From Saccharopolyspora aridisoli (GTDB taxonomy: Bacteria > Actinomycetota > Actinomycetes > Mycobacteriales > Pseudonocardiaceae): a stretch of DNA of 64,000 bases. Shown here in pieces: positions 1 to 64,000 of the stretch (position 1 is the stretch's first letter; every line of letters starts with the position of its first letter). The DNA is taken from contig NZ_SMKV01000025.1 of assembly GCF_004348445.1 (NCBI RefSeq), forward strand, positions 18,041-82,040, given 5' to 3'. The position numbers and the translations under genes were made by a program. Under the pieces are notes generated by a model. The model did not search any database and was not told the origin of the DNA. It worked only from the letters and a program-made list of their open reading frames with translations.

Positions 1-1128
1 GGCGTTGTCCAGCACGATGAGCATCCGCCGCTGGTCGACCACGGTGCGGAAGCGGGCGGCGCGCTCGGTGGCGTCGGCGGGGATCGCATCACCGGGAATT
101 CCCAGGGCGCGCAGGAATCCGGCCAGCACCTCGGTGGTGGTCAGCGGCTGGTCCGGGCCGTAGCCGCGCAGGTCGACGTGGAGCTGCCCGTCGGGGAAGC
201 GGTCCCGAGCGGCGTGCGCCCAGTGGGTCACCAACGCGGACTTGCCGACGCCTGCGGTGCCCGCGACCACGGCGATCGGCACCTCGGGCTTCTCGCTGAG
301 CCGGTCGAGCTCGGCCAGCGCGGCGTCACGGCCGACGAAACCCGGTACGTCGTGCGGGAGTTGCGCCGGTCGCGTCACCGGGCGCGCGGTGGGCGGCTCG
401 AACTCGATGTGCTCTCCGGCGAGGATGCGCTGTTCCAGCTCCCGCAGCGCGTGGCCCGGTTCCAGCCCCAGCTCGTCGACGACGGTGCGGCGCGCGCGGC
501 GGTAGGCCGCCAGCGCGTCGGCCTGCCTTCCCGAGCGGTACAGCGCCGTCATCAGCAGCGCGTGCAGGCGTTCCCGCAGCGGGTTCTCGCGCACCAGCTC
601 GGCGAGCTCGGCGATGATGAAGGCGTGCCTGCCGCAATCGAGTTCGGCCGCGTGCAGCTGTTCCAGCGCGACCAGGCGGCGTTCGTCGATGCGTTGCGCC
701 TCGCCGGTCAGCTCGGTCAGGTCGAGGTCCTGGTACGGGGTTCCACGCCACAAGCGCAGGGCTTGGCGCAGCATGTCGGCCCGGCGCTGCGGGTCGAAGT
801 TGCGTTCGGCGAGGTCCAGCAGCGTCTCGAAGCGCTCCACGTCGAGCTCGTCGGGTTCGACGTGCATCCAGTAGCCGCCCGCGTCGGAGACCAGGCGTTC
901 AGGTTCGCCGAGGGTCCTGCGCAACCGGTGCACCAGCAGGTGCAGCTTGCTGCCGCCGCGCCGCTCCGGCTCGCCGCCCCACAGCGCGGCCGAAAGCCAC
1001 TCGGCCGAGACCGGCGTGTTGGCGTGGGCGAGGAGCAGGGCGAGCAGACGTTGCCGCAACAGCCCTGGAACCGGTACCTCCGCGGTGCCGTGCCGCACAC
1101 GAACCGGCCCCAGCACGTCGAACCGCAC
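1..1128 (-). CDS. SARP-family (AfsR-like) transcriptional regulator, 3' end cut by window edge
   Basis: Reading the minus strand from a GTG at 1128 gives 376 codons that run off the window without a stop. The N-terminus is an OmpR-type winged-helix DNA-binding domain (starts VRFDVLGPVRV). A bacterial transcriptional activation domain follows at about residues 95-240 (GEAQRIDERRLVALE, LYRSGRQADALAAYRRA), then an NB-ARC-type ATPase with the P-loop GTAGVGKSAL near residue 290. This order is the AfsR/DnrI/RedD family, usually activators of secondary metabolism. The GTG was chosen because a TGA lies in frame three codons upstream and a GGGGG ribosome site precedes it. The target cluster is not visible here. 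Confidence 0.88.
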   Translation of the reverse strand, partial: MRFDVLGPVRVRHGTAEVPVPGLLRQRLLALLLAHANTPVSAEWLSAALWGGEPERRGGSKLHLLVHRLRRTLGEPERLVSDAGGYWMHVEPDELDVERFETLLDLAERNFDPQRRADMLRQALRLWRGTPYQDLDLTELTGEAQRIDERRLVALEQLHAAELDCGRHAFIIAELAELVRENPLRERLHALLMTALYRSGRQADALAAYRRARRTVVDELGLEPGHALRELEQRILAGEHIEFEPPTARPVTRPAQLPHDVPGFVGRDAALAELDRLSEKPEVPIAVVAGTAGVGKSALVTHWAHAARDRFPDGQLHVDLRGYGPDQPLTTTEVLAGFLRALGIPGDAIPADATERAARFRTVVDQRRMLIVLDNA

Positions 1129-1273
1129 CGAATTTCACCCCCGAAGAAACAAGGTCGAATGGATAGAACGAGTTTCCTCGGGTCCGGGGTTTCCACGCAA
1201 GAAAGTCGGGCGGCATTTCGGCAGAATCGACCCGATAATCCCGGTGGATTATTCCAAAAGCGTGAAATTCACG

Positions 1274-1690
1274 CTAGTCGAGTGTGCGTTGCGGCAGACC
1301 CGCCAGCCGCGACAACGCCGCGAATCCCTCGTCCGAACCCGGCCAGTGCCGGTGCACGGCGTCGGGGCCCGCCAGGCGGACCACCGACCGCAGCACCGCC
1401 ACCACGACGATCGCGTCGTCGGCGTAGCCCAGCACCGGGACGAAGTCGGGCACCAGGTCGAACGGCAGCGCGAGGTAGGCCAGCAGAGCACCGAGCCGCA
1501 CTCGCACACCGCGCGGCATCTCGGGGTCGACGGCCAGCCTGCGCAGCAGGCGCAGGGTGTCCGGCAGCAGCTGCAACGCCTCGGACAGCGCGCCCTTGCG
1601 CGGGCACATCACCAGCAGGACCACCACGAGCGCCAGCCAGGCCAGCAGCAGACCCGCGGCCAGGCTCAGCAGGGCAGTCACCAGTGTCAT
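1274..1690 (-). CDS. DUF1232 (YkvA-like) membrane protein
   Basis: This 138-residue protein begins with a hydrophobic segment (about residues 4-28, ending VVVLLVMCPRKG). It carries the DUF1232 signature LPFDLVPDFVPVLGYADD at about residues 74-91. Members are small membrane-associated proteins of unknown function. The ATG lies six bases after TACACT, a TAnnnT -10 box, and has no obvious Shine-Dalgarno sequence, so the mRNA may be leaderless. The gene stands between the SARP regulator and the ChrB-like gene on the same strand, with spacing that does not demand an operon. Confidence 0.8.
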   Translation of the reverse strand: MTLVTALLSLAAGLLLAWLALVVVLLVMCPRKGALSEALQLLPDTLRLLRRLAVDPEMPRGVRVRLGALLAYLALPFDLVPDFVPVLGYADDAIVVVAVLRSVVRLAGPDAVHRHWPGSDEGFAALSRLAGLPQRTLD

Positions 1691-1750
1691 GCCAGGAGTG
1701 TAACGACGGTTAGACGCCGCAGGTAGGGCTTGGTGAGTGACACCATCCGG

Positions 1751-2284
1751 TCAGGTGCTCGCCTCAGCCGCGTACACGCGTTCGGCGAAGGCGTCCAGGG
1801 CCCGAGCGCAGGCTTCCACCGACGCGACGGCCTCCACCGCGCGCGGGGCTCCGAGGGTGTCGCGGGCGCGGATCTTGTCCAGCCAGCGGCGGAGCTTGGC
1901 GAGGTCTTCCTCGTTCTCCTCCAGCTCCGCGTAGGTGAACTTGCCGGCCTTGGTCTCCTTGTCGATCTCGGCCTGGAAGTCCTCGCACCGCGACAGGACC
2001 TCCTCGTACTCGGCGTCCCGGGCACCGTGGAACGCGGCGACGACCTCGTCCTGCCCCGCGAGGGCCTCGGCCCGCAGCAGCTGCCCGGTGCCGCCCATGC
2101 CCTCGACCTCGGCCCGCAGCTTGCGCAGCGCCCGCTCGGCCTCGGCCGATTCCGGCAGCACGGCCACCGAGTTCGCCAGGTACACCGCCCCGGCGGCCTT
2201 CAACCGGCGCCACACAGTCGCCCGCAGCCTCGTCGGCTCCCCGGGCACCCGGTACACCAGCATCAACCACGCCCCAGCCGTCAC
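1751..2284 (-). CDS. ChrB-like (chromate resistance regulator family) protein
   Basis: The protein opens with AWLMLVYRVP followed by R-x2-VWRRLK and GAVYLANSVAVLP, the typical N-terminal domain of ChrB, a regulator of chromate resistance. The rest is charged and helical (residues 100-150), and no separate C-terminal domain is present. No ChrA transporter is nearby, so a chromate role cannot be assumed. The GTG at 2284 follows a GGGAG ribosome site; another GTG at 2302 is in frame. It diverges from the cation exchanger at 2451. Confidence 0.68.
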   Translation of the reverse strand: MTAGAWLMLVYRVPGEPTRLRATVWRRLKAAGAVYLANSVAVLPESAEAERALRKLRAEVEGMGGTGQLLRAEALAGQDEVVAAFHGARDAEYEEVLSRCEDFQAEIDKETKAGKFTYAELEENEEDLAKLRRWLDKIRARDTLGAPRAVEAVASVEACARALDAFAERVYAAEAST

Positions 2285-2450
2285 CCCCACAGTCTCCCGC
2301 ACGCCGCAACACCCGACCGCCGGTTGCGCCCGCCCACCCGTTCGTTGCCAATGCGATTCCGCCCGTCGAACAACGGGTTGCCACCCGCCCAGGGCGACGC
2401 GATGGTGTTCAGACCAGCGAGCACCGTCGGCACGAAGTTTCGAGGCGCCA

Positions 2451-3506
2451 ATGGAATCGGTACTGATCTTCGCCGCCGGCGCGGCACTGCTGATCTACAG
2501 CGCCGAGAAGCTCGTCGGATATCTCGTCGGAATGGCCGCCGGACTCCGCATCTCGCTGTTCCTGCTCGCCATCGTCTTCACCGGCATCGAATTCGACGAC
2601 ATCTTCCTCGGCGTGGCGCTCAACATGGAGGACCTCGACGGCGTCGCGCTGGGAATCGTGTTCGGAACAGCGCTCTCCCTGCCCGGGGTCGTGCTGGCCC
2701 TGGCCGCGATCTTCACGCCGACGAAGGTGAACATCCCGCACGGCTACCTGGCGCTGTTCGCCGTCGCTCCGCTCGTCCTGATCGGATTCGTGGCGTTCGC
2801 ACCGATGAACGTCTTCGTCGGCCTGGTGCTGCTGTCGCTGTTCGTGGCGTTCCTCGGCTACGTCGTGGTGCGCGAATCCCGTGGCGCGCGACCGGTGTTC
2901 CGCGACGCCGAGCTGTACGAGGCGTTCGCGACGACCCGCGAGGGCGGCGGAACCGCCGTCGCCGAGCTGCCTCCGGACGTGCCGAAGGAGCCCGGCTTCG
3001 CCGACCAGATGCCCTTCGCCGAAGCGCGCAGGCTGCCCGGCTGGGCCGGTGCCGCGCTCGCGGTCCTCGCGCTGGCCGGGCTCATCGCGGGCGCGTGGGC
3101 CACCGGCATGGGCACCGAGGGGGTCCTGGAGGAGTTCGGCCTCGAAGGGACCCTGTTCGGCGCCACCATCGCCACCCTCGTGCTGACCATCGAGGACATC
3201 TTCCTCACCGTCGAGCCCACCCGGCGCGGAGCTCCGGAGATCGGCGTCGGCAACGTCATCGGCAGCGTCGTGTTCTCGGTGACCGGAAAGCTCGGGATCA
3301 TCCTGCTCGCAGGAGGTCTCGTGGTGGATTCCAGCGTCCTCAGCTGGCACCTGCCCGCGCTGGTGGTGCTCACGGCGCTGGCCGCCTACTTCCTGTCCAG
3401 CGGGCGCCTGCGCCGCTGGCACGGCTTCGTGCTGCTCGCCGGTTACGTCCTGTACTGGGCCGTCAGCTACGGCGTTCTCGGCACCGTCCCCATCGAACTC
3501 GACTGA
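2451..3506 (+). CDS. Sodium/calcium exchanger-family cation antiporter
   Basis: This 351-residue polytopic membrane protein has about ten hydrophobic segments in two halves separated by a polar loop (about residues 145-200). The second half contains GNVIGSVVFSVTGKLGI and an acidic IEDIFLTVEP segment. The first half has the matching GIEFDDIFLGVALN. These resemble the alpha repeats of the NCX/CaCA family. The ATG follows a GAGG ribosome site. The family exchanges Na+ or H+ for Ca2+ or other cations, but the substrate here is unknown. The usual G-N-(S/A)-(S/A)-E helices are altered, so this is a divergent member. Confidence 0.78.
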   Translation: MESVLIFAAGAALLIYSAEKLVGYLVGMAAGLRISLFLLAIVFTGIEFDDIFLGVALNMEDLDGVALGIVFGTALSLPGVVLALAAIFTPTKVNIPHGYLALFAVAPLVLIGFVAFAPMNVFVGLVLLSLFVAFLGYVVVRESRGARPVFRDAELYEAFATTREGGGTAVAELPPDVPKEPGFADQMPFAEARRLPGWAGAALAVLALAGLIAGAWATGMGTEGVLEEFGLEGTLFGATIATLVLTIEDIFLTVEPTRRGAPEIGVGNVIGSVVFSVTGKLGIILLAGGLVVDSSVLSWHLPALVVLTALAAYFLSSGRLRRWHGFVLLAGYVLYWAVSYGVLGTVPIELD

Positions 3507-3637
3507 CGCGGAACCCGGCCTCCACCAAGCGGAACGATCGGTCCTCGAACTGGATCGCGGGGAACCCCCGAGGCAACTTCCCGCGCGTCAGGGACGTCTG
3601 CTGGGTGTTGGACGTACCGACTTCACTGGGGAGTGCC

Positions 3638-4150
3638 ATGCGACGAGCACTGGGGATCGTGGGGGCGTTGGCCGCGACGCTGACCGTTGGAGGCACCGGA
3701 CTGGCGAGCGCAGCGGAGGAACCCGTCCCGATCGGGCCGGACTGCTACGAGGCGCTGTGCCTGGGCCAGTCCGAGCAGGACGCGCTGGCCACCGGACTGG
3801 TCGTCGACGAGACGCCCGGAGAACCGCCGCTGGGCTGCAACGTCCTCGACTTCCGGCCCGAGGAGGGCCAAGGCCACCCGGGCAACGGCGTGTTCGTCCA
3901 CCCCACCCGCGGCGTGGTGGAGATCCAGGGCACCGACAGGATGCGGACGCCCGAGGGTGCGGGGTTCGGCCAGACCCTCGACCAGGTCCGGGCGATCTAC
4001 CCGGATCTGTACAACGTGCCGCCGATGGACTTCACCTACGGCGCGGACGTTCCGGAACGCCCGGGCGTGCGCTACATCTTCGCGTTCAAGGACGACGGGC
4101 ACCTAGCCGACTTCGGCCTGGAGGACGTGGCTGGCATGGACGCCTGCTGA
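3638..4150 (+). CDS. Small secreted protein of unknown function
   Basis: The protein has 170 residues. A signal peptide is clear: MRRALGIVGALAATL, then a small-residue stretch and an Ala-x-Ala type end near residue 25. The mature part has four cysteines (DCYEALC near the N-terminus, LGCNVLDF, and a terminal MDAC), suggesting disulfides after export. I recognise no catalytic motif. Start ATG follows CTGGGGAG. It lies 131 bases after the exchanger gene in the same direction and could be co-transcribed, but nothing shows a functional link. Confidence 0.72.
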   Translation: MRRALGIVGALAATLTVGGTGLASAAEEPVPIGPDCYEALCLGQSEQDALATGLVVDETPGEPPLGCNVLDFRPEEGQGHPGNGVFVHPTRGVVEIQGTDRMRTPEGAGFGQTLDQVRAIYPDLYNVPPMDFTYGADVPERPGVRYIFAFKDDGHLADFGLEDVAGMDAC

Positions 4151-4575
4151 CCCCCTGGAGTCCTGCGAGGTCGTCGCAGGCCAGCAGCGTCCGGGCAAAT
4201 CTCGGTCTTACCGGGGGCGTCGCTAGCGTTCGAGCAACGTCCGCACGCCCCTGGAGACCCGCCCGATGGCCGGACCGTCCGGGCTCGGTCCGCAGCTGCG
4301 GGACGTGCGCCTGGCCTACGGCACCGGCCACCTCCCGGACCGCGTGGTGATCACCAGCGTCCCGATGAGCGGTGAAGTGCCGAGGACCACCTGCTGCCCG
4401 GGGCGCTGAGCCACTTCCGGCGGCCCGGGACAGGACTCACGAGGAGTACGAGCGCACCAGTCAGGGGGAGCTGGGACCGGGAAGCCGCCGCCCCCGAGCC
4501 CGGTCTCCACCGGGGACCCGGACCAGCGTCGACGACCTCAGCGCTGGTTGATCCGGGCCCCGGTGAAGGTGGGTG
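4151..4575. other. Intergenic stretch with no convincing gene
   Basis: These 425 bases lie between the convergent secreted-protein gene and glyS. The only reading frame of note is a 47-codon ATG frame at 4266-4409 (plus strand), starting MAGPSGLGPQLRDVRLAYG. It has no good ribosome site and no recognised domain. I see no RNA gene or strong terminator hairpin. It may be decayed coding sequence. Confidence 0.45.
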
Positions 4576-7566
4576 TCAGAGGGCTCGCCAGTCGAGGACC
4601 GCGTCCGCGAGGCCGGTGATGGTGGCCAGCAGGCCGAGACGGGCCGTGCGGAGCTCGGCGTCCTCCGCCATGACCATGACCTCGTCGAAGAACGTGTTGA
4701 TCGGGGCCACCAGCGGGCCGGCGATCGTGGTGAACTCGGCGAGGGTCGTGGTGTCCGACAACCGGTCGGCGACCTCGGCGACGGCGGCGTGCAGATCGCG
4801 TTCGGCTTGATCGGTGAGGCGGTCCGCGTCGTAGGCGGGCTCGGTGCCCTCCGGGACGATGCGGCGTGCCCGCTGGATCACCGCGACCAGCGCGGCGAAG
4901 TCCTCGTCGTTGATCCGCTTCTCCAGCTCGGCCAGCGTCGTGTCGGCGACCGCAGGGGCGTCGGCGAGCGGGAGGACCGCCTGCACGAGCCGGTGCTCGT
5001 GGTCGGCGTCGAGCAGCTGCTGCTCGTAGCGGCGGACGATGAACTCGTGCGCTTCGGCCAGGGCCTCCTCGCTGAGCGTGGAGCCCTGCGAGACGACCTC
5101 GGCGCTAGCGGCCTCCAGGCCCCCCCGCAGGGTGATGGCGCTGGCAGCGGGGGTGGCGCGCAGGATCGTCACCACACCACCGGCGGCGCGGCGGAGGCCG
5201 AACGGGTCGGAGCTGCCGGTCGGGTTGGCGCCGATCGCGAACAGGCTCGCGAGCAGGTCGAACCGGTCGGCCAGGGCCAGCACCGCGCCCGGGTTGCTCT
5301 CCGGGAGCTTGTCGCCGGCTCCGCGCGGCTGCTCCATCTCGGCCAGAGCTGTTGCCACGGCCGGGGTTTCGCCCGCGCGCAGCGCGTACTCGCGGGCCAT
5401 GGTGCCCGCCAGGCCAGAGAGTTCGACGACCATCTGCGAGGCGAGGTCGAACTTCGCCAGCGCACCGGCGCGCGCGACGGTCTCCTGATCCGCCCCGGAC
5501 AGCCCGGCCGCGGAGCCGAGGGCGACACCGACCCGGGCGATGCGGTCGGCGCGGTCGGCCATCGAGCCCAGGCGCTCCTCGAAGGTCAGCTTGTGCAGAC
5601 CCTCGCGCAGCTCCTCGGGCTTGCGCTTGAGGTCGGCGCGCCAGAAGAACGCGGCGTCCTCGTAGCGGGCGCGCAGCACCGACTCGTTGCCCTCGCGGAC
5701 GAGGTCGACGTCGCAGTCGCCGTTGGCGACGGCCACGAAGTGCGGCAGCAGGCCGTTCTCGCCGCGCACCGGCAGGTAGCGCTGGTGCTTGCGCATCACG
5801 GTGGTGAGGATCTGCTCGGGCAGTTCCAGGTAGCGCTCGGCGAAGCCGCCCAGGATCGGGTTGGGCCGCTCGACGAGGTTGGTGACCTCGTCGACCAGTC
5901 CGGCCTCACCCGCGAGGTCGACGGCGCCGCCGACGCTCGCCGCGAGCTCGGTGGCGGCACCGACGATCGTGCGGCGACGCTCGGCGGCGTCGGCGACGAT
6001 GCCGTGCCCGGCCAGGAACTCCAGGTAGCCGTCGGCGGAGGTCACCGGGACCTCAGGTTCGACGGCGGTGCGGTGCACCCGGGTCGTGGTGCCGCTGGCC
6101 AGCGAGGACACCGCCACCGGCAGCGGGGTGTCGCCGAGCAGCGCGAGCAGCCAGCGGACCGGGCGGCTGAAGGACAGCTTCGGGTCGCGCCAGCGCATGT
6201 TCTTGTCCGCGCGCAGCTCACCCACCAGCTGGGCGAGCAGGTCGGCCAGCACGACCGGGGCGGTGCGACCTTGCTCGGTGCGCACCACGGCGACGTGCTC
6301 GACGCCGTCGGCCTCGACCCGGCTGAGCTCCTCGGGAGAGACGCCGTGCTTGCCTGCGAAGCCCTGGGCGGCCTTGGTGGGCGTGCCGTCCTCGCCGAAG
6401 GCCGCGGAGGTCTTCGGGCCGCGCACGGTGCGCTCGGCGTCCGGCTCCGCGGGGGCGACGTCGGCGACCTGCACGATGATGCGCCGCGGCGTCGCGAAGG
6501 CGCTGATCTCTCCGTGCGCCAGCCGGGTCGAGGCGAGCTTGGACTCCAGCGAGTCCCGCACCGAACCGGCCATCGTGGACACGTCCGCGTGCGGGAGCTC
6601 TTCCAGCCCGATCTCGAACAGCAGCGTCGCCGGCTCGCTCACCGCCGGCAGCTCACCGTCGGTCGCGGCAGGTGCCGCCTCGACCACGCCGAGCGGGTGG
6701 CCGAGCTCTTCGCGGCGCTCGGCCCACAGCTGGGCGACGCGGCGGGTGAGGCTGCGCATCTGCCCGAACGCCTTGGCGCGCTCGGTGGTGCTGATGGCAC
6801 CGCGCGCGTCGAGCACGTTGAACATGTGGCTGCACTTGAGAACGTGCACGTACGCCGGCGAGGGGAGCCGCAGGTCCAGCAGCCGGTCCGCTTCGGCGGC
6901 GCTCGTGTCGAACACGCGGTGGGTGGCCTCGATGTCGGCGTCGTCGAGGTAGTAGCGGCTCATCTCGTACTCGGACTGGCCGAAGATCTCGCCGTAGGAG
7001 ACGCCGTCGGAGTAGCGGATGTCCTTGAAGTGGTCGACGCCCTGCAGCGCCATGATGATGCGCTCGATGCCGTAGGTGATCTCCACCGACACCGGGTCGA
7101 GCACCAGGCCACCAGCCTGCTGGAAGTAGGTGAACTGCGAGATCTCCAGCCCGTCGAGCCAGACCTCCCAGCCCAGGCCCCAGGCGCCCAGCGCCGGGGA
7201 GGCCCAGTTGTCCTCCACGAAGCGGATGTCGTGCGCCTTGGTGTCCACGCCGAGCGCTTCGAGGCTGCCCAGGTAGAGCTCCTGCGGGTTGCCCGGGTCG
7301 GGCTTGAGGATCACCTGGAACTGGGTGTGGGTCTGCAGGCGGTTCGGGTTCTCGCCGTAGCGGGCGTCGTCAGGACGGACGCTGGGCTCGACGTACCCGA
7401 CGTGCCAGGGCTCCGGACCGAGCACCCGCAGCATCGTGGCGGGGTTGGCGGTACCGGCTCCGACCTCGGTGTTGAACGGCTGCATGATCATGCAACCTCG
7501 TTCGGTCCAGTAGCGTTGCAGCGCCAGGAGCGCGTCCTGCATCGTCGGTGTGCTGCTCTCGGTCAC
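4576..7566 (-). CDS. glyS: Glycyl-tRNA synthetase, alpha and beta subunits fused in one chain
   Basis: The enzyme charges tRNA-Gly. The first 300 residues are the bacterial GlyQ alpha subunit ([42 protein letters not shown]), the class II catalytic core. After a linker (about 305-320), residues from [15 protein letters not shown] onward are the GlyS beta subunit, including [19 protein letters not shown] and an HD-like region. It ends in a DALR-like anticodon-binding segment ([11 protein letters not shown]). In most bacteria with this enzyme the subunits are separate, and many Actinobacteria use an unrelated single-chain GlyRS. GTG 7566 is chosen by its GAAGGG ribosome site; ATGs at 7584 and 7629 are in frame. 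Confidence 0.95.
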
Positions 7567-7906
7567 CGGTTCCGAACCCTTCATCGCCCGTGGTCGTGTG
7601 GATACTCCGGGGTTTTCGAACACGCGCATTCTGCCACGCTCGGTTCCAGCGCCTGTTCACCGTCATCATCGCCCCAGGGTGTCGAGGACCAGCCGGGCGG
7701 TCCCCTCCGGGGTCGCCGGCTCGACGTCAGCGGGCTGGCTGAGCTGCGCGCGGCGCGTGGTCGGCTTCGGCGGCGGGGCGGACCCACCTCTTCACCCGGA
7801 CCCGGCCGTCGAGCCGTGCCCGGAGCGCCCGCGCCCGCCGACCCCGTTCGGTGTGGCCGAAACCGGTTGAGTGGCGCCCGGAACCGGTGATGAGCTCGGT
7901 GGCCGA
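7567..7906. other. Intergenic region upstream of glyS
   Basis: About 340 bases separate glyS from the GNAT gene. The minus strand holds a startless open fragment (7666-7791, listed separately) and otherwise no supported gene. I looked for a tRNA-sensing leader. There is one TGGAACC near 7640, which would suit a glycine T-box, but no surrounding stem structure or terminator, so I do not call it. Confidence 0.4.
7666..7791 (-). pseudogene. Possible 3' fragment of a lost gene
   Basis: A minus-strand frame without any ATG, GTG or TTG reads through to TGA at 7666-7668. Its last residues, TPEGTARLVLDTLGR, look like an ordinary soluble-protein C-terminus with actinobacterial codon use. An in-frame TGA lies just upstream at 7792-7794. 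It may be the tail of a gene whose front was deleted. Family not identified; chance is possible. Confidence 0.22.
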
Positions 7907-8419
7907 TCAGCGGTCCTCGCGCATCACCGCGAGCACGGCGTCCGAGAGGGTGCCGTCGCGGTTCTCCAGGTGGTCGGGCAACATCCGGGCGGGCAGGAAG
8001 CCGATGCGTTCGGCCAGCCGGAGCGAGGCCTCGTTGGCGGCGTCCGCGATCCACTCCAGCCTGGTCAGCTCGGTGTCGTCGAGCGCCCATCCCGTCAGGG
8101 CGCGCCCCGCGGCCTCCCCCACCCCGAGCCTGCGGGCCCAGGGCGCGATCCAGCAGCCGACCTCGGCGCGGTCGGCCTCGACGGCGACCAGGCCGAACGA
8201 GCCCAGCACGTCGTCACCGTGCGCGGTCACCGCGAAAAGCGGCGAACCTCCGACACCGGCGAGGAAGCCTTCGGCGTGCTCCTCGGTGTAGGGCACGGGA
8301 ATCGTCGTCCAGCGCTGGATCTCGGGGTCCTGGCACGCTCGGAGAACCTGCTCCGCGTCGGACGGTCGCCAGCGGCGGAGCCGGTAGGGGCCTGCGGGGA
8401 TCTCGGCGGGGATGTTCAT
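7907..8419 (-). CDS. GNAT-family N-acetyltransferase
   Basis: This protein of 170 residues resembles the RimJ/RimL-type acetyltransferases. It has an N-terminal YRLRRWRPSDAEQVLRACQDPEIQRW, then the central sheet VEADRAEVGCWIAPWARRLGVGEAAGRAL, in which RRLGVGEAA stands where acetyl-CoA is bound. A NEASLRLAERIGF segment, typical of the family's C-terminal half, follows. ATG 8419 follows GGAG; an upstream ATG at 8524 would add a Pro/Ala-rich, unlikely N-terminus. Members acetylate N-terminal or small-molecule amines. The substrate here cannot be told from sequence. Confidence 0.85.
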   Translation of the reverse strand: MNIPAEIPAGPYRLRRWRPSDAEQVLRACQDPEIQRWTTIPVPYTEEHAEGFLAGVGGSPLFAVTAHGDDVLGSFGLVAVEADRAEVGCWIAPWARRLGVGEAAGRALTGWALDDTELTRLEWIADAANEASLRLAERIGFLPARMLPDHLENRDGTLSDAVLAVMREDR

Positions 8420-8545
8420 CGCAGCGGCTCCAGCGCCGGGTCGTGGTGGCGGGCACACGCAGATCGCAGTGGTCGGCGCCGCATCGTCGTGAGTCGGAAC
8501 GCGTTCGTACCACATCGACGTCATTCCTCCACCCCGCCAGCGGCC

Positions 8546-8570
8546 GGGCCGGGCTGGAGCAGCCCGGCCC
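8546..8570 (-). terminator. Hairpin downstream of the DUF7144 gene
   Basis: GGGCCGGGCT and AGCCCGGCCC form a perfect 10-bp stem with a 5-base loop, 75 bases after the stop of the minus-strand membrane protein gene. It lacks a clear U-tract, as is common in Actinobacteria. Confidence 0.5.
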
Positions 8571-8644
8571 GACGATGTGCTGCGCTTTGATGCCCGCGGC
8601 GGGTGCGGCTGACCGCGTGCGCACCCGCCGCCACGACGCCGCGC

Positions 8645-9196
8645 TCAGGCGACGGCGTTCTTGCCCGGCACCACCAGGGCGTACATGACCAGCACCGAAA
8701 GCGCGATCGAGGCGAGTTCCCAGAGCGGGAAGGCCGCCAGGAAGGTGAGGTGCCCGATCGCCGACAACCCGGCCAGGCCGATCCCGGTCATGCGTGCCCA
8801 CCGCTGCCCGGCCAGGCAACCCGCACCGGCCAGCAGCTGCAGGAGTCCGAAGGCCAGCCAGATGTATCCCCACGCGCCGAAGTTGAACACCAGCAGCTCG
8901 CCACCGCCGACCACGAAGTAGTCGGGGCGGAACAGCGCCGTCAGCCCGGCGATGATGTTGAAAGCACCGGCCAGCACCAGCACCCAGCCACCGAAGGCAA
9001 GCCACCCCGCTCCACCAGCATCCGAACTGGCCCTGGACATCGCCCATTCCTGCCGCTGCCCGGCCGCCTGCTGCTGTTCACCCGTCTGCTGCGGCTCAGA
9101 CGCCTGCCGCTGCTCGGGGGCCTGGCGCTGCTCGGATACCTGCCGTTCGGTCGGCCGTTCACCGCCGGCCTGTTGTCCCGTGTTCGGACTGGACAT
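8645..9196 (-). CDS. DUF7144-family integral membrane protein with Gln-rich N-terminus
   Basis: Residues 1-50 are a disordered Gln/Glu/Arg-rich stretch (ERQVSEQRQAPEQRQASEPQQ). Four transmembrane helices follow: GWLAFGGWVLVLAGAFNIIAG, FNFGAWGYIWLAFGLLQLLAGAG, MTGIGLAGLSAIGHLTFLA and ELASIALSVLVMYALVV. The pattern of an RPDYFV loop and FGAWGYIWL matches the actinobacterial DUF7144 domain, of unknown function. The ATG is preceded by a very strong AAGGAGGAGG site. The gene sits next to the permease pseudogene. Confidence 0.8.
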   Translation of the reverse strand: MSSPNTGQQAGGERPTERQVSEQRQAPEQRQASEPQQTGEQQQAAGQRQEWAMSRASSDAGGAGWLAFGGWVLVLAGAFNIIAGLTALFRPDYFVVGGGELLVFNFGAWGYIWLAFGLLQLLAGAGCLAGQRWARMTGIGLAGLSAIGHLTFLAAFPLWELASIALSVLVMYALVVPGKNAVA

Positions 9197-9328
9197 TTCG
9201 AACGCCTCCTCCTTGCCGAGGTGGTTGTAGGGCCAGCATCACTCCGCTTACCCGGATCCGCAGTCTGACCAGGACTTTCGACCCGGTGCACAACATCATC
9301 GGGAGCGTTCGAGGCGCCATCTCGGCGA

Positions 9329-9780
9329 TCACGTCGCACTCCCCCGGATCTCCACCTGCGCGTGGCGGAAGAGGCCCTCCAACGCAGCGGCCACGGGCAG
9401 CGCCAGCATCGCGCCGAGCACACCGGCCAACGCACCTCCGACGAGGATCGCGACGAACACCCCCAGCGAGCTGAGCTCGACGGTCCGGCGTAGACCCGCG
9501 GTGCGATCAGGCAGTCCCGATCGCCTGGGGATCACGAAGAGCAAGTCCCTGGCTCAGCGCCGCCAGCGAGGCGGGCGTCGCGCCGATCTGCGGAATCGTG
9601 TCCAGCAGCGCGACCGCCACGGCGAGCAACGGGGATGAGGCACACCACGACCAGGAAGAACACGAACGACCGGCGCCGGCGCACAACGACACGACGAGCT
9701 GCCCGGTCACGTAGCGACAACGCGAAGACGACCCCGTGCGGAGACCGGGCCGGGAACTTCACGAAGGCGGGGAACGACGC
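9329..9780 (-). pseudogene. Decayed AI-2E-family permease
   Basis: Fragments of a typical AI-2E transporter C-terminal half can be read in order but in different frames. They are YVTGQLVVSLCAG (about 9680-9720), SFVFFLVVVCLIP (about 9635-9675), PLLAVAVALLDTIPQIGA (about 9580-9630), LIAPRV (about 9492-9510), and RRTVELSSLGVFVAILVGGAL to the stop (9329-9495). At least three frame changes are needed. The segment that normally joins AIGTA to the LIAPRV motif (the family's IYQQxEN region) is missing. No N-terminal half is visible, so this is a non-functional remnant. Confidence 0.8.
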
Positions 9781-9890
9781 CAAGAGCGGCCACCGCACCG
9801 TGGGGCCTGCGGCGGGCTCGGCCACCGCACCCAACACGACGGGGCGAGGTGGTTCGCGAGTCCCGCGAACACACCTCGCCCTGAGGTCCG

Positions 9891-10257
9891 TGGAGGTGCC
9901 GGGAATCGAACCCGGGTCCTCCGTCGCTTCACCAAGGCTTCTCCGTGCGCAGTCCGCTATGCCTCTACTCGGCTCCACCGGTCACGCGAACCAGCCGGTG
10001 TGACGAGCCCAGTCGCTGTTCGATGTCCCGCTGGGTCCCGCGACCGAACCCAGCGGTGGAGCCTCCTAGCTGATGCCGGATTCCGGGACGGAGGCGTTCC
10101 CGGTCCGACAGAGTCGCTCCTCGCTCAGGCGGCGAGGGCGAACTCGCGCTGACTCTTGTCGGCGCTTATTTGTTTGCGGCGACGCTCACGGTGGTCTCCC
10201 GCCTGCACCGGCACGCTTCCCAAGGATCAACGTACGGAGTCGAAACCGTTCACCCCC
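9891..10257 (-). ncRNA. ssrA: Transfer-messenger RNA (tmRNA)
   Basis: On the minus strand the RNA begins GGGGGTGAACGGTTTCGACT at 10257. It ends in a T-arm (CCGGGTTCGATTCCCGG) followed by acceptor strand CACCTCC and discriminator A at 9891. The acceptor halves GGGGGTG and CACCTCC pair with one G-U. The 3' CCA is not encoded (CGG follows). The resume codon GCC opens a tag frame at 10163. tmRNA with SmpB rescues stalled ribosomes and tags the nascent chain for proteolysis. smpB lies about 1 kb upstream on the same strand. Confidence 0.97.
10125..10163 (-). other. tmRNA proteolysis tag reading frame
   Basis: Twelve codons and a TGA encode ADKSQREFALAA. The Ala is set by the GCC resume codon after AAATAAGC, matching the position in the Mycobacterium tmRNA whose tag I recall as ADSHQRDYALAA. 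The ALAA end is the degradation signal recognised by Clp proteases. Confidence 0.93.
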
Positions 10258-10276
10258 ATGTCCATGCTCCACTTGC

Positions 10277-10296
10277 CACCGGTTTTCGAACCGGTG
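10277..10296 (-). promoter_or_regulatory. Inverted repeat just upstream of ssrA
   Basis: CACCGGTT and AACCGGTG form a perfect 8-bp inverted repeat around a TTCG loop, 20 bases before the tmRNA 5' end and 47 bases after the hydrolase stop. It may terminate the smpB operon or shape the ssrA promoter; the sequence does not decide. Confidence 0.4.
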
Positions 10297-10342
10297 TCCA
10301 ACAGGATAACGCCTCGGGCCCAGGCGATCATTCCCACATCCC

Positions 10343-11245
10343 TCATACCGTCAACCCCAGCAGCTTCGCCGGTGTGTCGTGCAGCACCGCGCGCAGGAAG
10401 GGCTTGCCGAGTCGCGGGTCACCACCTGCCCAATCGGCGATGGCCGCGAGCTGGTCGGCGTACTGGTACGGGATGTTCGGGTAGTCGGTGCCCAGCACGA
10501 TCCGGTCGGGGCGCGCGGCGATCCGGGCCGCCCAGTCCTTCGGCAGCGGCGCGATCTTCTCGCTGAACGCCACGCCGACCATGGTCGTGTCCAGGTGCAC
10601 CCGCGGATAGCGCTCCACCAGGTTCAACGCCGCGAGGTAGTCGGGCATTCCGGCGTGCGCGAGCACCGCGGTCAGCCTCGGGTGCCTGCGCAGGACGCCC
10701 TCGAACACGTCCAGCCCGGTGTAGGCACCGGGGATCGGACCGTTCCCGCAGTGCACGACGACCGGCACGCCGGTCTCGCCGAGCAGGCCCCACGCCTGGT
10801 CCAGCAACGGGTCGCGCGGATCGAACGAACCCACCTGGACGTGCATCTTCACGCAGCGGGCACCCGCGTCCAGCGCGCGAGCGAGGTAGTCGCCCACCCC
10901 GGGTTCGGGGTAGATGGTGGCGGTCGGAACCGCGTCCGGCGTGCGCTGGGCGAAATCGAGAACCCAGTCGTTGAGCCACTCGGCCATCGCGGGCTTGTGC
11001 GCGTAGACGAGCGGGGCGAACGCCCGCAGTCCGAACTCGCGCAGCAGCCGCACCCGGGTGGACTCGTCGTGCCGGTAGAAGATGTCCCACCGCATCCCGT
11101 AGTGCTCGGAGGCGTTGTCGAAGTACGCCCACACCTTGTCCAGCACGTTCGGCGGCAGGAAGTGGGTGTGGAGGTCGACCAGACCCGGCAAGCCGAGTTC
11201 GTCCAGCCAAGCGGGAATTCGGTTGTCGTCGTGCGGTGCCGTCAA
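10343..11245 (-). CDS. Amidohydrolase-family metal-dependent hydrolase
   Basis: This TIM-barrel protein of about 300 residues carries the amidohydrolase-2 (PF04909-like) landmarks. These are a metal-binding LVDLHTHFLPP near the N-terminus, VVVHCGNGP, LAHAGMPDYLA and GTDYPNIPY with the late aspartate. Such enzymes hydrolyse or decarboxylate small ring compounds; the substrate is unknown. The chosen start is TTG 11245, which sits two bases from the smpB stop (TGACTTGACG), implying translational coupling with smpB. No other in-frame start fits outside smpB. Confidence 0.85.
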   Translation of the reverse strand: MTAPHDDNRIPAWLDELGLPGLVDLHTHFLPPNVLDKVWAYFDNASEHYGMRWDIFYRHDESTRVRLLREFGLRAFAPLVYAHKPAMAEWLNDWVLDFAQRTPDAVPTATIYPEPGVGDYLARALDAGARCVKMHVQVGSFDPRDPLLDQAWGLLGETGVPVVVHCGNGPIPGAYTGLDVFEGVLRRHPRLTAVLAHAGMPDYLAALNLVERYPRVHLDTTMVGVAFSEKIAPLPKDWAARIAARPDRIVLGTDYPNIPYQYADQLAAIADWAGGDPRLGKPFLRAVLHDTPAKLLGLTV

Positions 11246-11246
11246 G

Positions 11247-11723
11247 TCAGCGCCGGCCCTTTCGCGCGCGCCCGATGGCGCGCTGGATCTCGCGTTCCAC
11301 ATCGCGCTTGGCGATGTCCTGACGCTTGTCGTGCGCCTTCTTGCCTCGCGCCAGGGCGAGCTCGACCTTGGCCTTGCCGTCGCTGAAGTACAGCGACATC
11401 GGCACCAGGCTCAGACCGCTCTCCTTGATCTTGCCGACCAACCGCTCGATCTCGTGCCGGTGCAGCAGGAGCTTGCGGGAGCGCCGCGGTTCGTGGTTGG
11501 TCCACGTCCCCTCGGTGTACTCGGGGATGTGGACGTTGCGCAGCCAGACCTCGCCGTCGTCCACAGTGGCGAAGCCGTCGACGAGCTGCGCCTTGCCCTG
11601 GCGCAGGCTCTTGACCTCGGTACCGGTCAGCGCGATGCCGGCCTCGTAGACGTCGAGCACCGACCAGTCATGCCGCGCCTTGCGGTTCTGCGAGATGACC
11701 TTGCGGCCGCGTTCCTTCACCAT
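11247..11723 (-). CDS. smpB: SsrA-binding protein SmpB
   Basis: SmpB binds tmRNA and brings it to stalled ribosomes. The 158-residue sequence shows the family core: [38 protein letters not shown] and [21 protein letters not shown]. The basic C-terminal tail ([20 protein letters not shown]) folds into the mRNA channel. It lies in the order prfB-ftsE-ftsX-smpB and overlaps the translation signals of the hydrolase downstream. Confidence 0.97.
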
Positions 11724-11801
11724 GCGAACAACTCTAGTCCTCGTGTCACCCGGTTAGACCGAACTCGGCGGCCCCTCCAGCAGGGACCGCCGAGCACCAG
11801 G

Positions 11802-12704
11802 TTACAGCCGCACGTACAGGCGGAGCGTGACGTAACCGGTGACCGCGGAGATCACCGCGGAGACCAGCAGCAGGATCGGCGAGATCAGCGCGATGTCGCC
11901 CCATTCGACGGCCGGGATGATGCCGGTGCCCAGCACCGGCCCCATGACCCGGTCGATGAACGCCGCCTTCGCGATCAGCAGACCGCCGATCGCCAGCACC
12001 GCACCGATCAGACCCGACACCATCGCTTCCAGGAGGAACGGCAGCTGCGTGTACCAGCGGGTCGCGCCCACCAGGCGCATGATGCCGGTCTCCGTGCGGC
12101 GGGTGAACGCCGAGAGCTGAATGGTGTTGGAGATCAGCAGCAACGCGGCCAACGCCTGCACCAGCGCGATCGAGAACGTCGCGTTGCGGACGCCGTTGAG
12201 GATGTCGAACAACCGGTCCAGGTACTCCGCCTGGTCGACGACGCTGTCCACGCCCGGCTTGCTGGCGAACTCGGCCTGGATCTGCGGGAAGCGCTCCGGG
12301 TCGGTGAGCTTCACGCGCAGCGAGGCCGGCATCGCCTCGGCGCGGGCGACGTCCTTGAGCTCCGGCTGCGACTCGAAGACCTTGTTGAAGCTGGCGAACG
12401 CCTGCTCCCGGTTCTCGTACTTGACCGACTGGACGCCCTCGGCATTCTTGAGCGCCGACTTGACCGAGGCGCAGGGCTGCTGGCTGCAGTCGGTGTCATT
12501 GGCGCTGACGTCGTCGGTCATGAACACCACGACCTCGACGCGGTCCTGGTAGGTGTCCTGCATCTTGTCGATGAGCCGGACCACCAGCAGACCGCCACCG
12601 AGCAGACCCACCGAGATGGCGGTCGTCAGGATCATCGCGATGGTCATCGTCACGTTGCGCCGAAGGCCGTTGACGACCTCGCTGAATACGAAGCTCGCAC
12701 GCAT
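11802..12704 (-). CDS. ftsX: Cell division ABC transporter permease FtsX
   Basis: FtsX is the membrane partner of FtsE and transmits its ATPase cycle to peptidoglycan hydrolases at the septum. The 300-residue protein has a cytoplasmic N-terminus with VVNGLRRNVTMT, a first helix at about residues 21-45, and a large extracellular domain (about 50-170). That domain contains the cysteine pair CSQQPC. Three C-terminal helices follow, with RRTEIGIMRLVGAT-like sequence RRTETGIMRLVGATRW between them. The gene starts 75 bases after the ftsE stop. Confidence 0.96.
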   Translation of the reverse strand: MRASFVFSEVVNGLRRNVTMTIAMILTTAISVGLLGGGLLVVRLIDKMQDTYQDRVEVVVFMTDDVSANDTDCSQQPCASVKSALKNAEGVQSVKYENREQAFASFNKVFESQPELKDVARAEAMPASLRVKLTDPERFPQIQAEFASKPGVDSVVDQAEYLDRLFDILNGVRNATFSIALVQALAALLLISNTIQLSAFTRRTETGIMRLVGATRWYTQLPFLLEAMVSGLIGAVLAIGGLLIAKAAFIDRVMGPVLGTGIIPAVEWGDIALISPILLLVSAVISAVTGYVTLRLYVRL

Positions 12705-12779
12705 CTTGGGTCAGCTTTCCTGCCGTTCGGGGGTGTGTGTCCTCGGGTGCACGGGCCGGGCGATCGGGGTCGCGCCGGA

Positions 12780-13469
12780 TCAGCGGCCGACGCCGTACAC
12801 GCCACGGGCGTCGTCGCGGATGACCCGGCCGAGGCTGAGCTCCACGACGCGACGGCGCATCGAGTCGACGATGCCGTGGTCGTGCGTGGCCATCACGACG
12901 GTGGTGCCGGTGCGGTTGATCCGCTCCAGCAGCAGCATGATGTCCTGGCTCGTGTCGGGGTCCAGGTTTCCCGTCGGCTCATCGCACAGCAGCACCAGCG
13001 GCCGGTTGACGAAGGCGCGCGCGATGGCGACGCGCTGCTGCTCACCACCGGAGAGCTCGTTGGGCATCCGGTCGGCCTTGCCGTCGAGTCCCACCAGCTG
13101 CAGCACCTGCGGGACCACGCGCTGGATGTCGGCGCGCGGCTTGCCGATGACCTCCAACGCGAACGCGACGTTCTCGGCCACGGTCTTGTTGTTCAGCAGC
13201 CGGAAGTCCTGGAAGACGCATCCGATGCGCTGACGCAACCGGGGCACCCGGCGGCGGGGCAGCTTCGCGACGTTCCAGTCCGCGACGAAGACCCGGCCAC
13301 GGCTGGGCACATCCTCGCGCAGCAGGAGGCGCATGAACGTCGACTTACCGGAGCCCGATGGCCCGATGAGGAACACGAACTCGCCCTTGTCGATGCCCAC
13401 AGAGACATCGTCGAGAGCGGGCCGGGTCGACGTCTTGTACGTCTTGGACACGTGCTCAAGGCGGATCAC
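12780..13469 (-). CDS. ftsE: Cell division ATP-binding protein FtsE
   Basis: This is an ABC ATPase of 229 residues, the usual FtsE length. It shows Walker [11 protein letters not shown]-loop CVFQDFRLL, signature [14 protein letters not shown], Walker [14 protein letters not shown] and the switch histidine in [10 protein letters not shown]. The GTG at 13469 follows a GGGGG ribosome site and gives the normal [11 protein letters not shown] beginning. FtsE drives FtsX; the pair is essential or important for septal growth in Actinobacteria. Confidence 0.97.
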
Positions 13470-13571
13470 GGCCGGGAGTTTACCCCCGCCCGATAGGGCG
13501 ACCCGCACTCACCCACAGAGGTGGCCGCACCAGCTATGACCAGGGGTTTCAACAGACGCGCTGGGCGTCGA

Positions 13572-14678
13572 TCAGGCCACGCTCTGCTGCTGGCGACGCC
13601 AGCGGATCCCGGCTTCCAGGAAACCGTCGATGTCGCCGTCGAGAACCGCGTCGGGATTGCCCACCTCGTGCTCGGTCCGCAGGTCCTTGACCATCTGGTA
13701 CGGGTGCAGCACGTAGGAGCGCATCTGGTTGCCCCAGCTGGAGCCGCCGTCCTTGAGGGCGTCGAGCTCGGCGCGCTCCTCCTCCTTCTTCCGGGCCAGC
13801 AGCTTGGACTGGAGCACGCGCATCGCGGCGGCCTTGTTCTGCAGCTGCGACTTCTCGTTCTGGCAGGACACCACCACGCCGGTCGGGATGTGCGTGATGC
13901 GCACGGCCGAGTCGGTGGTGTTCACGCTCTGCCCACCGGGACCGGAGGAGCGGAAGACGTCGACGCGGATGTCCTTCTCCGGGATCTCGACGTGGTCGGT
14001 CTCCTCGACGACCGGCAGCACCTCGACACCGGCGAAGGAGGTCTGGCGGCGGCCCTGGTTGTCGAACGGCGAGATCCGCACCAGGCGGTGCGTGCCCTGC
14101 TCGATGGACAGGGTGCCGTAGGCGTAGGGCGCGTTGACCCGGAACGTCGCCGACTTCAGGCCGGCCTCTTCGGCGTAGGAGGTGTCGTAGACCTCGGCCG
14201 GGTAGGAGTGCCGCTCGGCCCAGCGCAGGTACATGCGCATCAGCATCTCGGCGAAGTCGGCGGCGTCGACGCCACCGGCCTCCGCGCGGATGGTGACCAC
14301 TGCTTCGCGCTGGTCGTACTCGCCGGAGAGCAGGGTCCGGACCTCCAGGCTTTCGAGGTCCTTGGCGAGGCGGTCGCGCTCCTCGTCGGCCTCGGCCAGA
14401 CCGGAGCTGTCGCCCTCGTCCTCGCTGAGCTCGTAGAGGACTTCGAGGTCCTCGACGCGCTGGCGGAGCTCGGAGATGCGGCGCAGGTCGGCCTGCCGGT
14501 GCACGAGGCGGCTGCTGACGCGCTGCGCGTTGTCGACGTCGTCCCAGAGATCGGGCTTGGCCGCCTCCTGCTCCAGCTCGGAGATCTCCGCGCGGAGGGC
14601 GTCGAGATCCATCACGCTCTCGATACCTTCGAGCGTGTTGGACAGTTCCTTGAGGGAGGCCGCGACGTCGGGATTCAC
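13572..14678 (-). CDS. prfB: Peptide chain release factor 2
   Basis: RF2 terminates translation at UGA and UAA. The 368-residue protein has the codon-reading tripeptide SPF (residues 203-205) and the catalytic GGQ (248-250). The protein reads in one frame from the GTG start, so the programmed +1 frameshift found in many bacterial prfB genes is absent, as is usual in Actinobacteria. It heads the prfB-ftsE-ftsX-smpB group; 102 bases separate it from ftsE. Confidence 0.97.
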
Positions 14679-14756
14679 AGTGCTCAGGGTACTTCACCGA
14701 CAACCGGCCGCCCACGAGGACGGCACTGATCGCCTTTCTCCTGCGGGCGAACGCGA

Positions 14757-14792
14757 ACAACGGCTGCGCCGATCGAGCGGCGCAGCCGTTGT
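14757..14792 (-). terminator. Terminator of the PadR-like gene
   Basis: ACAACGGCTGCGCC and GGCGCAGCCGTTGT form a perfect 14-bp stem with an 8-base loop, between the PadR-like stop (14812) and the prfB start. This indicates prfB has its own promoter. Confidence 0.75.
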
Positions 14793-14811
14793 CCTCGAGC
14801 GGATCCGGGCG

Positions 14812-15309
14812 TCAATCGGGGATCGAATCGAGGAGCTTGTTGATCGCCCGGTTGTAGGCGACGGTGAAGTCCGCTGCGGCCTTCTCGTAGGCGTCACCCG
14901 CCGTCTTGGCAGCGTTGCGGGCCTCGTCCATCTTCACCGCGGTCTGCGCGCGGGCGGACTCGACGAGCGCGGCGCGCTGACGCGGGGTGAGGGTGCCGGA
15001 GTAGACCAGCTTGAGGATCAGCGGGCTGCGGACGTTGTCAGGCCCGGGCGCAGTGTTCAGCCATGACTTGAAGGCCTTCTTCCCGGCCGCCGTGATCGCG
15101 TACTGCTGGCTGGAGCGCGGCCCCTGCTTGCCGAGGCGCAGCAGACCGTCCTCGGTCAGCGCGGGCAGCTCGCGGTACACCTGGCTGCGGGTGACGCTGA
15201 AGAACCCGGCGAAGCGCTCGGTGGCCGCGGCGACCAGCTGGCCACCAGTCTTCGGCCCTTCGTGCAGTAGTCCCAACAGGGCAGCGGATGTCGCATTCAG
15301 CTCGCTCAC
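14812..15309 (-). CDS. PadR-family-like transcriptional regulator
   Basis: The first 90 residues form a winged helix: LNATSAALLGLLHEGPKTGGQLV, FFSVTRSQVYRELPALTEDGLL and SSQQYAITAAGKKAF. This is the PadR layout with a helix-turn-helix, a recognition helix and a beta wing. The C-terminal 70 residues are helical and probably dimerise. GTG 15309 is chosen because the upstream frame is poor and this start gives the normal PadR beginning. Two copies of GTCCACAGTGG lie 32-55 bases upstream and are candidate operators for self-regulation. Confidence 0.82.
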   Translation of the reverse strand: MSELNATSAALLGLLHEGPKTGGQLVAAATERFAGFFSVTRSQVYRELPALTEDGLLRLGKQGPRSSQQYAITAAGKKAFKSWLNTAPGPDNVRSPLILKLVYSGTLTPRQRAALVESARAQTAVKMDEARNAAKTAGDAYEKAAADFTVAYNRAINKLLDSIPD

Positions 15310-15666
15310 GACACCAACGGTGCCACGTCGCGACGGAGCTGTCCACAGTGGTCGGCGCTTCTGTCCACAGTGGTTGCACTTGACTGGTCCGAGTGGACGA
15401 ACCATTCCGCCATTGGTTCCAGGCCGGAATTACCGGATTTTCGGCGTGCGGGGGCTCGATGATCACAGATCCCACCCGAATGCAGCCCTCGTAGATGTAC
15501 GCATTGCAACCGCGCGCCCGTCCATTCGCCTGTATGGGGGTTCTTGGCCGCGCAATGAGGTGCTATCACTTTCCGAAACTGCACAACTACAGGTGGTTAC
15601 CCTCACGCTGCTGTTGGCCGCCGGGTCGCCGGCGGGCGCACGGCATGGAAAGCAGGAGGTTCGGGC
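15310..15666. other. Regulatory intergenic region between the PadR-like and zinc-ribbon genes
   Basis: These 357 bases separate divergently transcribed genes. The left end carries the paired GTCCACAGTGG sites. The right end has the AGGAGG ribosome site of the small gene at 15667. Short ORFs in between have no ribosome site or family resemblance. No RNA gene seen. Confidence 0.5.
15339..15374. promoter_or_regulatory. Two direct copies of a palindromic site, 22 bp apart
   Basis: CTGTCCACAGTGGT occurs at 15339-15352 and 15361-15374, so both copies lie on the same face of the helix. The core CCACaGTGG is a perfect inverted repeat. Its left part also resembles the actinobacterial DnaA box TTGTCCACA. 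Position upstream of the PadR-like start suggests an operator. Confidence 0.55.
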
Positions 15667-15891
15667 GTGCATCGCAGTTGGTTGCGTACCAAGGTCAACG
15701 AGAGCAAGGAGAAGGTGGCCCAGAAGGTCACCGAACGAGCCAAGTCCATGGTCCCGGTGCAGCGCGGCGCCGAGACGGACACCTGCATGGTCTGCGGCCG
15801 CACCATGCGCCAAACGGCCGTGGTTCGAGGCGAGGGCAGGGTCTGCTCCCCCAGCTGCGCTCGCAAGTGGGCCGAAGGACTGAAGGACTGA
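15667..15891 (+). CDS. Small zinc-ribbon-like protein
   Basis: This 74-residue protein has a basic, Lys-rich N-terminal helix (residues 5-30, KVNESKEKVAQKVTERAKS). A four-cysteine knuckle follows (CMVCG ... VCSPSC; C-x2-C and C-x3-C), likely to bind one zinc. GTG 15667 follows a strong GGAGG site. No function is known to me. It is followed by a bidirectional terminator shared with the tRNA gene. Confidence 0.72.
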   Translation: MHRSWLRTKVNESKEKVAQKVTERAKSMVPVQRGAETDTCMVCGRTMRQTAVVRGEGRVCSPSCARKWAEGLKD

Positions 15892-15903
15892 AGGAAAAAG
15901 AAA

Positions 15904-15929
15904 AGTGCCTCCGGATGACCGGAGGCACT
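15904..15929. terminator. Bidirectional terminator
   Basis: AGTGCCTCCGG and CCGGAGGCACT form a perfect 11-bp stem with loop ATGA. On the minus strand it is followed by TTTTCTTTTT, a strong U-tract for the tRNA transcript. On the plus strand CTTCTCT follows, serving the zinc-ribbon gene. Confidence 0.9.
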
Positions 15930-15936
15930 CTTCTCT

Positions 15937-16051
15937 AGTAGCGGGGACAGGATTTGAACCTGCGACCTCTGGGTTATGAGCCCAGCGAGCTACCGAACTG
16001 CTCCACCCCGCGCCGTCGGCTGAAGTTTCCAGCCGCTTCGTTCTGTTGTAA
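15937..16051. repeat. 115-bp direct repeat, copy 1 (tRNA-fMet plus leader)
   Basis: This unit is identical base for base to 16251-16365. It covers the tRNA and about 39 bases of 5' leader with its hairpin. The flanking sequences differ, so the duplication is limited to the expression unit. Confidence 0.95.
15939..16012 (-). tRNA. Initiator tRNA-fMet (CAT), copy 1
   Basis: The 74-nt cloverleaf starts CGCGGGGTGGAGCAG and has anticodon loop CTCATAA. Its acceptor end CCCCGCTA leaves C1 unpaired against T72, the initiator hallmark. Three G-C pairs (GGG/CCC) stack below the anticodon loop. CCA is not encoded. The minus-strand leader forms hairpin CGGCTG-N7-CAGCCG right before the 5' end. Confidence 0.95.
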
Positions 16052-16212
16052 TGGGAACTCTACACCCCCGGGAAAACACCCTTCACACGGGGTCCCGAAA
16101 CCGATCTTCCCAGCTCACGAGACCGGGACCAAGGGCCACGATCGACCTGGATGCAATCACCGAAGCGCGGGCCCTACGGGGCTCGGCCACGTGAAGACAT
16201 CGAGGAAGAGAA

Positions 16213-16243
16213 AAATCCCCCTCGGCGAAGCCAAGGGGGATTT
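16213..16243 (-). terminator. Terminator of the second tRNA-fMet gene
   Basis: AAATCCCCCT and AGGGGGATTT form a 10-bp stem around an inner GGC/GCC pair. On the minus strand it runs into TTTTTCTC, a typical intrinsic terminator. Confidence 0.85.
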
Positions 16244-16250
16244 CCTAACC

Positions 16251-16365
16251 AGTAGCGGGGACAGGATTTGAACCTGCGACCTCTGGGTTATGAGCCCAGC
16301 GAGCTACCGAACTGCTCCACCCCGCGCCGTCGGCTGAAGTTTCCAGCCGCTTCGTTCTGTTGTAA
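16251..16365. repeat. 115-bp direct repeat, copy 2
   Basis: Second copy of the tRNA-fMet unit; see 15937-16051. The two copies start 314 bases apart. Confidence 0.95.
16253..16326 (-). tRNA. Initiator tRNA-fMet (CAT), copy 2
   Basis: Identical to the copy at 15939-16012, including the C1-T72 mismatch and unencoded CCA. Transcribed in the same direction, with its own terminator (16213-16243). Confidence 0.95.
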
Positions 16366-16449
16366 CACCAGCTTACGGGCCGAGTCACGGCCGTTCAATC
16401 CGGGGGTGGTTAAGCGTTTCGCACCCGCCCTGACCTGGCCTTCAAATGC

Positions 16450-16491
16450 GTCGGCGGGGCGGGAACCGCGCCGGTTCCCCACCCCGCCGAC
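16450..16491 (-). terminator. Terminator of the UPF0182 gene
   Basis: GTCGGCGGGGCGGGAAC pairs with GTTCCCCACCCCGCCGAC (one bulged base), 15 bases past the minus-strand stop. There is no U-tract. Confidence 0.7.
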
Positions 16492-16506
16492 TTCCACACG
16501 GACGGC

Positions 16507-19395
16507 TCAGCCGCCGGTGCCCTGCCCCTGCTCGAAGCGCTTGATGGCGTCGTCGAGCTGCTGGTACGCCTGCCCCATCTCGGCGAAGTTGCCGGACTGC
16601 TGAGCCTTGCGGACTCGCTCCAGCGCGTCACGGATCGCGCCGACCTCCTGGCCCGTCTGCGGCGTCCCCGGCGATGGCGGCTGACCCGGCTGCTGAGGCT
16701 GCGCATCGGGCGGACCCGGCTGGGTCGCCTGGCCCGCTCCGGAACCGAAGACCTGGTCGAGCGCCCCCTGCAGGGTCTCGGAGAAGCCGACCTTGCCGCC
16801 GAAAGACACCAGCACCCGCGCGAGCTGCGGGTAGGACTCCTGCTCGTTGCGCTGGATGTAGATGGGCTCGACGTAGAGCAGCCCACCGGCCACCGGCAGC
16901 GTGAGCAGGTTGCCGAAGATCGCCGTGACGTTGGGGTTGTTGAACAGCGTCCGGTTCTCGGTGACCTCGGGGGTCGACTCCATCTGGTTCTGGACCTGGT
17001 TCGGACCCGGGGTCAGCGTGTTCGTCGGCAGTCGCAGCACGGTCATCTTCCCGTAGTTCTGCGGGTCCGAGGACACCGACACCCACGCCGAGAGGTTCTG
17101 CCGCCGCAGCGCGGTCAGGGCGCTGGTCAGCTGGAAGTTCGGCTGCTGCTGACCTTCGACCTGGGCGAGCACGTAGTAGGGCGGCTGCTGCCCCTCGCTG
17201 CTGCCGACGGTGCCGCGTGCCGTGGGGTCGTTGGGCACCTCCCAGAAGGTCTGGGTGGAGAAGAAGTCGCCTGGGTTGTCCACGTGGTACTCGGTCAGCA
17301 GCTTGCGCTGCACCTTGAACATGTCCTCCGGGTACCGGAAGTGCTCCCGCAGCTCCGGCGAGATGGCACTGGCAGGCTTGACCACGCCGGGGAACACGCC
17401 CTCCCAGGTCTTGAGCACCGGGTCGTTCTCGTCGGTGGCGTACAGGTCGACGGTGCCGTCGTAGGCGTCGACCGTGGCCTTGACCGAATTGCGGATGTAG
17501 TTGATCTGCTGGTTGGGCTGGCGCTCGACACCGGTGAGGGTGTCGTTGGTGGCCTCGCCCAGCTCGGTCAGCTTCGAGTACGGGTAGTTGTTCAGCGTGG
17601 TGTAGCCGTCGACGATCCACTTGATGCGGCCGTCCACCACTGCCGGGTACGGGTCGCCGTCGAGCTTGAGCCACGGCGCGACCTTCTGGACGCGGTCGCG
17701 CGGGTTGCGCTCGTAGATCAGCTTCGAGTCTTCGCCGATCACACCGCTGAACAGGAAGTTCCGCTCGCCGTAGTAAGCGGCGAAGGCCAGCCGCTGGAAC
17801 GGGTTGGAGATCGGCACGCCGCCGCGGCCGTCGTAGGTGAACTGCTGGGTGTCGGTGTCGTACTCGCGCGGAGCCTCACCCGGGTTGCCGCCCACGATGG
17901 CGTAGTCGTCGGGGCCGACGAGCTCGCCGTAGTAGACGCGCGGCTGCTTGACCGGGATGCCGCCCTGGCCCTTGTTGGCGACGTCGCTGATCTGGAAGAC
18001 CGGGTAGCCGCCCTGCGTGGCGCCCTCGTTGAAGGTCGAGTCGACCCGGTCGGCCGGTGCGGCGATGAAGCCGTTGCCGTGGGTGTAGACGGTGTGCCGG
18101 TTGATCCAGTTCTGCTGGTTGACCGCCAGGCCGTCGGTGTTGATCTCGCGCAACGCGACCAGGTAGTCCTGCAGCTGCCCGTTGGCGTCCCGGTAGCGGT
18201 CGACGTCGAGCTTGTCGGGGAAGCCGTAGAAGTTGTACTGCTGCGTGAGCTGGGTGAACGTCGCCGACAGCACGTTGGGGTCGAGCAACCGGATGTTGGG
18301 GATGGTGCCGGACTCGTCGGCGACCTCGCTGGGCTGCAGCTGCGTCTTGCCCGGGTAGTCGACGAACTCGACCTTGTCGTCGCCGATGCCGAACGCGGAC
18401 TTGGTGGCCGCCAGGTTGCGCTCGATGGAGACGGCCTCGCGCTGGTTGGCGTTCGGCCGCACCGAGAACTGCTCCAGCAGCGCCGGCCACACCGCGCCGA
18501 CCACGACGCTCGACAGCAGCAGCAGGACCGTCGCCAGCGCCGGGATCTGCAGGTTCTTCAGGAAGATCACCGAGAAGAACGCCAGCGCGCAGAACACCGC
18601 GATGCACATCAGGATCAGCTTCGCCGGCATCACCGCGTTGAGGTCGGTGTAGCTGGCACCGGTGAACAGGGCGTTGCGCTGGGACAGCAGCAGGTCGTAC
18701 CGGTCCAAGAAGTAGTCGACGGCCTTGAGCAGCACGAACAGCCCGGCCAGCACGCCGAGCTGGACCCGCGCCGGCATCGACAGCTGGCCGCTGCGGCCGG
18801 TGAGCCGGATGCCGCCGAAGATGTAGTGGGTGACCAGCGCGCCGAGGAACGACACGGTCACCGCGATGAACGCCCAGGACAGCACCATGCGCCAGAACGG
18901 CAGCTGGAAGACGTAGAAGCTGATGTCCTTGCCGAACTCCGGGTCGGTCTGCCCGAACGGCACGCTGTGCAGGAACAGCTGCAGCGTCTGCCAGTCGGCC
19001 TGCGCGGCCAGCCCGCCGATCACCGCGATCAGGACCGGCACGCCCAGGCCGAACAGCCGGGAGTGCTCGGTGATGACCGTGCGGTAGCGGGTCAGCGGGT
19101 CGTCCGGGCCGCTGACCGGGACGAACACCGGGCGGTTGCGGTAGGCCATCCAGAGGTTGAGCAGCAGCACCCCGCCGAGGAAGACGGCGGCCACGATGCC
19201 GAGGCCGAGCCGCGAGGCGACCTGCGTGGTGAAGACCTGTCGGTATCCGACCTCGCCGAACCACAACCAGTCGACGTAGGCGCCCAGCATCCGCGATCCG
19301 AGGATCAGGGCGAGCAGGACGACCCCGCCCAGAATCAGCAGGATTCTGCTTCGCCGGGATAGTTTCGGCATTCCTACCGGGGGCCGCATGGCCAC
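16507..19395 (-). CDS. UPF0182-family large transmembrane protein
   Basis: The 962-residue protein has about seven transmembrane helices in its first 320 residues (for example ILLILGGVVLLALILGSRM, then YVDWLWFGEVGYRQVF). A large extracytoplasmic domain rich in YP and NP motifs follows, and a Pro/Gln-rich tail (about 885-925). The length and the YVDWLWFGEVG signature match UPF0182 (Rv3193c-like). Function is unknown. GTG 19395 has AGGAG eight bases upstream. It diverges from the PPA1309-family gene. Confidence 0.92.
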   Translation of the reverse strand: MAMRPPVGMPKLSRRSRILLILGGVVLLALILGSRMLGAYVDWLWFGEVGYRQVFTTQVASRLGLGIVAAVFLGGVLLLNLWMAYRNRPVFVPVSGPDDPLTRYRTVITEHSRLFGLGVPVLIAVIGGLAAQADWQTLQLFLHSVPFGQTDPEFGKDISFYVFQLPFWRMVLSWAFIAVTVSFLGALVTHYIFGGIRLTGRSGQLSMPARVQLGVLAGLFVLLKAVDYFLDRYDLLLSQRNALFTGASYTDLNAVMPAKLILMCIAVFCALAFFSVIFLKNLQIPALATVLLLLSSVVVGAVWPALLEQFSVRPNANQREAVSIERNLAATKSAFGIGDDKVEFVDYPGKTQLQPSEVADESGTIPNIRLLDPNVLSATFTQLTQQYNFYGFPDKLDVDRYRDANGQLQDYLVALREINTDGLAVNQQNWINRHTVYTHGNGFIAAPADRVDSTFNEGATQGGYPVFQISDVANKGQGGIPVKQPRVYYGELVGPDDYAIVGGNPGEAPREYDTDTQQFTYDGRGGVPISNPFQRLAFAAYYGERNFLFSGVIGEDSKLIYERNPRDRVQKVAPWLKLDGDPYPAVVDGRIKWIVDGYTTLNNYPYSKLTELGEATNDTLTGVERQPNQQINYIRNSVKATVDAYDGTVDLYATDENDPVLKTWEGVFPGVVKPASAISPELREHFRYPEDMFKVQRKLLTEYHVDNPGDFFSTQTFWEVPNDPTARGTVGSSEGQQPPYYVLAQVEGQQQPNFQLTSALTALRRQNLSAWVSVSSDPQNYGKMTVLRLPTNTLTPGPNQVQNQMESTPEVTENRTLFNNPNVTAIFGNLLTLPVAGGLLYVEPIYIQRNEQESYPQLARVLVSFGGKVGFSETLQGALDQVFGSGAGQATQPGPPDAQPQQPGQPPSPGTPQTGQEVGAIRDALERVRKAQQSGNFAEMGQAYQQLDDAIKRFEQGQGTGG

Positions 19396-19598
19396 AGCGC
19401 ACGCTCCTGGGGACGGTCAGCTGAACTTGGCAATCGCGTCGGAGAAGACGATTCCTCGTGATGTTCAACTCTACGACCCGGGTGTGAAGTTCCTTGAAGG
19501 CCCCGCGCGAACGGTATTTTTCGGACACAAATCGGTATCGATCGGCTCGGCTCGGCGTGCCTGCTTCCGTTGAAGGCGGTTCTGCGACGATTGCCGCC

Positions 19599-20114
19599 AT
19601 GCCTTCCGCAGAGGAATTGGGGTTCGCCCTTCCCGTCGCGACCCGCGAGGTCGAGGAGTTCGTCGCCTCCGCCGGCTGGGACCAGCCGACGCAGATCTTC
19701 GCCCTGGTGGCGACGGAGACGATGATCGCAGCAGCTCCCGAGATGGCCGACCAGCTCGACCCGGTGGCCTCTCCCCTGACGCCGCTGGCGCAGGAGTCGC
19801 TGCCCGCCGAGGACCTCGGCGAGGCGCTGGCCCGCATCGAGTGGCCCGAGCAGGTCGTCGGCTGCGCGCTGGTGCAGGAGATCGTCGTGCTGCCGCCGGA
19901 GGCGGAGGCCGCGCTGCCGGAGGACGAGGACGGCGCCCGCAAGCTCGCCGCCGAGCACCCCGACCGGCGCGAAGCGCGGCTGGTGGCCGCGGTCCTGCGC
20001 GACGGCGGCGGTCAGTCCTGCGTCATGCGGTTGCGCGGCGAGGAGGACGAGGTCTTCAGCGACCCCTCACTGGCCCCCAACCTGATCAAGGCCCTGAGCG
20101 CCACCTTCGCCTGA
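19599..20114 (+). CDS. PPA1309-family protein
   Basis: This is a soluble acidic protein of 171 residues. VATREVEEFVASAGWDQPTQIFALV near the start, WPEQVVGCALVQEIVVLPPEAE in the middle and VMRLRGEEDEVFSDPSLAPNLI at the end are typical of the PPA1309 family. This family is confined to Actinobacteria and usually sits beside the UPF0182 gene, as here. Molecular role unknown. Confidence 0.82.
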   Translation: MPSAEELGFALPVATREVEEFVASAGWDQPTQIFALVATETMIAAAPEMADQLDPVASPLTPLAQESLPAEDLGEALARIEWPEQVVGCALVQEIVVLPPEAEAALPEDEDGARKLAAEHPDRREARLVAAVLRDGGGQSCVMRLRGEEDEVFSDPSLAPNLIKALSATFA

Positions 20115-20182
20115 GCTACGCGTGCAAGCGGCGTAGCCGCGAGCGTGAGAACCACCCTCGCAACCTGCACCGCCGCGGGTTC

Positions 20183-20265
20183 TGACACGTCTTCTGGCGA
20201 GTACGCCGCGACGCCGTGCATTGGCACACATCAGGAGTGGCGCACGGAGTCCAGAAGGCGTGTCA
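20183..20265. repeat. Long imperfect inverted repeat between convergent genes
   Basis: TGACACGTCTTCTGG (20183-20197) and CCAGAAGGCGTGTCA (20251-20265) are inverted copies with one mismatch, 53 bases apart. Inside are further inverted pieces (CCGTGC/GCACGG and GTGC-ATTG-GCAC). It may be a two-way terminator or the ends of a small decayed element. Confidence 0.5.
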
Positions 20266-20317
20266 GGTTCCACTACCCGCACCGACCAGCACAACGACCA
20301 CTGGAACCGGTCGCGCC

Positions 20318-21352
20318 TCAGCAGGCTGCCGGGGCTTGGTTGGCGCGCAGCGCTTCCATCGCCTTGGTGGCGTCGACGAGGTTGGCGACCCTGGCGAGCT
20401 GGAGGCCGTCCGGCGCCTGGGACTTGGCCTCGGCGCAGTTCTCGGCCGGGACCAGGAAGGTCGTGGCGCCCGCTTCCTTGGCCTTGATCATCTTGAACGG
20501 GATGCCGCCGATCGGCCCGACGTTGCCCGCCGGGTCGATCTCGCCGGTGCCGGCGACGAACTTGCCGCCGTTGAGCGCGCCGGGCGTCAGCTTGTCGATG
20601 ATCGCCAGCGTGAACATCAGGCCGGCCGAGGGACCGCCGACCTCGGCGAGGCTGATCTTGATCTCGAACGGCACGTCCGGACGCTCGGTCGCCCCCACGC
20701 CGAGGAAGCCCTGCGACTGGTCGCCGCCCGGCTGGTCGTTGCGCCCCAGCTGCACATTGGCGACCTGTTCGGGCTGGTCAGCACGCTGGTAGCGGATCTC
20801 CACCCGGTCTCCGGGCTTGGTCCCGGCCAGCGCGGCCTTCAGCGACGCGGCGTCGGTGACCGGCTTGCCGTTGGCGTTGAGCAGCCGGTCGCCGGGCTCC
20901 AGCGTGCCGTCGGCCGGGCTGCCCTTGATGATCTGGCCGATCAGCACCTTGTGCGGGTAGCCGAGGAAGCGCAGCGCCGCGGTCTCGGCGGTCGTCTGCG
21001 AGTCGTTGAACGCCTCGGTGTTCTCCTGCTCGATCTGCTGCTCGCTCTTGTTCGGCGGGAAGTAGACGTCGCGCGGAGCCAGGGCGTAGCGACCGGAGAC
21101 CCACAGGCCCAGCGCACCGAACAGCGACAACTGGTCGGTGACCGATACGGTGGTCATGTTCAGGTGACCAGCGGTCGGGTAGGTTTCATGCCCCTCGACG
21201 CCGATCACCGGGTGGTCGCCTTCCAGGCCGAGCGTGTCGTACGTAGGCCCGGGGCCCAGAGCCACGAACGGCACCGGCGCGAACGCGCCGAGGAGACCGA
21301 AGGCGACAACCAGCACGACACTCGTCAGCAGCGTCCAGGTACGGCGGTTCAC
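20318..21352 (-). CDS. PDZ domain and Lon-like (S16) serine protease
   Basis: The 344-residue protein has an N-terminal membrane anchor (LLTSVVLVVAFGLLGAFAPV). A PDZ domain follows at about 120-200 (GSPADGTLEPGDRLLNANGKP). The Lon-type protease domain contains the catalytic serine in GGPSAGLMF, the TGEIDPAGNVGPIGG strand and the catalytic lysine in IPFKMIKAKEAG. This is the YlbL/Rv3194c family of membrane-tethered proteases, thought to act outside the membrane. GTG 21352 is eight bases after TACGCT, suggesting a leaderless mRNA; an ATG further upstream seems less likely. Confidence 0.88.
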   Translation of the reverse strand: MNRRTWTLLTSVVLVVAFGLLGAFAPVPFVALGPGPTYDTLGLEGDHPVIGVEGHETYPTAGHLNMTTVSVTDQLSLFGALGLWVSGRYALAPRDVYFPPNKSEQQIEQENTEAFNDSQTTAETAALRFLGYPHKVLIGQIIKGSPADGTLEPGDRLLNANGKPVTDAASLKAALAGTKPGDRVEIRYQRADQPEQVANVQLGRNDQPGGDQSQGFLGVGATERPDVPFEIKISLAEVGGPSAGLMFTLAIIDKLTPGALNGGKFVAGTGEIDPAGNVGPIGGIPFKMIKAKEAGATTFLVPAENCAEAKSQAPDGLQLARVANLVDATKAMEALRANQAPAAC

Positions 21353-21458
21353 GAGGCGACAGCGTACGTGTTCGCTCTTGGCGATGTGGCTGGGAGTTCG
21401 CACAGACCAGAGCCACGACATCTTCTTAAGGGCGGCCGAGGCCGCGTACGGTGGAACT

Positions 21459-22877
21459 ATGACCAATACGCCGTTCGGGTTCAGTTCGCAGGACCCCGAC
21501 GACCCCGACAAGGGCGACTCGTCGCAAGGCCGCTCTGAGGGCGGAGCCGGCAGCAACCCGGGGGACAACCCCTTCGGTTTCGCCGGTATGCCCGGACCGG
21601 GCGGCAACTTCGACATCGGGCAGCTCGGCCAGATGCTGACCCAGCTCGGCCAGGCGCTGAGCCACTCCGGTGGCGGCGGCCAGTCCGGGCCGGTCAACTA
21701 CGACCTCGCCAAGCAGCTCGCCGTGCAGCAGCTGCACAACAACCAGCGGACCGAACGACCCAGCCAGGAGCAGGTAAAGGCGATCGAGGACGCGGTCCGC
21801 CTCGCCGAGCTGTGGCTCGACGCCAGCACCTCGCTGCCCGCCGGGGTTCGCGCGGTGCAGACCTGGTCCTCCGTGGACTGGGTCGAGAAGACCCTGCCGG
21901 TGTGGCAGCGGCTGTGCGACCCGATCGCGCAACGCATGTCCGCGGCGTGGCTGGAGGCGCTGCCGGAAGAGGCCAAGCAGGCCGCCGGCCCGCTGCTCAA
22001 CATGCTCGGCCAGATGGGCGGGATGACCTTCGGTTCGCAGCTGGGCAGCGGACTCGCCCAGCTCGGCGGCGAAGTGCTGACCTCCACCGAGGTCGGGCTG
22101 CCGCTGGGGCCGTCCGGGACCGCGGCGCTGCTCCCGGCCAACATCGAGAAGTTCGTCGAGGGGCTGGACCGGCCGATCAGCGAGGCCACCCTGTTCCTGG
22201 CCGCGCGCGAGGCGGCGCACCACCGGCTGTTCGGGCACGTCCCGTGGTTGACTCAGCGGCTGCTGGCCACCGTGGAGGAGTACGCGCGGGGCATCCACAT
22301 CGACACGTCCGCGCTGGAAGACCTGGCGGGCAAGATCGACCCGTCCGACCCCTCGTCGATGCAGGAGATGATGGGTTCGGGGATGCTCGAACCGCAGACC
22401 ACTCCGGAGCAGCAGGCCGCGCTGACCAGGCTCGAGACGCTGCTGGCCCTGGTCGAGGGCTGGGTCGACGTGGTCGTGGCCGACGCTCTGGGCGAGCGGC
22501 TGCCGGGCGCGGAGGCGCTGGGCGAGCTGGTCCGCAGGCGTCGCGCCAGCGGTGGCCCGGCCGAGCAGACCTTCGCGACGCTGATCGGGCTGGAGCTGCG
22601 CCCGCGCCGGATGCGCGACGCGGCGAACCTCTGGCGGCTGATGGCCGAGCGCCACGGCCCCGAGGCCCGCGACCAGGTCTGGGATCACCCGGACCTGTTG
22701 CCCGACAGCTCCGACCTGGACGAACCGCTGGACTTCGCCGACCGCTGGGGTTCGGGCTCCGACCTCGACGACCCGATCGCGGCCATTCGCCGCGCCGAGG
22801 AAGCCGAGAAGTCCGAGGACGACTCCTCCGACGACGATCCGGACTCCGACGGCTCCAACGGCGACGCCAAGTCCTGA
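21459..22877 (+). CDS. Zinc-dependent metalloprotease (zincin, F420-associated hydrolase family)
   Basis: This 472-residue protein belongs to the actinobacterial zincin_2/TIGR03624 group (Rv3195-like). The N-terminus is Gly/Asp/Asn-rich and probably disordered (1-80). The core has VDWVEKTLPVW, then the likely zinc site REAAHHRLFGHVPWL at about residues 246-260, where an E-x2-H-H pattern replaces HExxH. LVEGWVDVVV and RMRDAANLWRL follow. The C-terminal tail is Asp/Ser-rich. ATG 21459 follows TACGGT closely, so it may be leaderless. It diverges from the Lon-like protease across 106 bases. Confidence 0.85.
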   Translation: MTNTPFGFSSQDPDDPDKGDSSQGRSEGGAGSNPGDNPFGFAGMPGPGGNFDIGQLGQMLTQLGQALSHSGGGGQSGPVNYDLAKQLAVQQLHNNQRTERPSQEQVKAIEDAVRLAELWLDASTSLPAGVRAVQTWSSVDWVEKTLPVWQRLCDPIAQRMSAAWLEALPEEAKQAAGPLLNMLGQMGGMTFGSQLGSGLAQLGGEVLTSTEVGLPLGPSGTAALLPANIEKFVEGLDRPISEATLFLAAREAAHHRLFGHVPWLTQRLLATVEEYARGIHIDTSALEDLAGKIDPSDPSSMQEMMGSGMLEPQTTPEQQAALTRLETLLALVEGWVDVVVADALGERLPGAEALGELVRRRRASGGPAEQTFATLIGLELRPRRMRDAANLWRLMAERHGPEARDQVWDHPDLLPDSSDLDEPLDFADRWGSGSDLDDPIAAIRRAEEAEKSEDDSSDDDPDSDGSNGDAKS

Positions 22878-22884
22878 TTCCCGC

Positions 22885-22923
22885 CACCACCCGCCCACCG
22901 CACCTCGCGGTGGGCGGGTGGTG
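22885..22923. terminator. Bidirectional terminator
   Basis: CACCACCCGCCCACCG and CGGTGGGCGGGTGGTG form a perfect 16-bp stem with a 7-base loop between the convergent zincin and M48-type genes. Confidence 0.85.
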
Positions 22924-22971
22924 TTGCGTCGGGCAGTTCTTATTCGAACCGACCGGGCGTTCGCGCGCGGG

Positions 22972-23529
22972 TCAGGAGCCTTCGGGGGCCTCGGTCTCGT
23001 CGTCGGTGAGGCCGACCTGGAGGTGGGACGCCGCGACCACGCCTTCGAGGTAGCCGATGGCGCGTTGGGTCTTGGGGTAGCGCTCGACCCACTTCCAGAA
23101 GTCAGCGCCGTGGCCGGGGACCAGCAGGTGCGCCAGCTCGTGGACGAGGACGTAATCGAGCACCCATCCGGGTACATCTCGCAGCCGTTCGCTCACCCGA
23201 ATGGTGCCCTCGCTGGGCGTGCACGAGGCCCATCTGGTGCGCATCGGCGGAACCCACCGAACGCTGCTCGGATCGGTCCTGCCGTCCAGGTACTTCACGG
23301 ACAGCTCACGGCAGCGCTGCACCAGCGCCTCGTCCGAGTTGCGCGCGGGGGAACGGCGTCGCGTCTCACTGCGCTGCAGACGGCTCAGCATGTCCGCCAC
23401 CCAGCGTTTTTCCTCCGCACGGCTCATCCGAGCCGGGAGCAGCACCACGATCTTGTCGCCGTCGCGATAGGCGCTCACCGTCTGTCGGCGGCGCTTGCTG
23501 CGGCGGACCTCGACCTGCGGTTCAGCCAC
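22972..23529 (-). CDS. YgjP/M48-like metallopeptidase
   Basis: About 185 residues. VEVRRSKRRRQTVSAYRDGDKIVVLLPARM is the usual beginning, RTRWASCTPSEGTIRVSERL the middle. The zinc site is HELAHLLVPGHGADFW (HExxH, with a further H). This is the YgjP/DUF45 family, predicted zinc peptidases whose substrates are unknown. GTG 23529 gives the normal family N-terminus; an in-frame extension to 23658 is less family-like. Confidence 0.87.
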   Translation of the reverse strand: MAEPQVEVRRSKRRRQTVSAYRDGDKIVVLLPARMSRAEEKRWVADMLSRLQRSETRRRSPARNSDEALVQRCRELSVKYLDGRTDPSSVRWVPPMRTRWASCTPSEGTIRVSERLRDVPGWVLDYVLVHELAHLLVPGHGADFWKWVERYPKTQRAIGYLEGVVAASHLQVGLTDDETEAPEGS

Positions 23530-23754
23530 GAAGGTGGACCTTAGCGACTGGCTCAGACAAACGGTTCCCCCTGTGAGCTGCACCTCAAGGTCAGTACGCA
23601 TCAATGGACGGATGATTACTCCATCGAGTCGAACATGCCATGCTCTCAATGCATGCATCTCAATTACTCCGCCTGTACGGTTCCCCCAGCCGCCCGCAGG
23701 GGGCGCCGGCGATCCAGCTGTGGCGCTGGGTCAATTACCAGAAGGAGGGGAGCC

Positions 23755-23904
23755 GTGGCCGAGACGTACAACGGCTACTGCGTGAAGTGCCGGGAGAAGC
23801 GCGACTTTTCCGGTGAGGTCTCGGAGACCAACGGACGCCGGATGGCCAAGGGCACGTGCCCCGTGTGCGGGACCAAGATGACCCGCATCCTCGGCAAGGC
23901 GTGA
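23755..23904 (+). CDS. DUF5679-family zinc-ribbon protein
   Basis: This 49-residue protein has two cysteine pairs, YCVKCREKRDF and TCPVCGTKMTRILG, forming a small zinc ribbon. The family (DUF5679) is widespread in Actinobacteria and of unknown function. The GTG is preceded by AGAAGGAGGGG, a very strong ribosome site that points to high expression. Confidence 0.85.
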   Translation: MAETYNGYCVKCREKRDFSGEVSETNGRRMAKGTCPVCGTKMTRILGKA

Positions 23905-23910
23905 CAGGCA

Positions 23911-23936
23911 CGGGTGGGCCGCCAGCGGCCCACCCC
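23911..23936 (+). terminator. Terminator of the DUF5679 gene
   Basis: GGGTGGGCCGC and GCGGCCCACCC form a GC-rich hairpin seven bases past the stop. No U-tract. Confidence 0.7.
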
Positions 23937-24171
23937 GCTCCGGTTTCCCGGGGGTTCCCGGAGCGATGAATCCGTCCTGAGTCGCTCACCCGCTCCCGTC
24001 GGCCCAACCCATTCGGCCACGGGAACGAACCCCGCTCAACCAAATTGTCGATCACGACCCACGATGTGCTCTTGGACGACTAGCATGTTGTTGGGTTTCT
24101 CGTTTTCCGAATGGCTACCGCATGGCTTTCGGTCTTCGAGAGGGTTTTCCTGCGCGCACCTAGGAGAATTC

Positions 24172-25488
24172 GTGGCCGACATTCCCCGCCAAGCTGCACA
24201 CCGCACCGCCAAGCTCGCCAGCCTGCCACTGGGCGTCGCCGGACGGGTCGCCGCAGGCTGGGGACGTCGTCTGACCGGCCAGAACGCCGCCGAGATCAAC
24301 GCTGAGGTGGCCGCGAAGACCGCTGAGCAGCTGTTCGCGGTGCTGGGGCAGCTCAAGGGCGGGGCGATGAAATTCGGTCAGGCGCTGAGCGTGTTCGAGG
24401 CTGCCGTGCCCGACGCGATGGCCGGTCCCTACCGCGAGGCGCTGACCAAGTTGCAGTCAGCGGCGCCGCCTATGCCGATCACGAGCGTGCACCGGGTGCT
24501 GACCGAGCAGCTGGGCGCTTCGTGGCGCAAGCGCTTCGAGTCCTTCGACGACGAGCCCGCGGCCTCGGCCAGCATCGGCCAGGTGCACCGGGCGGTGTGG
24601 CACGACGGCCGTGAGGTGGCGGTCAAGGTCCAGTACCCGGGTGCCGACGAGGCGTTGCGCTCCGACCTGCGGCAGTTGATGCGGTTCTCCCGCCTGTTCC
24701 AGTCGCTGGCGCCGGGCGCCGAGGTCAAGCCGCTGCTGGAGGAGCTGCAGGAGCGGATGGTCGAGGAGCTCGACTACCGCATCGAGGCCGACAACCAGCG
24801 CACCTTCGCCAAGGTCTTCTCCGGTGACGAGCGGGTCGTGGTGCCCGCGGTGATCGCGAGCGCGCCGAAGGTCGTGGTCACGGAGTGGGTCACCGGCACG
24901 CCGTTCTCGCAGATCATCGCCGAGGGCTCGCAGGCCGAGCGGGACCTGGCGGGCCGGCTGCTGGCCGAGTTCCACTTCTCGACCCCGTCGAAGGTCGGTT
25001 TACTGCACGCCGATCCGCATCCGGGCAACTTCATGCTGCTGCCGGACGAGCGGCTGTGCGTGATCGACTTCGGCGCGGTCTCGAGGCTTCCGGGTGGCCT
25101 GCCGCCGACGTTGGGCAAGATGATCCGGCTGGCTCTTCACGACCAGTCGATCGAGCTGCTGGAGCTGCTGCGCGATGAGCGGTTCGTGCAGCCGGACCAG
25201 GAGTTGCGGGCCGAGGACGTGCTCGCCTACCTGGCGCCGTTCGTGGACCCTGCGCGCACCGAGACCTTCCACTTCACCCGCCGCTGGTTGCAGCGGCAGG
25301 CCGAACGGGTCTCCGACCTGAGCAGCCCCGACTTCCGCACCGGAAGATCGCTGAACCTGCCGCCGGACTACCTGCTGATCCACCGCGTCACGCTGGGCGC
25401 GACGGGCATCCTGTGCCAGCTCGACGCCGAAGTCGCCACCCGCGACATCATCGCCGAGTGGCAACCCGGATTCGCCGACCAGACCTGA
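24172..25488 (+). CDS. ABC1/UbiB-family atypical kinase
   Basis: The 438-residue protein has the defining motifs of the ABC1 family: [12 protein letters not shown] (KxGQ), [13 protein letters not shown] (the Ala-rich loop and GQV), [11 protein letters not shown] (ATP lysine), [13 protein letters not shown] (catalytic loop) and [10 protein letters not shown] (DFG). Members are atypical kinases or ATPases linked to isoprenoid lipid and quinone metabolism. GTG 24172 follows TAGGAG. This is the Rv3197 position next to whiB7, where the Mycobacterium homologue has been linked to macrolide tolerance. Confidence 0.93.
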
Positions 25489-25590
25489 CCGGCGGGAACT
25501 GCTTCGGAAGTGCGGGCGGCAGCCGCTGTTCCAGGTGAGCGGCTCAGCCGCTACCCGCACCGCCGCGCAGGATGAGCCTGGGAACCGGCC

Positions 25591-26481
25591 TCAAGCAGGT
25601 TTGATGCCGACGTGGACGGTGTTGGCGCTGAGGTAGTAGAGGTCGTCCCGATTTCCCGCGTAGTGCTCGCTCTCGGGGTCGAGCAGCTGGTCCAGCGCCG
25701 AGACGTCCTCGGCAGCGAGGCGTTCGTCGGCGTCGCGACGGAGCATCGACAGCTGGCGCAGCGCAGCGGCCCGCCCGGATTCGTCCAACGGCGCGGGGCG
25801 GTCGATGAGGTAGCTGAACGAGGTGGCCTCCACGAGCCCGGCCTCGATCATGGCCTTCGGCCAGCCCTTCGGCAGCCGGACCGAGTCGTCCATCTCGGTC
25901 CGCATCTGCTGGAACCACTGCTCGCTCGCGCTGAGCAGCCGGGCTTCCAGGCCGGGTCCGCCGATCCCGATGTCTGCGGGCAGAACCCTGGTCTGCAGAC
26001 CGAACTCGACGACCGCCAGCCGTCCGCCGGGCTTCACTAGCCCGGCCAGCCTGCGCAGACCAGCGAGCTGGTCGGGCAGGTGGTGCACGACGAACGCCGC
26101 GTGGACCAGGTCGGCGTTCGGCGGGGCACCGGCTCCGGCGATCTCCTCGGCCAGCGTGTCGGCGGCGGCATCGGCCCGCACGGTGCGCACGGTGACGCCG
26201 TCAACCTCCGACGCCCGCTCCCCCGCTGCGGCCAGCAGCTGTTCGGCGGTGTCGACGATGGTCAGCTGCGGCTGGCCGCCGTTGCGCGCCAGTCGCTTCG
26301 CGAGTACCGCCGCCGTTCCGCCTGCACCGGCTCCGATCTCGATCGCCGAGCGGTCCTCGGGTCGCAGCAGCTTGGCGACGACCTCGGTGATGTCCGGTTC
26401 GAGGAAGTCGTCGGCCGCGCGCAGGCGCTGCAGGTGCGCGTCCCAGTCGATGTTGTCGTGCGAATGCGAATGTGCTCCCAC
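25591..26481 (-). CDS. Class I SAM-dependent methyltransferase
   Basis: About 296 residues. The SAM-binding motif is SAIEIGAGAGGTAAVLAKRL, with motif II LTIVDTAEQLL, motif III VRTVRADAAADTL and post-motif VVHHLPDQLAGLRRLAGLVKPGGRLAVVEFG, a standard Rossmann methyltransferase. An N-terminal His-rich AHSHSHDNIDWD is unusual. GTG 26481 follows AGGG; an ATG at 26574 would extend it by 31 residues. The substrate is unknown. Confidence 0.85.
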   Translation of the reverse strand: MGAHSHSHDNIDWDAHLQRLRAADDFLEPDITEVVAKLLRPEDRSAIEIGAGAGGTAAVLAKRLARNGGQPQLTIVDTAEQLLAAAGERASEVDGVTVRTVRADAAADTLAEEIAGAGAPPNADLVHAAFVVHHLPDQLAGLRRLAGLVKPGGRLAVVEFGLQTRVLPADIGIGGPGLEARLLSASEQWFQQMRTEMDDSVRLPKGWPKAMIEAGLVEATSFSYLIDRPAPLDESGRAAALRQLSMLRRDADERLAAEDVSALDQLLDPESEHYAGNRDDLYYLSANTVHVGIKPA

Positions 26482-26605
26482 GAGCCGGAACCCTAGACCT
26501 GACAGCGCGAAACACGCACGTCGGTTTGCCGGTTCGGCAAGGAAGCGTCGGCCGCCGCGGATTGCGACGGCCAACGCGGCACCCGCGAGCGCGCGATCAT
26601 GCAGT

Positions 26606-26809
26606 TCAGCGCAGCTCAGCGGACTCGGCCCTCCTCGTCGCGTAGCGGGCGATCGCCCGCCATCTGCGACCAGCCGACATCGAGCGAGCTATGCGTTGTC
26701 GCTCGGCTTCGGCCATCTTCTCCTCCCTGTGTATCCGGATCAGCTCCTCGGTCGGGTACATGCGCATCTCCGCGTTGTTCGGGTGGATCAGCCCAGTGGT
26801 GTTGGTCAT
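26606..26809 (-). CDS. Small basic helical protein coupled to whiB7
   Basis: This 67-residue protein starts MTNTTGLIHPNNAEM and continues into a charged helix (ELIRIHREEKMAEAERQRIARSM) and an Arg-rich end. Its ATG overlaps the whiB7 stop as ATGA, so it should be translated by ribosomes finishing whiB7 and controlled by the same attenuator. I do not recognise the family. A role in the antibiotic response is inference from context only. Confidence 0.62.
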   Translation of the reverse strand: MTNTTGLIHPNNAEMRMYPTEELIRIHREEKMAEAERQRIARSMSAGRRWRAIARYATRRAESAELR

Positions 26810-27156
26810 GCTGCTCGCTCCTGCTTGCGGGATTCGACTTCTTCCGGACGTGGGTGCTTGCGCGGACGACCGCGCCTGCGCTTGCGCGCGACGACCGCGC
26901 CGCGTTCGAAGATCTCGCCTCCCCAGACCCCCCAGGGTTCGCAGCGATCCAGCGCGCCGGCCAGGCACTCGGTCTTGATCGGGCAGTCGCTGCACAGGAC
27001 CTTGGCCGCCTCCAGGTCGGACGGGTTCTCGGCGAACCACAGGTCCGGGTCCCGGCGGCAGGGCAAGCGGCGTTGCAGCGATGAGCCCGCAGGTTGCTCG
27101 GGCTCGGACTGCGAGTCCACGGCCGACTCGGGTATCGGCACACTCGCGGTGAACAT
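26806..27156 (-). CDS. whiB7: WhiB7-type iron-sulfur transcriptional regulator
   Basis: WhiB7 binds the principal sigma factor and switches on intrinsic antibiotic-resistance genes. Of 116 residues, the four iron-sulfur cysteines are in LPCRRDP and VLCSDCPIKTEC. The EPWGVWGGE turn follows. The C-terminus carries the AT-hook RRRGRPRKHPRP, which separates WhiB7 from other WhiB proteins. ATG 27156 has TGGAGGAAG upstream. It lies between uvrD2 and the ABC1 kinase gene, as in Mycobacterium. A long leader with an upstream ORF and terminator precedes it. Confidence 0.96.
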   Translation of the reverse strand: MFTASVPIPESAVDSQSEPEQPAGSSLQRRLPCRRDPDLWFAENPSDLEAAKVLCSDCPIKTECLAGALDRCEPWGVWGGEIFERGAVVARKRRRGRPRKHPRPEEVESRKQERAA

Positions 27157-27235
27157 ACGACTTCCTCCAGTAGTCGATGGCAGGCGACTCGTGGTTGCGG
27201 ATGGATGTGGTTGTGGTCGTGGATCAACCAGGAAC

Positions 27236-27276
27236 ACAAAAAGGCCGCGGACCCGTTGGTGCAGGTCCGCGGCCTT
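27236..27276 (-). terminator. whiB7 leader attenuator (intrinsic terminator)
   Basis: On the minus strand AAGGCCGCGGACC pairs perfectly with GGTCCGCGGCCTT around a 10-base loop and is followed by TTTTTGTG. It stands between the upstream ORF stop and whiB7, so it should cut transcription short unless an alternative fold forms. GAGAGCC/GGCTTCTC (27279-27296) and the CTTCT/AGAAG inverted repeat (27274-27284) offer competing pairings. Confidence 0.9.
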
Positions 27277-27296
27277 CTGAGAAGCCTGGGGCTCTC

Positions 27297-27497
27297 CTAG
27301 ATCAGCGGATCCAGGAAAGACCAACGGACCGACCTGCGCGGGTGCTGCAGGGTCACCGGAACAAAGCGGTAGCCACGCGGCTTTTCGGCGCGCAGATCAT
27401 CGGCAATGGCGGCGACGAGCACGAAGGTGCCCGAGAGCAGCGAAACAACCCCGGCCACGAAGGAGCGCGGGGCGTTCGTGGTCTCGAAGATCTTCAC
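27297..27497 (-). CDS. Upstream ORF (leader peptide) of whiB7
   Basis: A 66-codon frame begins GTGAAGATC after AAGGAGGTGGGG, one of the strongest ribosome sites in the window. It ends with TAG one base before the first leader hairpin. The peptide (VKIFETTNAPRSFVAG ... SFLDPLI) has a hydrophobic middle (VVSLLSGTFVLVAAIA). In studied whiB7/wblC genes, slowed translation of the upstream ORF lets the leader escape the terminator. The arrangement here fits that model; the ORF's length and start are inferred. Confidence 0.75.
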   Translation of the reverse strand: MKIFETTNAPRSFVAGVVSLLSGTFVLVAAIADDLRAEKPRGYRFVPVTLQHPRRSVRWSFLDPLI

Positions 27498-27563
27498 TGT
27501 CCCCACCTCCTTCTCGGTCTACCGTCGGCGGATGCGGGCCAACTCGGCCCGCGCGTGTCTATG

Positions 27564-27604
27564 AGGCTATGTGCCGCGGGGGACAACCCGCAACATATTT
27601 TTGA
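27564..27604 (-). promoter_or_regulatory. whiB7 promoter with AT-rich WhiB7 element
   Basis: On the minus strand TTGCGG (27588-27593) and TAGCCT (27564-27569) lie 18 bases apart as -35 and -10. Directly upstream of the -35 is TCAAAAATAT (27595-27604), the AT-rich block needed for WhiB7 activation in studied promoters. This indicates self-activation. It begins 13 bases after the uvrD2 stop and gives a leader of about 400 nt. Confidence 0.82.
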
Positions 27605-27616
27605 CCTGCGGTTTTG

Positions 27617-29692
27617 CTAGTTCACCCGATTGATCAAGGCGAGAACGTCGCCGCCGAATTTCTGGATCTTCGTCGCGCCGATCCCGGAAATCCCGACCAG
27701 TGCGGACTCATCAGCCGGCCGCTGCTCGGCGATCGCGGTCAGCGTCGCGTCGGTGAACACCACGTAGGCGGGCACCTTCAGCTGCCGCGCGCGCTCGCTG
27801 CGCCACGCCTTGAGCTGTTCGAGCAGGTTCTCGTCGACGTCGGACGGGCAGCCCGAGCAGCGCCCGAGCTTGATGTCCATGGTGCTGACCAGCGTCGAGG
27901 AGCACACCCGGCACTGGGGTGTGATCGTCGCGGCCTGGCGGGCGGGCGGTTGCGGCTGCTTCGCCTTGCCGGGCAGCGCAGCAGGGTGGCCGTCGGGCAC
28001 GAGGTTGTAGACGAACCGGCTGCGACGCCGGTACCGGCGTCCCCCTGCGCGGGCCAGCGCCCAGGACAGGTGCAGGTGCTCGCGGGCGCGGGTGACGCCG
28101 ACGTAGAGCAGCCTGCGCTCCTCCTCGACCGCCGCGTCGGTGTCGGCGTGCTGGATCGGCAGCGTTCCCTCGACCAGGCCCGCGAGGAAAACCGCGTCCC
28201 ACTCCAGCCCCTTGGCCGCGTGCAGCGAAGCGAGCGTGACGCCCTCGACGGTCGGCGGGTGCTGCGCCTCGGCGCGGGCGTCGAGCTCGGCGACGTAGCG
28301 GCGCAGATCCGCGTCGGGGACCGTGGCGACAAGCCCTTCGGCGAGCTCGACCAGCGCGATCAGCGATTCCCACCGATCGCGGGCCGACCCACCCGCCGGT
28401 GGTTCGTCGGTGAGGCCCACCTCGACGAGGAGTTCGCGCACGGTCCTGGGCAGGTCCTCGGCGGTGGTGTCGCGGGCGATCGCGGTGCGCAGGGTCGCCA
28501 TGGCCTGGCGGATCTCGGCACGCGCGAAGAACCGCTCCCCGCCGCGCACCTGGTACGGGATCTCGGCGTCGGACAGCGCCTTCTCGTAGACCTCGGACTG
28601 GGCGTTGACGCGGAACAGGATCGCGATCTCCGACAGCGGCACGCCGCGCTTGGCCAGCTGCGCGATCTTGCGCGCGATGGCGTCGGCCTCATCGGTCTCG
28701 TCGTCGTACTCGGCGAAGTCCGGGCGCGGACCGTCCGGGCGCTGGCCGACCAGCTTCAAGCGGGTGCCGGCCGGGCGTTCTCGCGCGGCGCCGATGACCT
28801 GGTTGGCCAAGCCCACGACCTGCGGAGTCGACCGGTAGTCGCGTTCGAGGCGCACCACGGTCGCCTCGGGGTACTTGCGCGGGAAGTTGATCAGCCACTT
28901 CGGGGAGGCGCCCGCGAAGGAGTAGATGGTCTGGTTGGCGTCGCCGACCACGGTCAGGTCGTCGCGGTTGCCGACCCAAGCGTCGAGCACGCGCGCCTGC
29001 AGCGGGTTGACGTCCTGGTACTCGTCGACGACGAAGGATCGGTACTGGCTGCGGAACTCCTCGGCGATGTCCTCGCGGTCCTCCAGGATCGCGGCGATGT
29101 GCAGCAGCAGGTCGTCGAAGTCGAGCAGCTGCGCGCCGCTCTTGAGCTTCTCGTACCCGGCGAACGCCTTGGCGATCAGCTCCGGCAGGATCGGCGTCTC
29201 GCGACCGGCCTGCTGCGCGGCCGCCGGATACTGCTCGGGGCTGATCAGCGAGGACTTCGACCACTCGATCTCGCTGGCGAGGTCGCGCACGTCCTCCCGC
29301 TCCGTGGACAGCCCCAGCCGGTTCGCGGCCTGCATGACCAGGCGGAACTTGTTGTCGGTGAGCTGCCACATCTGGGCGTCGTGGACGCGCGGCCAGAAGT
29401 AGCGGAGCTGTCGGAAGGCCGCCGCGTGGAAGGTCTGGGCCTGCACTCCCGCGGCCCCGAGCTCGCGCAACCTGGTGCGCATCTCGCCCGCGGCGCGAGC
29501 TGTGAAGGTCACGGCCAGGACCTGCCGGGGCGTCACCAGCCCGCGCTGGACGAGGTAGGCGATGCGGTGGGTGATGGTCCGGGTCTTCCCCGTTCCCGCA
29601 CCGGCCAGCACGCACACGGGTCCGCGCGGTGCGATCACGGCCTGCCGCTGCTCCGGGTCCAAACCTTCCAGGAGACGCGGTTGATCGGCCAT
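27617..29692 (-). CDS. uvrD2: Superfamily I DNA helicase UvrD2 with HRDC domain
   Basis: This is a 3'-5' DNA helicase of about 691 residues. Motif Q is [13 protein letters not shown] and Walker A is [12 protein letters not shown]. Walker B is VVDEYQDVN. Motif III is [15 protein letters not shown]. Motif IV-VI sequences include [18 protein letters not shown] and [12 protein letters not shown] four-cysteine zinc motif (CRVCSS ... RCSGCP) and a C-terminal HRDC domain ([20 protein letters not shown]) are the UvrD2 marks of mycobacteria and relatives. ATG 29692 is chosen over an in-frame start 8 codons earlier. Confidence 0.95.
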
Positions 29693-29797
29693 GCGGGCAT
29701 CCTCGCAGACCCCCAACCCCGATCAGGCGATACCCACCACCGTGTGTCGCCGAGATCGCGTACCCACTTCCCGGACCAGCGCAGGCACACCCGAACG

Positions 29798-29847
29798 GAT
29801 CGGATTTCGCGCGAAGTCCGACCTCGGACTTCGCGCGAAAGCCGATC
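29798..29847 (-). terminator. 50-bp near-perfect palindrome, probable nudC terminator
   Basis: TTTCGCGCGAAGTCCGA and TCGGACTTCGCGCGAAA are perfect inverted copies separated by CC. GATCGG/CCGATC extends the stem past one mismatch. It lies 11 bases past the nudC stop. The TTCGCGCGAA core recurs near 57251-57295. Confidence 0.7.
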
Positions 29848-29857
29848 GCCCGCGCCG

Positions 29858-30784
29858 TTACGGCTTGGAGGTGGCCCAGCCCTTGATCATTCGGTAGGCG
29901 ATGGAGACACCTGGTGGGAGTCGGAGGCCGTCCACCGGTTCGCCTTCGGCGTCGAGGGCCGCGAGGATCGTGTCCCGGTGGACCCAGCGCGCTTCCTCGA
30001 TCTCACCGTCGGCGGGCGCCAGCGGTGCGTTGCGGTCGGCGATGGCGGCGAAGCCGAGCATCAGCGAGCGCGGGAACGGCCACGGCTGGCTGCCGAGGTA
30101 GCGGGTGCCGGAGACCTCGACACCGACCTCTTCCTGGATCTCGCGCGCGACGCAGGCCTCCAGGGACTCGCCGACCTCGACGAACCCGGCGAGCACCGAG
30201 AAGCGGTACTGCGGCCAGATCGGCTGGCGGGCCAGCAGCACGTGGTCCTCGCCGTCGCTGACCAGGCAGATCACCGCCGGATCGGTGCGCGGGTACTCCT
30301 CGCGGTCGCAGCCGGAGCAGCGCCGCGCCCATCCGACGCGAACGCGGGTGGTCGCCGCGCCGCAAACCGCGCAGTAGCGGGCGTTGTCGTGCCAGCCGAG
30401 CAGGCCGACGGCCGTGGTGAGCAGTCCGGCGTCGGTGTCGTTGAGCAACGCGCCGCCGGAACGCAGGTCCCGCCAGCACTCCTGCGCGCCGTCGTGGTCG
30501 GTGCGCAGCGCCCAGTAGCTGACGTCGTCCTCGACGCCGAGCAACACCGCGTTCGGCGACGGGCGGTCACCGAAGTCGATGGCGGGTTGCACGATCAGCC
30601 GGGAGTCCTCGCCGATCTGGGTGCGCCCCTTGGCGTCGACGAGCACGACCTTGCCGGTGTGCCACAGCTTCGCGCCGCCGTCGAGGGATTCCCGCAGCTC
30701 CTCCCGGCGGTCCACAGTGGACCGCGAGAGGAGCGGCGGGGAGTCGAGCTGGAAGCCCGCACCGGCGAACACTTCGCAGGTCAT
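29858..30784 (-). CDS. nudC: NAD(+) diphosphatase / NADH pyrophosphatase
   Basis: The enzyme hydrolyses NAD(H) to NMN(H) and AMP and can remove NAD caps from RNA. The 308-residue protein has a zinc ribbon (RYCAVCGAAT ... RCSGCDREEYPRTDPAVI). The Nudix box follows (GFVEVGESLE to REIQEEVGV), then the NudC-specific SQPWPFPRSLMLGF. ATG 30784 was chosen because the upstream extension to 30868 is Trp/Cys-rich and unlike the family. It ends at the large palindrome. Confidence 0.94.
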   Translation of the reverse strand: MTCEVFAGAGFQLDSPPLLSRSTVDRREELRESLDGGAKLWHTGKVVLVDAKGRTQIGEDSRLIVQPAIDFGDRPSPNAVLLGVEDDVSYWALRTDHDGAQECWRDLRSGGALLNDTDAGLLTTAVGLLGWHDNARYCAVCGAATTRVRVGWARRCSGCDREEYPRTDPAVICLVSDGEDHVLLARQPIWPQYRFSVLAGFVEVGESLEACVAREIQEEVGVEVSGTRYLGSQPWPFPRSLMLGFAAIADRNAPLAPADGEIEEARWVHRDTILAALDAEGEPVDGLRLPPGVSIAYRMIKGWATSKP

Positions 30785-30809
30785 TCTTGCGCTCCATCCG
30801 GTAACCGGG

Positions 30810-32177
30810 TCATGGCAGCTCCACGCCGCCCAGCAGCCGCAGCTCGTCCGCCAGCTTGTCGGCGTCACCGACGACGATGCCGGTGAACTCCAACGGCGCG
30901 AACAGCTTCGCGGCCTCGGCGACTTGCTCGACGGTCACGTCGCGCAGCCGCTCGGCGTGCGCGGTCAGCCAGTTCTGGTCCAGGCCCGCCGCAGCGAGCG
31001 CGGACAGCGTCGAGGCCAGGCCGGACTGCGAGGCGGTCGAGGTCAGCAGCCCGCCGATCGCGTACTGCCGCGCGGATTCGACCTCGGACTCCGATGGCGG
31101 CACCAGCGCCATCCGGGCCAGCTCGTAGCGGGTTTCCAGCAGAGCGGCGGCGGTGACCTCGCTGGCGGTGTCGGCGTCGACGAGCAGCGTGCCGTTGCCC
31201 TTGGTGAACTCGAAGGACGAGTGCGCGCCGTAGGTGTAGCCCTTGTCCTCGCGGATGTTCTCCACCAGCCTCGAGGAGAAGTAGCCGCCGAAGACCAGGT
31301 TCGCGATCTGCAGCGCCGGGTAGCGCTCGTCGGTGCGGGCCAGCGCCTGCGCGGAGAACCGCAGCTGCGACTGCACGGCGCCAGGGCGGTGCACCAGCCG
31401 CACGTCGCCGCCGGTGACCAGCGGGAGGGCGGGCATCTCGCGGGCGGAGCCCTCGGACTCCCAGCCGGCCAAGGCCCGCTCGACCTCGCCGATCACGGCG
31501 TCCGGGTCGATGTCGCCGACCAGCACCAGCACCGAGCCGCGGGGCAGCACGGCGGCGCTGTGCAGTGCGCGGACCTGCTCGGGGGTCACCTCCGCGACCT
31601 CCTCGGCCCGCGGAACCTCGCGGACGTAGGGGTGGTCACCGTAGCGGTGGCGCTGGAGCTCTTCGCGAGCGATCACCCGGGGCTGCGAGCGGGCCACGCC
31701 GATCCGCTCGACCAGCCGCGCGCGCTCGGCGTTGACCTCGTCGTCGGCGTAGGTGGCGCCGGTCAGCGCGTCGGCGAGCACGTCGAGCAGCGTGTCCAGG
31801 CCGCTGGCCAGCGCGTCTCCGGCGATGCTCAGCCGCTCGGGGTCGACCACCGCGTGCAGGTCGCCGCCGACGGCGGCCAGGTCGGTGTCCATCTTGACGC
31901 GGTCGCGGCGCGCGGTGCCGGTCAGCAGCGTTTCGGCCAGCACCTCGGCCTGCGCCGGGTGCTCCTTCGCCTCGCCGGCGAACGGGATGCGCAGGCGCAT
32001 CTCCACCATCGGCACCTGGCCGTGGCGGACGGCGATGACGCGGAGCCCGTTGGGCAGCACGGTGTCGACGCCTGCCGGCTGAACACCGACGCGGGGCTCG
32101 CCCAGCGGCGGCAGCGGGCGCGGGCCCGCCTCGGTGCGGCCGATCTCCTCGGCGCTGCGGTGCGTTGCGCGGGTCAT
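30810..32177 (-). CDS. M16-family peptidase homologue, zinc site lost
   Basis: The 455-residue protein has the two-domain M16 fold: LPNGLRVIAVRH at the start of the first half, and GGYFSSRLVENIREDKGYTYGAHS, the substrate-grip region, in the second. The inverse HxxEH zinc motif is absent; the matching place reads HPAQAEVLAE. It should be the non-catalytic partner of the gene upstream, whose stop it overlaps as ATGA. Such pairs form heterodimeric peptidases. Confidence 0.9.
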   Translation of the reverse strand: MTRATHRSAEEIGRTEAGPRPLPPLGEPRVGVQPAGVDTVLPNGLRVIAVRHGQVPMVEMRLRIPFAGEAKEHPAQAEVLAETLLTGTARRDRVKMDTDLAAVGGDLHAVVDPERLSIAGDALASGLDTLLDVLADALTGATYADDEVNAERARLVERIGVARSQPRVIAREELQRHRYGDHPYVREVPRAEEVAEVTPEQVRALHSAAVLPRGSVLVLVGDIDPDAVIGEVERALAGWESEGSAREMPALPLVTGGDVRLVHRPGAVQSQLRFSAQALARTDERYPALQIANLVFGGYFSSRLVENIREDKGYTYGAHSSFEFTKGNGTLLVDADTASEVTAAALLETRYELARMALVPPSESEVESARQYAIGGLLTSTASQSGLASTLSALAAAGLDQNWLTAHAERLRDVTVEQVAEAAKLFAPLEFTGIVVGDADKLADELRLLGGVELP

Positions 32178-33496
32178 GCCGCACCTCCGTTCTCGTCACC
32201 AGCGGGTTCGATCTCCAGCACGGCGCGGGCGTCGGAGCGCAGCGCCTTGGCGGCCGCCGCGACGTCCTGCGCGCGAACCTGACCGATCTTGTCGGGCAGT
32301 TCCGAGATCAGCTCGGCGCGGCCGTGCAGCAGCTCGGTGCTGCCGAGGTCGAGCGTCCGCGAGATGACCCGGTCGTGCTCCCGGTAGAGGCTGGCCGCCC
32401 AACGGGCCGCAACGCGGTGCAGCTCCTCGTCGCTGGGGCCGTCGGAGGCGATCTTGTCGAGCTCTTCGTCGATCGCCCCGATCACGCGCTCCACCCCGAC
32501 ATCGGGGGTGTGGATGGCGGTGAAGGTGAAGGTGTCCGGATCGCGCGCGTCCAGCGGGGCGCCCATCAGGCCGGTGCCCGCGCTGACGTCGACCACCAGC
32601 GCTTCGGAGTGCACCAGGCGCTGCTGGAGCCGGGAGGCGTCGCCGTCGGACAGGATCGCCGAGAGCACGACGTTGGCCAGGTAGGCGTCGAGTTCGCCGA
32701 CCGGGTCGGGCAGCCGGTAGCCGAGCGCGACGGCGGGCAGCGGTGCGTGCGGGTCGGTGTGCTTGCCGCGCACCTCGCTGGTCGGGAACGGCTCGCCGAA
32801 CGAGGGCCGCTGCGGGACTGGGCGGGCGGGGACGTCGCCGAAGTGCTTCTCGATCAGCTTGATCGTCCGGTCGACGTCGAGGTCACCGGCGACGGTGAGC
32901 ACGGCGTTGCCGGGCGAGTAGAAGGTGTCGAAGAAGGCCGCGCAGTCGTCGACGGTGGCCCGTTCGAGATCGGTGAAGTCGCCGTAGCCGTTGTGCGCGT
33001 TGGCGAAGGTCGAGTAGAGCACCGGCGGCAGCAGGATCCAGGGGAAGCCGCCGTAGGGGCGGTTGAGGACGTTGAGCCGGATCTCCTCCTTGACCACGTC
33101 CACCTGGTTGGCCAGGTTCTCCTCGGTGATCTTCGGGGCGCGCATCCGGTCGGCTTCCAGGAACAGCGCGCGCTCCAGGGCCGCCGAGGGCAGCACCTGG
33201 TAGTAGTCGGTGTAGTCCTGGTGCGTCGAACCGTTGAACGTGCCGCCGGAGCCCTGCACGTGGCGGAAGTGGGCGAGTTTCTCGAGGCTCTCGCTGCCCT
33301 GGAACATCAAGTGCTCGAACAGGTGCGCGAAGCCGGTGCGCCCTTCCGGTTCGGAGCGGAAGCCCACGTCGTAGTGCACGCTGACACCGACCACAGGGGC
33401 CTGACCTGATGATGCTTGGCCCGCCGCCGAGTCCGGTGCCAGCACCACGCGCAGCCCGTTGGGCAAGGTGACGCGATGCAGCTGGGGTTCGACCAT
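32174..33496 (-). CDS. M16-family zinc peptidase, catalytic subunit
   Basis: The 440-residue protein carries LPNGLRVVLAPD, the inverse zinc motif GFAHLFEHLMFQGS (HxxEH) near residue 60, and downstream acidic residues in the NQVDVVKEEIRLN helix. The second half has the VVLSAILSDGDASRLQQRLV region. It probably processes peptides in or outside the cell; no signal peptide is seen. It pairs with the overlapping downstream gene. Confidence 0.92.
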   Translation of the reverse strand: MVEPQLHRVTLPNGLRVVLAPDSAAGQASSGQAPVVGVSVHYDVGFRSEPEGRTGFAHLFEHLMFQGSESLEKLAHFRHVQGSGGTFNGSTHQDYTDYYQVLPSAALERALFLEADRMRAPKITEENLANQVDVVKEEIRLNVLNRPYGGFPWILLPPVLYSTFANAHNGYGDFTDLERATVDDCAAFFDTFYSPGNAVLTVAGDLDVDRTIKLIEKHFGDVPARPVPQRPSFGEPFPTSEVRGKHTDPHAPLPAVALGYRLPDPVGELDAYLANVVLSAILSDGDASRLQQRLVHSEALVVDVSAGTGLMGAPLDARDPDTFTFTAIHTPDVGVERVIGAIDEELDKIASDGPSDEELHRVAARWAASLYREHDRVISRTLDLGSTELLHGRAELISELPDKIGQVRAQDVAAAAKALRSDARAVLEIEPAGDENGGAA

Positions 33497-33656
33497 GCCA
33501 TGCAGCCTACGTGCGGGCTGTCAACCTGTGTGTGCCCCCTTCGACAGCCTTCGGCGTGTCGCAACCCTCCGGCCACCCCGCGAAACGGCAAACGGAGCAA
33601 CCCTCAATAGGCCGTTGACCTGCTTCGATGCGACATACCGACCAGCCGGGACGGCC

Positions 33657-34481
33657 TCAGCTCTGGCGTACCTGGTTGACCAACGAGTTGATCTCGTTCC
33701 CGATCAGACCGGCGTCCGCGGGCAGCAGCGCGTAGAGCGGCTCGCCGGTGCTCGCGCGTTCGACCCGGTTGAGGTATCGGCCGTCGGGTTCGGCGTTGTC
33801 GAACCACGACACCACCGGGGTCCGGCGGCGCCGACCGTGCTGGTCGCGCATGTTGGCGGCGATCTGACCGATGCGCACGTGCTGCGCCTTGCCGATCTTC
33901 TCGTAGAGCTCGACCTGCTGGTCACCGCTGCTGCCACGCTTGCGCGTGGCGGTCTCCATCATGCTCGCCGGGTCGTAGTCCTCGACCTGATCGCCCTGCA
34001 TCGAGCTGTGCGGGACGCGGATCGGGCCGTGACCACCGGGCTTGGCGGGCGGCAGGGTACCGAGCACGACGGCGGGCAGCGGCGCGTTCTGGTGCACCTC
34101 GACGGTCAGCAGTCCGCCGCGCTGGGGATCTTCGCTGGGCGCCTGCACGCCGAGCACGATCCGGTTGCCCTCGGTGAACACCGCGACCGTACGCCAGCAG
34201 TGGTCGCTCCCCGGCTCGGGGAACCACATCGAGTCGACCCAGAGGTAAGGCGTGGCGAGCGTTCTCAGCGCGTCGACCAGCGGCGGCACGACCTCGTCGT
34301 CGGCGACGACCCCGTTGGCCTCCATGATCGGCAGTTCCGCTTTTCCGATGGCCGAGAACTGATCGGCGGTGTGGCCGAAGGACCGGGTGCTGATCGGCAG
34401 CGTGAGACCGTCGATCCGCAGGTATTTGAGCACGATGTCCAGGTGCACCGGCGGCAACTGCCACCGACCCAACACACTCAC
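33657..34481 (-). CDS. EspG-family ESX secretion chaperone
   Basis: The 274-residue protein matches the EspG family: an N-terminal VHLDIVLKYLRIDGL strand, MEANGVVADDEVVPPLVDALRTL, and a C-terminal RRTPVVSWFDNAEPDGRYLNRVE and LYALLPADAGLIGNEI. EspG proteins bind PPE-type substrates of type VII (ESX) secretion and keep them soluble. GTG 34481 follows GGGAG. A Gly-rich WXG protein gene lies 101 bases upstream in the same direction, a likely client. No ESX core genes (EccB-EccE, MycP) are in this window. Confidence 0.82.
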   Translation of the reverse strand: MSVLGRWQLPPVHLDIVLKYLRIDGLTLPISTRSFGHTADQFSAIGKAELPIMEANGVVADDEVVPPLVDALRTLATPYLWVDSMWFPEPGSDHCWRTVAVFTEGNRIVLGVQAPSEDPQRGGLLTVEVHQNAPLPAVVLGTLPPAKPGGHGPIRVPHSSMQGDQVEDYDPASMMETATRKRGSSGDQQVELYEKIGKAQHVRIGQIAANMRDQHGRRRRTPVVSWFDNAEPDGRYLNRVERASTGEPLYALLPADAGLIGNEINSLVNQVRQS

Positions 34482-34582
34482 TTGAGCTTTCTCCCACTCG
34501 TGGAAGCAGAAAGAGGAATGGTGAAGGGCTGACGCGATTTCGACGGGAAATGCGTCACCGCTTCAGGTAGTTGGAAGCCCGC

Positions 34583-35950
34583 TCACTCGCCGAGAACCGG
34601 CGGCGCCGTCTTGGGCATGTCGTTCATCCACACGTCGTCCTGCTCTTCGAGCCAGGAAGGACGCTCGTGCTCGTCCTCCTCGGAGCCCTCGCCACGTCGG
34701 CCGGCTCCGGCACCCATGCCACCCATGCCACCGCGACCAGCGGCACCACGACCACCGGCACCCGCGGCTCCAGCGCCCGCACCAGCACCGGCACCGAGAC
34801 CACCGGCCCCGGCCCGGCCACCAGCGCCCATACCGGCCCCGGCACCACGAGCGCCAGCACCCGCACCACCGACGCCACCGGCGCGACCGCCCGCGCCCGC
34901 TCCGGCACCCGCACCGAGACCGGCCGCGAGCCCGAGACCTGCCCCGCCGCCCGGAGTTCCGCCACCAGGCGTGCCACCACCGGGCAGACCTCCGCCGGGG
35001 AGACCGCCACCCGGCGGATTCGCCCAGGCAGCACCGGTTCCGGCAGGACTGCTCCCACCCGGGTAAGCACCGCCGGAGTAACCGCCACCGGGAATCCCGC
35101 TGCCGGGCACGCCGCTACCGGAGTAGCCGCCGCCACCTGCGCCGGAGCCCGCACCCGAGCCACCGGGAACGTTGCCGCCGTTGCCCATGCCGCCACCCCA
35201 GTCGGTGCCGCCGGGCGGCGGAACCGGCGGCGGGTTCGCCGTCGAGCCGTCAGGCGCGGTGTACTGCGGCATCTTCGCGTCGACCTGCGTCAGCGTCGGG
35301 CTGTACACCCGACCCATCGTCTCCTGAGCAGCCTTCTCGGCCTCTTGCTGCTCCTCCATCTGGGAGAGCGCGTTGACACCGCCACCACTGAGACCGAATG
35401 GAATCGCGGACGCCGCGGCCTCACCCCAGCTGAACCCCTCCGGCTCCGGGACGAGCTTCCTCGACTGACCAGCAGCATCCCCAGCCGTGTTGAGGTTGTT
35501 GCCTGTCATCTCGACGGCATCGGCGCTGGCTTTCATCCACTCGGATGCAGGTTTTCCGACTTCAGCCGCAGCGTCAGCCGCCTCGCCCTGCCAACCATCG
35601 CGAACGATGTTGGACAGGTCCGGACCGAACCGCTCGCCACGCTCGCGAAGACCTTCAGCAAGCTTCGTCCAGGCTTGCGCCACCTCGGCGACAGCCGCCT
35701 GATCGATTGACTCCTGGTTGGTCTTGTAGATGTCCGCGTGGCTGCGCCCGCCCCAGTTGATGCACTGGGTGATGGCAGGCGAATCAAAAGAACCGACGTT
35801 CAAGCCCGAGTTCTGCCTCGCGAGCTCCGCCTGCTGCTGCTGAGCAATCCGCTTGGCCTCGGCACTTTGCTCGATGCGGTTCTCGTCAGCCTCGGTTTCC
35901 CAACCGAAAACGTGCCCACCGGCATTGTCCAGTGCGCTGAAAAGCCCCAT
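34583..35950 (-). CDS. WXG/PPE-like type VII secretion substrate with long Gly-rich region
   Basis: This protein of about 455 residues has three parts. Residues 1-200 are helical, with a W-x-G turn in VRDGWQGEAADAA, as in ESX substrates. Residues about 235-425 are Gly/Ala/Pro-rich and low in complexity (PGGGLPGGG, GAGAGAGG). The end is a conserved-looking acidic tail (RPSWLEEQDDVWMND, then APPVLGE). ATG 35950 follows GGGGGAG. It follows the DUF3558 lipoprotein gene by 13 bases, so they should share an mRNA. Confidence 0.78.
   Translation of the reverse strand: MGLFSALDNAGGHVFGWETEADENRIEQSAEAKRIAQQQQAELARQNSGLNVGSFDSPAITQCINWGGRSHADIYKTNQESIDQAAVAEVAQAWTKLAEGLRERGERFGPDLSNIVRDGWQGEAADAAAEVGKPASEWMKASADAVEMTGNNLNTAGDAAGQSRKLVPEPEGFSWGEAAASAIPFGLSGGGVNALSQMEEQQEAEKAAQETMGRVYSPTLTQVDAKMPQYTAPDGSTANPPPVPPPGGTDWGGGMGNGGNVPGGSGAGSGAGGGGYSGSGVPGSGIPGGGYSGGAYPGGSSPAGTGAAWANPPGGGLPGGGLPGGGTPGGGTPGGGAGLGLAAGLGAGAGAGAGGRAGGVGGAGAGARGAGAGMGAGGRAGAGGLGAGAGAGAGAAGAGGRGAAGRGGMGGMGAGAGRRGEGSEEDEHERPSWLEEQDDVWMNDMPKTAPPVLGE
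34690..35260. repeat. Low-complexity Gly/Ala/Pro-coding repeat region
   Basis: The plus strand is a run of short C-rich units (ccaccg, gcaccg, ccgccg), coding on the minus strand for GGG, GAG and PGGG units. Two tandem blocks of LPGGG and TPGGG are clear near 34955-35010. Such tracts are prone to length change by slippage. Confidence 0.7.
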
Positions 35951-35963
35951 CACTCCCCCTGTG

Positions 35964-36494
35964 TCACTGAGGCAATCTCGAAGCAGTCTGGTTAACGACC
36001 TTCTCAAGCTCGCCGCACGGATCCGGAACGGAATCACGCATGAATCCGGAAAGCTGGTACATCACGAAACCGCCGCCAGCGGACACCGCGTAGTTACATA
36101 CGCCCTGGTCAGTCGCTCCACCGACGATGATCTCCGCGGCTTCACGACCTGCGATGTTCGTCGGCTCGAACTTGTCGAAGCCACCGCCATGCCCAAGGCT
36201 TTGCACGGTGTCCTTGGCGTTCTTCTGCAGTCCGATCGACAGCTTCTCACCTTCCCATTCGCAACCCGGTTGGAAGCTGACCTGAGTAAAGTCTTGCGAG
36301 GTGGTCCCCACGCCGAACGAAGTCAACTCCTCAGGCGTGAAGAACGTGCACGGGTCGAAGCTCTGAAGAGCCGCGCCCGGAGCGGGTGGCTGCACCGAGG
36401 GGCCACCACCAGTGCTCGTTCCGCCGCAAGCGCTCAGGCCGAAAAGCGCCAAGCCGGCTGCGGTCGCGAACAAGGACCTGGAAAACGTGCTCAC
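35964..36494 (-). CDS. DUF3558-family lipoprotein
   Basis: The 176-residue protein has a signal peptide ending in the lipobox LSAC (Cys 23), then a Gly/Pro linker. The DUF3558 domain follows (FDPCTFFTPEELTSFGVG, GCEWEG, GVCNYAV, PDPCGELEKVVNQTASRL), with cysteines likely to form disulfides. It should be anchored on the outer face of the membrane. Its GTG overlaps the stop of the upstream gene (GTGA). Function unknown; the family is often found with ESX-associated genes. Confidence 0.85.
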   Translation of the reverse strand: MSTFSRSLFATAAGLALFGLSACGGTSTGGGPSVQPPAPGAALQSFDPCTFFTPEELTSFGVGTTSQDFTQVSFQPGCEWEGEKLSIGLQKNAKDTVQSLGHGGGFDKFEPTNIAGREAAEIIVGGATDQGVCNYAVSAGGGFVMYQLSGFMRDSVPDPCGELEKVVNQTASRLPQ

Positions 36495-36901
36495 TTCATC
36501 CCTCGCCTAAGGTCGTCAGCGTTCTGTTCGTCGACGGCACGGTAGTCCTTAGCAGCAGCGCGAAATGCTTCCGCCTGCTTCGTCAACTCGTCCTGCATGT
36601 CACGGATCAACTTGAGAATGCCCGAGTCGGGGTCGGTTGCCTTGTCCTGAAAGCGCTTGGCGAGCTGCTGACCATCCTCGTAGTCACCCAGGCCCTTGAC
36701 GGTCCTCAACGCCGCCGCGTTCCTCAGGAGCTTGGCGAGCTCGCGAACTTCTTCTTCGCAGTGCTTAGCGGCGTTTTCCGCCGCCTCCGGGTTCAGCGCG
36801 AGCTTGCCCGCGCCCACCTGCGAGTTGATCCACTGCGTCTGGCCGCTGACGGCCTTCAGACCCTCTTTGGCGGCGGCGAACCCACCCTCTGCGCTAGTCA
36901 T
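36491..36901 (-). CDS. Small helical type VII-associated protein with YxxxD motif
   Basis: The 136-residue protein is almost all alpha-helical: NPEAAENAAKHCEEEVRELAKLL, then LIRDMQDELTKQAEAFRAAAKDY. It ends YRAVDEQNADDLRRGMK. The Y-x3-D at the end of the last helix is the position of the ESX export signal YxxxD/E. A true WXG turn is lacking; GLGDY stands between the helices. It is first in the tightly coupled set with the lipoprotein and Gly-rich protein. Export is inferred, not shown. Confidence 0.7.
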   Translation of the reverse strand: MTSAEGGFAAAKEGLKAVSGQTQWINSQVGAGKLALNPEAAENAAKHCEEEVRELAKLLRNAAALRTVKGLGDYEDGQQLAKRFQDKATDPDSGILKLIRDMQDELTKQAEAFRAAAKDYRAVDEQNADDLRRGMK

Positions 36902-37041
36902 CCCAGATCCTCCGGACCCTGTGATCCCCCATGAACCGTGGTTACTCTAGCTTGACGCGCCCGCGCGCGTAACGGTTCCGAGGAATCTGGGCAAACTTGG
37001 CCGGAGGAACGCTCCGACCCAGGTCACAGCGTCAAGATCAT

Positions 37042-37236
37042 CTACTGAACCGAGCGAAAACGGCCGCCCTTGAGGCCACCGAGGAAGCTCCCCCACTGGC
37101 TTGCGGCGATGAGCAGATGACCACCGTCCGGGTTCTTGGAGTCACGGACGGCAACCTCGTCAGCGGCTTGCGCAACCTCGACGCAGTTCGTCGAGGTGCC
37201 GCTTCTGCTGCTCTTCCGCCAGACCAGATCAGCCAC
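37042..37236 (-). CDS. DUF397-domain protein
   Basis: The 64-residue protein has the DUF397 pattern: LVWRKSSRSGTSTNCVEVA, VAVRDSKNPDGGHLLIA and WGSFLGGLKGG. Members are small partners of XRE/DUF5753 regulators, as in the Streptomyces BldB/AbaA-type sets. The GTG overlaps the end of the regulator gene by 8 bases and has GAGGGG upstream, indicating coupling. Confidence 0.9.
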   Translation of the reverse strand: MADLVWRKSSRSGTSTNCVEVAQAADEVAVRDSKNPDGGHLLIAASQWGSFLGGLKGGRFRSVQ

Positions 37237-38098
37237 CGGTAAGCCCCTCTGCCAACGTGTCGATCAGCGCGACCGACTCTTCCTCATTCAGCGCCTCGTC
37301 CCAAAGCGCATCTCTGGTATCAAGATACTGTTGGGTCACCTCGGCGTCATTAATGAAAGCTCCGCCCTTCCTGCTCTCCAGGTAGACGTAGGTCTCCAAC
37401 GCCGCGAACTCGTAGATGGCGAACGTCCCGTCAAGGCCCTGGTGCGCGCCAATCGAAGCCGGCAACACGCGTACATGAACATTGGGCCAGGCAGCTTCCG
37501 CGACGATCTTCCGAAGCTGCCTGCTCATCACCGCTGATCCACCGATCAGCCTGCGAAGCACGAACTCATCGAGCAGAAACCTCAGCTCTGGGCCGTTCGG
37601 ACGCGAAAGGACGGCCTGACGGCCGATACGAGTTGCCACCCGACGCTCGATCTCACTTTGCGGCCGGTCGAGTGCGGAGATCATCTCCCGGGCGTACTCA
37701 GGAGTCTGCAGAAGCCCTGGGACGAGGGCTATCTCGTAACCAGTCACCCGCCGCGCCTCGGTCTCCAGCAACATGATGTTCGCGAGCTGGTCGGTGTACT
37801 TGTCGCCCGACGGCAGGTTGATCGTCGTGCCGTCGTTGGACTCGGCCTTGGCGACCAGCAGGTCGCGCATCTCCCCCGTCGCTCCGTAGAGCTCGCACAG
37901 CGCGCCGACCTCGTCCGGTGTCGGGAAGCGGGCGCCGGTTTCAGTTCTGCTCACCCACGCCGGGCTGGTGCCCAATCGCGCGGCCACCGTTCGGGTGGAC
38001 ATCTTCGTGCGCTCGCGAAGGGTTCGAAGCTCCGCGCCCAGGTTGACGCGAAACAGGCGGGACCTCGCCGACACCCTGACCTCCGGGTACTTCGTGAC
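37229..38098 (-). CDS. XRE-family regulator with DUF5753 domain
   Basis: About 289 residues. A Cro/CI-type helix-turn-helix lies at about residues 20-75 (LRTLRERTKMSTRTVAARLGTSPAWVSRTETGARFPT). The DUF5753 effector domain follows (ALVPGLLQTPEYAREMI, LLDEFVLRRLIGG, VRVLPASIGAHQGLDGTFAIYEF). With its DUF397 partner it forms the common actinomycete regulator pair, often tied to development or antibiotic production. GTG 38098 follows AGGGGAG. Upstream ORF sequence to 38197 has no ribosome site. Confidence 0.88.
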   Translation of the reverse strand, partial: VTKYPEVRVSARSRLFRVNLGAELRTLRERTKMSTRTVAARLGTSPAWVSRTETGARFPTPDEVGALCELYGATGEMRDLLVAKAESNDGTTINLPSGDKYTDQLANIMLLETEARRVTGYEIALVPGLLQTPEYAREMISALDRPQSEIERRVATRIGRQAVLSRPNGPELRFLLDEFVLRRLIGGSAVMSRQLRKIVAEAAWPNVHVRVLPASIGAHQGLDGTFAIYEFAALETYVYLESRKGGAFINDAEVTQQYLDTRDALWDEALNEEESVALIDTLAEGLTGG

Positions 38099-38313
38099 CG
38101 GCTCCCCTGTTTCGCATTCCGTTTCACTGCTTCGGTTCTCGGGGAAACGCTTCACGGGTGGATGAACTATCGAAACGAACTTAACTTCCCATCCCATTCC
38201 GGTTCCACGGCTTGGGAAGCAAAGGACTCAAAGGGATGGTTTTCGACATGTTCCGCCGCGAGCGCGCAGATGTGTTCTGGATCGTCGGCTCAGGTTTCAA
38301 GATTCGTCACGCG

Positions 38314-38502
38314 ATGACGACACTTCCCGGTTCGGTATATACCGGCGCTTGGGTTCCCGCTCTCTGCGAAACGTGGATCCTCATTCCCACGGCCACCCCG
38401 TGGCCCCGAGAACCCCTGAGCAGAACCATCACCGAACGCTGCCCCGAATGCACAACCATCGCACACCACCAAGACCACCACGAACACACGTGGGACTACT
38501 GA
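38314..38502 (+). CDS. Small protein with CPEC knuckle and His-rich tail
   Basis: The 62-residue protein begins MTTLPGSVYTGAWVPALCETW and has a single C-x2-C (RCPECTTIAHH) followed by HHQDHHEHTWDY. The four-plus histidines and cysteine pair suggest a metal site. It is divergent from the XRE gene. No clear ribosome site is seen and the family is not known to me, so it may be a real small gene or chance. Confidence 0.45.
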   Translation: MTTLPGSVYTGAWVPALCETWILIPTATPWPREPLSRTITERCPECTTIAHHQDHHEHTWDY

Positions 38503-38845
38503 AAAGGAGTTTGAAGCAGCAAGGCCGGTGGACCGGGGCGAACACCGGCCCCGGGGAACAGCCTCGGGTGACATCGGGCGATTTTGGTCTGAGTTGATCA
38601 GGCGAAAGGGACCTCTTCGTGGGCGGTTCGGACCAAAAAGGCCGCTTGGTGGCCGTCGCCTGCGTCGTGGTCTTGCCTCGGCGCTGGTGGCGGGGTGTGG
38701 GTTTGGTTGTTCCTGGGTTGGTGGGGTGTTCGTGGGGTTAGGGTTTGAGGCCGTTGTGGGTCGGGGTGGAAGTCGGTGGGATGAAAGCTTCGTGGTCGGG
38801 CGGGGTGGCTGAGGGCTCTCGGCGGTGGTCGGTGGGATTCCGGGC
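38503..38845. other. Gene-free, strand-biased G/T-rich region
   Basis: From about 38690 to 38830 the plus strand is dominated by G and T, with repeated GGGG and GGG runs (near 38720-38745 a GGGG, GGGG, GGG series). No frame resembles a protein. It lies upstream of the zinc peptidase gene and could form G-quadruplex structure. Confidence 0.6.
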
Positions 38846-38868
38846 ATGACACCTCCCGTGCCTCCGCA

Positions 38869-39945
38869 GTGGCAGCAGCCTTTCCGACCTGGGCGGATTC
38901 CCCGCCTGGGCAAGCGCCCCCGGCCGGCTACGCGCACGGGCGAACGCCTTGGGTGCCCTACGAGGAGCGGCCGACCGGGCCGATTCCTCGGGTTCCTGAC
39001 TTCGCGCAGCAGGTGCCGCAGCGGAACAACACCGGGCTCGTCGTCGGGCTCGTGCTGGCGGCCGTGGCGTTGTTCGGGATCAGGACCGTGGGGGCCGTGG
39101 CCGCCTCCGTGTCCGCCGACAGGGCCGAGGAGCCGGTGGACGCGCCCATCGCGGCGACCACGACCACCACGAGCGAAACCACCACGGTGACGAGCGCTTC
39201 CGAGAAGACCTCGACCTCAGAGGACCTCGGGACCGAGCAGCCCGTGCCGAAGCTCGGGGACAACCCGATCAACATCGACGGGAACGGGGCCGTCACCACG
39301 CCGTGCCCGCTGCCGGAGTTCTCCACCGACGTGGCCTCGCAGGACGCCTTCTACCAGGCAGCGCTGCCCTGCCTGGTGCAAGCGTGGGAACCGGCGTTGG
39401 AAGAGGCGGACCTGCCCACCGACACACCGCAGGTCGTCACCACCGGAGACGACATCGACACGCCCTGCGGGTTGCGGACCTGGGACCAGACGGCGCTGTA
39501 CTGCCCGCAGGACAACACCATCTACATGACCGCGCGCTACTACTCCGAGATCGAGGGCAGGAGCGAGGCCGGCGTGTTCCTCGGTCAGTTCGCGCACGAG
39601 TTCGGCCATGCGCTGCAACGGCTTTCCGGCATCAACGCCGCCTACGGCAGCGCGTCGGCCAACGCCGGAGCCGAAACCGAGGCCGGCCTCGAACTCACCC
39701 GACGCTCCGAGCTGCAAGCCACCTGCTTCGAGGGGATGACCCTCGCCGCGCTGCAGAACGGCGGCGTGAGCGACGACCTCATCTTCCCCGCGCTGCGCGA
39801 CTCCGCCGCACGCGGCGACGAGAACAGCGACGTCGACGACCACGGCAGCATCCAGACCAACGCCACCTGGGTCGAGCAGGGATTTAGCAAGAACCAGATC
39901 ACCCAGTGCAACACGTGGCTCTCGCCGCCGAGCGACGTGGATTAG
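38869..39945 (+). CDS. YpfJ-like neutral zinc metallopeptidase, N-terminus possibly frameshifted
   Basis: The protein has a Pro-rich cytoplasmic start, a membrane helix (GLVVGLVLAAVALFGI, about residues 55-72) and a Thr/Ser-rich linker. The peptidase domain contains the zinc site GQFAHEFGHALQRLSG with upstream YCPQDNTIYMTARYY and downstream RRSELQATCFEGM. The family's usual N-terminus, MTPPVPPQWQQPF, is present from ATG 38846 after a GGTGGGA ribosome site, but in another frame. The GTG at 38869 in the main frame has no ribosome site. A one-base indel near 38880-38895 would explain this. Confidence 0.82.
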   Translation: MAAAFPTWADSPPGQAPPAGYAHGRTPWVPYEERPTGPIPRVPDFAQQVPQRNNTGLVVGLVLAAVALFGIRTVGAVAASVSADRAEEPVDAPIAATTTTTSETTTVTSASEKTSTSEDLGTEQPVPKLGDNPINIDGNGAVTTPCPLPEFSTDVASQDAFYQAALPCLVQAWEPALEEADLPTDTPQVVTTGDDIDTPCGLRTWDQTALYCPQDNTIYMTARYYSEIEGRSEAGVFLGQFAHEFGHALQRLSGINAAYGSASANAGAETEAGLELTRRSELQATCFEGMTLAALQNGGVSDDLIFPALRDSAARGDENSDVDDHGSIQTNATWVEQGFSKNQITQCNTWLSPPSDVD

Positions 39946-39997
39946 CAGCAACAGCTTCGCGCAGTGGTGGCCGAGAACAGCGGCTACGCCGCATTCC

Positions 39998-40426
39998 TCA
40001 GCGGCGTCCGAGCAGGATTCCGAAACCTCCGCCTGCGACTGCGGCCAGGGTGATCAGCACGATGTTGGTGCGCCACGCGAGCGCTTCCAGTTCGGACTGC
40101 TGGGTTTTCACCGGAGTGACCCGCAGGTCGCCCGATGCGCGTGCCGGGACCATCACCTCCAGGCGCTGGCCCCGGGTGTGACCGCAGCCGTCGAAGGTGG
40201 CGCGGCGTGTCTTGCCGTCGATCTGCACCTCGACCACGTCACCGGCCGCGCGCGGACCGCACGGGCGCGGCTCGACGACGACCGCCGTCGCCCGGCGCTC
40301 GGCGACCTGCGGCTGCCCGGATGCCGCGACGAGCGGCCAGACCGTCACCCCGGCCACCACAACGCCGAGAACGCCCAGGACGAGCAAGATCGACGCCACC
40401 GAGGCCGAACCTCGCGTGCTTCCCAC
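39998..40426 (-). CDS. Small two-helix membrane protein
   Basis: The 142-residue protein has two membrane segments, VASILLVLGVLGVVVAGVTVW near the start and VLITLAAVAGGGFGILLG at the end. They flank an extracellular segment with CGPRAAGDVVEVQIDG and FDGCGHTRGQ (two cysteines). This resembles uncharacterised DUF3592-like surface-loop proteins, but I cannot name the family. GTG 40426 lacks a ribosome site. It converges on the zinc peptidase gene. Confidence 0.6.
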   Translation of the reverse strand: MGSTRGSASVASILLVLGVLGVVVAGVTVWPLVAASGQPQVAERRATAVVVEPRPCGPRAAGDVVEVQIDGKTRRATFDGCGHTRGQRLEVMVPARASGDLRVTPVKTQQSELEALAWRTNIVLITLAAVAGGGFGILLGRR

Positions 40427-40484
40427 GACACCGATAGTCCCAGAGACCCAGAACCGGAAGTGCCCGAGACCCGTTGTGAGAAGG

Positions 40485-41570
40485 TCACGTTTGCGGTGGC
40501 GTCACTTTCCGCACGTAGAGCAGCCGGTCGCCGACTTCGATCGCGTCCGCTTCCGGAGCGTCCACCCGGTAGAGCTCACCGCCGCGGACCACGCCCAGCA
40601 CGATGTCGGTCAGGTGCCGCGGCGAACCGCCGACCTCCTGGCGCTCCACCTCGCGCTCGGCGATCGCCAGCCCCACCTCGGGGCTGAGCAGGTCCTCGAA
40701 CATCTCCACCACCGACGGCGTCGACGTCGCCATGCCCAGCAGGCGGCCCGCCGTCTCGCTGGAGACCACCACCGAATCCGCGCCCGACTGGCGCAGCAGG
40801 TGCACGTTCTCCGCTTCCCGCACGGCAGCGACGATCTGCGCCTTCGGGGCCAGCTCGCGGGCGGTCAGGGTCACCAGCACCGCCGTGTCGTCGCGGGCGG
40901 GGGCGATCACGATCGCGCGGGCGCGCGTCAGGCCCGCCACGCGCAGCACGTCCGAGCGGGTGCCGGAACCGTTGACCGTCACCAGGCCCTGCGCGGACGC
41001 CGACTCCAGCGACGCGCGGTCGGTGTCGACCACCACGATGCGGCCCGGGTCGGCACCCTCGCCGAGCAGTGCGGTGACCGCGGAACGGCCCTTGGTTCCG
41101 TATCCGATGACGACCACGTGGTCGCGCACCTGGGACCTCCAGCGTTGGATCTTGAAAGCTTGCCGCGAGCGCTCGGTGAGCACTTCCAGTGTCGTACCGA
41201 CCAGGACGATCAGGAACAGCACGCGAAGCGGAGTGATGATGAGCACGTTCACCAGCCGCGCCTGGTCGCTGACCGGGGTGATGTCGCCGTAGCCGGTCGT
41301 CGACAGCGACACCGTGGCGTAGTAGACGACGTCGAGCACGCTGAGCTCGCCGCCCGCCGAATCCTTGTACCCGTCCCGGCCGATGTAAACGATGGCGACC
41401 GTGGCGGCCAGCGCCACCATGGCGCCGAGGATGCGGCGGATGATGGAGCGCACAGGACTCGTCACGGTGCCCGGCATGCGGATGACACCGACGAGTGCGT
41501 GATCGGGCCTGGCGCTCAGCTCTTCCTCGGCGTTGTGCTTGCCGAACAGCTGGCTGGGACCTCGATTCAT
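40485..41570 (-). CDS. Two-helix potassium channel with TrkA-N (RCK) domain
   Basis: About 361 residues. TM1 is RRILGAMVALAATVAIVYI and the pore loop has selectivity filter TTGYGD (in YYATVSLSTTGYGDITP). TM2 is LVNVLIITPLRVLFLIVLVG. The cytoplasmic RCK region begins DHVVVIGYGTKGRSAV (NAD-binding GxGxxG-like), followed by a TrkA-C end (EADAIEVGDRLLYV). It should pass K+ under ligand control. It fits the Rv3200c position between nudC and adnB. ATG 41570 follows GGGGAG. Confidence 0.92.
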   Translation of the reverse strand: MNRGPSQLFGKHNAEEELSARPDHALVGVIRMPGTVTSPVRSIIRRILGAMVALAATVAIVYIGRDGYKDSAGGELSVLDVVYYATVSLSTTGYGDITPVSDQARLVNVLIITPLRVLFLIVLVGTTLEVLTERSRQAFKIQRWRSQVRDHVVVIGYGTKGRSAVTALLGEGADPGRIVVVDTDRASLESASAQGLVTVNGSGTRSDVLRVAGLTRARAIVIAPARDDTAVLVTLTARELAPKAQIVAAVREAENVHLLRQSGADSVVVSSETAGRLLGMATSTPSVVEMFEDLLSPEVGLAIAEREVERQEVGGSPRHLTDIVLGVVRGGELYRVDAPEADAIEVGDRLLYVRKVTPPQT

Positions 41571-41714
41571 GAGTCGTGCTCCCCGACGTTGTGACCACTC
41601 ACGGCGTTGAACAGTAACCGCTCCGCACATCCGGAAGATGACCGCCCGGAATCGTGTCGAATCAATGGCGAAACACCATCCCGAAATCGGGGTCCGGGCG
41701 TTTACCATGCGACG

Positions 41715-42242
41715 GTGCAGCAGCTCCAGCACGCGTCCCGCGCTCTCGGTTGGGACGGTAGATTAGTACCGGATGTGGACGTTCTCGGCACCCGGTTCAC
41801 CGCAGTCGCCCGCATCCGGCCGGACGTCCACGAATGGCGCCTGCACCACGGCTGGGAGCCCGAGCTCAACCCGGCGTGGTTCAAGGCGTGGTCGGAACCC
41901 GAGCACCACGACCAGCTGCCGGTGGCCGCGGTCGACCTGATCGGAATCCTCGTGCCGGTGTCCAAGCCGTCCCGCGCGCTGCGCGCCTGCGGGATGCTGC
42001 TCTCGCTCGCTCCGTGCGCGGTGGTCCTGCCCGGTCAGCAGCGGTATGACGCGCTGTCCATGCTGGAGCTGGACTACTACGGCGCCGGTGTCGTCACCAC
42101 CGGTCCCGACGACTCGGGCAAGCTCGTCATCCCGCCGGAGAACCGCGCCGCCGAATTCGGCTCGTCGATGTTCGGGCGCTGGCTGCTGGAAGTCCTCTAC
42201 TCGCGACTCCTGGACCACCCGCAGCTCACCGAGAACGCCTGA
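41715..42242 (+). CDS. Uncharacterised soluble protein
   Basis: The 175-residue protein (VQQLQHASRALGWDGRLVPDV ... GRWLLEVLYSRLLDH) has no recognised domain. It contains RALRACGMLLSLAPCAVVLPGQQRYDALSMLELDYYGAGVV and a PENRAAEFGSS segment. Third-position GC and length support a real gene. The GTG lies six bases after TACCAT and has no ribosome site, suggesting a leaderless mRNA. It diverges from the channel gene. Confidence 0.68.
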   Translation: MQQLQHASRALGWDGRLVPDVDVLGTRFTAVARIRPDVHEWRLHHGWEPELNPAWFKAWSEPEHHDQLPVAAVDLIGILVPVSKPSRALRACGMLLSLAPCAVVLPGQQRYDALSMLELDYYGAGVVTTGPDDSGKLVIPPENRAAEFGSSMFGRWLLEVLYSRLLDHPQLTENA

Positions 42243-42456
42243 ACCGAGCGGACGTCCCACGCGGCTTGCTCGGCGGTGCGAGTGGCTCAGCGCAGCAGTC
42301 CTCAGGGTCCGGGCGGCTCTGCTGGTGCCTTCCGCTTGCCCCGGGGTGGACGTCGGCGTCGCGGCGTCCTCCCCGAGAACCGCGGACCCGAAGGGACGAC
42401 GCGGCGGTGCGGGTTGAGTCCCACACCTCCAACAGCGCGGTCGCGGGCTTGAAGCG

Positions 42457-43065
42457 TCAGGCGACGGCGTACTCGTGCCAGTTGAGGCCGTCGGGGTTCC
42501 AGCGCATTCCGCGGCCCTCTTGGAGAACTCGCATCGCCTGGACCGTGTGCGGCCAGCGGCGGATGACGTTGGCCAGCGCCACCGGGGTCATCAGGTCGAC
42601 CGTGCGGCGGTGATCGCCGGGGCCGAGCATCGCGATGCCGCCCGGGGTGCTGATGATGTCGGTGAGCGGGTGCTGCCCGGACAGCGCGACCTGCTCGACG
42701 CTGATGATCGTGTGCGGCTGGAGCTCCGATGGCCAGCTCTGGCGGTCGATGTCGCCGGCCACCGGCTGCTCGCAGTTGCCGCATTCGCACACGAACTCCA
42801 CGGCCCAGCCGTGCTGCCGCCAGGACCAGACGACGGCGGTCCCGGCGTCGAGTTCGGACAGCGCCGCCACGTGCGGCCACGCGCCGACGACGGCCTGCAG
42901 CTTGGTCTGCTTGGACTCCCGACCCGTGGCGCTCGGGCCCTCGAAGGACCAGGTGCCCTCATCGTCGCGGTGGACCCGCACCAGAGGGGCGCGCATGGCG
43001 AGAACTTCGGCGTCCACGCGCACTGCGGATTCAGGCGGAGTGGTGAGCTTCCAGTCGGTGTTCAT
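42457..43065 (-). CDS. Uncharacterised protein with CECGNC motif
   Basis: About 202 residues; soluble, Trp-rich (WSFEG, VVWSWRQHGWAVEF). One cysteine cluster, FVCECGNCEQPV, may bind metal. The end, LQEGRGMRWNPDGLNWHEYAV, looks conserved but I do not know the family. It lies 33 bases after adnB on the same strand and could be its operon partner. Start ATG 43065 or 43074. Confidence 0.62.
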   Translation of the reverse strand: MNTDWKLTTPPESAVRVDAEVLAMRAPLVRVHRDDEGTWSFEGPSATGRESKQTKLQAVVGAWPHVAALSELDAGTAVVWSWRQHGWAVEFVCECGNCEQPVAGDIDRQSWPSELQPHTIISVEQVALSGQHPLTDIISTPGGIAMLGPGDHRRTVDLMTPVALANVIRRWPHTVQAMRVLQEGRGMRWNPDGLNWHEYAVA

Positions 43066-43098
43066 CGCGGGCATAGTCGACCGCCGCGCACTCCGAAC

Positions 43099-46000
43099 TC
43101 AAGCTCCACCACCCGAACGTGTACTCATCTCCGGGTTCTCCGGGACCGCGGTGATGAGCTCGCGAAGACCTCGGGCATCCCGGAGGTCCGCAGGTCGCAG
43201 CGTGTAGTCGTGGCGGACGTAGTGGAAGGCGGCCCTGACCTTCTCCAGCGGGGTCTTCGACAGCTCCGCCCACGCCAGCCGGTACGCGGCCAGCTGCACC
43301 GACAGCGACCGGACCTGGTCGCCGGTGGGGACGCCGCCGGTCTTCCAGTCCACGACCGTCCAGCCGCCGTCAAGATCGGGGAAGACCGCGTCCATCCGGC
43401 CGCGCAGGACGATGCCCTCCACCTGCGTCTCGAACGGCACCTCCACGCGGTGCGGGGTCCTGTCGGCCCAAGAGCCTTCGAGGAACGCCTTCCGCAGCTC
43501 GGCGAGGTCCTCGTGCATCGGAGCGGAATCGTCGGCAGCACCGGGCAGTTCGTCGACGTCCAGCAGCGCCGAGGAGGTGAACCGGTGCTCCAGCCAGGCG
43601 TGGAACGCGGTTCCGCGACGGGTCATCGGGTTCGGCGGGAACGGCAGCGGCCGCCGCAGCCTGCGGGCCAGCGCGTCGGTGTCACCGGCGAGCTCGACGA
43701 GCTGGCTGACCGACAGGTGGTCGGGCAGCCTCACCTGCTCGCGTCGCTGCGCGGCGGCAGCACGCTCCGCCAGCAGGACGTCGACGTCGCGCGCCCAACC
43801 GTCGGGGTCCTCGTCCACCTCGATCGAATTCACGGCGGACAGGGCGGTGCGGACCAGCTCCGCGCCTTCGGCGACGGCTTCGCGACGCGGCCCGAGCGGG
43901 TCCACCGGCCACTCGGCGGAGCGGACTTCGTCGGCCAGCGGGTTCTCGGCGTCCTCGTCCGGCGTCGGGCACCACTCGTCGATGACTCCGACGCGGTCAC
44001 CGTGCACGACCTCCGCGGTCTCGGTGAGGAAGTCCGACGGGCCCTTGGGCCGGTCGCCGCTCCCACCCCACCAATGCCCGGACAGGAGCAGCGTGCGCTC
44101 CGAGCGGGTCACCGCGACGTAGAACAGGCGGCGCTCCTCGGCCAGCCGCCGGGCCTCGAACTCCTCGTCGTGGATGCCCAGCGCCTCGCTGAGCTCCTTG
44201 CGGTCCAGCCCGTCCAGCCGGTCCACGTCGAGCTTGGGCAGGTCGGGGGCGTCGCCACGCAGCTCGGCGGGCAGCGAGGTCACCGACCGCAGCCACGACG
44301 AGGACTTGCGCTTGCCGGGGAAGACGTCGTTGACCAGGTGCGGAACCGCCACGACCTGCCACTCCAGGCCCTTGGCCGCGTGCACGGTGAGGATCTGCAC
44401 GCGGTCGTCGGCGACCTCGACCTCACCGGGCTCCAGACCGTCCTCGGCGCGTTCGGCGGCGGCGAAGTAGTCCAGCAGCGACGGCAACGTCGCCGACGGA
44501 CTGGCCGTGGCGAACGAGGTGACCACGTCGGCGAAGGCGTCGAGGTGGATGCGGCCCACACCGCCGGGGCGGGCCAAGCTCTCGATGTCCAGCAGCAGCG
44601 TGCGCTCGGCGTCGGCGACCAGCTCCGGCAGCGGCTGGTCCAGACGCCGTCGCAGGGCCGCCAGCTCGCCGCCGAGCCTGCGGATGCGGTCGTAGCCCTG
44701 CTCCGAGTAGCGCTCCGGCCGGCCGGGGTCGTCGAGCGCGTCTGCCAGGCCCGCCTGCTCGGCGTTCTCCCCGGGCAGCGCGGCCTGGACCACCGCCGAG
44801 GCGTCGTCCGACTCGGGTTCGCCGAAGAACTGCGCGCCGAGCTCCCGCGCCCGCTCCCACAGCGCCGCCAGGTCGGCGGCTCCGATCCGCCAGCGCGAAC
44901 CGGTCAGCAACCGGGCCGCGGCCGTCCCCGCGAGCGGGTCCACGAGCAGCCGGAGCGCGCTGACCAGGTCACGCACCTCCGGCTCGTCCAACAGCCCGCC
45001 GAGGCCGACGACCTCCACCGGAAGACCGCGTTCCCGCAGCGCGACCGCGATGTCGGCCATGTCGGCGCGGCGACGCACCAGCACGGCCGCGGTCGGCGGT
45101 CGGCCGGTCTCGTCGATCGCGGCCTGCCACTGGGCGTGGATCCGGTCGGCCACCCACTCGCGCTCGGCGCGGACGTGCTCGGCCAGCAGCACCCGGATGT
45201 CGCCGTCCTCGGCGCCTTCGCGAGCGCGGAGCTCGTCGACCTCCAGGCCGATCCTGCGCAGCGGTTCGGACACCGAGTTGGCGATCCGCAGCACCTCTTC
45301 GGGATTGCGGAAGCTGGTCAGCAGTCCGTAGCGGTGCGCGGGAGCCAGGTGGTCGGCCTCCGTGCGGGGGAAGTCGGTGGTGAACCGGGGCAGGTTCGCC
45401 GCGCTCGCACCGCGCCAGCCGTAGATCGCCTGCGCCGGGTCGCCCACCGAGGTCACCGGCAAGGAGGCGGAGTCACCGCCGAACAGCGAGCGCAGCAGCA
45501 CGCGCTGGGCGTGTCCGGTGTCCTGGTACTCGTCGAGCAGCACCGCGCCGTAGCGGGCGCGTTCACCCTCGACGACCTCCGGGTGCCCGGCGGCGAGGTT
45601 GGCCGCCAGCGACATCTGGTCGGCGAAGTCCATCGCGCCTTCGCGGCGCTTGCGCTGCGCGTACTCCTCGACCAGCGGCAGCATCGCGATCCGGAGCCGT
45701 TGGGCGGCCACGACCTTCACCAGGTCCTGCGGCAGGTTGGCGCGTTGGCCCTTGGCGCGCGGCGCGTTCTCCACCGCCTCGCAGAGCTTCTCCGCGTGCA
45801 CCCGCAGTTCGTCCGGGCTCACCAGGTGCTCGGCGAGCTCACCCGCCAGCGCCAGCAGGTAGCTGGTGACCGTGGTGGGCACCTTGTCGGTGTCCAGGTC
45901 TTCGGTCCAGCTCGCCACTACGCGGTGCGCGAGCTGCCACGAGGCGGTCGCGGTGAGCAGCCGTGCGCCCGGCTCCACCGGCACGCGCAGCCCGTGCTCG

Positions 46001-46374
46001 CCGACGATGCGCCCGGCGTAGGCGTGGTAGGTCAGCACCGTCGGTTCCTCGGTGAGCACCGCCGACCGCAGCTTCCCGCTCGGATCGACCTCGTCGAGCA
46101 GTCCCGACCCGGCGAGCCTGCGCAGCCGGGCCCGGACCCGGTCGGCGAGCTGGCGGGCGGCCTTGCGGGTGAACGTCAGACCCAGCACCCGCTCGGGCGT
46201 GACCAGCTGGTTGGCGACCAGCCAGACGACGCGCGCGGCCATCGTCTCGGTCTTGCCCGCCCCGGCACCGGCCACGACAAGCGCCGGTTCGGGTGGTGCG
46301 GCGATGACCTCGGCCTGTTCGGGCGTGGGTTGGTGCAAGCCCAGCGCCTGGGCGATCCGCTGTGGACTGATCAC
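43099..46374 (-). CDS. adnB: AdnB: helicase-nuclease subunit of the AdnAB recombination machine
   Basis: AdnAB resects double-strand breaks in Actinobacteria. The 1091-residue protein has Walker A VVAGAGAGKTET, Walker B VLLDEYQDTGHAQ, motif [35 protein letters not shown] and RRLFYVAVTRSERTLLLSGH. A C-terminal RecB-type nuclease follows with GRMDAVFPDLDG and VVDWKTGG (catalytic D and DxK). Its ATG overlaps the adnA stop (46371-46374), so the two are made together. In Mycobacterium the AdnB motor is the dominant one. Confidence 0.95.
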   Translation of the reverse strand: MISPQRIAQALGLHQPTPEQAEVIAAPPEPALVVAGAGAGKTETMAARVVWLVANQLVTPERVLGLTFTRKAARQLADRVRARLRRLAGSGLLDEVDPSGKLRSAVLTEEPTVLTYHAYAGRIVGEHGLRVPVEPGARLLTATASWQLAHRVVASWTEDLDTDKVPTTVTSYLLALAGELAEHLVSPDELRVHAEKLCEAVENAPRAKGQRANLPQDLVKVVAAQRLRIAMLPLVEEYAQRKRREGAMDFADQMSLAANLAAGHPEVVEGERARYGAVLLDEYQDTGHAQRVLLRSLFGGDSASLPVTSVGDPAQAIYGWRGASAANLPRFTTDFPRTEADHLAPAHRYGLLTSFRNPEEVLRIANSVSEPLRRIGLEVDELRAREGAEDGDIRVLLAEHVRAEREWVADRIHAQWQAAIDETGRPPTAAVLVRRRADMADIAVALRERGLPVEVVGLGGLLDEPEVRDLVSALRLLVDPLAGTAAARLLTGSRWRIGAADLAALWERARELGAQFFGEPESDDASAVVQAALPGENAEQAGLADALDDPGRPERYSEQGYDRIRRLGGELAALRRRLDQPLPELVADAERTLLLDIESLARPGGVGRIHLDAFADVVTSFATASPSATLPSLLDYFAAAERAEDGLEPGEVEVADDRVQILTVHAAKGLEWQVVAVPHLVNDVFPGKRKSSSWLRSVTSLPAELRGDAPDLPKLDVDRLDGLDRKELSEALGIHDEEFEARRLAEERRLFYVAVTRSERTLLLSGHWWGGSGDRPKGPSDFLTETAEVVHGDRVGVIDEWCPTPDEDAENPLADEVRSAEWPVDPLGPRREAVAEGAELVRTALSAVNSIEVDEDPDGWARDVDVLLAERAAAAQRREQVRLPDHLSVSQLVELAGDTDALARRLRRPLPFPPNPMTRRGTAFHAWLEHRFTSSALLDVDELPGAADDSAPMHEDLAELRKAFLEGSWADRTPHRVEVPFETQVEGIVLRGRMDAVFPDLDGGWTVVDWKTGGVPTGDQVRSLSVQLAAYRLAWAELSKTPLEKVRAAFHYVRHDYTLRPADLRDARGLRELITAVPENPEMSTRSGGGA

Positions 46375-49300
46375 TGCGAAACCTGCCTACCTGCGGGGTG
46401 AACCGGGCAGCTGGTGCGCGCCGGGCAGCGCGGGCAGTCGGTGTTCTCGCTGGCCACGTAGGCAGGTCCGAGGCTGGACTCGGCGGCGCTGTGCACGACG
46501 TCGAGCCACACCTCGACCTTCTCCTGGTCGAGCGGTTCCTGCGCGCGTTCGGTGGCCGAGCCCTTGCGGTCGGATTTGGCGACGTAGAGCAGCCGGGCTC
46601 CCCCGGGCTCCTGCTCGTCGCCGAAGGCACCGAGCGCGGCGGCCAGCTGGTACACCGCCAGCTGCGGGTGCTCCTCAGCATCCCCTTTGCTGACCGGCGC
46701 TTTCGCCGTTTTGACGTCGACGACGACCGGGCGTCCCGAGGTGTCGGCTTCGAGCCGGTCGACCCGTCCGCGCAGCCGCAGCCAGGGGCCTCCCTCGCGG
46801 CCCTGCACGGTGACGTCGAGATCGCGTTCCACGCCGATCTGGGTGAGTTCGGCGCGGGACTGCACCAGCCAGACGACGAAGGCGTTGAGCATCCCCTCGA
46901 CGCGCTCCCGCTCCTTGCGGGAGAACCACGGCGCCCCGGCATCGATGGTCTGCCAGGCCTCGTCGAGCGCCTGGTGCAGCTGGTCGGTGTCGGCGCCCTC
47001 GGCGGCGGCCTGCACCAGCGCGTGCACGAGAGTTCCCGTGACGGCGGCGAGTTCGGCCGTGTCCTGACCACCGTTGCGCTCGACCAGCCAGCGCAGCGGG
47101 CACTTCGCGAGTATGTCCACTGTGGAAGGCGAGACCTTGACCGGGTCGTCGCCGGTGACCAGCGGCGCGTCGGTGGACGGTGCGGGCAGGCCGTACCAGG
47201 CGGCGGGGTCCGCGCCGGGCACTCCGTCGGCGGCGAGTCGGGCGAGCTGCCCCGCCGCGCGGCGCCTGCGCTCCTCGGACTCCTCGGAGTCGCAGACCAC
47301 CCGGCGCAGCTCGCCGACCAGATCCGGCAGCGTGAGACCGCGCTCCGGACGGGCGATCGGGCGTTCCGCGGAATCCGGATCGCTCTCCACGCCGTCGAGC
47401 TCGTCGAGGAACCGGGAGGGCTGCTCGTCCTCACCGCGCACCGCGCTGACCAGCAGACTGCGCCGGGCGCGGCTCGCGGCGACCAGCAGCAGCCGTCGTT
47501 CCTCGGCCAGCAGCGGCGCCGTCGCCGACACCCGTTCGGCGGTCATCCCGGACAGCACGTCGACCAGGTGCTCCACGCCCAGCAGCGATCCGCGGAGCCG
47601 CAGGTCGGGCCAGCTGCCCTCCTGCACGCCCGGAACCGCCACCACGTCCCACTCCTGGCCGGACGCGGCGTGGGCGGTGAGGATCTGGACCGCGTTGTCG
47701 CGCGGCGCGGTCGGCGCCAGCGAGGACCCGGCGATCTGCTGGTCGGTGAGGTAGTCGGCGAACCCGGCCGCGTCGTTGCCCGGCGACCGGTCGACGAACT
47801 GGGCCGCCGCGTCGAACAGCGCCACGATCGCGTCCAGGTCGCGGTCGGCCTGCGCGCCGGTGACGCCGTGGCGCTCCGACTGGGCGACCCAGCGCTTCTC
47901 CAAGCCGCTGGCCTTCCACACCCGCCACAGGGTTTCTTCGACGCTCTGCCCCTTGTCCGCCGACTCCTGCGCGGTGCGCAGCAGGGCCGCGACGCGGCGG
48001 GCGGGTTCGGCGGCCGAGTCCTCCAGCGCGGCCAGCCGGTCGCCGTCGCGCAGCACCTCGACCAGCAGCTCACCGCTGGGACGACTGCCACCCGACGCCG
48101 ATTCCAAGCGCAGCAGACCCCGCCGCAACCGGCGCAGCGCCAGCGGGTCGGCGCCGCCGAGCTGCGAGGACAGCAGCACCGCCGCCGCCTCGGCGTCGAG
48201 CTCGTGCGGGCGAACCGCGCACCGCAGCAGTGTCAGCAGTGGACGGACGGCGGCGCGCTGCGGCAGCGGCACGTCGTCCACCGTCAGCGCGATCGGTACC
48301 CCGGCGGCCAGCAGCGCGCGCCGCAGCACCGGCAGCGACCGGCCCGTCGAGCGCACCACCACCCCCATCCTCGACCAGGGGATCTCGTCGAGCAGGTGCG
48401 CGCGGCGGAGCTGGTCGGCGACCCACGCCGCCTCCTGCGCCTCGGTCGCCAGCAGCCGCACCTGCACCGCACCGCTCGCCGTCTCGTCCTGCTCGGACTC
48501 CGGCTCGGGTTCGACGAGGCGGCGCTGCGGCCCGTGGCCGGGCAGCCGGGCAGCCAAGCGCTGCACGGCTTCTCGCACCGACTTCGACATGCGGTGATCG
48601 ACCGTGAGCACGGTGGTGTCGGTGCCGCCGGGATCGGCGTCGAGCAGGCAACGCGGGTCGGCGCCGCGGAAGGTGTAGACGGACTGGTCCGGGTCACCGG
48701 CGAGGATGAACTCGGTGGCGGTGTCGCCGAGCGTGCGGATCAGCCGGTACTGCTGGGGGTCCAGGTGCTGCGCGTCGTCGACCAGCACGTACCGGACCCG
48801 GTCCTGCTCGGCCATGAGCAGGCCGGAGTCGGTGGCGAAGGCCAGGCGCGCGGAGCCGACGAGCTCGGCGGCGTCGAGGGCCGGAGCCTGCGAGCCTCCG
48901 GCGCCGCGCAGCAGCGTGACCTGCTCGTACTGGCGGCCGAACCGCCCTGCGGCAACCCATTCCGGACGTCCGTGCTCGCGCCCGAGGGCGATCAGCCGGT
49001 CCGGGTCGACGCCGCGTTCGGCCGCGCGCAGCAGCAGGTCCCGCAGCTCTTCAGCGAAACCGGGGACGGTCAGGGCCGGTCGCAGCGGCTCCGGCCAGTC
49101 GGGGGCGCCCTGCTCGACGTCGCCTTCCAGCAGTTCGCGGACCAGGGCGTCCTGGTCAGGGCCGTTGAGCAGCTGCGGCGGCGGGAGCTCGTCGCGCACC
49201 GCCTGCAGCCGCAGGACGGCGAAGGCGTAGGAGTGCACGGTGCGCACCAGCGGCTCCGGGGCGGTGCGCACGTCCTCGCCGGATCCGGTGAGCAAGCGGG

Positions 49301-49559
49301 TGATCTCGGTGCGCATCCACGACGCCGCGCGGCGGCTGGAGGTGAGCACGAGGACGTTCTCCGGTGACACGCCCCGGTTTCGGATCCGGTCGGCCGCGAC
49401 CTCAGCGATCAGCGTCGACTTCCCCGTTCCCGGACCGCCCAGCACGCGGAGGAATCCGAAGGAGTGCTCCAGCGCGCGGCGGCCCGCTTCGTCCCAGGTC
49501 GTGGCGCGGCGCGCGGTCCTGGCGCGGCGCACGAGCACGGGCGAGGTCGCGGGAGGCAC
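46371..49559 (-). CDS. adnA: AdnA: helicase-nuclease subunit of AdnAB with iron-sulfur nuclease
   Basis: The 1062-residue protein begins [18 protein letters not shown]. It has Walker [17 protein letters not shown], Walker [48 protein letters not shown] and [17 protein letters not shown]. The nuclease shows [18 protein letters not shown] and four cysteines set for an iron-sulfur cluster (LAKCPLRW, then [17 protein letters not shown]). GTG 49559 is inferred. Longer in-frame extension to 51203 is antisense to the chitinase gene and rejected. Confidence 0.93.
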
Positions 49560-49672
49560 GCACCGAATGGAACCACGTCGAAGCGACAAGATCGGCTCCG
49601 GGCACGCCGGAATGTGCCCGAGTTCTCCGGGATTTCCAACTGTGAATGCTGGGATCGCGCTCCGACGTTTGG

Positions 49673-49684
49673 TGGTGCAAACCA
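49673..49684 (+). promoter_or_regulatory. DasR-like box upstream of the chitinase gene
   Basis: TGGTGCAAACCA has the TGGT-N4-ACCA half-sites of the DasR-responsive element (consensus core TGGTCTAGACCA), about 106 bases before the chitinase start. DasR represses chitin and GlcNAc genes in actinomycetes. The central four bases differ from the consensus. Confidence 0.42.
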
Positions 49685-49790
49685 ATTTCGCGGTCTGGCA
49701 AATTTCCTCCCATCGCGGGCCTCCCCCGCCCGTGACCTGCGGATTCGCGCACCCCCGACCGCGCGACGCAACCCCGAAGAAGGAGGAAGA

Positions 49791-50768
49791 GTGAGCAAGA
49801 TCCGCACGAGCCTGCTCGCCGGCGCCGCCGTTCTCGGCACGTTGGCCATCGGCGCGGCCCCGGCGCTCGGCGCCGAGGAGCCCAGCGCCGCCACGAGCCC
49901 GGTCGCCGCCTCGCCGTACCTGTACAACGGCTGGGGAAGCCCGCCCGCGCCGGCCGACGTCATGAACGCGACCGGCATCAAGGACTTCACCCTCGCGTTC
50001 ATCAACTCTGACGGCGGGTGCAACCCCGCTTGGGACGGTCAGCGCCCGCTCGACGGCCAGGACAAGGCCACCATCGACGCGATCCGCGGCGCCGGCGGTG
50101 ACGTGATCCCGTCCATCGGCGGCTACTCCGGCACCAAGCTCGGCGAGGTGTGCGCCGACGCCCAGCAGCTGGCCGCGGCCTACCAGAAGCTGATCGATGC
50201 CTACGGCCTCAAGGCCATCGACATCGACATCGAGGCCACCGAGTTCGAGGGCCAGGCGTCCCGGGACAAGGTCGTCGAGGCGCTGAAGATCGTCAAGGAG
50301 GCCAATCCCGGCCTGCTGACCGTGGTCACCTTCCCGACCACCACCACCGGCCCGAACGAGAACGGCAAGGCGATGTTCGCCAAGGCCGCCGAGATCGGCG
50401 CGAACATCGACGTGTGGACGCAGATGCCGTTCGACTTCAACGGCTCCGACATGGCCGCGGACACCATCTCCGCGACCGAGGGCCTCAAGGAGGCGCTGAA
50501 GGCCAGCTTCGGCTACGACGACGCCGACGCCTACGCGCACTCCGGCATCTCGTCGATGAACGGCAAGACCGACGTCGAGGGCGAGCTCGTCGACCAGGCA
50601 GCGTTCCAGGAGATGGCGGACTACGCCAAGGAGAAGGGCCTCGGCCGCTTCACCTTCTGGTCGGTCAACCGCGACCGCCCGTGCAGCGGCGGTGCCGTGG
50701 ACTCCTGCAGCGGCATCGACCAGCAGGACTGGGACTTCTCCAAGATCGTCGCCGGCTTCCAGGGCTGA
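49791..50768 (+). CDS. Secreted glycoside hydrolase family 18 chitinase
   Basis: The 325-residue protein starts with a Sec signal ([30 protein letters not shown] split near Ala 28). The GH18 barrel follows, with [10 protein letters not shown] (SxGG) and the catalytic motif [11 protein letters not shown] (DxxDxDxE type, Glu as acid). [22 protein letters not shown] and [16 protein letters not shown] follow. There is no chitin-binding module. It should cleave chitin or related beta-1,4-GlcNAc polymers outside the cell. GTG 49791 follows AAGGAGGAAGA. It occupies the place where Mycobacterium has lipV. Confidence 0.93.
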
Positions 50769-50784
50769 CGCTCGATCCCTCATC

Positions 50785-50818
50785 AACGGCCCGCCCCCTC
50801 CACCCGGGGCGGGCCGTT
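50785..50818 (+). terminator. Chitinase terminator
   Basis: AACGGCCCGCCCC and GGGGCGGGCCGTT form a perfect 13-bp stem, 17 bases past the stop. Confidence 0.88.
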
Positions 50819-50930
50819 CCCGTCCTGGTCCGAACTGACCCGACACGAGCGACGTCGATCCTGGACGGTTCCGACCAGAACTGCCCGCGAGGCGACCGGG
50901 AGCGCTCAGCGGTGCGGTAGTTTCCGGTGC

Positions 50931-51218
50931 GTGGACGAGGAGACGTTCGAGCGGGTCCGAGCCGTGGTCGCGTCGATCCCCCCTGGGCGAGTGCTCTCCT
51001 ACGGCGACGTCGCCGAGCTCGCAGGGCTCCGGTCCGCGCGGCTCGTCGGGCGGATCATGTCCGAGGACACCGCCGACCTGCCCTGGCACCGCGTGCTGCG
51101 CTCCAACGGGACCGTCGCCGACCACATCCGCCACCGGCAGCTCGAACTCCTCCGAGCCGAAGGCGTCCTGGCCCGAGACGGGCGGGTCGACATGCGCCAA
51201 CACCGCTGGACCAGCTGA
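50931..51218 (+). CDS. Alkyltransferase-like (ATL) DNA repair protein
   Basis: The 95-residue protein matches the DNA-binding domain of O6-alkylguanine-DNA methyltransferase (PPGRVLSYGDVAELAG, RSARLVGRIM). The active-site PCHR motif reads PWHRVL, with Trp in place of the alkyl-accepting Cys. That is the ATL pattern: the protein binds alkylated guanine and hands it to nucleotide excision repair. GTG 50931 lies seven bases after TAGTTT, suggesting a leaderless mRNA. This is the Rv3204 position. Confidence 0.88.
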   Translation: MDEETFERVRAVVASIPPGRVLSYGDVAELAGLRSARLVGRIMSEDTADLPWHRVLRSNGTVADHIRHRQLELLRAEGVLARDGRVDMRQHRWTS

Positions 51219-51224
51219 CCGACG

Positions 51225-52028
51225 TCAGGCACCCCGGGTGGGCAGCTCCTCGGTGACGAGGCGGACCAGGGCCGCGGTGCGGGCTCGGTCCGGGATCGCA
51301 TGGGGCAGGCCGGCTTCGGCGATGGGCGCTGCCGTGACCGGGCCGACGCAGGCGATGAGGACGTTCTCGCGCAGCGCCTTTCGGAGCGCCTCGCCCCGGT
51401 CGGTGCGGTCGGCGCGGGCCAGGAAGTTGGTCGCGGCGGGAGCGCTGGTGAACGGCAGGGCGTCCACCTCGCCCGCGATGACCGCGTCGATGAGGCGGTC
51501 CAGCGGGTCCAACTCGACGGGGTCGGTCCAGCGGTAGACCGCGACCGGGACGACCTCGGCTCCCGCTTCGGTGAGTGCGCGGCGGAATTCGAGCATCGGG
51601 TCGCCGTGGACCTGCAGCACGACCCGCTTGCCTGCAACGCCCTGCTCCAGCAGGTAGGCGAGGATCTCGGCGGACTCCTCGGACGGCGAGGTCCACTCCT
51701 CGCGCAGTCCGGCCCCGCGCACCGCGCCCTTGGCCTTCGCGCCCCGCGCCACCACCCGGGCATCGCCGAGGTGCGCCAGCAGTGCATCACCCGAGGCCTC
51801 GGACCAACCCCGGAAACCCATGCCGGTGATCGCCACGGCGAAGTCCACCGGAGCCGAGAGCACCCGCTCGGTGGCGGCGGCGAGCTCCCCGTCCTCCGGC
51901 AGCGGAACCGTGTGCATCGCGGCCCCGAACAGCACGCGAGCACCCCGGCGGGCCAGCAAGTTGCCGATCTCCTCGGCCTTGCGCTCCGCCGTGATCCCGA
52001 CCGTGAAACCGCTCAGAACGTCCTGCAC
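51225..52028 (-). CDS. Uroporphyrinogen-III synthase family (HemD-like) protein
   Basis: About 267 residues with the HemD two-lobe pattern: FTVGITAERKAEEIGNLLARRGARVLF at the start, AVAITGMGFRGW, GKRVVLQVHGD, VYRWTDP, DALPFTSAPAATNFL and VLIACVGPVTAAPIAEAG. It may close the tetrapyrrole ring or be a regulator of the NnaR type, but the C-terminal DNA-binding domain of NnaR is missing. No other heme genes are here. GTG 52028 is preferred to a TTG six codons earlier. Confidence 0.83.
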   Translation of the reverse strand: MQDVLSGFTVGITAERKAEEIGNLLARRGARVLFGAAMHTVPLPEDGELAAATERVLSAPVDFAVAITGMGFRGWSEASGDALLAHLGDARVVARGAKAKGAVRGAGLREEWTSPSEESAEILAYLLEQGVAGKRVVLQVHGDPMLEFRRALTEAGAEVVPVAVYRWTDPVELDPLDRLIDAVIAGEVDALPFTSAPAATNFLARADRTDRGEALRKALRENVLIACVGPVTAAPIAEAGLPHAIPDRARTAALVRLVTEELPTRGA

Positions 52029-52074
52029 GCGCCCATCGTCACACAACCACCCGCGCGAACCGAGGCGAAGCCCG

Positions 52075-52872
52075 TCACAGGACTTCGAGCACGACCTTCG
52101 ACGCGCGCTCCAAGCCCGTCAGCGTCTTCGCGGAAGAGCGCGGGTGCAGCGCGTGCACCGCGAGCCGGAACAGCAGGCCGCGCAGCAACGCCTGCGGCCA
52201 GTCGGTCAGGTGCGACCAGCGCTCCACGATCGCCGGATCGGCTCCGCCCCAGGCCAGCGAGTCCACGACCACCACGGCCGCGGCCCACTCGGCGGGCCGC
52301 CAGTAGGCGTTGAAGTCGATCACTCCGGGCGAGGCGTCGCCGGCGAAGAGCACGTTGCCGAACAGGTCACCGTGCACGACCTGCGCCTGCAGCTGCACCG
52401 GGCGCCGCGAACCGGCCAGCACGTCGTAGAGCCTGCCGCCCTTCTCCTGCGGCAGCGCGTAGTCCACCTCACCCCACGCCATCCGGTCGGACAGCGCGTA
52501 GATGTCCTGGCGCAGCTGCAGGAACCGCGGCCGGGACAGGAACCTGCTCGCCGCGTGCAGCCGCAGCGACATGGCCACGACCTCGTCGTGCCGCGGTTCG
52601 GGACGGCCCCCGACGTCGCGGCTGGCGGACCAGCCCGACACCACCCAGCGGCCGTCGGTCGAGCGGACCGGACGCGAGATCCGGACGTCGTCGGGTTCCA
52701 GCACGTCGAGGGTCTGCGCGACCCACGCGGCTTCGGCGGTGTTGGCGGCCGGCTTGAGCACGATCTCGCCGCAACGCCACGCGACCGCGCCCTCCAGCGC
52801 CTCGGGCTCTTCGACTCGCGCCCCGAACGCCGCGCACACGTGCGGCGGTGGCGGCTCCGGCGTAGCACTCAC
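52075..52872 (-). CDS. TIGR02569-family, aminoglycoside phosphotransferase-like protein
   Basis: The 265-residue protein has the kinase-like fold. AWRCGEIVLKPAANT fits the ATP lysine strand, VVHGDLFGNVLFAG the catalytic loop and GVIDFNAYWRPAEWAAAVVVVD the metal-binding aspartate strand. The family TIGR02569 is actinobacterial (Rv3205c-like) and its substrate is unknown. GTG 52872 fits the family start. It lies 46 bases upstream of the HemD-like gene on the same strand. Confidence 0.82.
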   Translation of the reverse strand: MSATPEPPPPHVCAAFGARVEEPEALEGAVAWRCGEIVLKPAANTAEAAWVAQTLDVLEPDDVRISRPVRSTDGRWVVSGWSASRDVGGRPEPRHDEVVAMSLRLHAASRFLSRPRFLQLRQDIYALSDRMAWGEVDYALPQEKGGRLYDVLAGSRRPVQLQAQVVHGDLFGNVLFAGDASPGVIDFNAYWRPAEWAAAVVVVDSLAWGGADPAIVERWSHLTDWPQALLRGLLFRLAVHALHPRSSAKTLTGLERASKVVLEVL

Positions 52873-52982
52873 GCGCCAGACGCTACCTCGGAGATCGTGC
52901 GTTGGGCAGCAGGCGCTCCGGAGAACGCAAGAGTGGTGCACCAGTTCCGAAGAAGCGGTGCACCACTCTGACGCTACTTCGA

Positions 52983-54155
52983 TCAGTAGGTCGGCAAGCT
53001 CTTGTCGACCTGGTTGGCCCAGCCCAACACACCGCCGCCGACGTGCACGGCATCGGCGAAGCCAGCCTTGTGCAGCGCCGCCAGCGCCTCGGCGGAACGG
53101 CCACCGGACTTGCAGTGCAGGACGATCTTGCGGTCCTGCGGCAGCTCGGACAGCACCTCGCCGGACAGGATGCGGTCCTTGGGGATCAGCTTCGAGCCGT
53201 CGATCTTGACGATCTCGTACTCGTGCGGCTCCCGGACGTCGATCAGCTCGAACTTCTCGCCCCGATCGAACATGTCCTTGAGCTCCTGCGGCGTGATGGT
53301 GCTGTTCGCCGCGGCCTGCTGGGCGTCGTCGGAGACCACGCCGCAGAACGCCTCGTAGTCGATCAGCTCGTTGATCGGGTCGGCGTTCGGGTCCTTGCGG
53401 ATCTTGACGGTGCGGTAGCTCATCTCCAGCGCGTCGTAGATCATCAGCCGGCCCAGCAGCGTCTCACCGATGCCGGTGATCAGCTTGATGGCCTCGTTGA
53501 CCATGATCGAGCCGATGGAGGCGCACAGGACGCCCAGCACGCCACCCTCGGCGCACGACGGCACCATGCCGGGCGGCGGCGGCTCGGGGTAGAGGTCGCG
53601 GTACTGCGGCCCGTGCTCGGCCCAGAACACGCTGGCCTGGCCCTCGAAGCGGAAGATCGAACCCCACACGTACGGCTTGCCCAGCAGCACGGCGGCGTCG
53701 TTGACCAGGTACCGGGTGGCGAAGTTGTCCGTGCCGTCCAGGATCAGGTCGTAGTCGCGGAAGATGTCGAGGGCGTTGTCCGAGGTCAGGTGCGTCTGGT
53801 GCAGGTTGACCTGGACGTAGGGGTTGACCTCGGCGATGGAGTCCTTCGCGGACTCAGCCTTCGGGCGGCCCAGGTCGGACTGCCCGTGGATGACCTGGCG
53901 GTGCAGGTTCGACTCGTCGACCTCGTCGAACTCGACGATGCCGAGCGTGCCGACCCCGGCCGCGGCCAGGTACAGAAGCGCCGGGCTACCGAGCCCGCCG
54001 GCGCCGACCACCAGGACCTTGGCGTTCTTCAGCCGCTTCTGCCCCTCCATCCCGACGTCCGGGATGATCAGGTGGCGGCTGTAGCGCGCGACCTCTTCCT
54101 TGGTCAGCTCCGACGCCGGCTCGACCAGCGGCGGTAGCGACGTTGCGCCGGACAT
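52983..54155 (-). CDS. moeZ: Adenylyltransferase/sulfurtransferase MoeZ
   Basis: The enzyme adenylates and then thiocarboxylates ubiquitin-like sulfur carriers for molybdopterin, cysteine or thiamine synthesis. The 390-residue protein has an E1-like domain (RYSRHLIIPDVGMEGQ, VLVVGAGGLGSPALLYLAAAG, GTDNFATRYLVND, WGSIFRFEGQ). A rhodanese domain follows (FELIDVREPHEYEI) with the active cysteine in LHCKSGGRSAEAL. ATG 54155 has GAGGAGGAG upstream; an extension to 54335 is unsupported. Confidence 0.95.
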   Translation of the reverse strand: MSGATSLPPLVEPASELTKEEVARYSRHLIIPDVGMEGQKRLKNAKVLVVGAGGLGSPALLYLAAAGVGTLGIVEFDEVDESNLHRQVIHGQSDLGRPKAESAKDSIAEVNPYVQVNLHQTHLTSDNALDIFRDYDLILDGTDNFATRYLVNDAAVLLGKPYVWGSIFRFEGQASVFWAEHGPQYRDLYPEPPPPGMVPSCAEGGVLGVLCASIGSIMVNEAIKLITGIGETLLGRLMIYDALEMSYRTVKIRKDPNADPINELIDYEAFCGVVSDDAQQAAANSTITPQELKDMFDRGEKFELIDVREPHEYEIVKIDGSKLIPKDRILSGEVLSELPQDRKIVLHCKSGGRSAEALAALHKAGFADAVHVGGGVLGWANQVDKSLPTY

Positions 54156-54335
54156 TCCCAGCTCCTCCTCCGGTGGCGGCACCGCTCGCTGCGACAGCGG
54201 CCGGTGCCTCATAAAGCGTCCACGTGTTGGCTCGAAGTCAACACGGAATCTGCAACGCAAGCCTGAACGATCCGATTCCCCAACCCAAACTACTCCCAGC
54301 ATCCGGGACGGCGACCCGTTAGCGGGAAACCTCAC

Positions 54336-55379
54336 CTAGAAGCCGGGCGCGACCGGGAACGGCCAGGCGTTCGGGCGGCAGACGAAACCGTTCGCGTCGA
54401 TCGTCGTGCCCTGGTCGGCGACCTGGTTGAGGTCGTGCAGCTCGTTGTTGGCGACGCTGAAGGTCTGCTGCATCATCACCGGCGCCAGCGCTCCCTGACC
54501 CGGGCAACCGACGTGCTTGTTGGCGAAGACGTGGCCGACCTCATGGTTGATCGCGTAGCGGCGGTAGTTGCCGATGTCACCTTCGAAGGACACCGCGCCG
54601 CGCACCCACCGGGCCGCGTTGAGGTAGACCATGTCGCCCTTTCGGCACGAGCTGTCGTAGGGCACGCCGTCGGTGTAGTCGCAGGCTTCGCGGGCCGTCT
54701 GCTGGCTGACCAGGATCACCCGGAAGTCCGGGCGCGGACCGCTGGAGTCGACCCTCTGCAGCGAGATGCCACCCGCCTCCGGGTTCGTCCAGCTGCGCGG
54801 GTCCGACAGGGTCGTCTGCACCAGGTTGCCGAACTCGGCGTTGGGGTCGGGCAGCTGCACGCCGACCTCCAGCTCCACGCTGTAGCGGTAGAGCTGGCCG
54901 GAGCCCACGACCGGCGACGTGCCGGGCAGCACCTGGAACGTGCGGGCACCGGTCTCCGGGATCGGGCCGCCGGGAGGCAGGTCGGCGGAGAACATGTTGA
55001 CCGGGTAGGTCTGGCTCGGCGGCGCCTCGCGGACGATCGGCTCGCCCGGCCCCTGCTCGGCGATCGGCGGCGGAGCGGTCAGCGCGGCGTCGACGTCGCC
55101 GGGGCGCGCAGTCTGCAGCACGGCGAGCGCGGTGATGACCACCAGCAGCGGCAGCGCGTAGACCCGCCAGCCGTAGCGGCCCAGGACGCTCTTGCGGTGC
55201 GTCGCGCGGTAGTGGCCCTCTGACTGCTCGGGCGCCCAGGAAGCGGCCAGCGGCTCGTCCCTGGGTGCTTCGCCTCGCCGCCGCGTCCGGTCCGCCAGAC
55301 CACGCGACTGACGCGCGGAACGGTCCGCCGGATGGCGGTCTTCCACGGAGTCGCTGGAGGGCTGCGGCGGGCGGTTCAC
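54336..55379 (-). CDS. DUF3152 membrane-anchored zincin-like protein
   Basis: The 347-residue protein has an Arg-rich cytoplasmic start, one membrane helix (VYALPLLVVITALAVL, about residues 73-89), then a Pro-rich linker and the DUF3152 domain. That domain includes YRYSVELEVGVQLPD, FRVILVSQQTAREACDY, MVYLNAARWV and the putative zinc site NHEVGHVFANKHVGCPG (HExGH then H). It is probably a surface metalloprotease, not tested as far as I know. It matches Rv3207c, next to moeZ. Confidence 0.88.
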   Translation of the reverse strand: MNRPPQPSSDSVEDRHPADRSARQSRGLADRTRRRGEAPRDEPLAASWAPEQSEGHYRATHRKSVLGRYGWRVYALPLLVVITALAVLQTARPGDVDAALTAPPPIAEQGPGEPIVREAPPSQTYPVNMFSADLPPGGPIPETGARTFQVLPGTSPVVGSGQLYRYSVELEVGVQLPDPNAEFGNLVQTTLSDPRSWTNPEAGGISLQRVDSSGPRPDFRVILVSQQTAREACDYTDGVPYDSSCRKGDMVYLNAARWVRGAVSFEGDIGNYRRYAINHEVGHVFANKHVGCPGQGALAPVMMQQTFSVANNELHDLNQVADQGTTIDANGFVCRPNAWPFPVAPGF

Positions 55380-55478
55380 CCCATTAGCGTGCCACAGCCC
55401 GACCAGCCAACTCCGTCACACCGACCACTGGGGGTGAGCGTCGCCGAAAAGATCACCCTTGTTGCGTAAGAGCGCGTT

Positions 55479-56507
55479 TCACCAGGTGTCGGACAGCGCG
55501 AGACCCAAGATCGCGCGCGCCACCACCGCAGGGCGCTCCAACTGGGCGACGTGACCGGTGCGCGGCAGCACGAGCAGCCGTCCACGCGGGAGCAGCGTCG
55601 CCGTGCGTGGTGCCTTGCGCACTGAAACCACCCGATCGTTGTCACCCCAGATCACCAGGGCGGGCGCGTCGACCCTGGGCAGCAACCGCCACAGCGAGCG
55701 CGGGGGCGGCGAGAACCAGGAGCGCATCAGCTCCACGGTCGTGCGGGCCAGCGCGGCGGTGGCCCACGGCAGGCTCGCGCGCTCGGCGAACTCCTCCGCC
55801 GCCTCGTCCAGGCGGTGCGGCGGGATGCGGTCCGGCTCGGCGAAGCACACCCGGACCAGCTGCTCGGCGCGCTCCCTCGGTGTGACCTCCGCGAGCCTGC
55901 GGCGAGTGGGCGGGCCGACGACCGGCAGCAGCGCCAGGGCCAGCCGCGGATCGGAGATCCGGCTCGGGCTCGGCCGCAGGTCCGGCATCGCCGGGGAGAT
56001 CACCGTCAGCGTGCTGACCAGGTCCGGACGGCGCACGGCGACCTCGATGGCCACGGCCGCGCCGAAGGAGTTCCCGGTCAGGTGCACCGCTCCGGCGCCC
56101 AGCTCGGTCAACAGCCGGATGATCAGGTCGGCGTTCTCCTGCCGCGTGTAGCCGAAGCCCGCCGGCGGTTGCGAACGGCCGAAACCGGGCAGGTCCACCG
56201 CGACGCTGCGCAGGTGGCCTGACATCTGAGCGGACAGGTCGGTCCAGTTCGTCGACGACCCGGCGAGTCCGTGCAGGTGAACGGCGGTCTCCGCGCCGGG
56301 CGGCCCCTCCGTCTCGCGCACGTGCAACCAGGCCGAGCCGGACTCATCGGCCGCGGGCAGGTCGACCCTGCGGCCCTCCGGCGGACGCAGGTGGGGATCA
56401 AGCGCGGGGAGGCCGTCGACCAGCGGCACCCTCGTCAGGGCGTCGCGATCCAGCCGGTTCCGCCTCGCAGGCCGGTACAGGTTCACGTCGGTCGCACGCG
56501 TCGTCAT
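55479..56507 (-). CDS. Alpha/beta-hydrolase
   Basis: The 342-residue protein has the oxyanion strand AVHLHGLAGSSTNW, nucleophile elbow LTGNSFGAAVAIEV (GxSxG), the acid in LVIWGDNDRVVSV and the histidine in RTGHVAQLERP. A cap region lies at about 200-265. It could be an esterase, lipase or C-C hydrolase. It diverges from the first TetR gene, whose operator is in the shared promoter, so TetR may control it. Confidence 0.88.
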   Translation of the reverse strand: MTTRATDVNLYRPARRNRLDRDALTRVPLVDGLPALDPHLRPPEGRRVDLPAADESGSAWLHVRETEGPPGAETAVHLHGLAGSSTNWTDLSAQMSGHLRSVAVDLPGFGRSQPPAGFGYTRQENADLIIRLLTELGAGAVHLTGNSFGAAVAIEVAVRRPDLVSTLTVISPAMPDLRPSPSRISDPRLALALLPVVGPPTRRRLAEVTPRERAEQLVRVCFAEPDRIPPHRLDEAAEEFAERASLPWATAALARTTVELMRSWFSPPPRSLWRLLPRVDAPALVIWGDNDRVVSVRKAPRTATLLPRGRLLVLPRTGHVAQLERPAVVARAILGLALSDTW

Positions 56508-56521
56508 CGGTACAGGATGCA

Positions 56522-56568
56522 GTCCGAACCGGACGGATTGCGGTAAGCGCCTCTACTGGCGAGTAGAG
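56522..56568. promoter_or_regulatory. Operators at the divergent TetR/hydrolase promoter
   Basis: Two inverted repeats lie between the divergent starts: GTCCG-AAC-CGGAC (56522-56534) and the stronger CTCTACT-GGCG-AGTAGAG (56551-56568). The second has perfect 7-base arms. It ends 56 bases before the TetR ATG and is the likely self-operator. Confidence 0.6.
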
Positions 56569-56624
56569 TCGGGGAAGTTTGGGGGCTGCATGGCCACCGA
56601 TCGCGGCGGAAGGAAGAGGCGAGG

Positions 56625-57245
56625 ATGACCGGGACCGCGCAGCCGAACAAGGGCATCCGGTTGCCGCGCGACGCGCGCCGGGCGCAGCTGCTCGAAGCTG
56701 CGCAGCACGTGTTCGTGCACAACGGTTACCACGCTGCGGCGATGGACGACATCGCCGAGCGCGCGGGAGTCAGCAAACCGGTTCTCTACCAGCACTTCCC
56801 CGGCAAGCTGGAGCTGTACCTGGCGCTGCTGGAGACCCACGGCAACGAGCTCGTCCGCCGCGTCCGCACGGCGATAGGATCGACTGCCGACAACAAGCTC
56901 CGGGTGCGCGCGGCCATCGGCGCGTTCTACGAGTTCGTCGCCAGCGAGGACCAGGCGTTCCGGCTCGTGTTCGAATCTGATCTGCGCGGTGAGCCCGCCG
57001 TGGAGAAGGCCGTCGAGAACTCGCTCTCCGGCTGCATCGACGCGATCACCGAGGCCGTCACCGCCGACGCCGGGCTCGACGCCGCCCGAGCCCGCCTCCT
57101 CGCGGTTGGTCTCGTGGGCCTCGCCCAGGTCACCGCCCGGGACTGGCTCGACGAGCAGCAGAAGATCCCCCGCGACGAGGCCGTCAACCTGATGTCCACC
57201 CTCGCCTGGAAGGGCCTGGCGGGCTTCCCCCTCCAGACGTCCTGA
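56625..57245 (+). CDS. TetR-family regulator (Rv3208-like)
   Basis: The 206-residue protein has an N-terminal helix-turn-helix (AAQHVFVHNGYHAAAMDDIAERAGVSKPVLYQHFPGK, residues about 27-63) and an all-helical ligand domain. This gene keeps the place of Rv3208 beside DUF3107 and the DEAD-box helicase. ATG 56625 follows GGAAGAGGCGAGG. The palindrome 56551-56568 upstream suggests autorepression. Ligand unknown. Confidence 0.92.
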   Translation: MTGTAQPNKGIRLPRDARRAQLLEAAQHVFVHNGYHAAAMDDIAERAGVSKPVLYQHFPGKLELYLALLETHGNELVRRVRTAIGSTADNKLRVRAAIGAFYEFVASEDQAFRLVFESDLRGEPAVEKAVENSLSGCIDAITEAVTADAGLDAARARLLAVGLVGLAQVTARDWLDEQQKIPRDEAVNLMSTLAWKGLAGFPLQTS

Positions 57246-57251
57246 CCGCTT

Positions 57252-57295
57252 CGCGCGAAGCCCGACGTCCTGAGCGCGGACTCGAACTTCGCGCG
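57252..57295. terminator. Inverted repeat between convergent genes
   Basis: CGCGCGAAG (57252-57260) and CTTCGCGCG (57287-57295) are inverted copies, and CCCGACGTC occurs twice as a direct repeat around them. It shares the TTCGCGCGAA core with the palindrome after nudC. A terminator role is likely. Confidence 0.5.
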
Positions 57296-57303
57296 GCCCG
57301 ACG

Positions 57304-58197
57304 TCACAGCAGTGTGGCCAGGCGCGCGGTGAGCTCCTCCGTGCGCTCAAGCGGGAGCATGTGACCCGCTCCCGGGTAGAGGTAGAGCTCGGCCTTCGGC
57401 AGGGCCTCGGCGATCTTCTCCGCGTGGTCGCGCGGGGTGAGGCGGTCCGAGAGGCCCGCGAAGATCAGGGTTGGGATGTCCTCGAGCCGCGCCAGGGCCT
57501 CGGCCCGCTCGTGGGCGGCGAGCGACTCGCGATAGCCGGCCATGCTCACCGGGTGGCACCCGGCCAGCCAGGACGCCGTGGCAGCCACGTCGTCGGGCTG
57601 GGGCCGCTTGCCGAACAGCAACCACCGGACACCCGGTCGCAGCCAGCCCGAAGCACCGCTGACCCGCTCACCCTTGGCACCCGCCAGGAAGCGGCGCAGC
57701 GCCCGCTCACCGGCGTTGAAGACGTCCGCACCGGGCTTGGGCAGGCCGAAGCTGGGCTCGGCGAGGTCGCCCGAGGAGGTCGCCACGAGCGCGACCCCGC
57801 GCACGCGGTCGAACACCTGCGGGTGCTGCTCGGCGAGCGCCATGATCGTCATGCCGCCCATCGAATGACCGGCCAGCACGAGCTCGCCCTCGGGCACTCG
57901 GTCGGCGATGAGCTCGGCGAGGTCGTCCGCGCAACAGCGGATGGTGGCGTCACCGGGTTCGGCCGGGCGGCTATCGCCGTGGCCGCGCAGGTCGTAGCGC
58001 AGCGTGCGCGCGTTGCGTCCGGCCGCAGCGGGCAGCCCGGCGGCGACGCGGTCCCAGGTGTGCTTGCTCAGCGTCCAGCCGTGCACGAACACCACGGTGA
58101 CCGGGGCGTCCGAGGGGCCCTCATCGATCAGCCGCAGCCGGGTGCCGTCGCTGGTGGTGAACTCGGCGGGAGTAACCGTCTGCAATTCCGCTCCCAT
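57304..58197 (-). CDS. Alpha/beta-hydrolase
   Basis: The 297-residue protein shows VVFVHGWTLSKHTWD (HGW oxyanion), RYDLRGHGDSRP, nucleophile elbow LAGHSMGGMTIMAL (GxSxG), the acid in IFAGLSDRLTPRDH and the histidine in PGAGHMLPLERTE. A typical hydrolase or esterase with a cap at about 140-215. It diverges from the second TetR gene across 42 bases that contain a palindrome, so it is a likely target of that regulator. Confidence 0.88.
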   Translation of the reverse strand: MGAELQTVTPAEFTTSDGTRLRLIDEGPSDAPVTVVFVHGWTLSKHTWDRVAAGLPAAAGRNARTLRYDLRGHGDSRPAEPGDATIRCCADDLAELIADRVPEGELVLAGHSMGGMTIMALAEQHPQVFDRVRGVALVATSSGDLAEPSFGLPKPGADVFNAGERALRRFLAGAKGERVSGASGWLRPGVRWLLFGKRPQPDDVAATASWLAGCHPVSMAGYRESLAAHERAEALARLEDIPTLIFAGLSDRLTPRDHAEKIAEALPKAELYLYPGAGHMLPLERTEELTARLATLL

Positions 58198-58208
58198 CAA
58201 GATTGCGC

Positions 58209-58223
58209 GTTACCGGCGGTAAC
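58209..58223. promoter_or_regulatory. Palindromic operator between hydrolase and TetR genes
   Basis: GTTACC-GGC-GGTAAC is a perfect inverted repeat, followed by a half-site copy GTAACC. The TAACCT at 58226-58231 is a likely -10 box for the TetR gene, so a bound repressor would cover both promoters. Confidence 0.65.
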
Positions 58224-58239
58224 AGTAACCTCAGGTAGC

Positions 58240-58983
58240 GTGAGTCACAGTGCCCGGCATGTCAAGGCTGCCCGAAACGACGAGCACAAGGGCGACGCCC
58301 GCAAGGAGCGGTGGCGCGAGCACCGGCGCGCGCGGCGCGCCGAGCTCGTCGAGGCGGCCGTTCGCGCGATCGGTGAGCACGGCGCGGAAGTCGGCATGGA
58401 CGACATCGCCGCCGAGGCCGGCGTCAGCAAGCCCGTGCTCTACCGGCACTTCAGCGACAAGAGCGACCTCTACGTCGCCGTCGGCGAATGGGGCACCGAC
58501 CTGCTGATGCAACGGCTCCGGCCGCTGTTCCAGATCAACGGCTCCGCCAACGAGCTCATCGGGCGGCTGCTCGACGCCTACCTGGGTCTCATCGAGGAGT
58601 ACCCGGACCTCTACCGGTTCGTCGTGCAGCGCAACTTCACCGACCGGCCCGTCGCCAGCGACCCGGTGTCCAACGAGAAGACCGTCATCGCCAACTCGCT
58701 GGCCAGACTGCTCGGCCGGTACTTGCGCGCGCTGGGGCTGGATTCCGGTGGTGTCGAGGTGTGGAGCCACGGCCTGGTCGGTCTCGTGCAGGCCAGCGGT
58801 GACTGGTGGCTGGACCGGCAGACGATGAGCCGCGAAGACCTCACCACCTACCTGGCGCAGGTCATCTGGTCGGGCATCGACGGCGTGCTCCGTTCGGCCG
58901 GCCTGGTCCTGGACCCGGACGAGAACCTCGACCTCCTCGACGAGACCTACCTGGAAGCCGTTCCCGACGAAGAGCTCGGTTGA
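58240..58983 (+). CDS. TetR-family regulator
   Basis: The 247-residue protein has a basic 40-residue N-terminal extension, then helix-turn-helix AAVRAIGEHGAEVGMDDIAAEAGVSKPVLYRHFSDK, then a helical ligand domain (LYRFVVQRNFTDRP, WSHGLVGLVQASGDWWLDRQTM). GTG 58240 lies eight bases after TAACCT with no ribosome site, suggesting a leaderless mRNA. It probably represses itself and the divergent hydrolase. The C-terminal layout is like mycobacterial regulators of lipid metabolism, but the ligand is unknown. Confidence 0.9.
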   Translation: MSHSARHVKAARNDEHKGDARKERWREHRRARRAELVEAAVRAIGEHGAEVGMDDIAAEAGVSKPVLYRHFSDKSDLYVAVGEWGTDLLMQRLRPLFQINGSANELIGRLLDAYLGLIEEYPDLYRFVVQRNFTDRPVASDPVSNEKTVIANSLARLLGRYLRALGLDSGGVEVWSHGLVGLVQASGDWWLDRQTMSREDLTTYLAQVIWSGIDGVLRSAGLVLDPDENLDLLDETYLEAVPDEELG

Positions 58984-58989
58984 AAGCGA

Positions 58990-59024
58990 CGAGGGGCACC
59001 CCCGGAAGCTCGGGATGCCCCTCG
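58990..59024. terminator. Bidirectional terminator
   Basis: CGAGGGGCA and TGCCCCTCG form a perfect 9-bp stem with a further CCCGG/CTCGGG pairing inside, between the convergent TetR and DUF3107 genes. Confidence 0.75.
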
Positions 59025-59042
59025 GCCAGCTCGAATCGGGTG

Positions 59043-59270
59043 TCAGCCGACCCCGAAGCCCACGCGCGGCACGTCCGCCGGTCCGATCTCGATGTAGGCG
59101 ATCTTGGTCGACGGGATGATGATGCGCCGCCCCTTGCTGTCGTCCAGCGCCAGCACGCTCGCCTCGTTCTTCAGCGCTTCGGAGACCAGCGACTCGATCT
59201 CCTGCGGGGACTGCCCGCTGTCGACCGTCAGCTCGCGCGGACTGTCCACGACGCCGATCTTGACCTCCAC
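59043..59270 (-). CDS. DUF3107-family small protein (TB9.4-like)
   Basis: The 75-residue protein starts VEVKIGVVDSPRELTVDS and ends IIIPSTKIAYIEIGPADVPRVGFGVG, the DUF3107 pattern of Actinobacteria (Rv3208A/TB9.4). It is soluble and its function is unknown. GTG 59270 follows ACGGAGG. A longer in-frame start (59483) would add an unlikely Arg-rich segment. Confidence 0.92.
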   Translation of the reverse strand: MEVKIGVVDSPRELTVDSGQSPQEIESLVSEALKNEASVLALDDSKGRRIIIPSTKIAYIEIGPADVPRVGFGVG

Positions 59271-59526
59271 GCCGAACCTCCGTAGGGCACTAGAAACGAT
59301 GTGACTGCGCAAGGCTATCCCAGCCACCCCGCAAGGCACCGGATCTGCCCATTCGCTCAGAGCGAATCGGATCTCCACGGCCATCACCTCGCTCGCCGTC
59401 CGCGGCCGACGATGAGGCGCTTGACTCGAAGGCGGTGCGTTCCGAGTCGAGCGGGACCCGTGGCGGTGCCAGCTGAGTGCCACACCTGGAGCAGCGGCCG
59501 TGCCGCACTCCTCAACCGACTGATGA

Positions 59527-60213
59527 TCAGCCCAGGCCGAGCTGGCCCATGCGCTTGGTGTGGTTGCTCTGCAGGCGGCGGAACATCGCCCCTATGCCGG
59601 TGAGGTCCCCCGAGCCCGTGATGATCAACTCGGCCAGCGCGTCGCGCTCGGCGACCACGTACTGGGCCTGGGTGATCGCCTCGCCCAGCAGGCGGCGTCC
59701 CCACAGCGTCAGCTTGTCGCGCAGCGAGCGGTCGTCGGCGCAGGCCGCCTGGACCTCGCGCTCGGCGAACGCGGAGTGGCCGGTGTCGGCCAGCACCGTC
59801 AGCACCAGCTCGCGCGTGTCGGCCTCCAGCCACTCGGCGACCTCGCGGTAGAAGTCCGCGGCCAGACCGTCACCGACGTAGGCCTTGACCAGCGACTCCA
59901 GCCAGGAGTGCGGTGCCGTGGAGGAGTTGAACGCCTCGAAGGGCTGTGCGAAGGGCTGCATGGCCTCGTCGACCGCGACCCCGCGCGCGGCCAGCGCCTG
60001 CTCCAGCATCCGGTAGTGGCCGATCTCGGCAGCCGCCATGCTCGACAGGGCCGCTCGGCCGGTCAGCGTCGGCGCGGTGCGCGCGTCCTCGGCGAGGCGG
60101 TCGAACGCCGAGAGCTCGCCGTAGGCCAGCGCCGCGAGCAGGTCCACGACGCCTTCCTGGTAACGTTCGTCACTTTCACCCGGCATGGTGGCCCGCTGGT
60201 CAGCCTCGTTCAT
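59527..60213 (-). CDS. Ferritin-like fold protein (Rv3210c-like)
   Basis: The 228-residue all-helical protein has the ferritin-like pattern of a glutamate helix (LLAALAYGELSAFDRLAEDA) followed by AAAEIGHYRMLEQAL (E-x2-H). Later LVKAYVGDGLAADFYREVAEWLEADTRELVL and FAEREVQAAC complete the four helices. It resembles the diiron tRNA hydroxylase MiaE family, but the substrate is not known. It lies upstream of the DUF3107 gene on the same strand. Confidence 0.85.
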   Translation of the reverse strand: MNEADQRATMPGESDERYQEGVVDLLAALAYGELSAFDRLAEDARTAPTLTGRAALSSMAAAEIGHYRMLEQALAARGVAVDEAMQPFAQPFEAFNSSTAPHSWLESLVKAYVGDGLAADFYREVAEWLEADTRELVLTVLADTGHSAFAEREVQAACADDRSLRDKLTLWGRRLLGEAITQAQYVVAERDALAELIITGSGDLTGIGAMFRRLQSNHTKRMGQLGLG

Positions 60214-60570
60214 GGCTGCGAGCGTAACCGTCGGCACGCCCGAGTTATACGCGCCACGTCAGTTTTGGCTGAAGAACAGGTATCGTCGACCTCGGAGGAG
60301 CAATCGGCGTCCAGACGACGCGGTCGAACACCGTGGGGTCGGCTCCCCGAAACGTCACGGTCCGGGCGACAGGCGCCCGAGCGAGACGACCCTGGACATG
60401 TCGGCGCGACGCGGCTCGAGCGAACGGCTCGACGACCTTGGCGCGCATGCGATGCCGATGAGACAACGAACCAGCCAGCGGGGTACTCACCGCTGTAGCG
60501 AAACGAAGGCGCGCACCATTACGTCGGTGACCACGAGCACTCCGAGCAGCCGCGAAACGGCGGCCGCCGT
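60214..60570. other. Divergent intergenic region, probable long 5' leader of the DEAD-box gene
   Basis: No gene is supported in these 357 bases. Between the ferritin-like gene and the helicase there is a possible -10 box TATCGT near 60272 and a hairpin CGGGCG-N5-CGCCCG at 60363-60379. The helicase mRNA would thus have an untranslated leader of over 250 nt, as often seen for DEAD-box genes. Confidence 0.5.
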
Positions 60571-62295
60571 GTGCCGGGAGGACGTCGCCACGGGATCGGC
60601 CCGAACCGGGAGGAACGCGCGCAGGTACCGAGAGAGGCGATCATTCTGACGTTCACGAACACCCAGGCCCCTGGCGGCCTCGAAGATCAAACCGGGGGCG
60701 GAGCCCCCGACATCTCCGACAGTCCCGCGGACGAGGTCACCGAAGAGCACCTCCCGCCGACGTTCGCCGAGCTCGACGTCCACCCGGACATCGTCAAGGC
60801 GCTCAACGACGGCGGCATCGAGCGGACCTTCGCGATCCAGGAGCTGACGCTCCCGCTGGCGATGCGCGGCGAAGACCTCATCGGTCAGGCCCGCACCGGA
60901 ACCGGCAAGACCCTGGGCTTCGGCGTTCCGCTGCTGCACCGCGTGGGCGGTGCCGGCGACGGCACCCCGCAGGCCCTGATCGTGGTCCCGACCCGCGAGC
61001 TGTGCTTGCAGGTCACCCGCGACCTCACCGACGCGAGCAATCACCTGGGCGTGCGGACCCTCGCCGTCTACGGCGGCCGCCCGTACGAGGAGCAGATCTC
61101 CGCGCTGCGCAACGGCGTCGACGTGGTCATCGGCACCCCGGGCCGCCTGCTGGACCTGGCCGAGCAGCGCCACCTGGTGCTGGGCAAGGTCTCCACGCTC
61201 GTGCTCGACGAGGCCGACGAGATGCTCGACCTGGGCTTCCTGCCCGACATCGAGCGGATCCTGCGGATGGTTCCCGAGCAGCGGCAGACCATGCTGTTCT
61301 CGGCGACCATGCCCGGACCGATCCTGACCCTGGCCCGCACCTTCATGACCCGCCCGACGCACATCCGCGCCGAGCAGGCCGACGAGGGAGCGGTGCACGA
61401 GCGCACCCGGCAGTTCATCTACCGCGCGCACTCGATGGACAAGTCCGAGCTGATCGCCAAGGCCCTGCAGGCCGAGGACCGCGGTCTCGCGATGGTCTTC
61501 AGCCGCACCAAGCGACAGGCGCAGAAGCTGGCCGACGAGCTCACCGAGCGCGGCTTCGCCGCCGGCGCCGTGCACGGCGACCTGGGCCAGGGAGCCCGGG
61601 AGAAGGCGCTGCGCGCGTTCCGCTCCGGCAAGGTCGACATCCTCGTCGCCACCGACGTCGCGGCTCGCGGCATCGACGTGGCCGGCGTGACGCACGTGAT
61701 CAACCTGCAGTGCCCGGACGACGAGAAGACCTACGTGCACCGCATCGGCCGCACCGGCCGCGCGGGTCGCGAGGGCGTGGCGATCACGCTGGTCGACTGG
61801 GACGATGAGCCGCGCTGGAAGATGATCAGCGACACCCTCGGCCTGGGCAAGCCGGAGCCGGTGGAGACCTACTCCACCTCGGCGCACCTGTTCACCGACC
61901 TCAGCATCCCGACCGACGTCACCGGGCGGCTGCCGCTGGCCAAGCGCACGCGTGCCGGGCTGGACGCCGAGCCGGAGGGTGAGTCGGGCGAGTCGGGCGA
62001 GGCCAAGCGCCCGCGCCGCAACCGGCGCCGCACCCGCGGCGGCAAGTCCGAGGGCGGTGGCGAGCCGACCAGCGGTGCCCGGCAGGACTCCGACGCCGAG
62101 ACCCGCCCGACCCGGCGCCGCAACCGTCGTCGCACCCGCAGCGGTGACGACGTCAACGCCGAGGTCGCCGCGCACCAGTCGGAAGCCCCGGCCACCGCCG
62201 AGTCCGGTTCGGCCGACGCGGGCGACCGTCCGCGCCGCCGTCGTCGTCGCCGTCGTGGCGGCGAGGGCTCCTCGGAGTCCACGGACAACGCCTGA
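60571..62295 (+). CDS. DEAD-box RNA helicase (RhlE-like)
   Basis: The helicase core has Q motif TFAELDVHPDIVKAL, motif I QARTGTGKTLGF, Ia VVPTRELCLQV, II LVLDEADEMLDLGF, III LFSATMPGP, V ATDVAARGIDVAGV and VI HRIGRTGRAGREG. The C-terminal 150 residues are Arg- and Ser/Glu-rich repeats ([35 protein letters not shown]) for RNA binding. The start is uncertain. GTG 60571 has no ribosome site, while CTG 60646 (or ATT 60643) follows GAGAGG at good spacing and would give LTFTNTQAPGG. This is the Rv3211 position. Confidence 0.93.
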   Translation: MPGGRRHGIGPNREERAQVPREAIILTFTNTQAPGGLEDQTGGGAPDISDSPADEVTEEHLPPTFAELDVHPDIVKALNDGGIERTFAIQELTLPLAMRGEDLIGQARTGTGKTLGFGVPLLHRVGGAGDGTPQALIVVPTRELCLQVTRDLTDASNHLGVRTLAVYGGRPYEEQISALRNGVDVVIGTPGRLLDLAEQRHLVLGKVSTLVLDEADEMLDLGFLPDIERILRMVPEQRQTMLFSATMPGPILTLARTFMTRPTHIRAEQADEGAVHERTRQFIYRAHSMDKSELIAKALQAEDRGLAMVFSRTKRQAQKLADELTERGFAAGAVHGDLGQGAREKALRAFRSGKVDILVATDVAARGIDVAGVTHVINLQCPDDEKTYVHRIGRTGRAGREGVAITLVDWDDEPRWKMISDTLGLGKPEPVETYSTSAHLFTDLSIPTDVTGRLPLAKRTRAGLDAEPEGESGESGEAKRPRRNRRRTRGGKSEGGGEPTSGARQDSDAETRPTRRRNRRRTRSGDDVNAEVAAHQSEAPATAESGSADAGDRPRRRRRRRRGGEGSSESTDNA

Positions 62296-62310
62296 CCTGC
62301 GAACACCCGG

Positions 62311-62341
62311 AAATCTCGACCTCCTCAGGGAGTCGAGATTT
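62311..62341 (+). terminator. Terminator of the DEAD-box gene
   Basis: AAATCTCGAC and GTCGAGATTT form a 10-bp stem, extended by CTCC/GGAG, and followed by CTTCG. It isolates the helicase from the next gene. Confidence 0.85.
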
Positions 62342-62416
62342 CTTCGTGCCAGGCCCTTCTCCGAGCGCGGGTAAGCTCCGGGCCGGGAGCCCGTCGATGT
62401 CTTTGGGGGAGTTGTT

Positions 62417-63619
62417 TTGGTCCGGCCGGAGCGGCGCACTCGGGGTGACCTGGTCGCAGTCGCGGTGATCGTGGTGGCCGTGCTCATCGGCTCGGGCGTG
62501 CTGTGGTTCAACAGCGACGCGCGGGCGACGATCTCGGAGACCGCGGCCGAGCCGTTGCCGAAACCGCCCGTGCCGACGTCGGTTCCGGGCGCCCTGCACG
62601 AGATCTGGAGGGCGCCCAGCGCGGCGACCCCGGTGCCGGTGATCGCATCGCCGGCCGTGGTCACCGGCAACGGCAACGAGGTCATCGGCCACGACCCGCT
62701 GACCGGCCGGGTCGCCTGGCGCTACGCGCGCGACATCCCGCTGTGCACGATCGGCACCGAGTGGGACCGGGCCGTCGCTGTCTTCGCCAAGTCGCGGAAC
62801 TGCAGCGAGGTGACCTCGCTGCGCGGAGCGACGGGTGAGCGCGGCCCGCAGCGCAACACCGACGCCGAGTTCGGCACCCGGTTGCTCGGCGACGGCACCT
62901 ACCTGACCGCCACCGGTCGGCGCTCCTTCGAGACCTGGCGCTCCGACTTGGTGCGCACCCAGCAGTTCGGCATCCCGCCGCAGCTGAAGAACCCGAAGAA
63001 CAACATCGAGCGCCCGGATTGCACCTACACCTCGATCGCGGTCGGGCACGAGCGAGCGGGTGCGATCGAGAACTGCCCCGGCGAGACGGGCCGGGTCACC
63101 GCGATCAAGACGCACCCGGAGGACGACGAGAAGCCCGAGGAGGTCTTCAGCGTCTCCCTCGGCAGCCGGGACGCCTCGGTGGTGGCGGTGACCGACGAGC
63201 GCGTCGCCGTGGTCATGCGCCACGACCAGCAGCTGGTGCTGTTCGACAACACCGGCCGCGTGGTCGCCACCCACCCGGTCCGCACCGGTCCCCTCGCGAG
63301 CGATGACAACGTGCGGGTGGAGAGCACCGCCATCGGTCGCCGCATCTACTGGCACACCGGGGCGGACACGATCGCGCTGGACCCGAAGACGCTCGACCCG
63401 CTGTGGACCGTCCCGGACACGCTCGGAGCGGGGACCTCGTTGGCGAACCGGCTGGTGATGCCGGTCCAAGGCGGCATGGCCGTCCTCGACCCGGCCACCG
63501 GTGTCCGGGAACGCGTCATCCCCGTCGACCGCGGCGACCACACCGGCCCGGTCCGGCTCAACTCGGTCGGACCGGTCGTGCTGGAACAACGCGGCGACAC
63601 CCTGGTCGCACTGCGCTGA
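62417..63619 (+). CDS. Membrane-anchored PQQ-like beta-propeller protein (Rv3212-like)
   Basis: The 400-residue protein has one N-terminal helix (LVAVAVIVVAVLIGSGVLWF), then an extracellular beta-propeller. Typical strands are VVTGNGNEVIGHDPLTGRVAWRY, QQLVLFDNTGRVVATHPV, DTIALDPKTLDPLWTV and GGMAVLDPATGVRERVI, in the style of PQQ/BamB repeats. Cysteines (PLCTIG, SRNCSEV, PDCTYT, ENCPGE) may pair. Start TTG 62417 has GGGGGAG upstream. Function is unknown; the family sits next to the RhlE-like helicase in relatives. Confidence 0.86.
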   Translation: MVRPERRTRGDLVAVAVIVVAVLIGSGVLWFNSDARATISETAAEPLPKPPVPTSVPGALHEIWRAPSAATPVPVIASPAVVTGNGNEVIGHDPLTGRVAWRYARDIPLCTIGTEWDRAVAVFAKSRNCSEVTSLRGATGERGPQRNTDAEFGTRLLGDGTYLTATGRRSFETWRSDLVRTQQFGIPPQLKNPKNNIERPDCTYTSIAVGHERAGAIENCPGETGRVTAIKTHPEDDEKPEEVFSVSLGSRDASVVAVTDERVAVVMRHDQQLVLFDNTGRVVATHPVRTGPLASDDNVRVESTAIGRRIYWHTGADTIALDPKTLDPLWTVPDTLGAGTSLANRLVMPVQGGMAVLDPATGVRERVIPVDRGDHTGPVRLNSVGPVVLEQRGDTLVALR

Positions 63620-63681
63620 CCGTGGAAGTGGGGCCGCCGCGCGGAAGGCCCTTCTTCGAAGCGCGGGCGGTCCTCAGACCG

Positions 63682-63957
63682 TCACCACCACCAGAACCAG
63701 AGCGATCCCAGCACCACGACCAGCACGCCGACCACGGCAAGACCGCCGTTGCGGTCGCGGTTGCGGTCGGCGTAGGTCTGCAGCGCGACGGCGACGAGGC
63801 CCGCGACGACCTGCGAGAGCACCGCGGCGACACCCGGCCCCTGCTGCCCGTGCGAGGTGGCCCAGAACTGGACGCCGATCAGGACCAGCGCCAGCATCAA
63901 CAACCCCATCGCCAGCGCACCGGTGAAGCTGCGCAAGGTGGTGCCCGCGGTGCTCAC
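63682..63957 (-). CDS. Small three-helix membrane protein, may start beyond the window
   Basis: The 91 residues shown hold three hydrophobic segments: ALAMGLLMLALVLIGVQFWA, VAAVLSQVVAGLVAVALQTYA and GLAVVGVLVVVLGSLWFWWW. GTG 63957 has a weak ribosome site. The same frame stays open to the window edge (RRHEFARSRQVSTAG), so the true start may lie outside. Family not known. It converges on the PQQ-like gene. Confidence 0.66.
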   Translation of the reverse strand: MSTAGTTLRSFTGALAMGLLMLALVLIGVQFWATSHGQQGPGVAAVLSQVVAGLVAVALQTYADRNRDRNGGLAVVGVLVVVLGSLWFWWW

Positions 63958-64000
63958 CTGGCGGGATCGGGCGAATTCGTGGCGGCGCGGGCGGGTGCGC

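Follow-up and report, generated by a model that had tools for sequence, protein, structure and literature searches.

The whiB7 leader of Saccharopolyspora aridisoli, judged by its sequence, is a member of the known whiB7/wblC kind of attenuator that depends on an upstream ORF (uORF). We consider it quite probable that this leader is a transcription attenuator in which the uORF ends in a hairpin, a segment of the uORF pairs with a terminator arm, and slow or stalled ribosomes allow read-through. The promoter boxes, the Shine-Dalgarno (SD) sequence, the uORF, the terminator and the complementary strands are all present in the DNA, and they are conserved and covary in relatives. The sensor likely reads the transit of ribosomes along the uORF, and not the peptide or a special codon run, because the peptide body appears to evolve without frame-specific constraint. 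We give even chances to a broader proposal, in which the uORF is a ribosome runway that is blind to the peptide: its body would drift class-wide, the SD sequence, the frame, the stop position and a stop-centred antiterminator would be kept, and there would be no dedicated stall site.

The intrinsic resistance of actinobacteria to many ribosome-targeting drugs is under the control of WhiB7, and the genus Saccharopolyspora includes antibiotic producers. This raises the question of how one leader could sense so many drugs.

Organization of the leader and neighboring genes

In the window (the whole stretch of 64,000 nucleotides that was analyzed), the leader occupies positions 27602-27157 of the minus strand, between the stop codon of a helicase gene (27617) and whiB7, and its coordinates were checked letter by letter. 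All features described below lie on this strand. The gene 5' of the leader (29716-27617) encodes a UvrD-family helicase with an HRDC domain, as assigned by domain matches. After a gap of 14 nt, the helicase stop is followed by an AT-rich block, AAAAATAT (27602-27595), which adjoins the -35 box TTGCGG (27593-27588), and an 18-bp spacer separates the latter from the -10 box TAGCCT (27569-27564). AT-rich blocks at the -35 box are a feature of WhiB7-activated promoters, and this one would have a role in WhiB7 autoactivation. Just 3' of the predicted transcription start there is also a GC-rich hairpin, GCGGGCC-GAGUU-GGCCCGC (window positions 27534-27554). The SD sequence AAGGAGG (27512-27506) is located 8 nt 5' of the GTG codon (27497) of a 66-codon uORF that ends with TAG at 27299-27297; based on sequence and conservation, the uORF (27497-27297) is predicted to be translated.

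The whiB7 gene begins with ATG at 27156 and extends to 26806. Its product contains a WhiB domain (PF02467, 50.4 bits against a Pfam cut-off of 23.6; no NCBIfam match) and is 92-95% identical to WhiB7 of four named Saccharopolyspora loci, the closest named one being S. endophytica (95%). Near its C-terminus it has the sequence RRGRPRKH, which we take to be the AT-hook that marks WhiB7. The parts listed in an earlier note on this DNA (the AT-rich block, -35 and -10 boxes, SD sequence, GTG uORF, 13-bp terminator and U-tract) were all located in the minus-strand sequence, and our data support its identification of a whiB7 attenuation leader as well as the general logic it proposed. The uORF peptide matched nothing in Pfam or NCBIfam. 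At the gathering score, Rfam gave no match to the leader and only a tmRNA and two tRNAs in the whole window; two sub-threshold matches were found in the region 27100-27700 (E 0.21 and 0.26).

Conservation of the layout in relatives

We gathered 241 loci (L009-L249), which included 80 named loci, 22 from the same genus, 19 new ones from a further set of 30, 60 family regions and 60 class regions. They gave 213 usable actinobacterial leaders, the S. aridisoli leader included, after 22 duplicates, two loci in which no uORF was found (L046 and L218) and four with a mis-parsed uORF (L054, L066, L206 and L232) were left out. The duplicate check covered loci L009-L189, and some of the 213 leaders are near-identical; eight same-genus genomes had a leader identical to those of named Saccharopolyspora loci. 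Close pairs were picked greedily with each leader used once, which retained 50 of 201 pairs, and in 47 of the 50 both members had an SD score of at least 6. Gordonia leaders diverge: L024 has another terminator core, and L046 and L054 are among the loci left out.

A promoter pattern resembling AAAW-N0-6-TTG-N20-24-TANNN was observed 5' of the uORF in 172 of the 213 leaders and in 0/213 shuffled upstream regions (one mononucleotide shuffle per leader). The best SD match agreed in 6 or 7 of 7 positions in 176/213 leaders. In addition, the distance from the end of the ORF with the strongest SD sequence to the terminator core that follows was 15-45 nt in 189/213 leaders, compared with 47/426 for the other two frames read from the same start. 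The earlier note had made conservation among relatives a test of its reading. The start, the stop position, the terminator and the uORF-terminator pairing are indeed conserved, whereas the peptide codons mostly are not.

The terminator and a predicted stop-codon hairpin

Sequence and folding identified an intrinsic terminator (27276-27236) with arms AAGGCCGCGGACC (27276-27264) and GGTCCGCGGCCTT (27253-27241) and a U-tract that extends to 27236. Its stem has 13 Watson-Crick base pairs plus two inner pairs and closes a 6-nt loop. The 165-nt segment 27400-27236 folds at -87 kcal/mol, compared with -62.65 +/- 4.77 kcal/mol in 200 shuffles (z -5.1, 0/200 as low). The first arm opens with CGCGGA in 180/213 leaders and with CACGGAC in 15/213, suggesting that sequence is kept and not shape alone, although one terminator finder accepted GCCRYGG-like cores only, allowing a single mismatch, and a second finder gave such cores a bonus. 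With the finder that required this core, a GCCRYGG-like hairpin was present in each of 159 non-duplicate loci. The first-arm sequence is apparently frozen because of its complementarity to a segment close to the uORF 3' end.

Folding and conservation also predict a hairpin around the stop codon, CUUUCCUGGAUC-CGCU-GAUCUAGGAGAG (27319-27292), with UAG inside. Alone it has 12 bp (-16.5 kcal/mol), and a 9-bp core (27316-27295) persists in the best antiterminator fold. When the 213 leaders were folded in sliding 40-nt windows (15 shuffles each), the mean z was flat along the uORF, staying between +0.08 and -0.28 from position -160 to position -45; it was -1.31 at the stop codon, where 42% of leaders had z < -1.5, and -4.9 at the terminator. 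The two hairpin halves matched their own partners better (-12.43) than permuted ones (-10.29 +/- 0.20; 0/100 as good). Within the genus, six of the 12 pairs were kept in 17-18 of 18 distinct sequences and the other pairs were weaker. A within-genus covariation test on 19 of the 25 genus-side sequences remained inside the shuffle range for this hairpin, and the helices hardly vary.

Elsewhere, a stop hairpin of the form CUGAC...GUCAG is common to two groups of leaders (L182, L161 and L178, and L151, L169 and L045), and the reading frame through it differs between them: the stop is a UAG at or close to the loop in the first group and a UGA within the arm in the second. This difference amounts to a natural frame-change experiment.

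Two helices that the earlier note had proposed as competitors of the terminator stem did not hold up. GAGAGCC/GGCTTCTC (27296-27279) cannot compete with that stem (27276-27241), because the two do not overlap and both form together (-39.7 kcal/mol). Part of this hairpin (27294-27282) is even included in the best antiterminator fold that was predicted; among 19 genus sequences it was paired in 77.8% of cells versus 74.1% for the stop hairpin, and neither clearly beats shuffles. The other helix, CTTCT/AGAAG (27284-27280 with 27278-27274), would have a one-base loop and cannot form as written.

Predicted pairing of the uORF with the terminator arm

Folding and cross-clade covariation point to a different antiterminator, which likely consists of GGUCCGU inside the uORF (27330-27324) paired with GCGGACC (27270-27264), a part of the terminator 5' arm, and encloses the stop-codon hairpin. 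For a transcript truncated directly after the first arm, the best fold (-35.3 kcal/mol) encloses the 9-bp stop hairpin and pairs all 13 nt of the arm with 27330-27324 and 27322-27317. The six outer pairs had a probability of 0.99-1.00 in all 25 genus-side leaders (segments cut 3 nt before the element), and the extension of this helix to the GCC of the arm exceeded 0.5 in 5/25 only. In the segment 27345-27257, which has a few more loop-side bases, a rival pairing of GCAGGUC with GACCUGC is the minimum-energy fold; the centroid is unchanged.

Across the 213 leaders, pairing of each uORF with its own arm averaged -11.73 kcal/mol, which is 1.06 kcal/mol better than with arms permuted (-10.67 +/- 0.10; 0/2000 permutations as low). 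GTTCC was present in the uORF of 45/73 leaders with GGAAC arms versus 7/112 with GGAC arms, and in the mycobacterial set the CCACGGAC arms are opposite GTCCGT in 15/15 leaders and opposite GTCCGTGG in 11/15. Relatedness inflates the permutation result, and we therefore also compared edge-disjoint pairs on the WhiB7 tree: among 14 such pairs, 10 covaried in the expected direction, two in the opposite direction and two were ties. RNAalifold joined pre-stop uORF bases to terminator-arm bases in seven of eight clade alignments, which together covered 115/213 leaders and carry clade labels of our own; in the remaining one ('ERSP') it gave the stop hairpin and local arm pairing only. All eight alignments gave covariation terms close to zero (-0.3 to 0.8), and therefore within-clade support for the uORF-arm helix rests on conservation. 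Against synonymous shuffles, the energy of the best uORF-arm duplex showed no gain (median p 0.50; p<=0.05 in 1/91 leaders). The antiterminator segment as a whole, however, folded better than these shuffles at p<=0.05 in 28/91 leaders and better than resampled codons in 14/91.

The terminator alone has a predicted energy of -31.8 kcal/mol, and the terminator with the stop hairpin -48.3 kcal/mol, compared with -26.3 kcal/mol for the outer helix with the 12-bp stop hairpin. As the terminator state is the more stable of the two, antitermination would have to be kinetic. In the proposed mechanism, the uORF is translated, and ribosomes at its stop codon would melt the stop hairpin, hold the outer strands apart and free the terminator arm, leading to termination. 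If ribosomes were stalled or absent, the nested antiterminator could form before the second terminator arm is made. RNA polymerase would then read on into whiB7 when ribosomes are stalled or slow, and WhiB7 would amplify its own promoter.

We also represented the ribosome in silico as a 31-nt mask. Over the 213 leaders, the predicted sequestering of the terminator arm was 0.75 without a mask and fell only to 0.64 with the mask at the stop codon; in the S. aridisoli leader, where GGUCCGU and the stop codon are 24 nt apart, the corresponding values were 0.99 and 0.98. A value of 0.59 was obtained when the A site was placed 12-24 nt 5' of the stop codon, nearer the outer strand. Because the stop-codon mask has a weak effect, the opening step is left to sterics or timing, and in S. 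aridisoli the antiterminator would have to be opened by ribosomes in one of these ways.

Evolution of the uORF peptide

In the body of the uORF (codon 2 to codon -21), the 47 non-overlapping close pairs with SD scores of at least 6 in both members had mismatches of 0.132, 0.147 and 0.130 at codon positions 1, 2 and 3, whereas in whiB7 of the same pairs the values were 0.038, 0.029 and 0.165, a coding pattern. In 10 Saccharopolyspora-side pairs, mismatches over the whole uORF were 0.076, 0.093 and 0.085. We also computed pN/pS for all 50 pairs. In the uORF body it was 0.98 [0.87-1.10] in frame and 0.95 and 0.86 in the wrong frames; for the whole uORF the in-frame value was 0.90 [0.82-1.00], compared with 0.92 and 0.87 in the other frames; whiB7 gave 0.15 in frame versus 2.2 and 2.9 out. 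Frame-specific constraint was thus not detected in the uORF body in these 47-50 close pairs. The last 20 codons had a pN/pS of 0.67 [0.54-0.83] in frame versus 0.85 and 1.02 in the wrong frames, suggesting mild in-frame constraint in a region that overlaps the RNA pairings, where the two causes are inseparable.

Mismatches per nt were 0.145 in the uORF body, 0.083 in the last 60 nt, 0.065 between the stop codon and the terminator, and 0.034 in the terminator. At synonymous sites, the uORF has diverged less than whiB7 (pS 0.135 vs 0.211). Of the uORF indels, 52/93 had lengths that were multiples of three, a count biased by picking start and stop in one frame, compared with 21/98 and 1/25 in controls. 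A helicase control had a pN/pS of 0.58, with frame picking unsure there, and both this value and the indel count were set aside.

GC content by uORF codon position (0.67/0.58/0.82) is gene-like, and composition is therefore not free. Acidic residues are few in the uORF bodies of the 213 leaders: Asp and Glu together make up 5.7%, which is low compared with the usual proteome average. Gene-like GC content and scarce acidic residues despite the drift possibly reflect selection for smooth elongation.

An N-terminal motif of Pseudonocardiaceae uORFs, TPGHLxSG, was considered as a peptide-level feature and rejected: in 38 chosen leaders conservation was 0.65/0.64/0.68 at codon positions 1/2/3, and codons 2-25 had a pN/pS of 1.04 [0.86-1.26]. 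At the nucleotide level, an early uORF block of approximately ACC CCT GGC YAC CYC NTG TCC GGG G (about 27473-27449, codons 9-17) is also found in L018, L122 and other Pseudonocardiaceae, with codon positions equally conserved in the 38 chosen leaders. Its role might be to pause RNA polymerase or to supply a second strand for the antiterminator.

Alternative explanations

Other resistance leaders work by an arrest peptide (ErmCL-like), and the whiB7 uORF might likewise encode a drug-sensing peptide with a sequence-set stall at one place, most likely near the C-terminal end. The mild constraint on the last 20 codons would agree with such a stall, as would the DPLI end of most genus-side uORFs. 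However, DPLI is mostly spelled GATC-N4-GATC, and these are the arms of the stop hairpin, which also account for it. Moreover, the CUGAC...GUCAG hairpin is read in another frame in L182, L161 and L178 (SLT end) than in L151, L169 and L045 (SP), and the uORF body shows no frame-specific constraint. An arrest peptide is therefore improbable. We are similarly doubtful of an amino-acid-specific attenuator, which would sense one charged tRNA via a codon run 5' of the antiterminator strand. Mycobacterial uORFs are Ala-rich, and whiB7/wblC expression responds to amino-acid starvation according to an excerpt of PMC11550727, but the codon positions drift equally and the genus and family alignments contain no conserved codon or residue run.

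Two further possibilities leave the uORF or the terminator without a regulatory role, and we regard both as very improbable. The strong SD sequence and the gene-like GC content would suit a small functional protein with incidental hairpins; against this, the peptide body is not conserved, Pfam and NCBIfam gave no match to it, and its stop codon is within a hairpin whose halves covary. Similarly, the terminator might merely end the helicase transcript, as the helicase gene is directly 5' on the same strand, but a separate promoter pattern, an SD sequence and the uORF lie in between, and covariation links the uORF to the terminator arm. Sensing of ribosome transit, in turn, would fit the reported breadth of the response, which includes several drug classes and amino-acid starvation. 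If the uORF is indeed a peptide-blind runway, the switch would measure whether ribosomes finish some 40-130 codons in time, which would explain how a single sensor responds to almost all kinds of translation block. A recoded peptide should then keep regulation, whereas a moved stop codon or a broken outer strand should lose it. A further implication is that sensors of this type would be overlooked when conserved leader peptides are searched for.

Relation to known attenuators

The primary accounts of the whiB7/wblC uORF attenuator, in Mycobacterium and Streptomyces, are reportedly those of Burian & Thompson (2018) and Lee et al. (2022). Excerpts of other papers describe the whiB7 attenuation mechanism in actinobacteria (PMC10727445, PMC9618640, PMC11550727 and PMC13393426). 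As excerpted, the mycobacterial and Streptomyces attenuators resemble the present leader in having a uORF and a Rho-independent terminator ahead of whiB7, and an antiterminator whose sequence overlaps both of these elements. The Saccharopolyspora leader differs from those described in these excerpts in its GATC-N4-GATC stop hairpin, in an outer strand located 25-31 nt before the stop codon and in a uORF of 66 codons. In the same four sources, the parts considered contain no statement of a drifting uORF peptide body or a stop-centred hairpin.

Two other leaders may be compared on the basis of similar excerpts. E. coli toiL (PMC12121999) resembles whiB7 in that one uORF responds to several classes of ribosome-targeting drug; unlike in the reading of whiB7 proposed here, stalling in toiL is described as occurring at specific codons. 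An excerpt of the same paper states that stalling within the whiB7 uORF had been untested. The M. tuberculosis ilvB1 leader (PMC13236596) also has a terminator/antiterminator switch set by the uORF ribosome, and in its model, as excerpted, the antiterminator is prevented from forming by a ribosome that has reached the stop codon. The proposed sensor of ilvB1 is an LVVI codon run, whereas no conserved codon run was seen in the genus and family alignments of the whiB7 uORF.

A small ORF downstream of whiB7

On the minus strand, a 67-residue ORF (26809-26606) overlaps the stop codon of whiB7 (ATGA). Its product had no Pfam or NCBIfam match. By tblastn, among the matches listed, it was detected at E < 1e-3 in at least 38 other loci (loci > 2000 nt), and it likely encodes a whiB7-coupled small protein.
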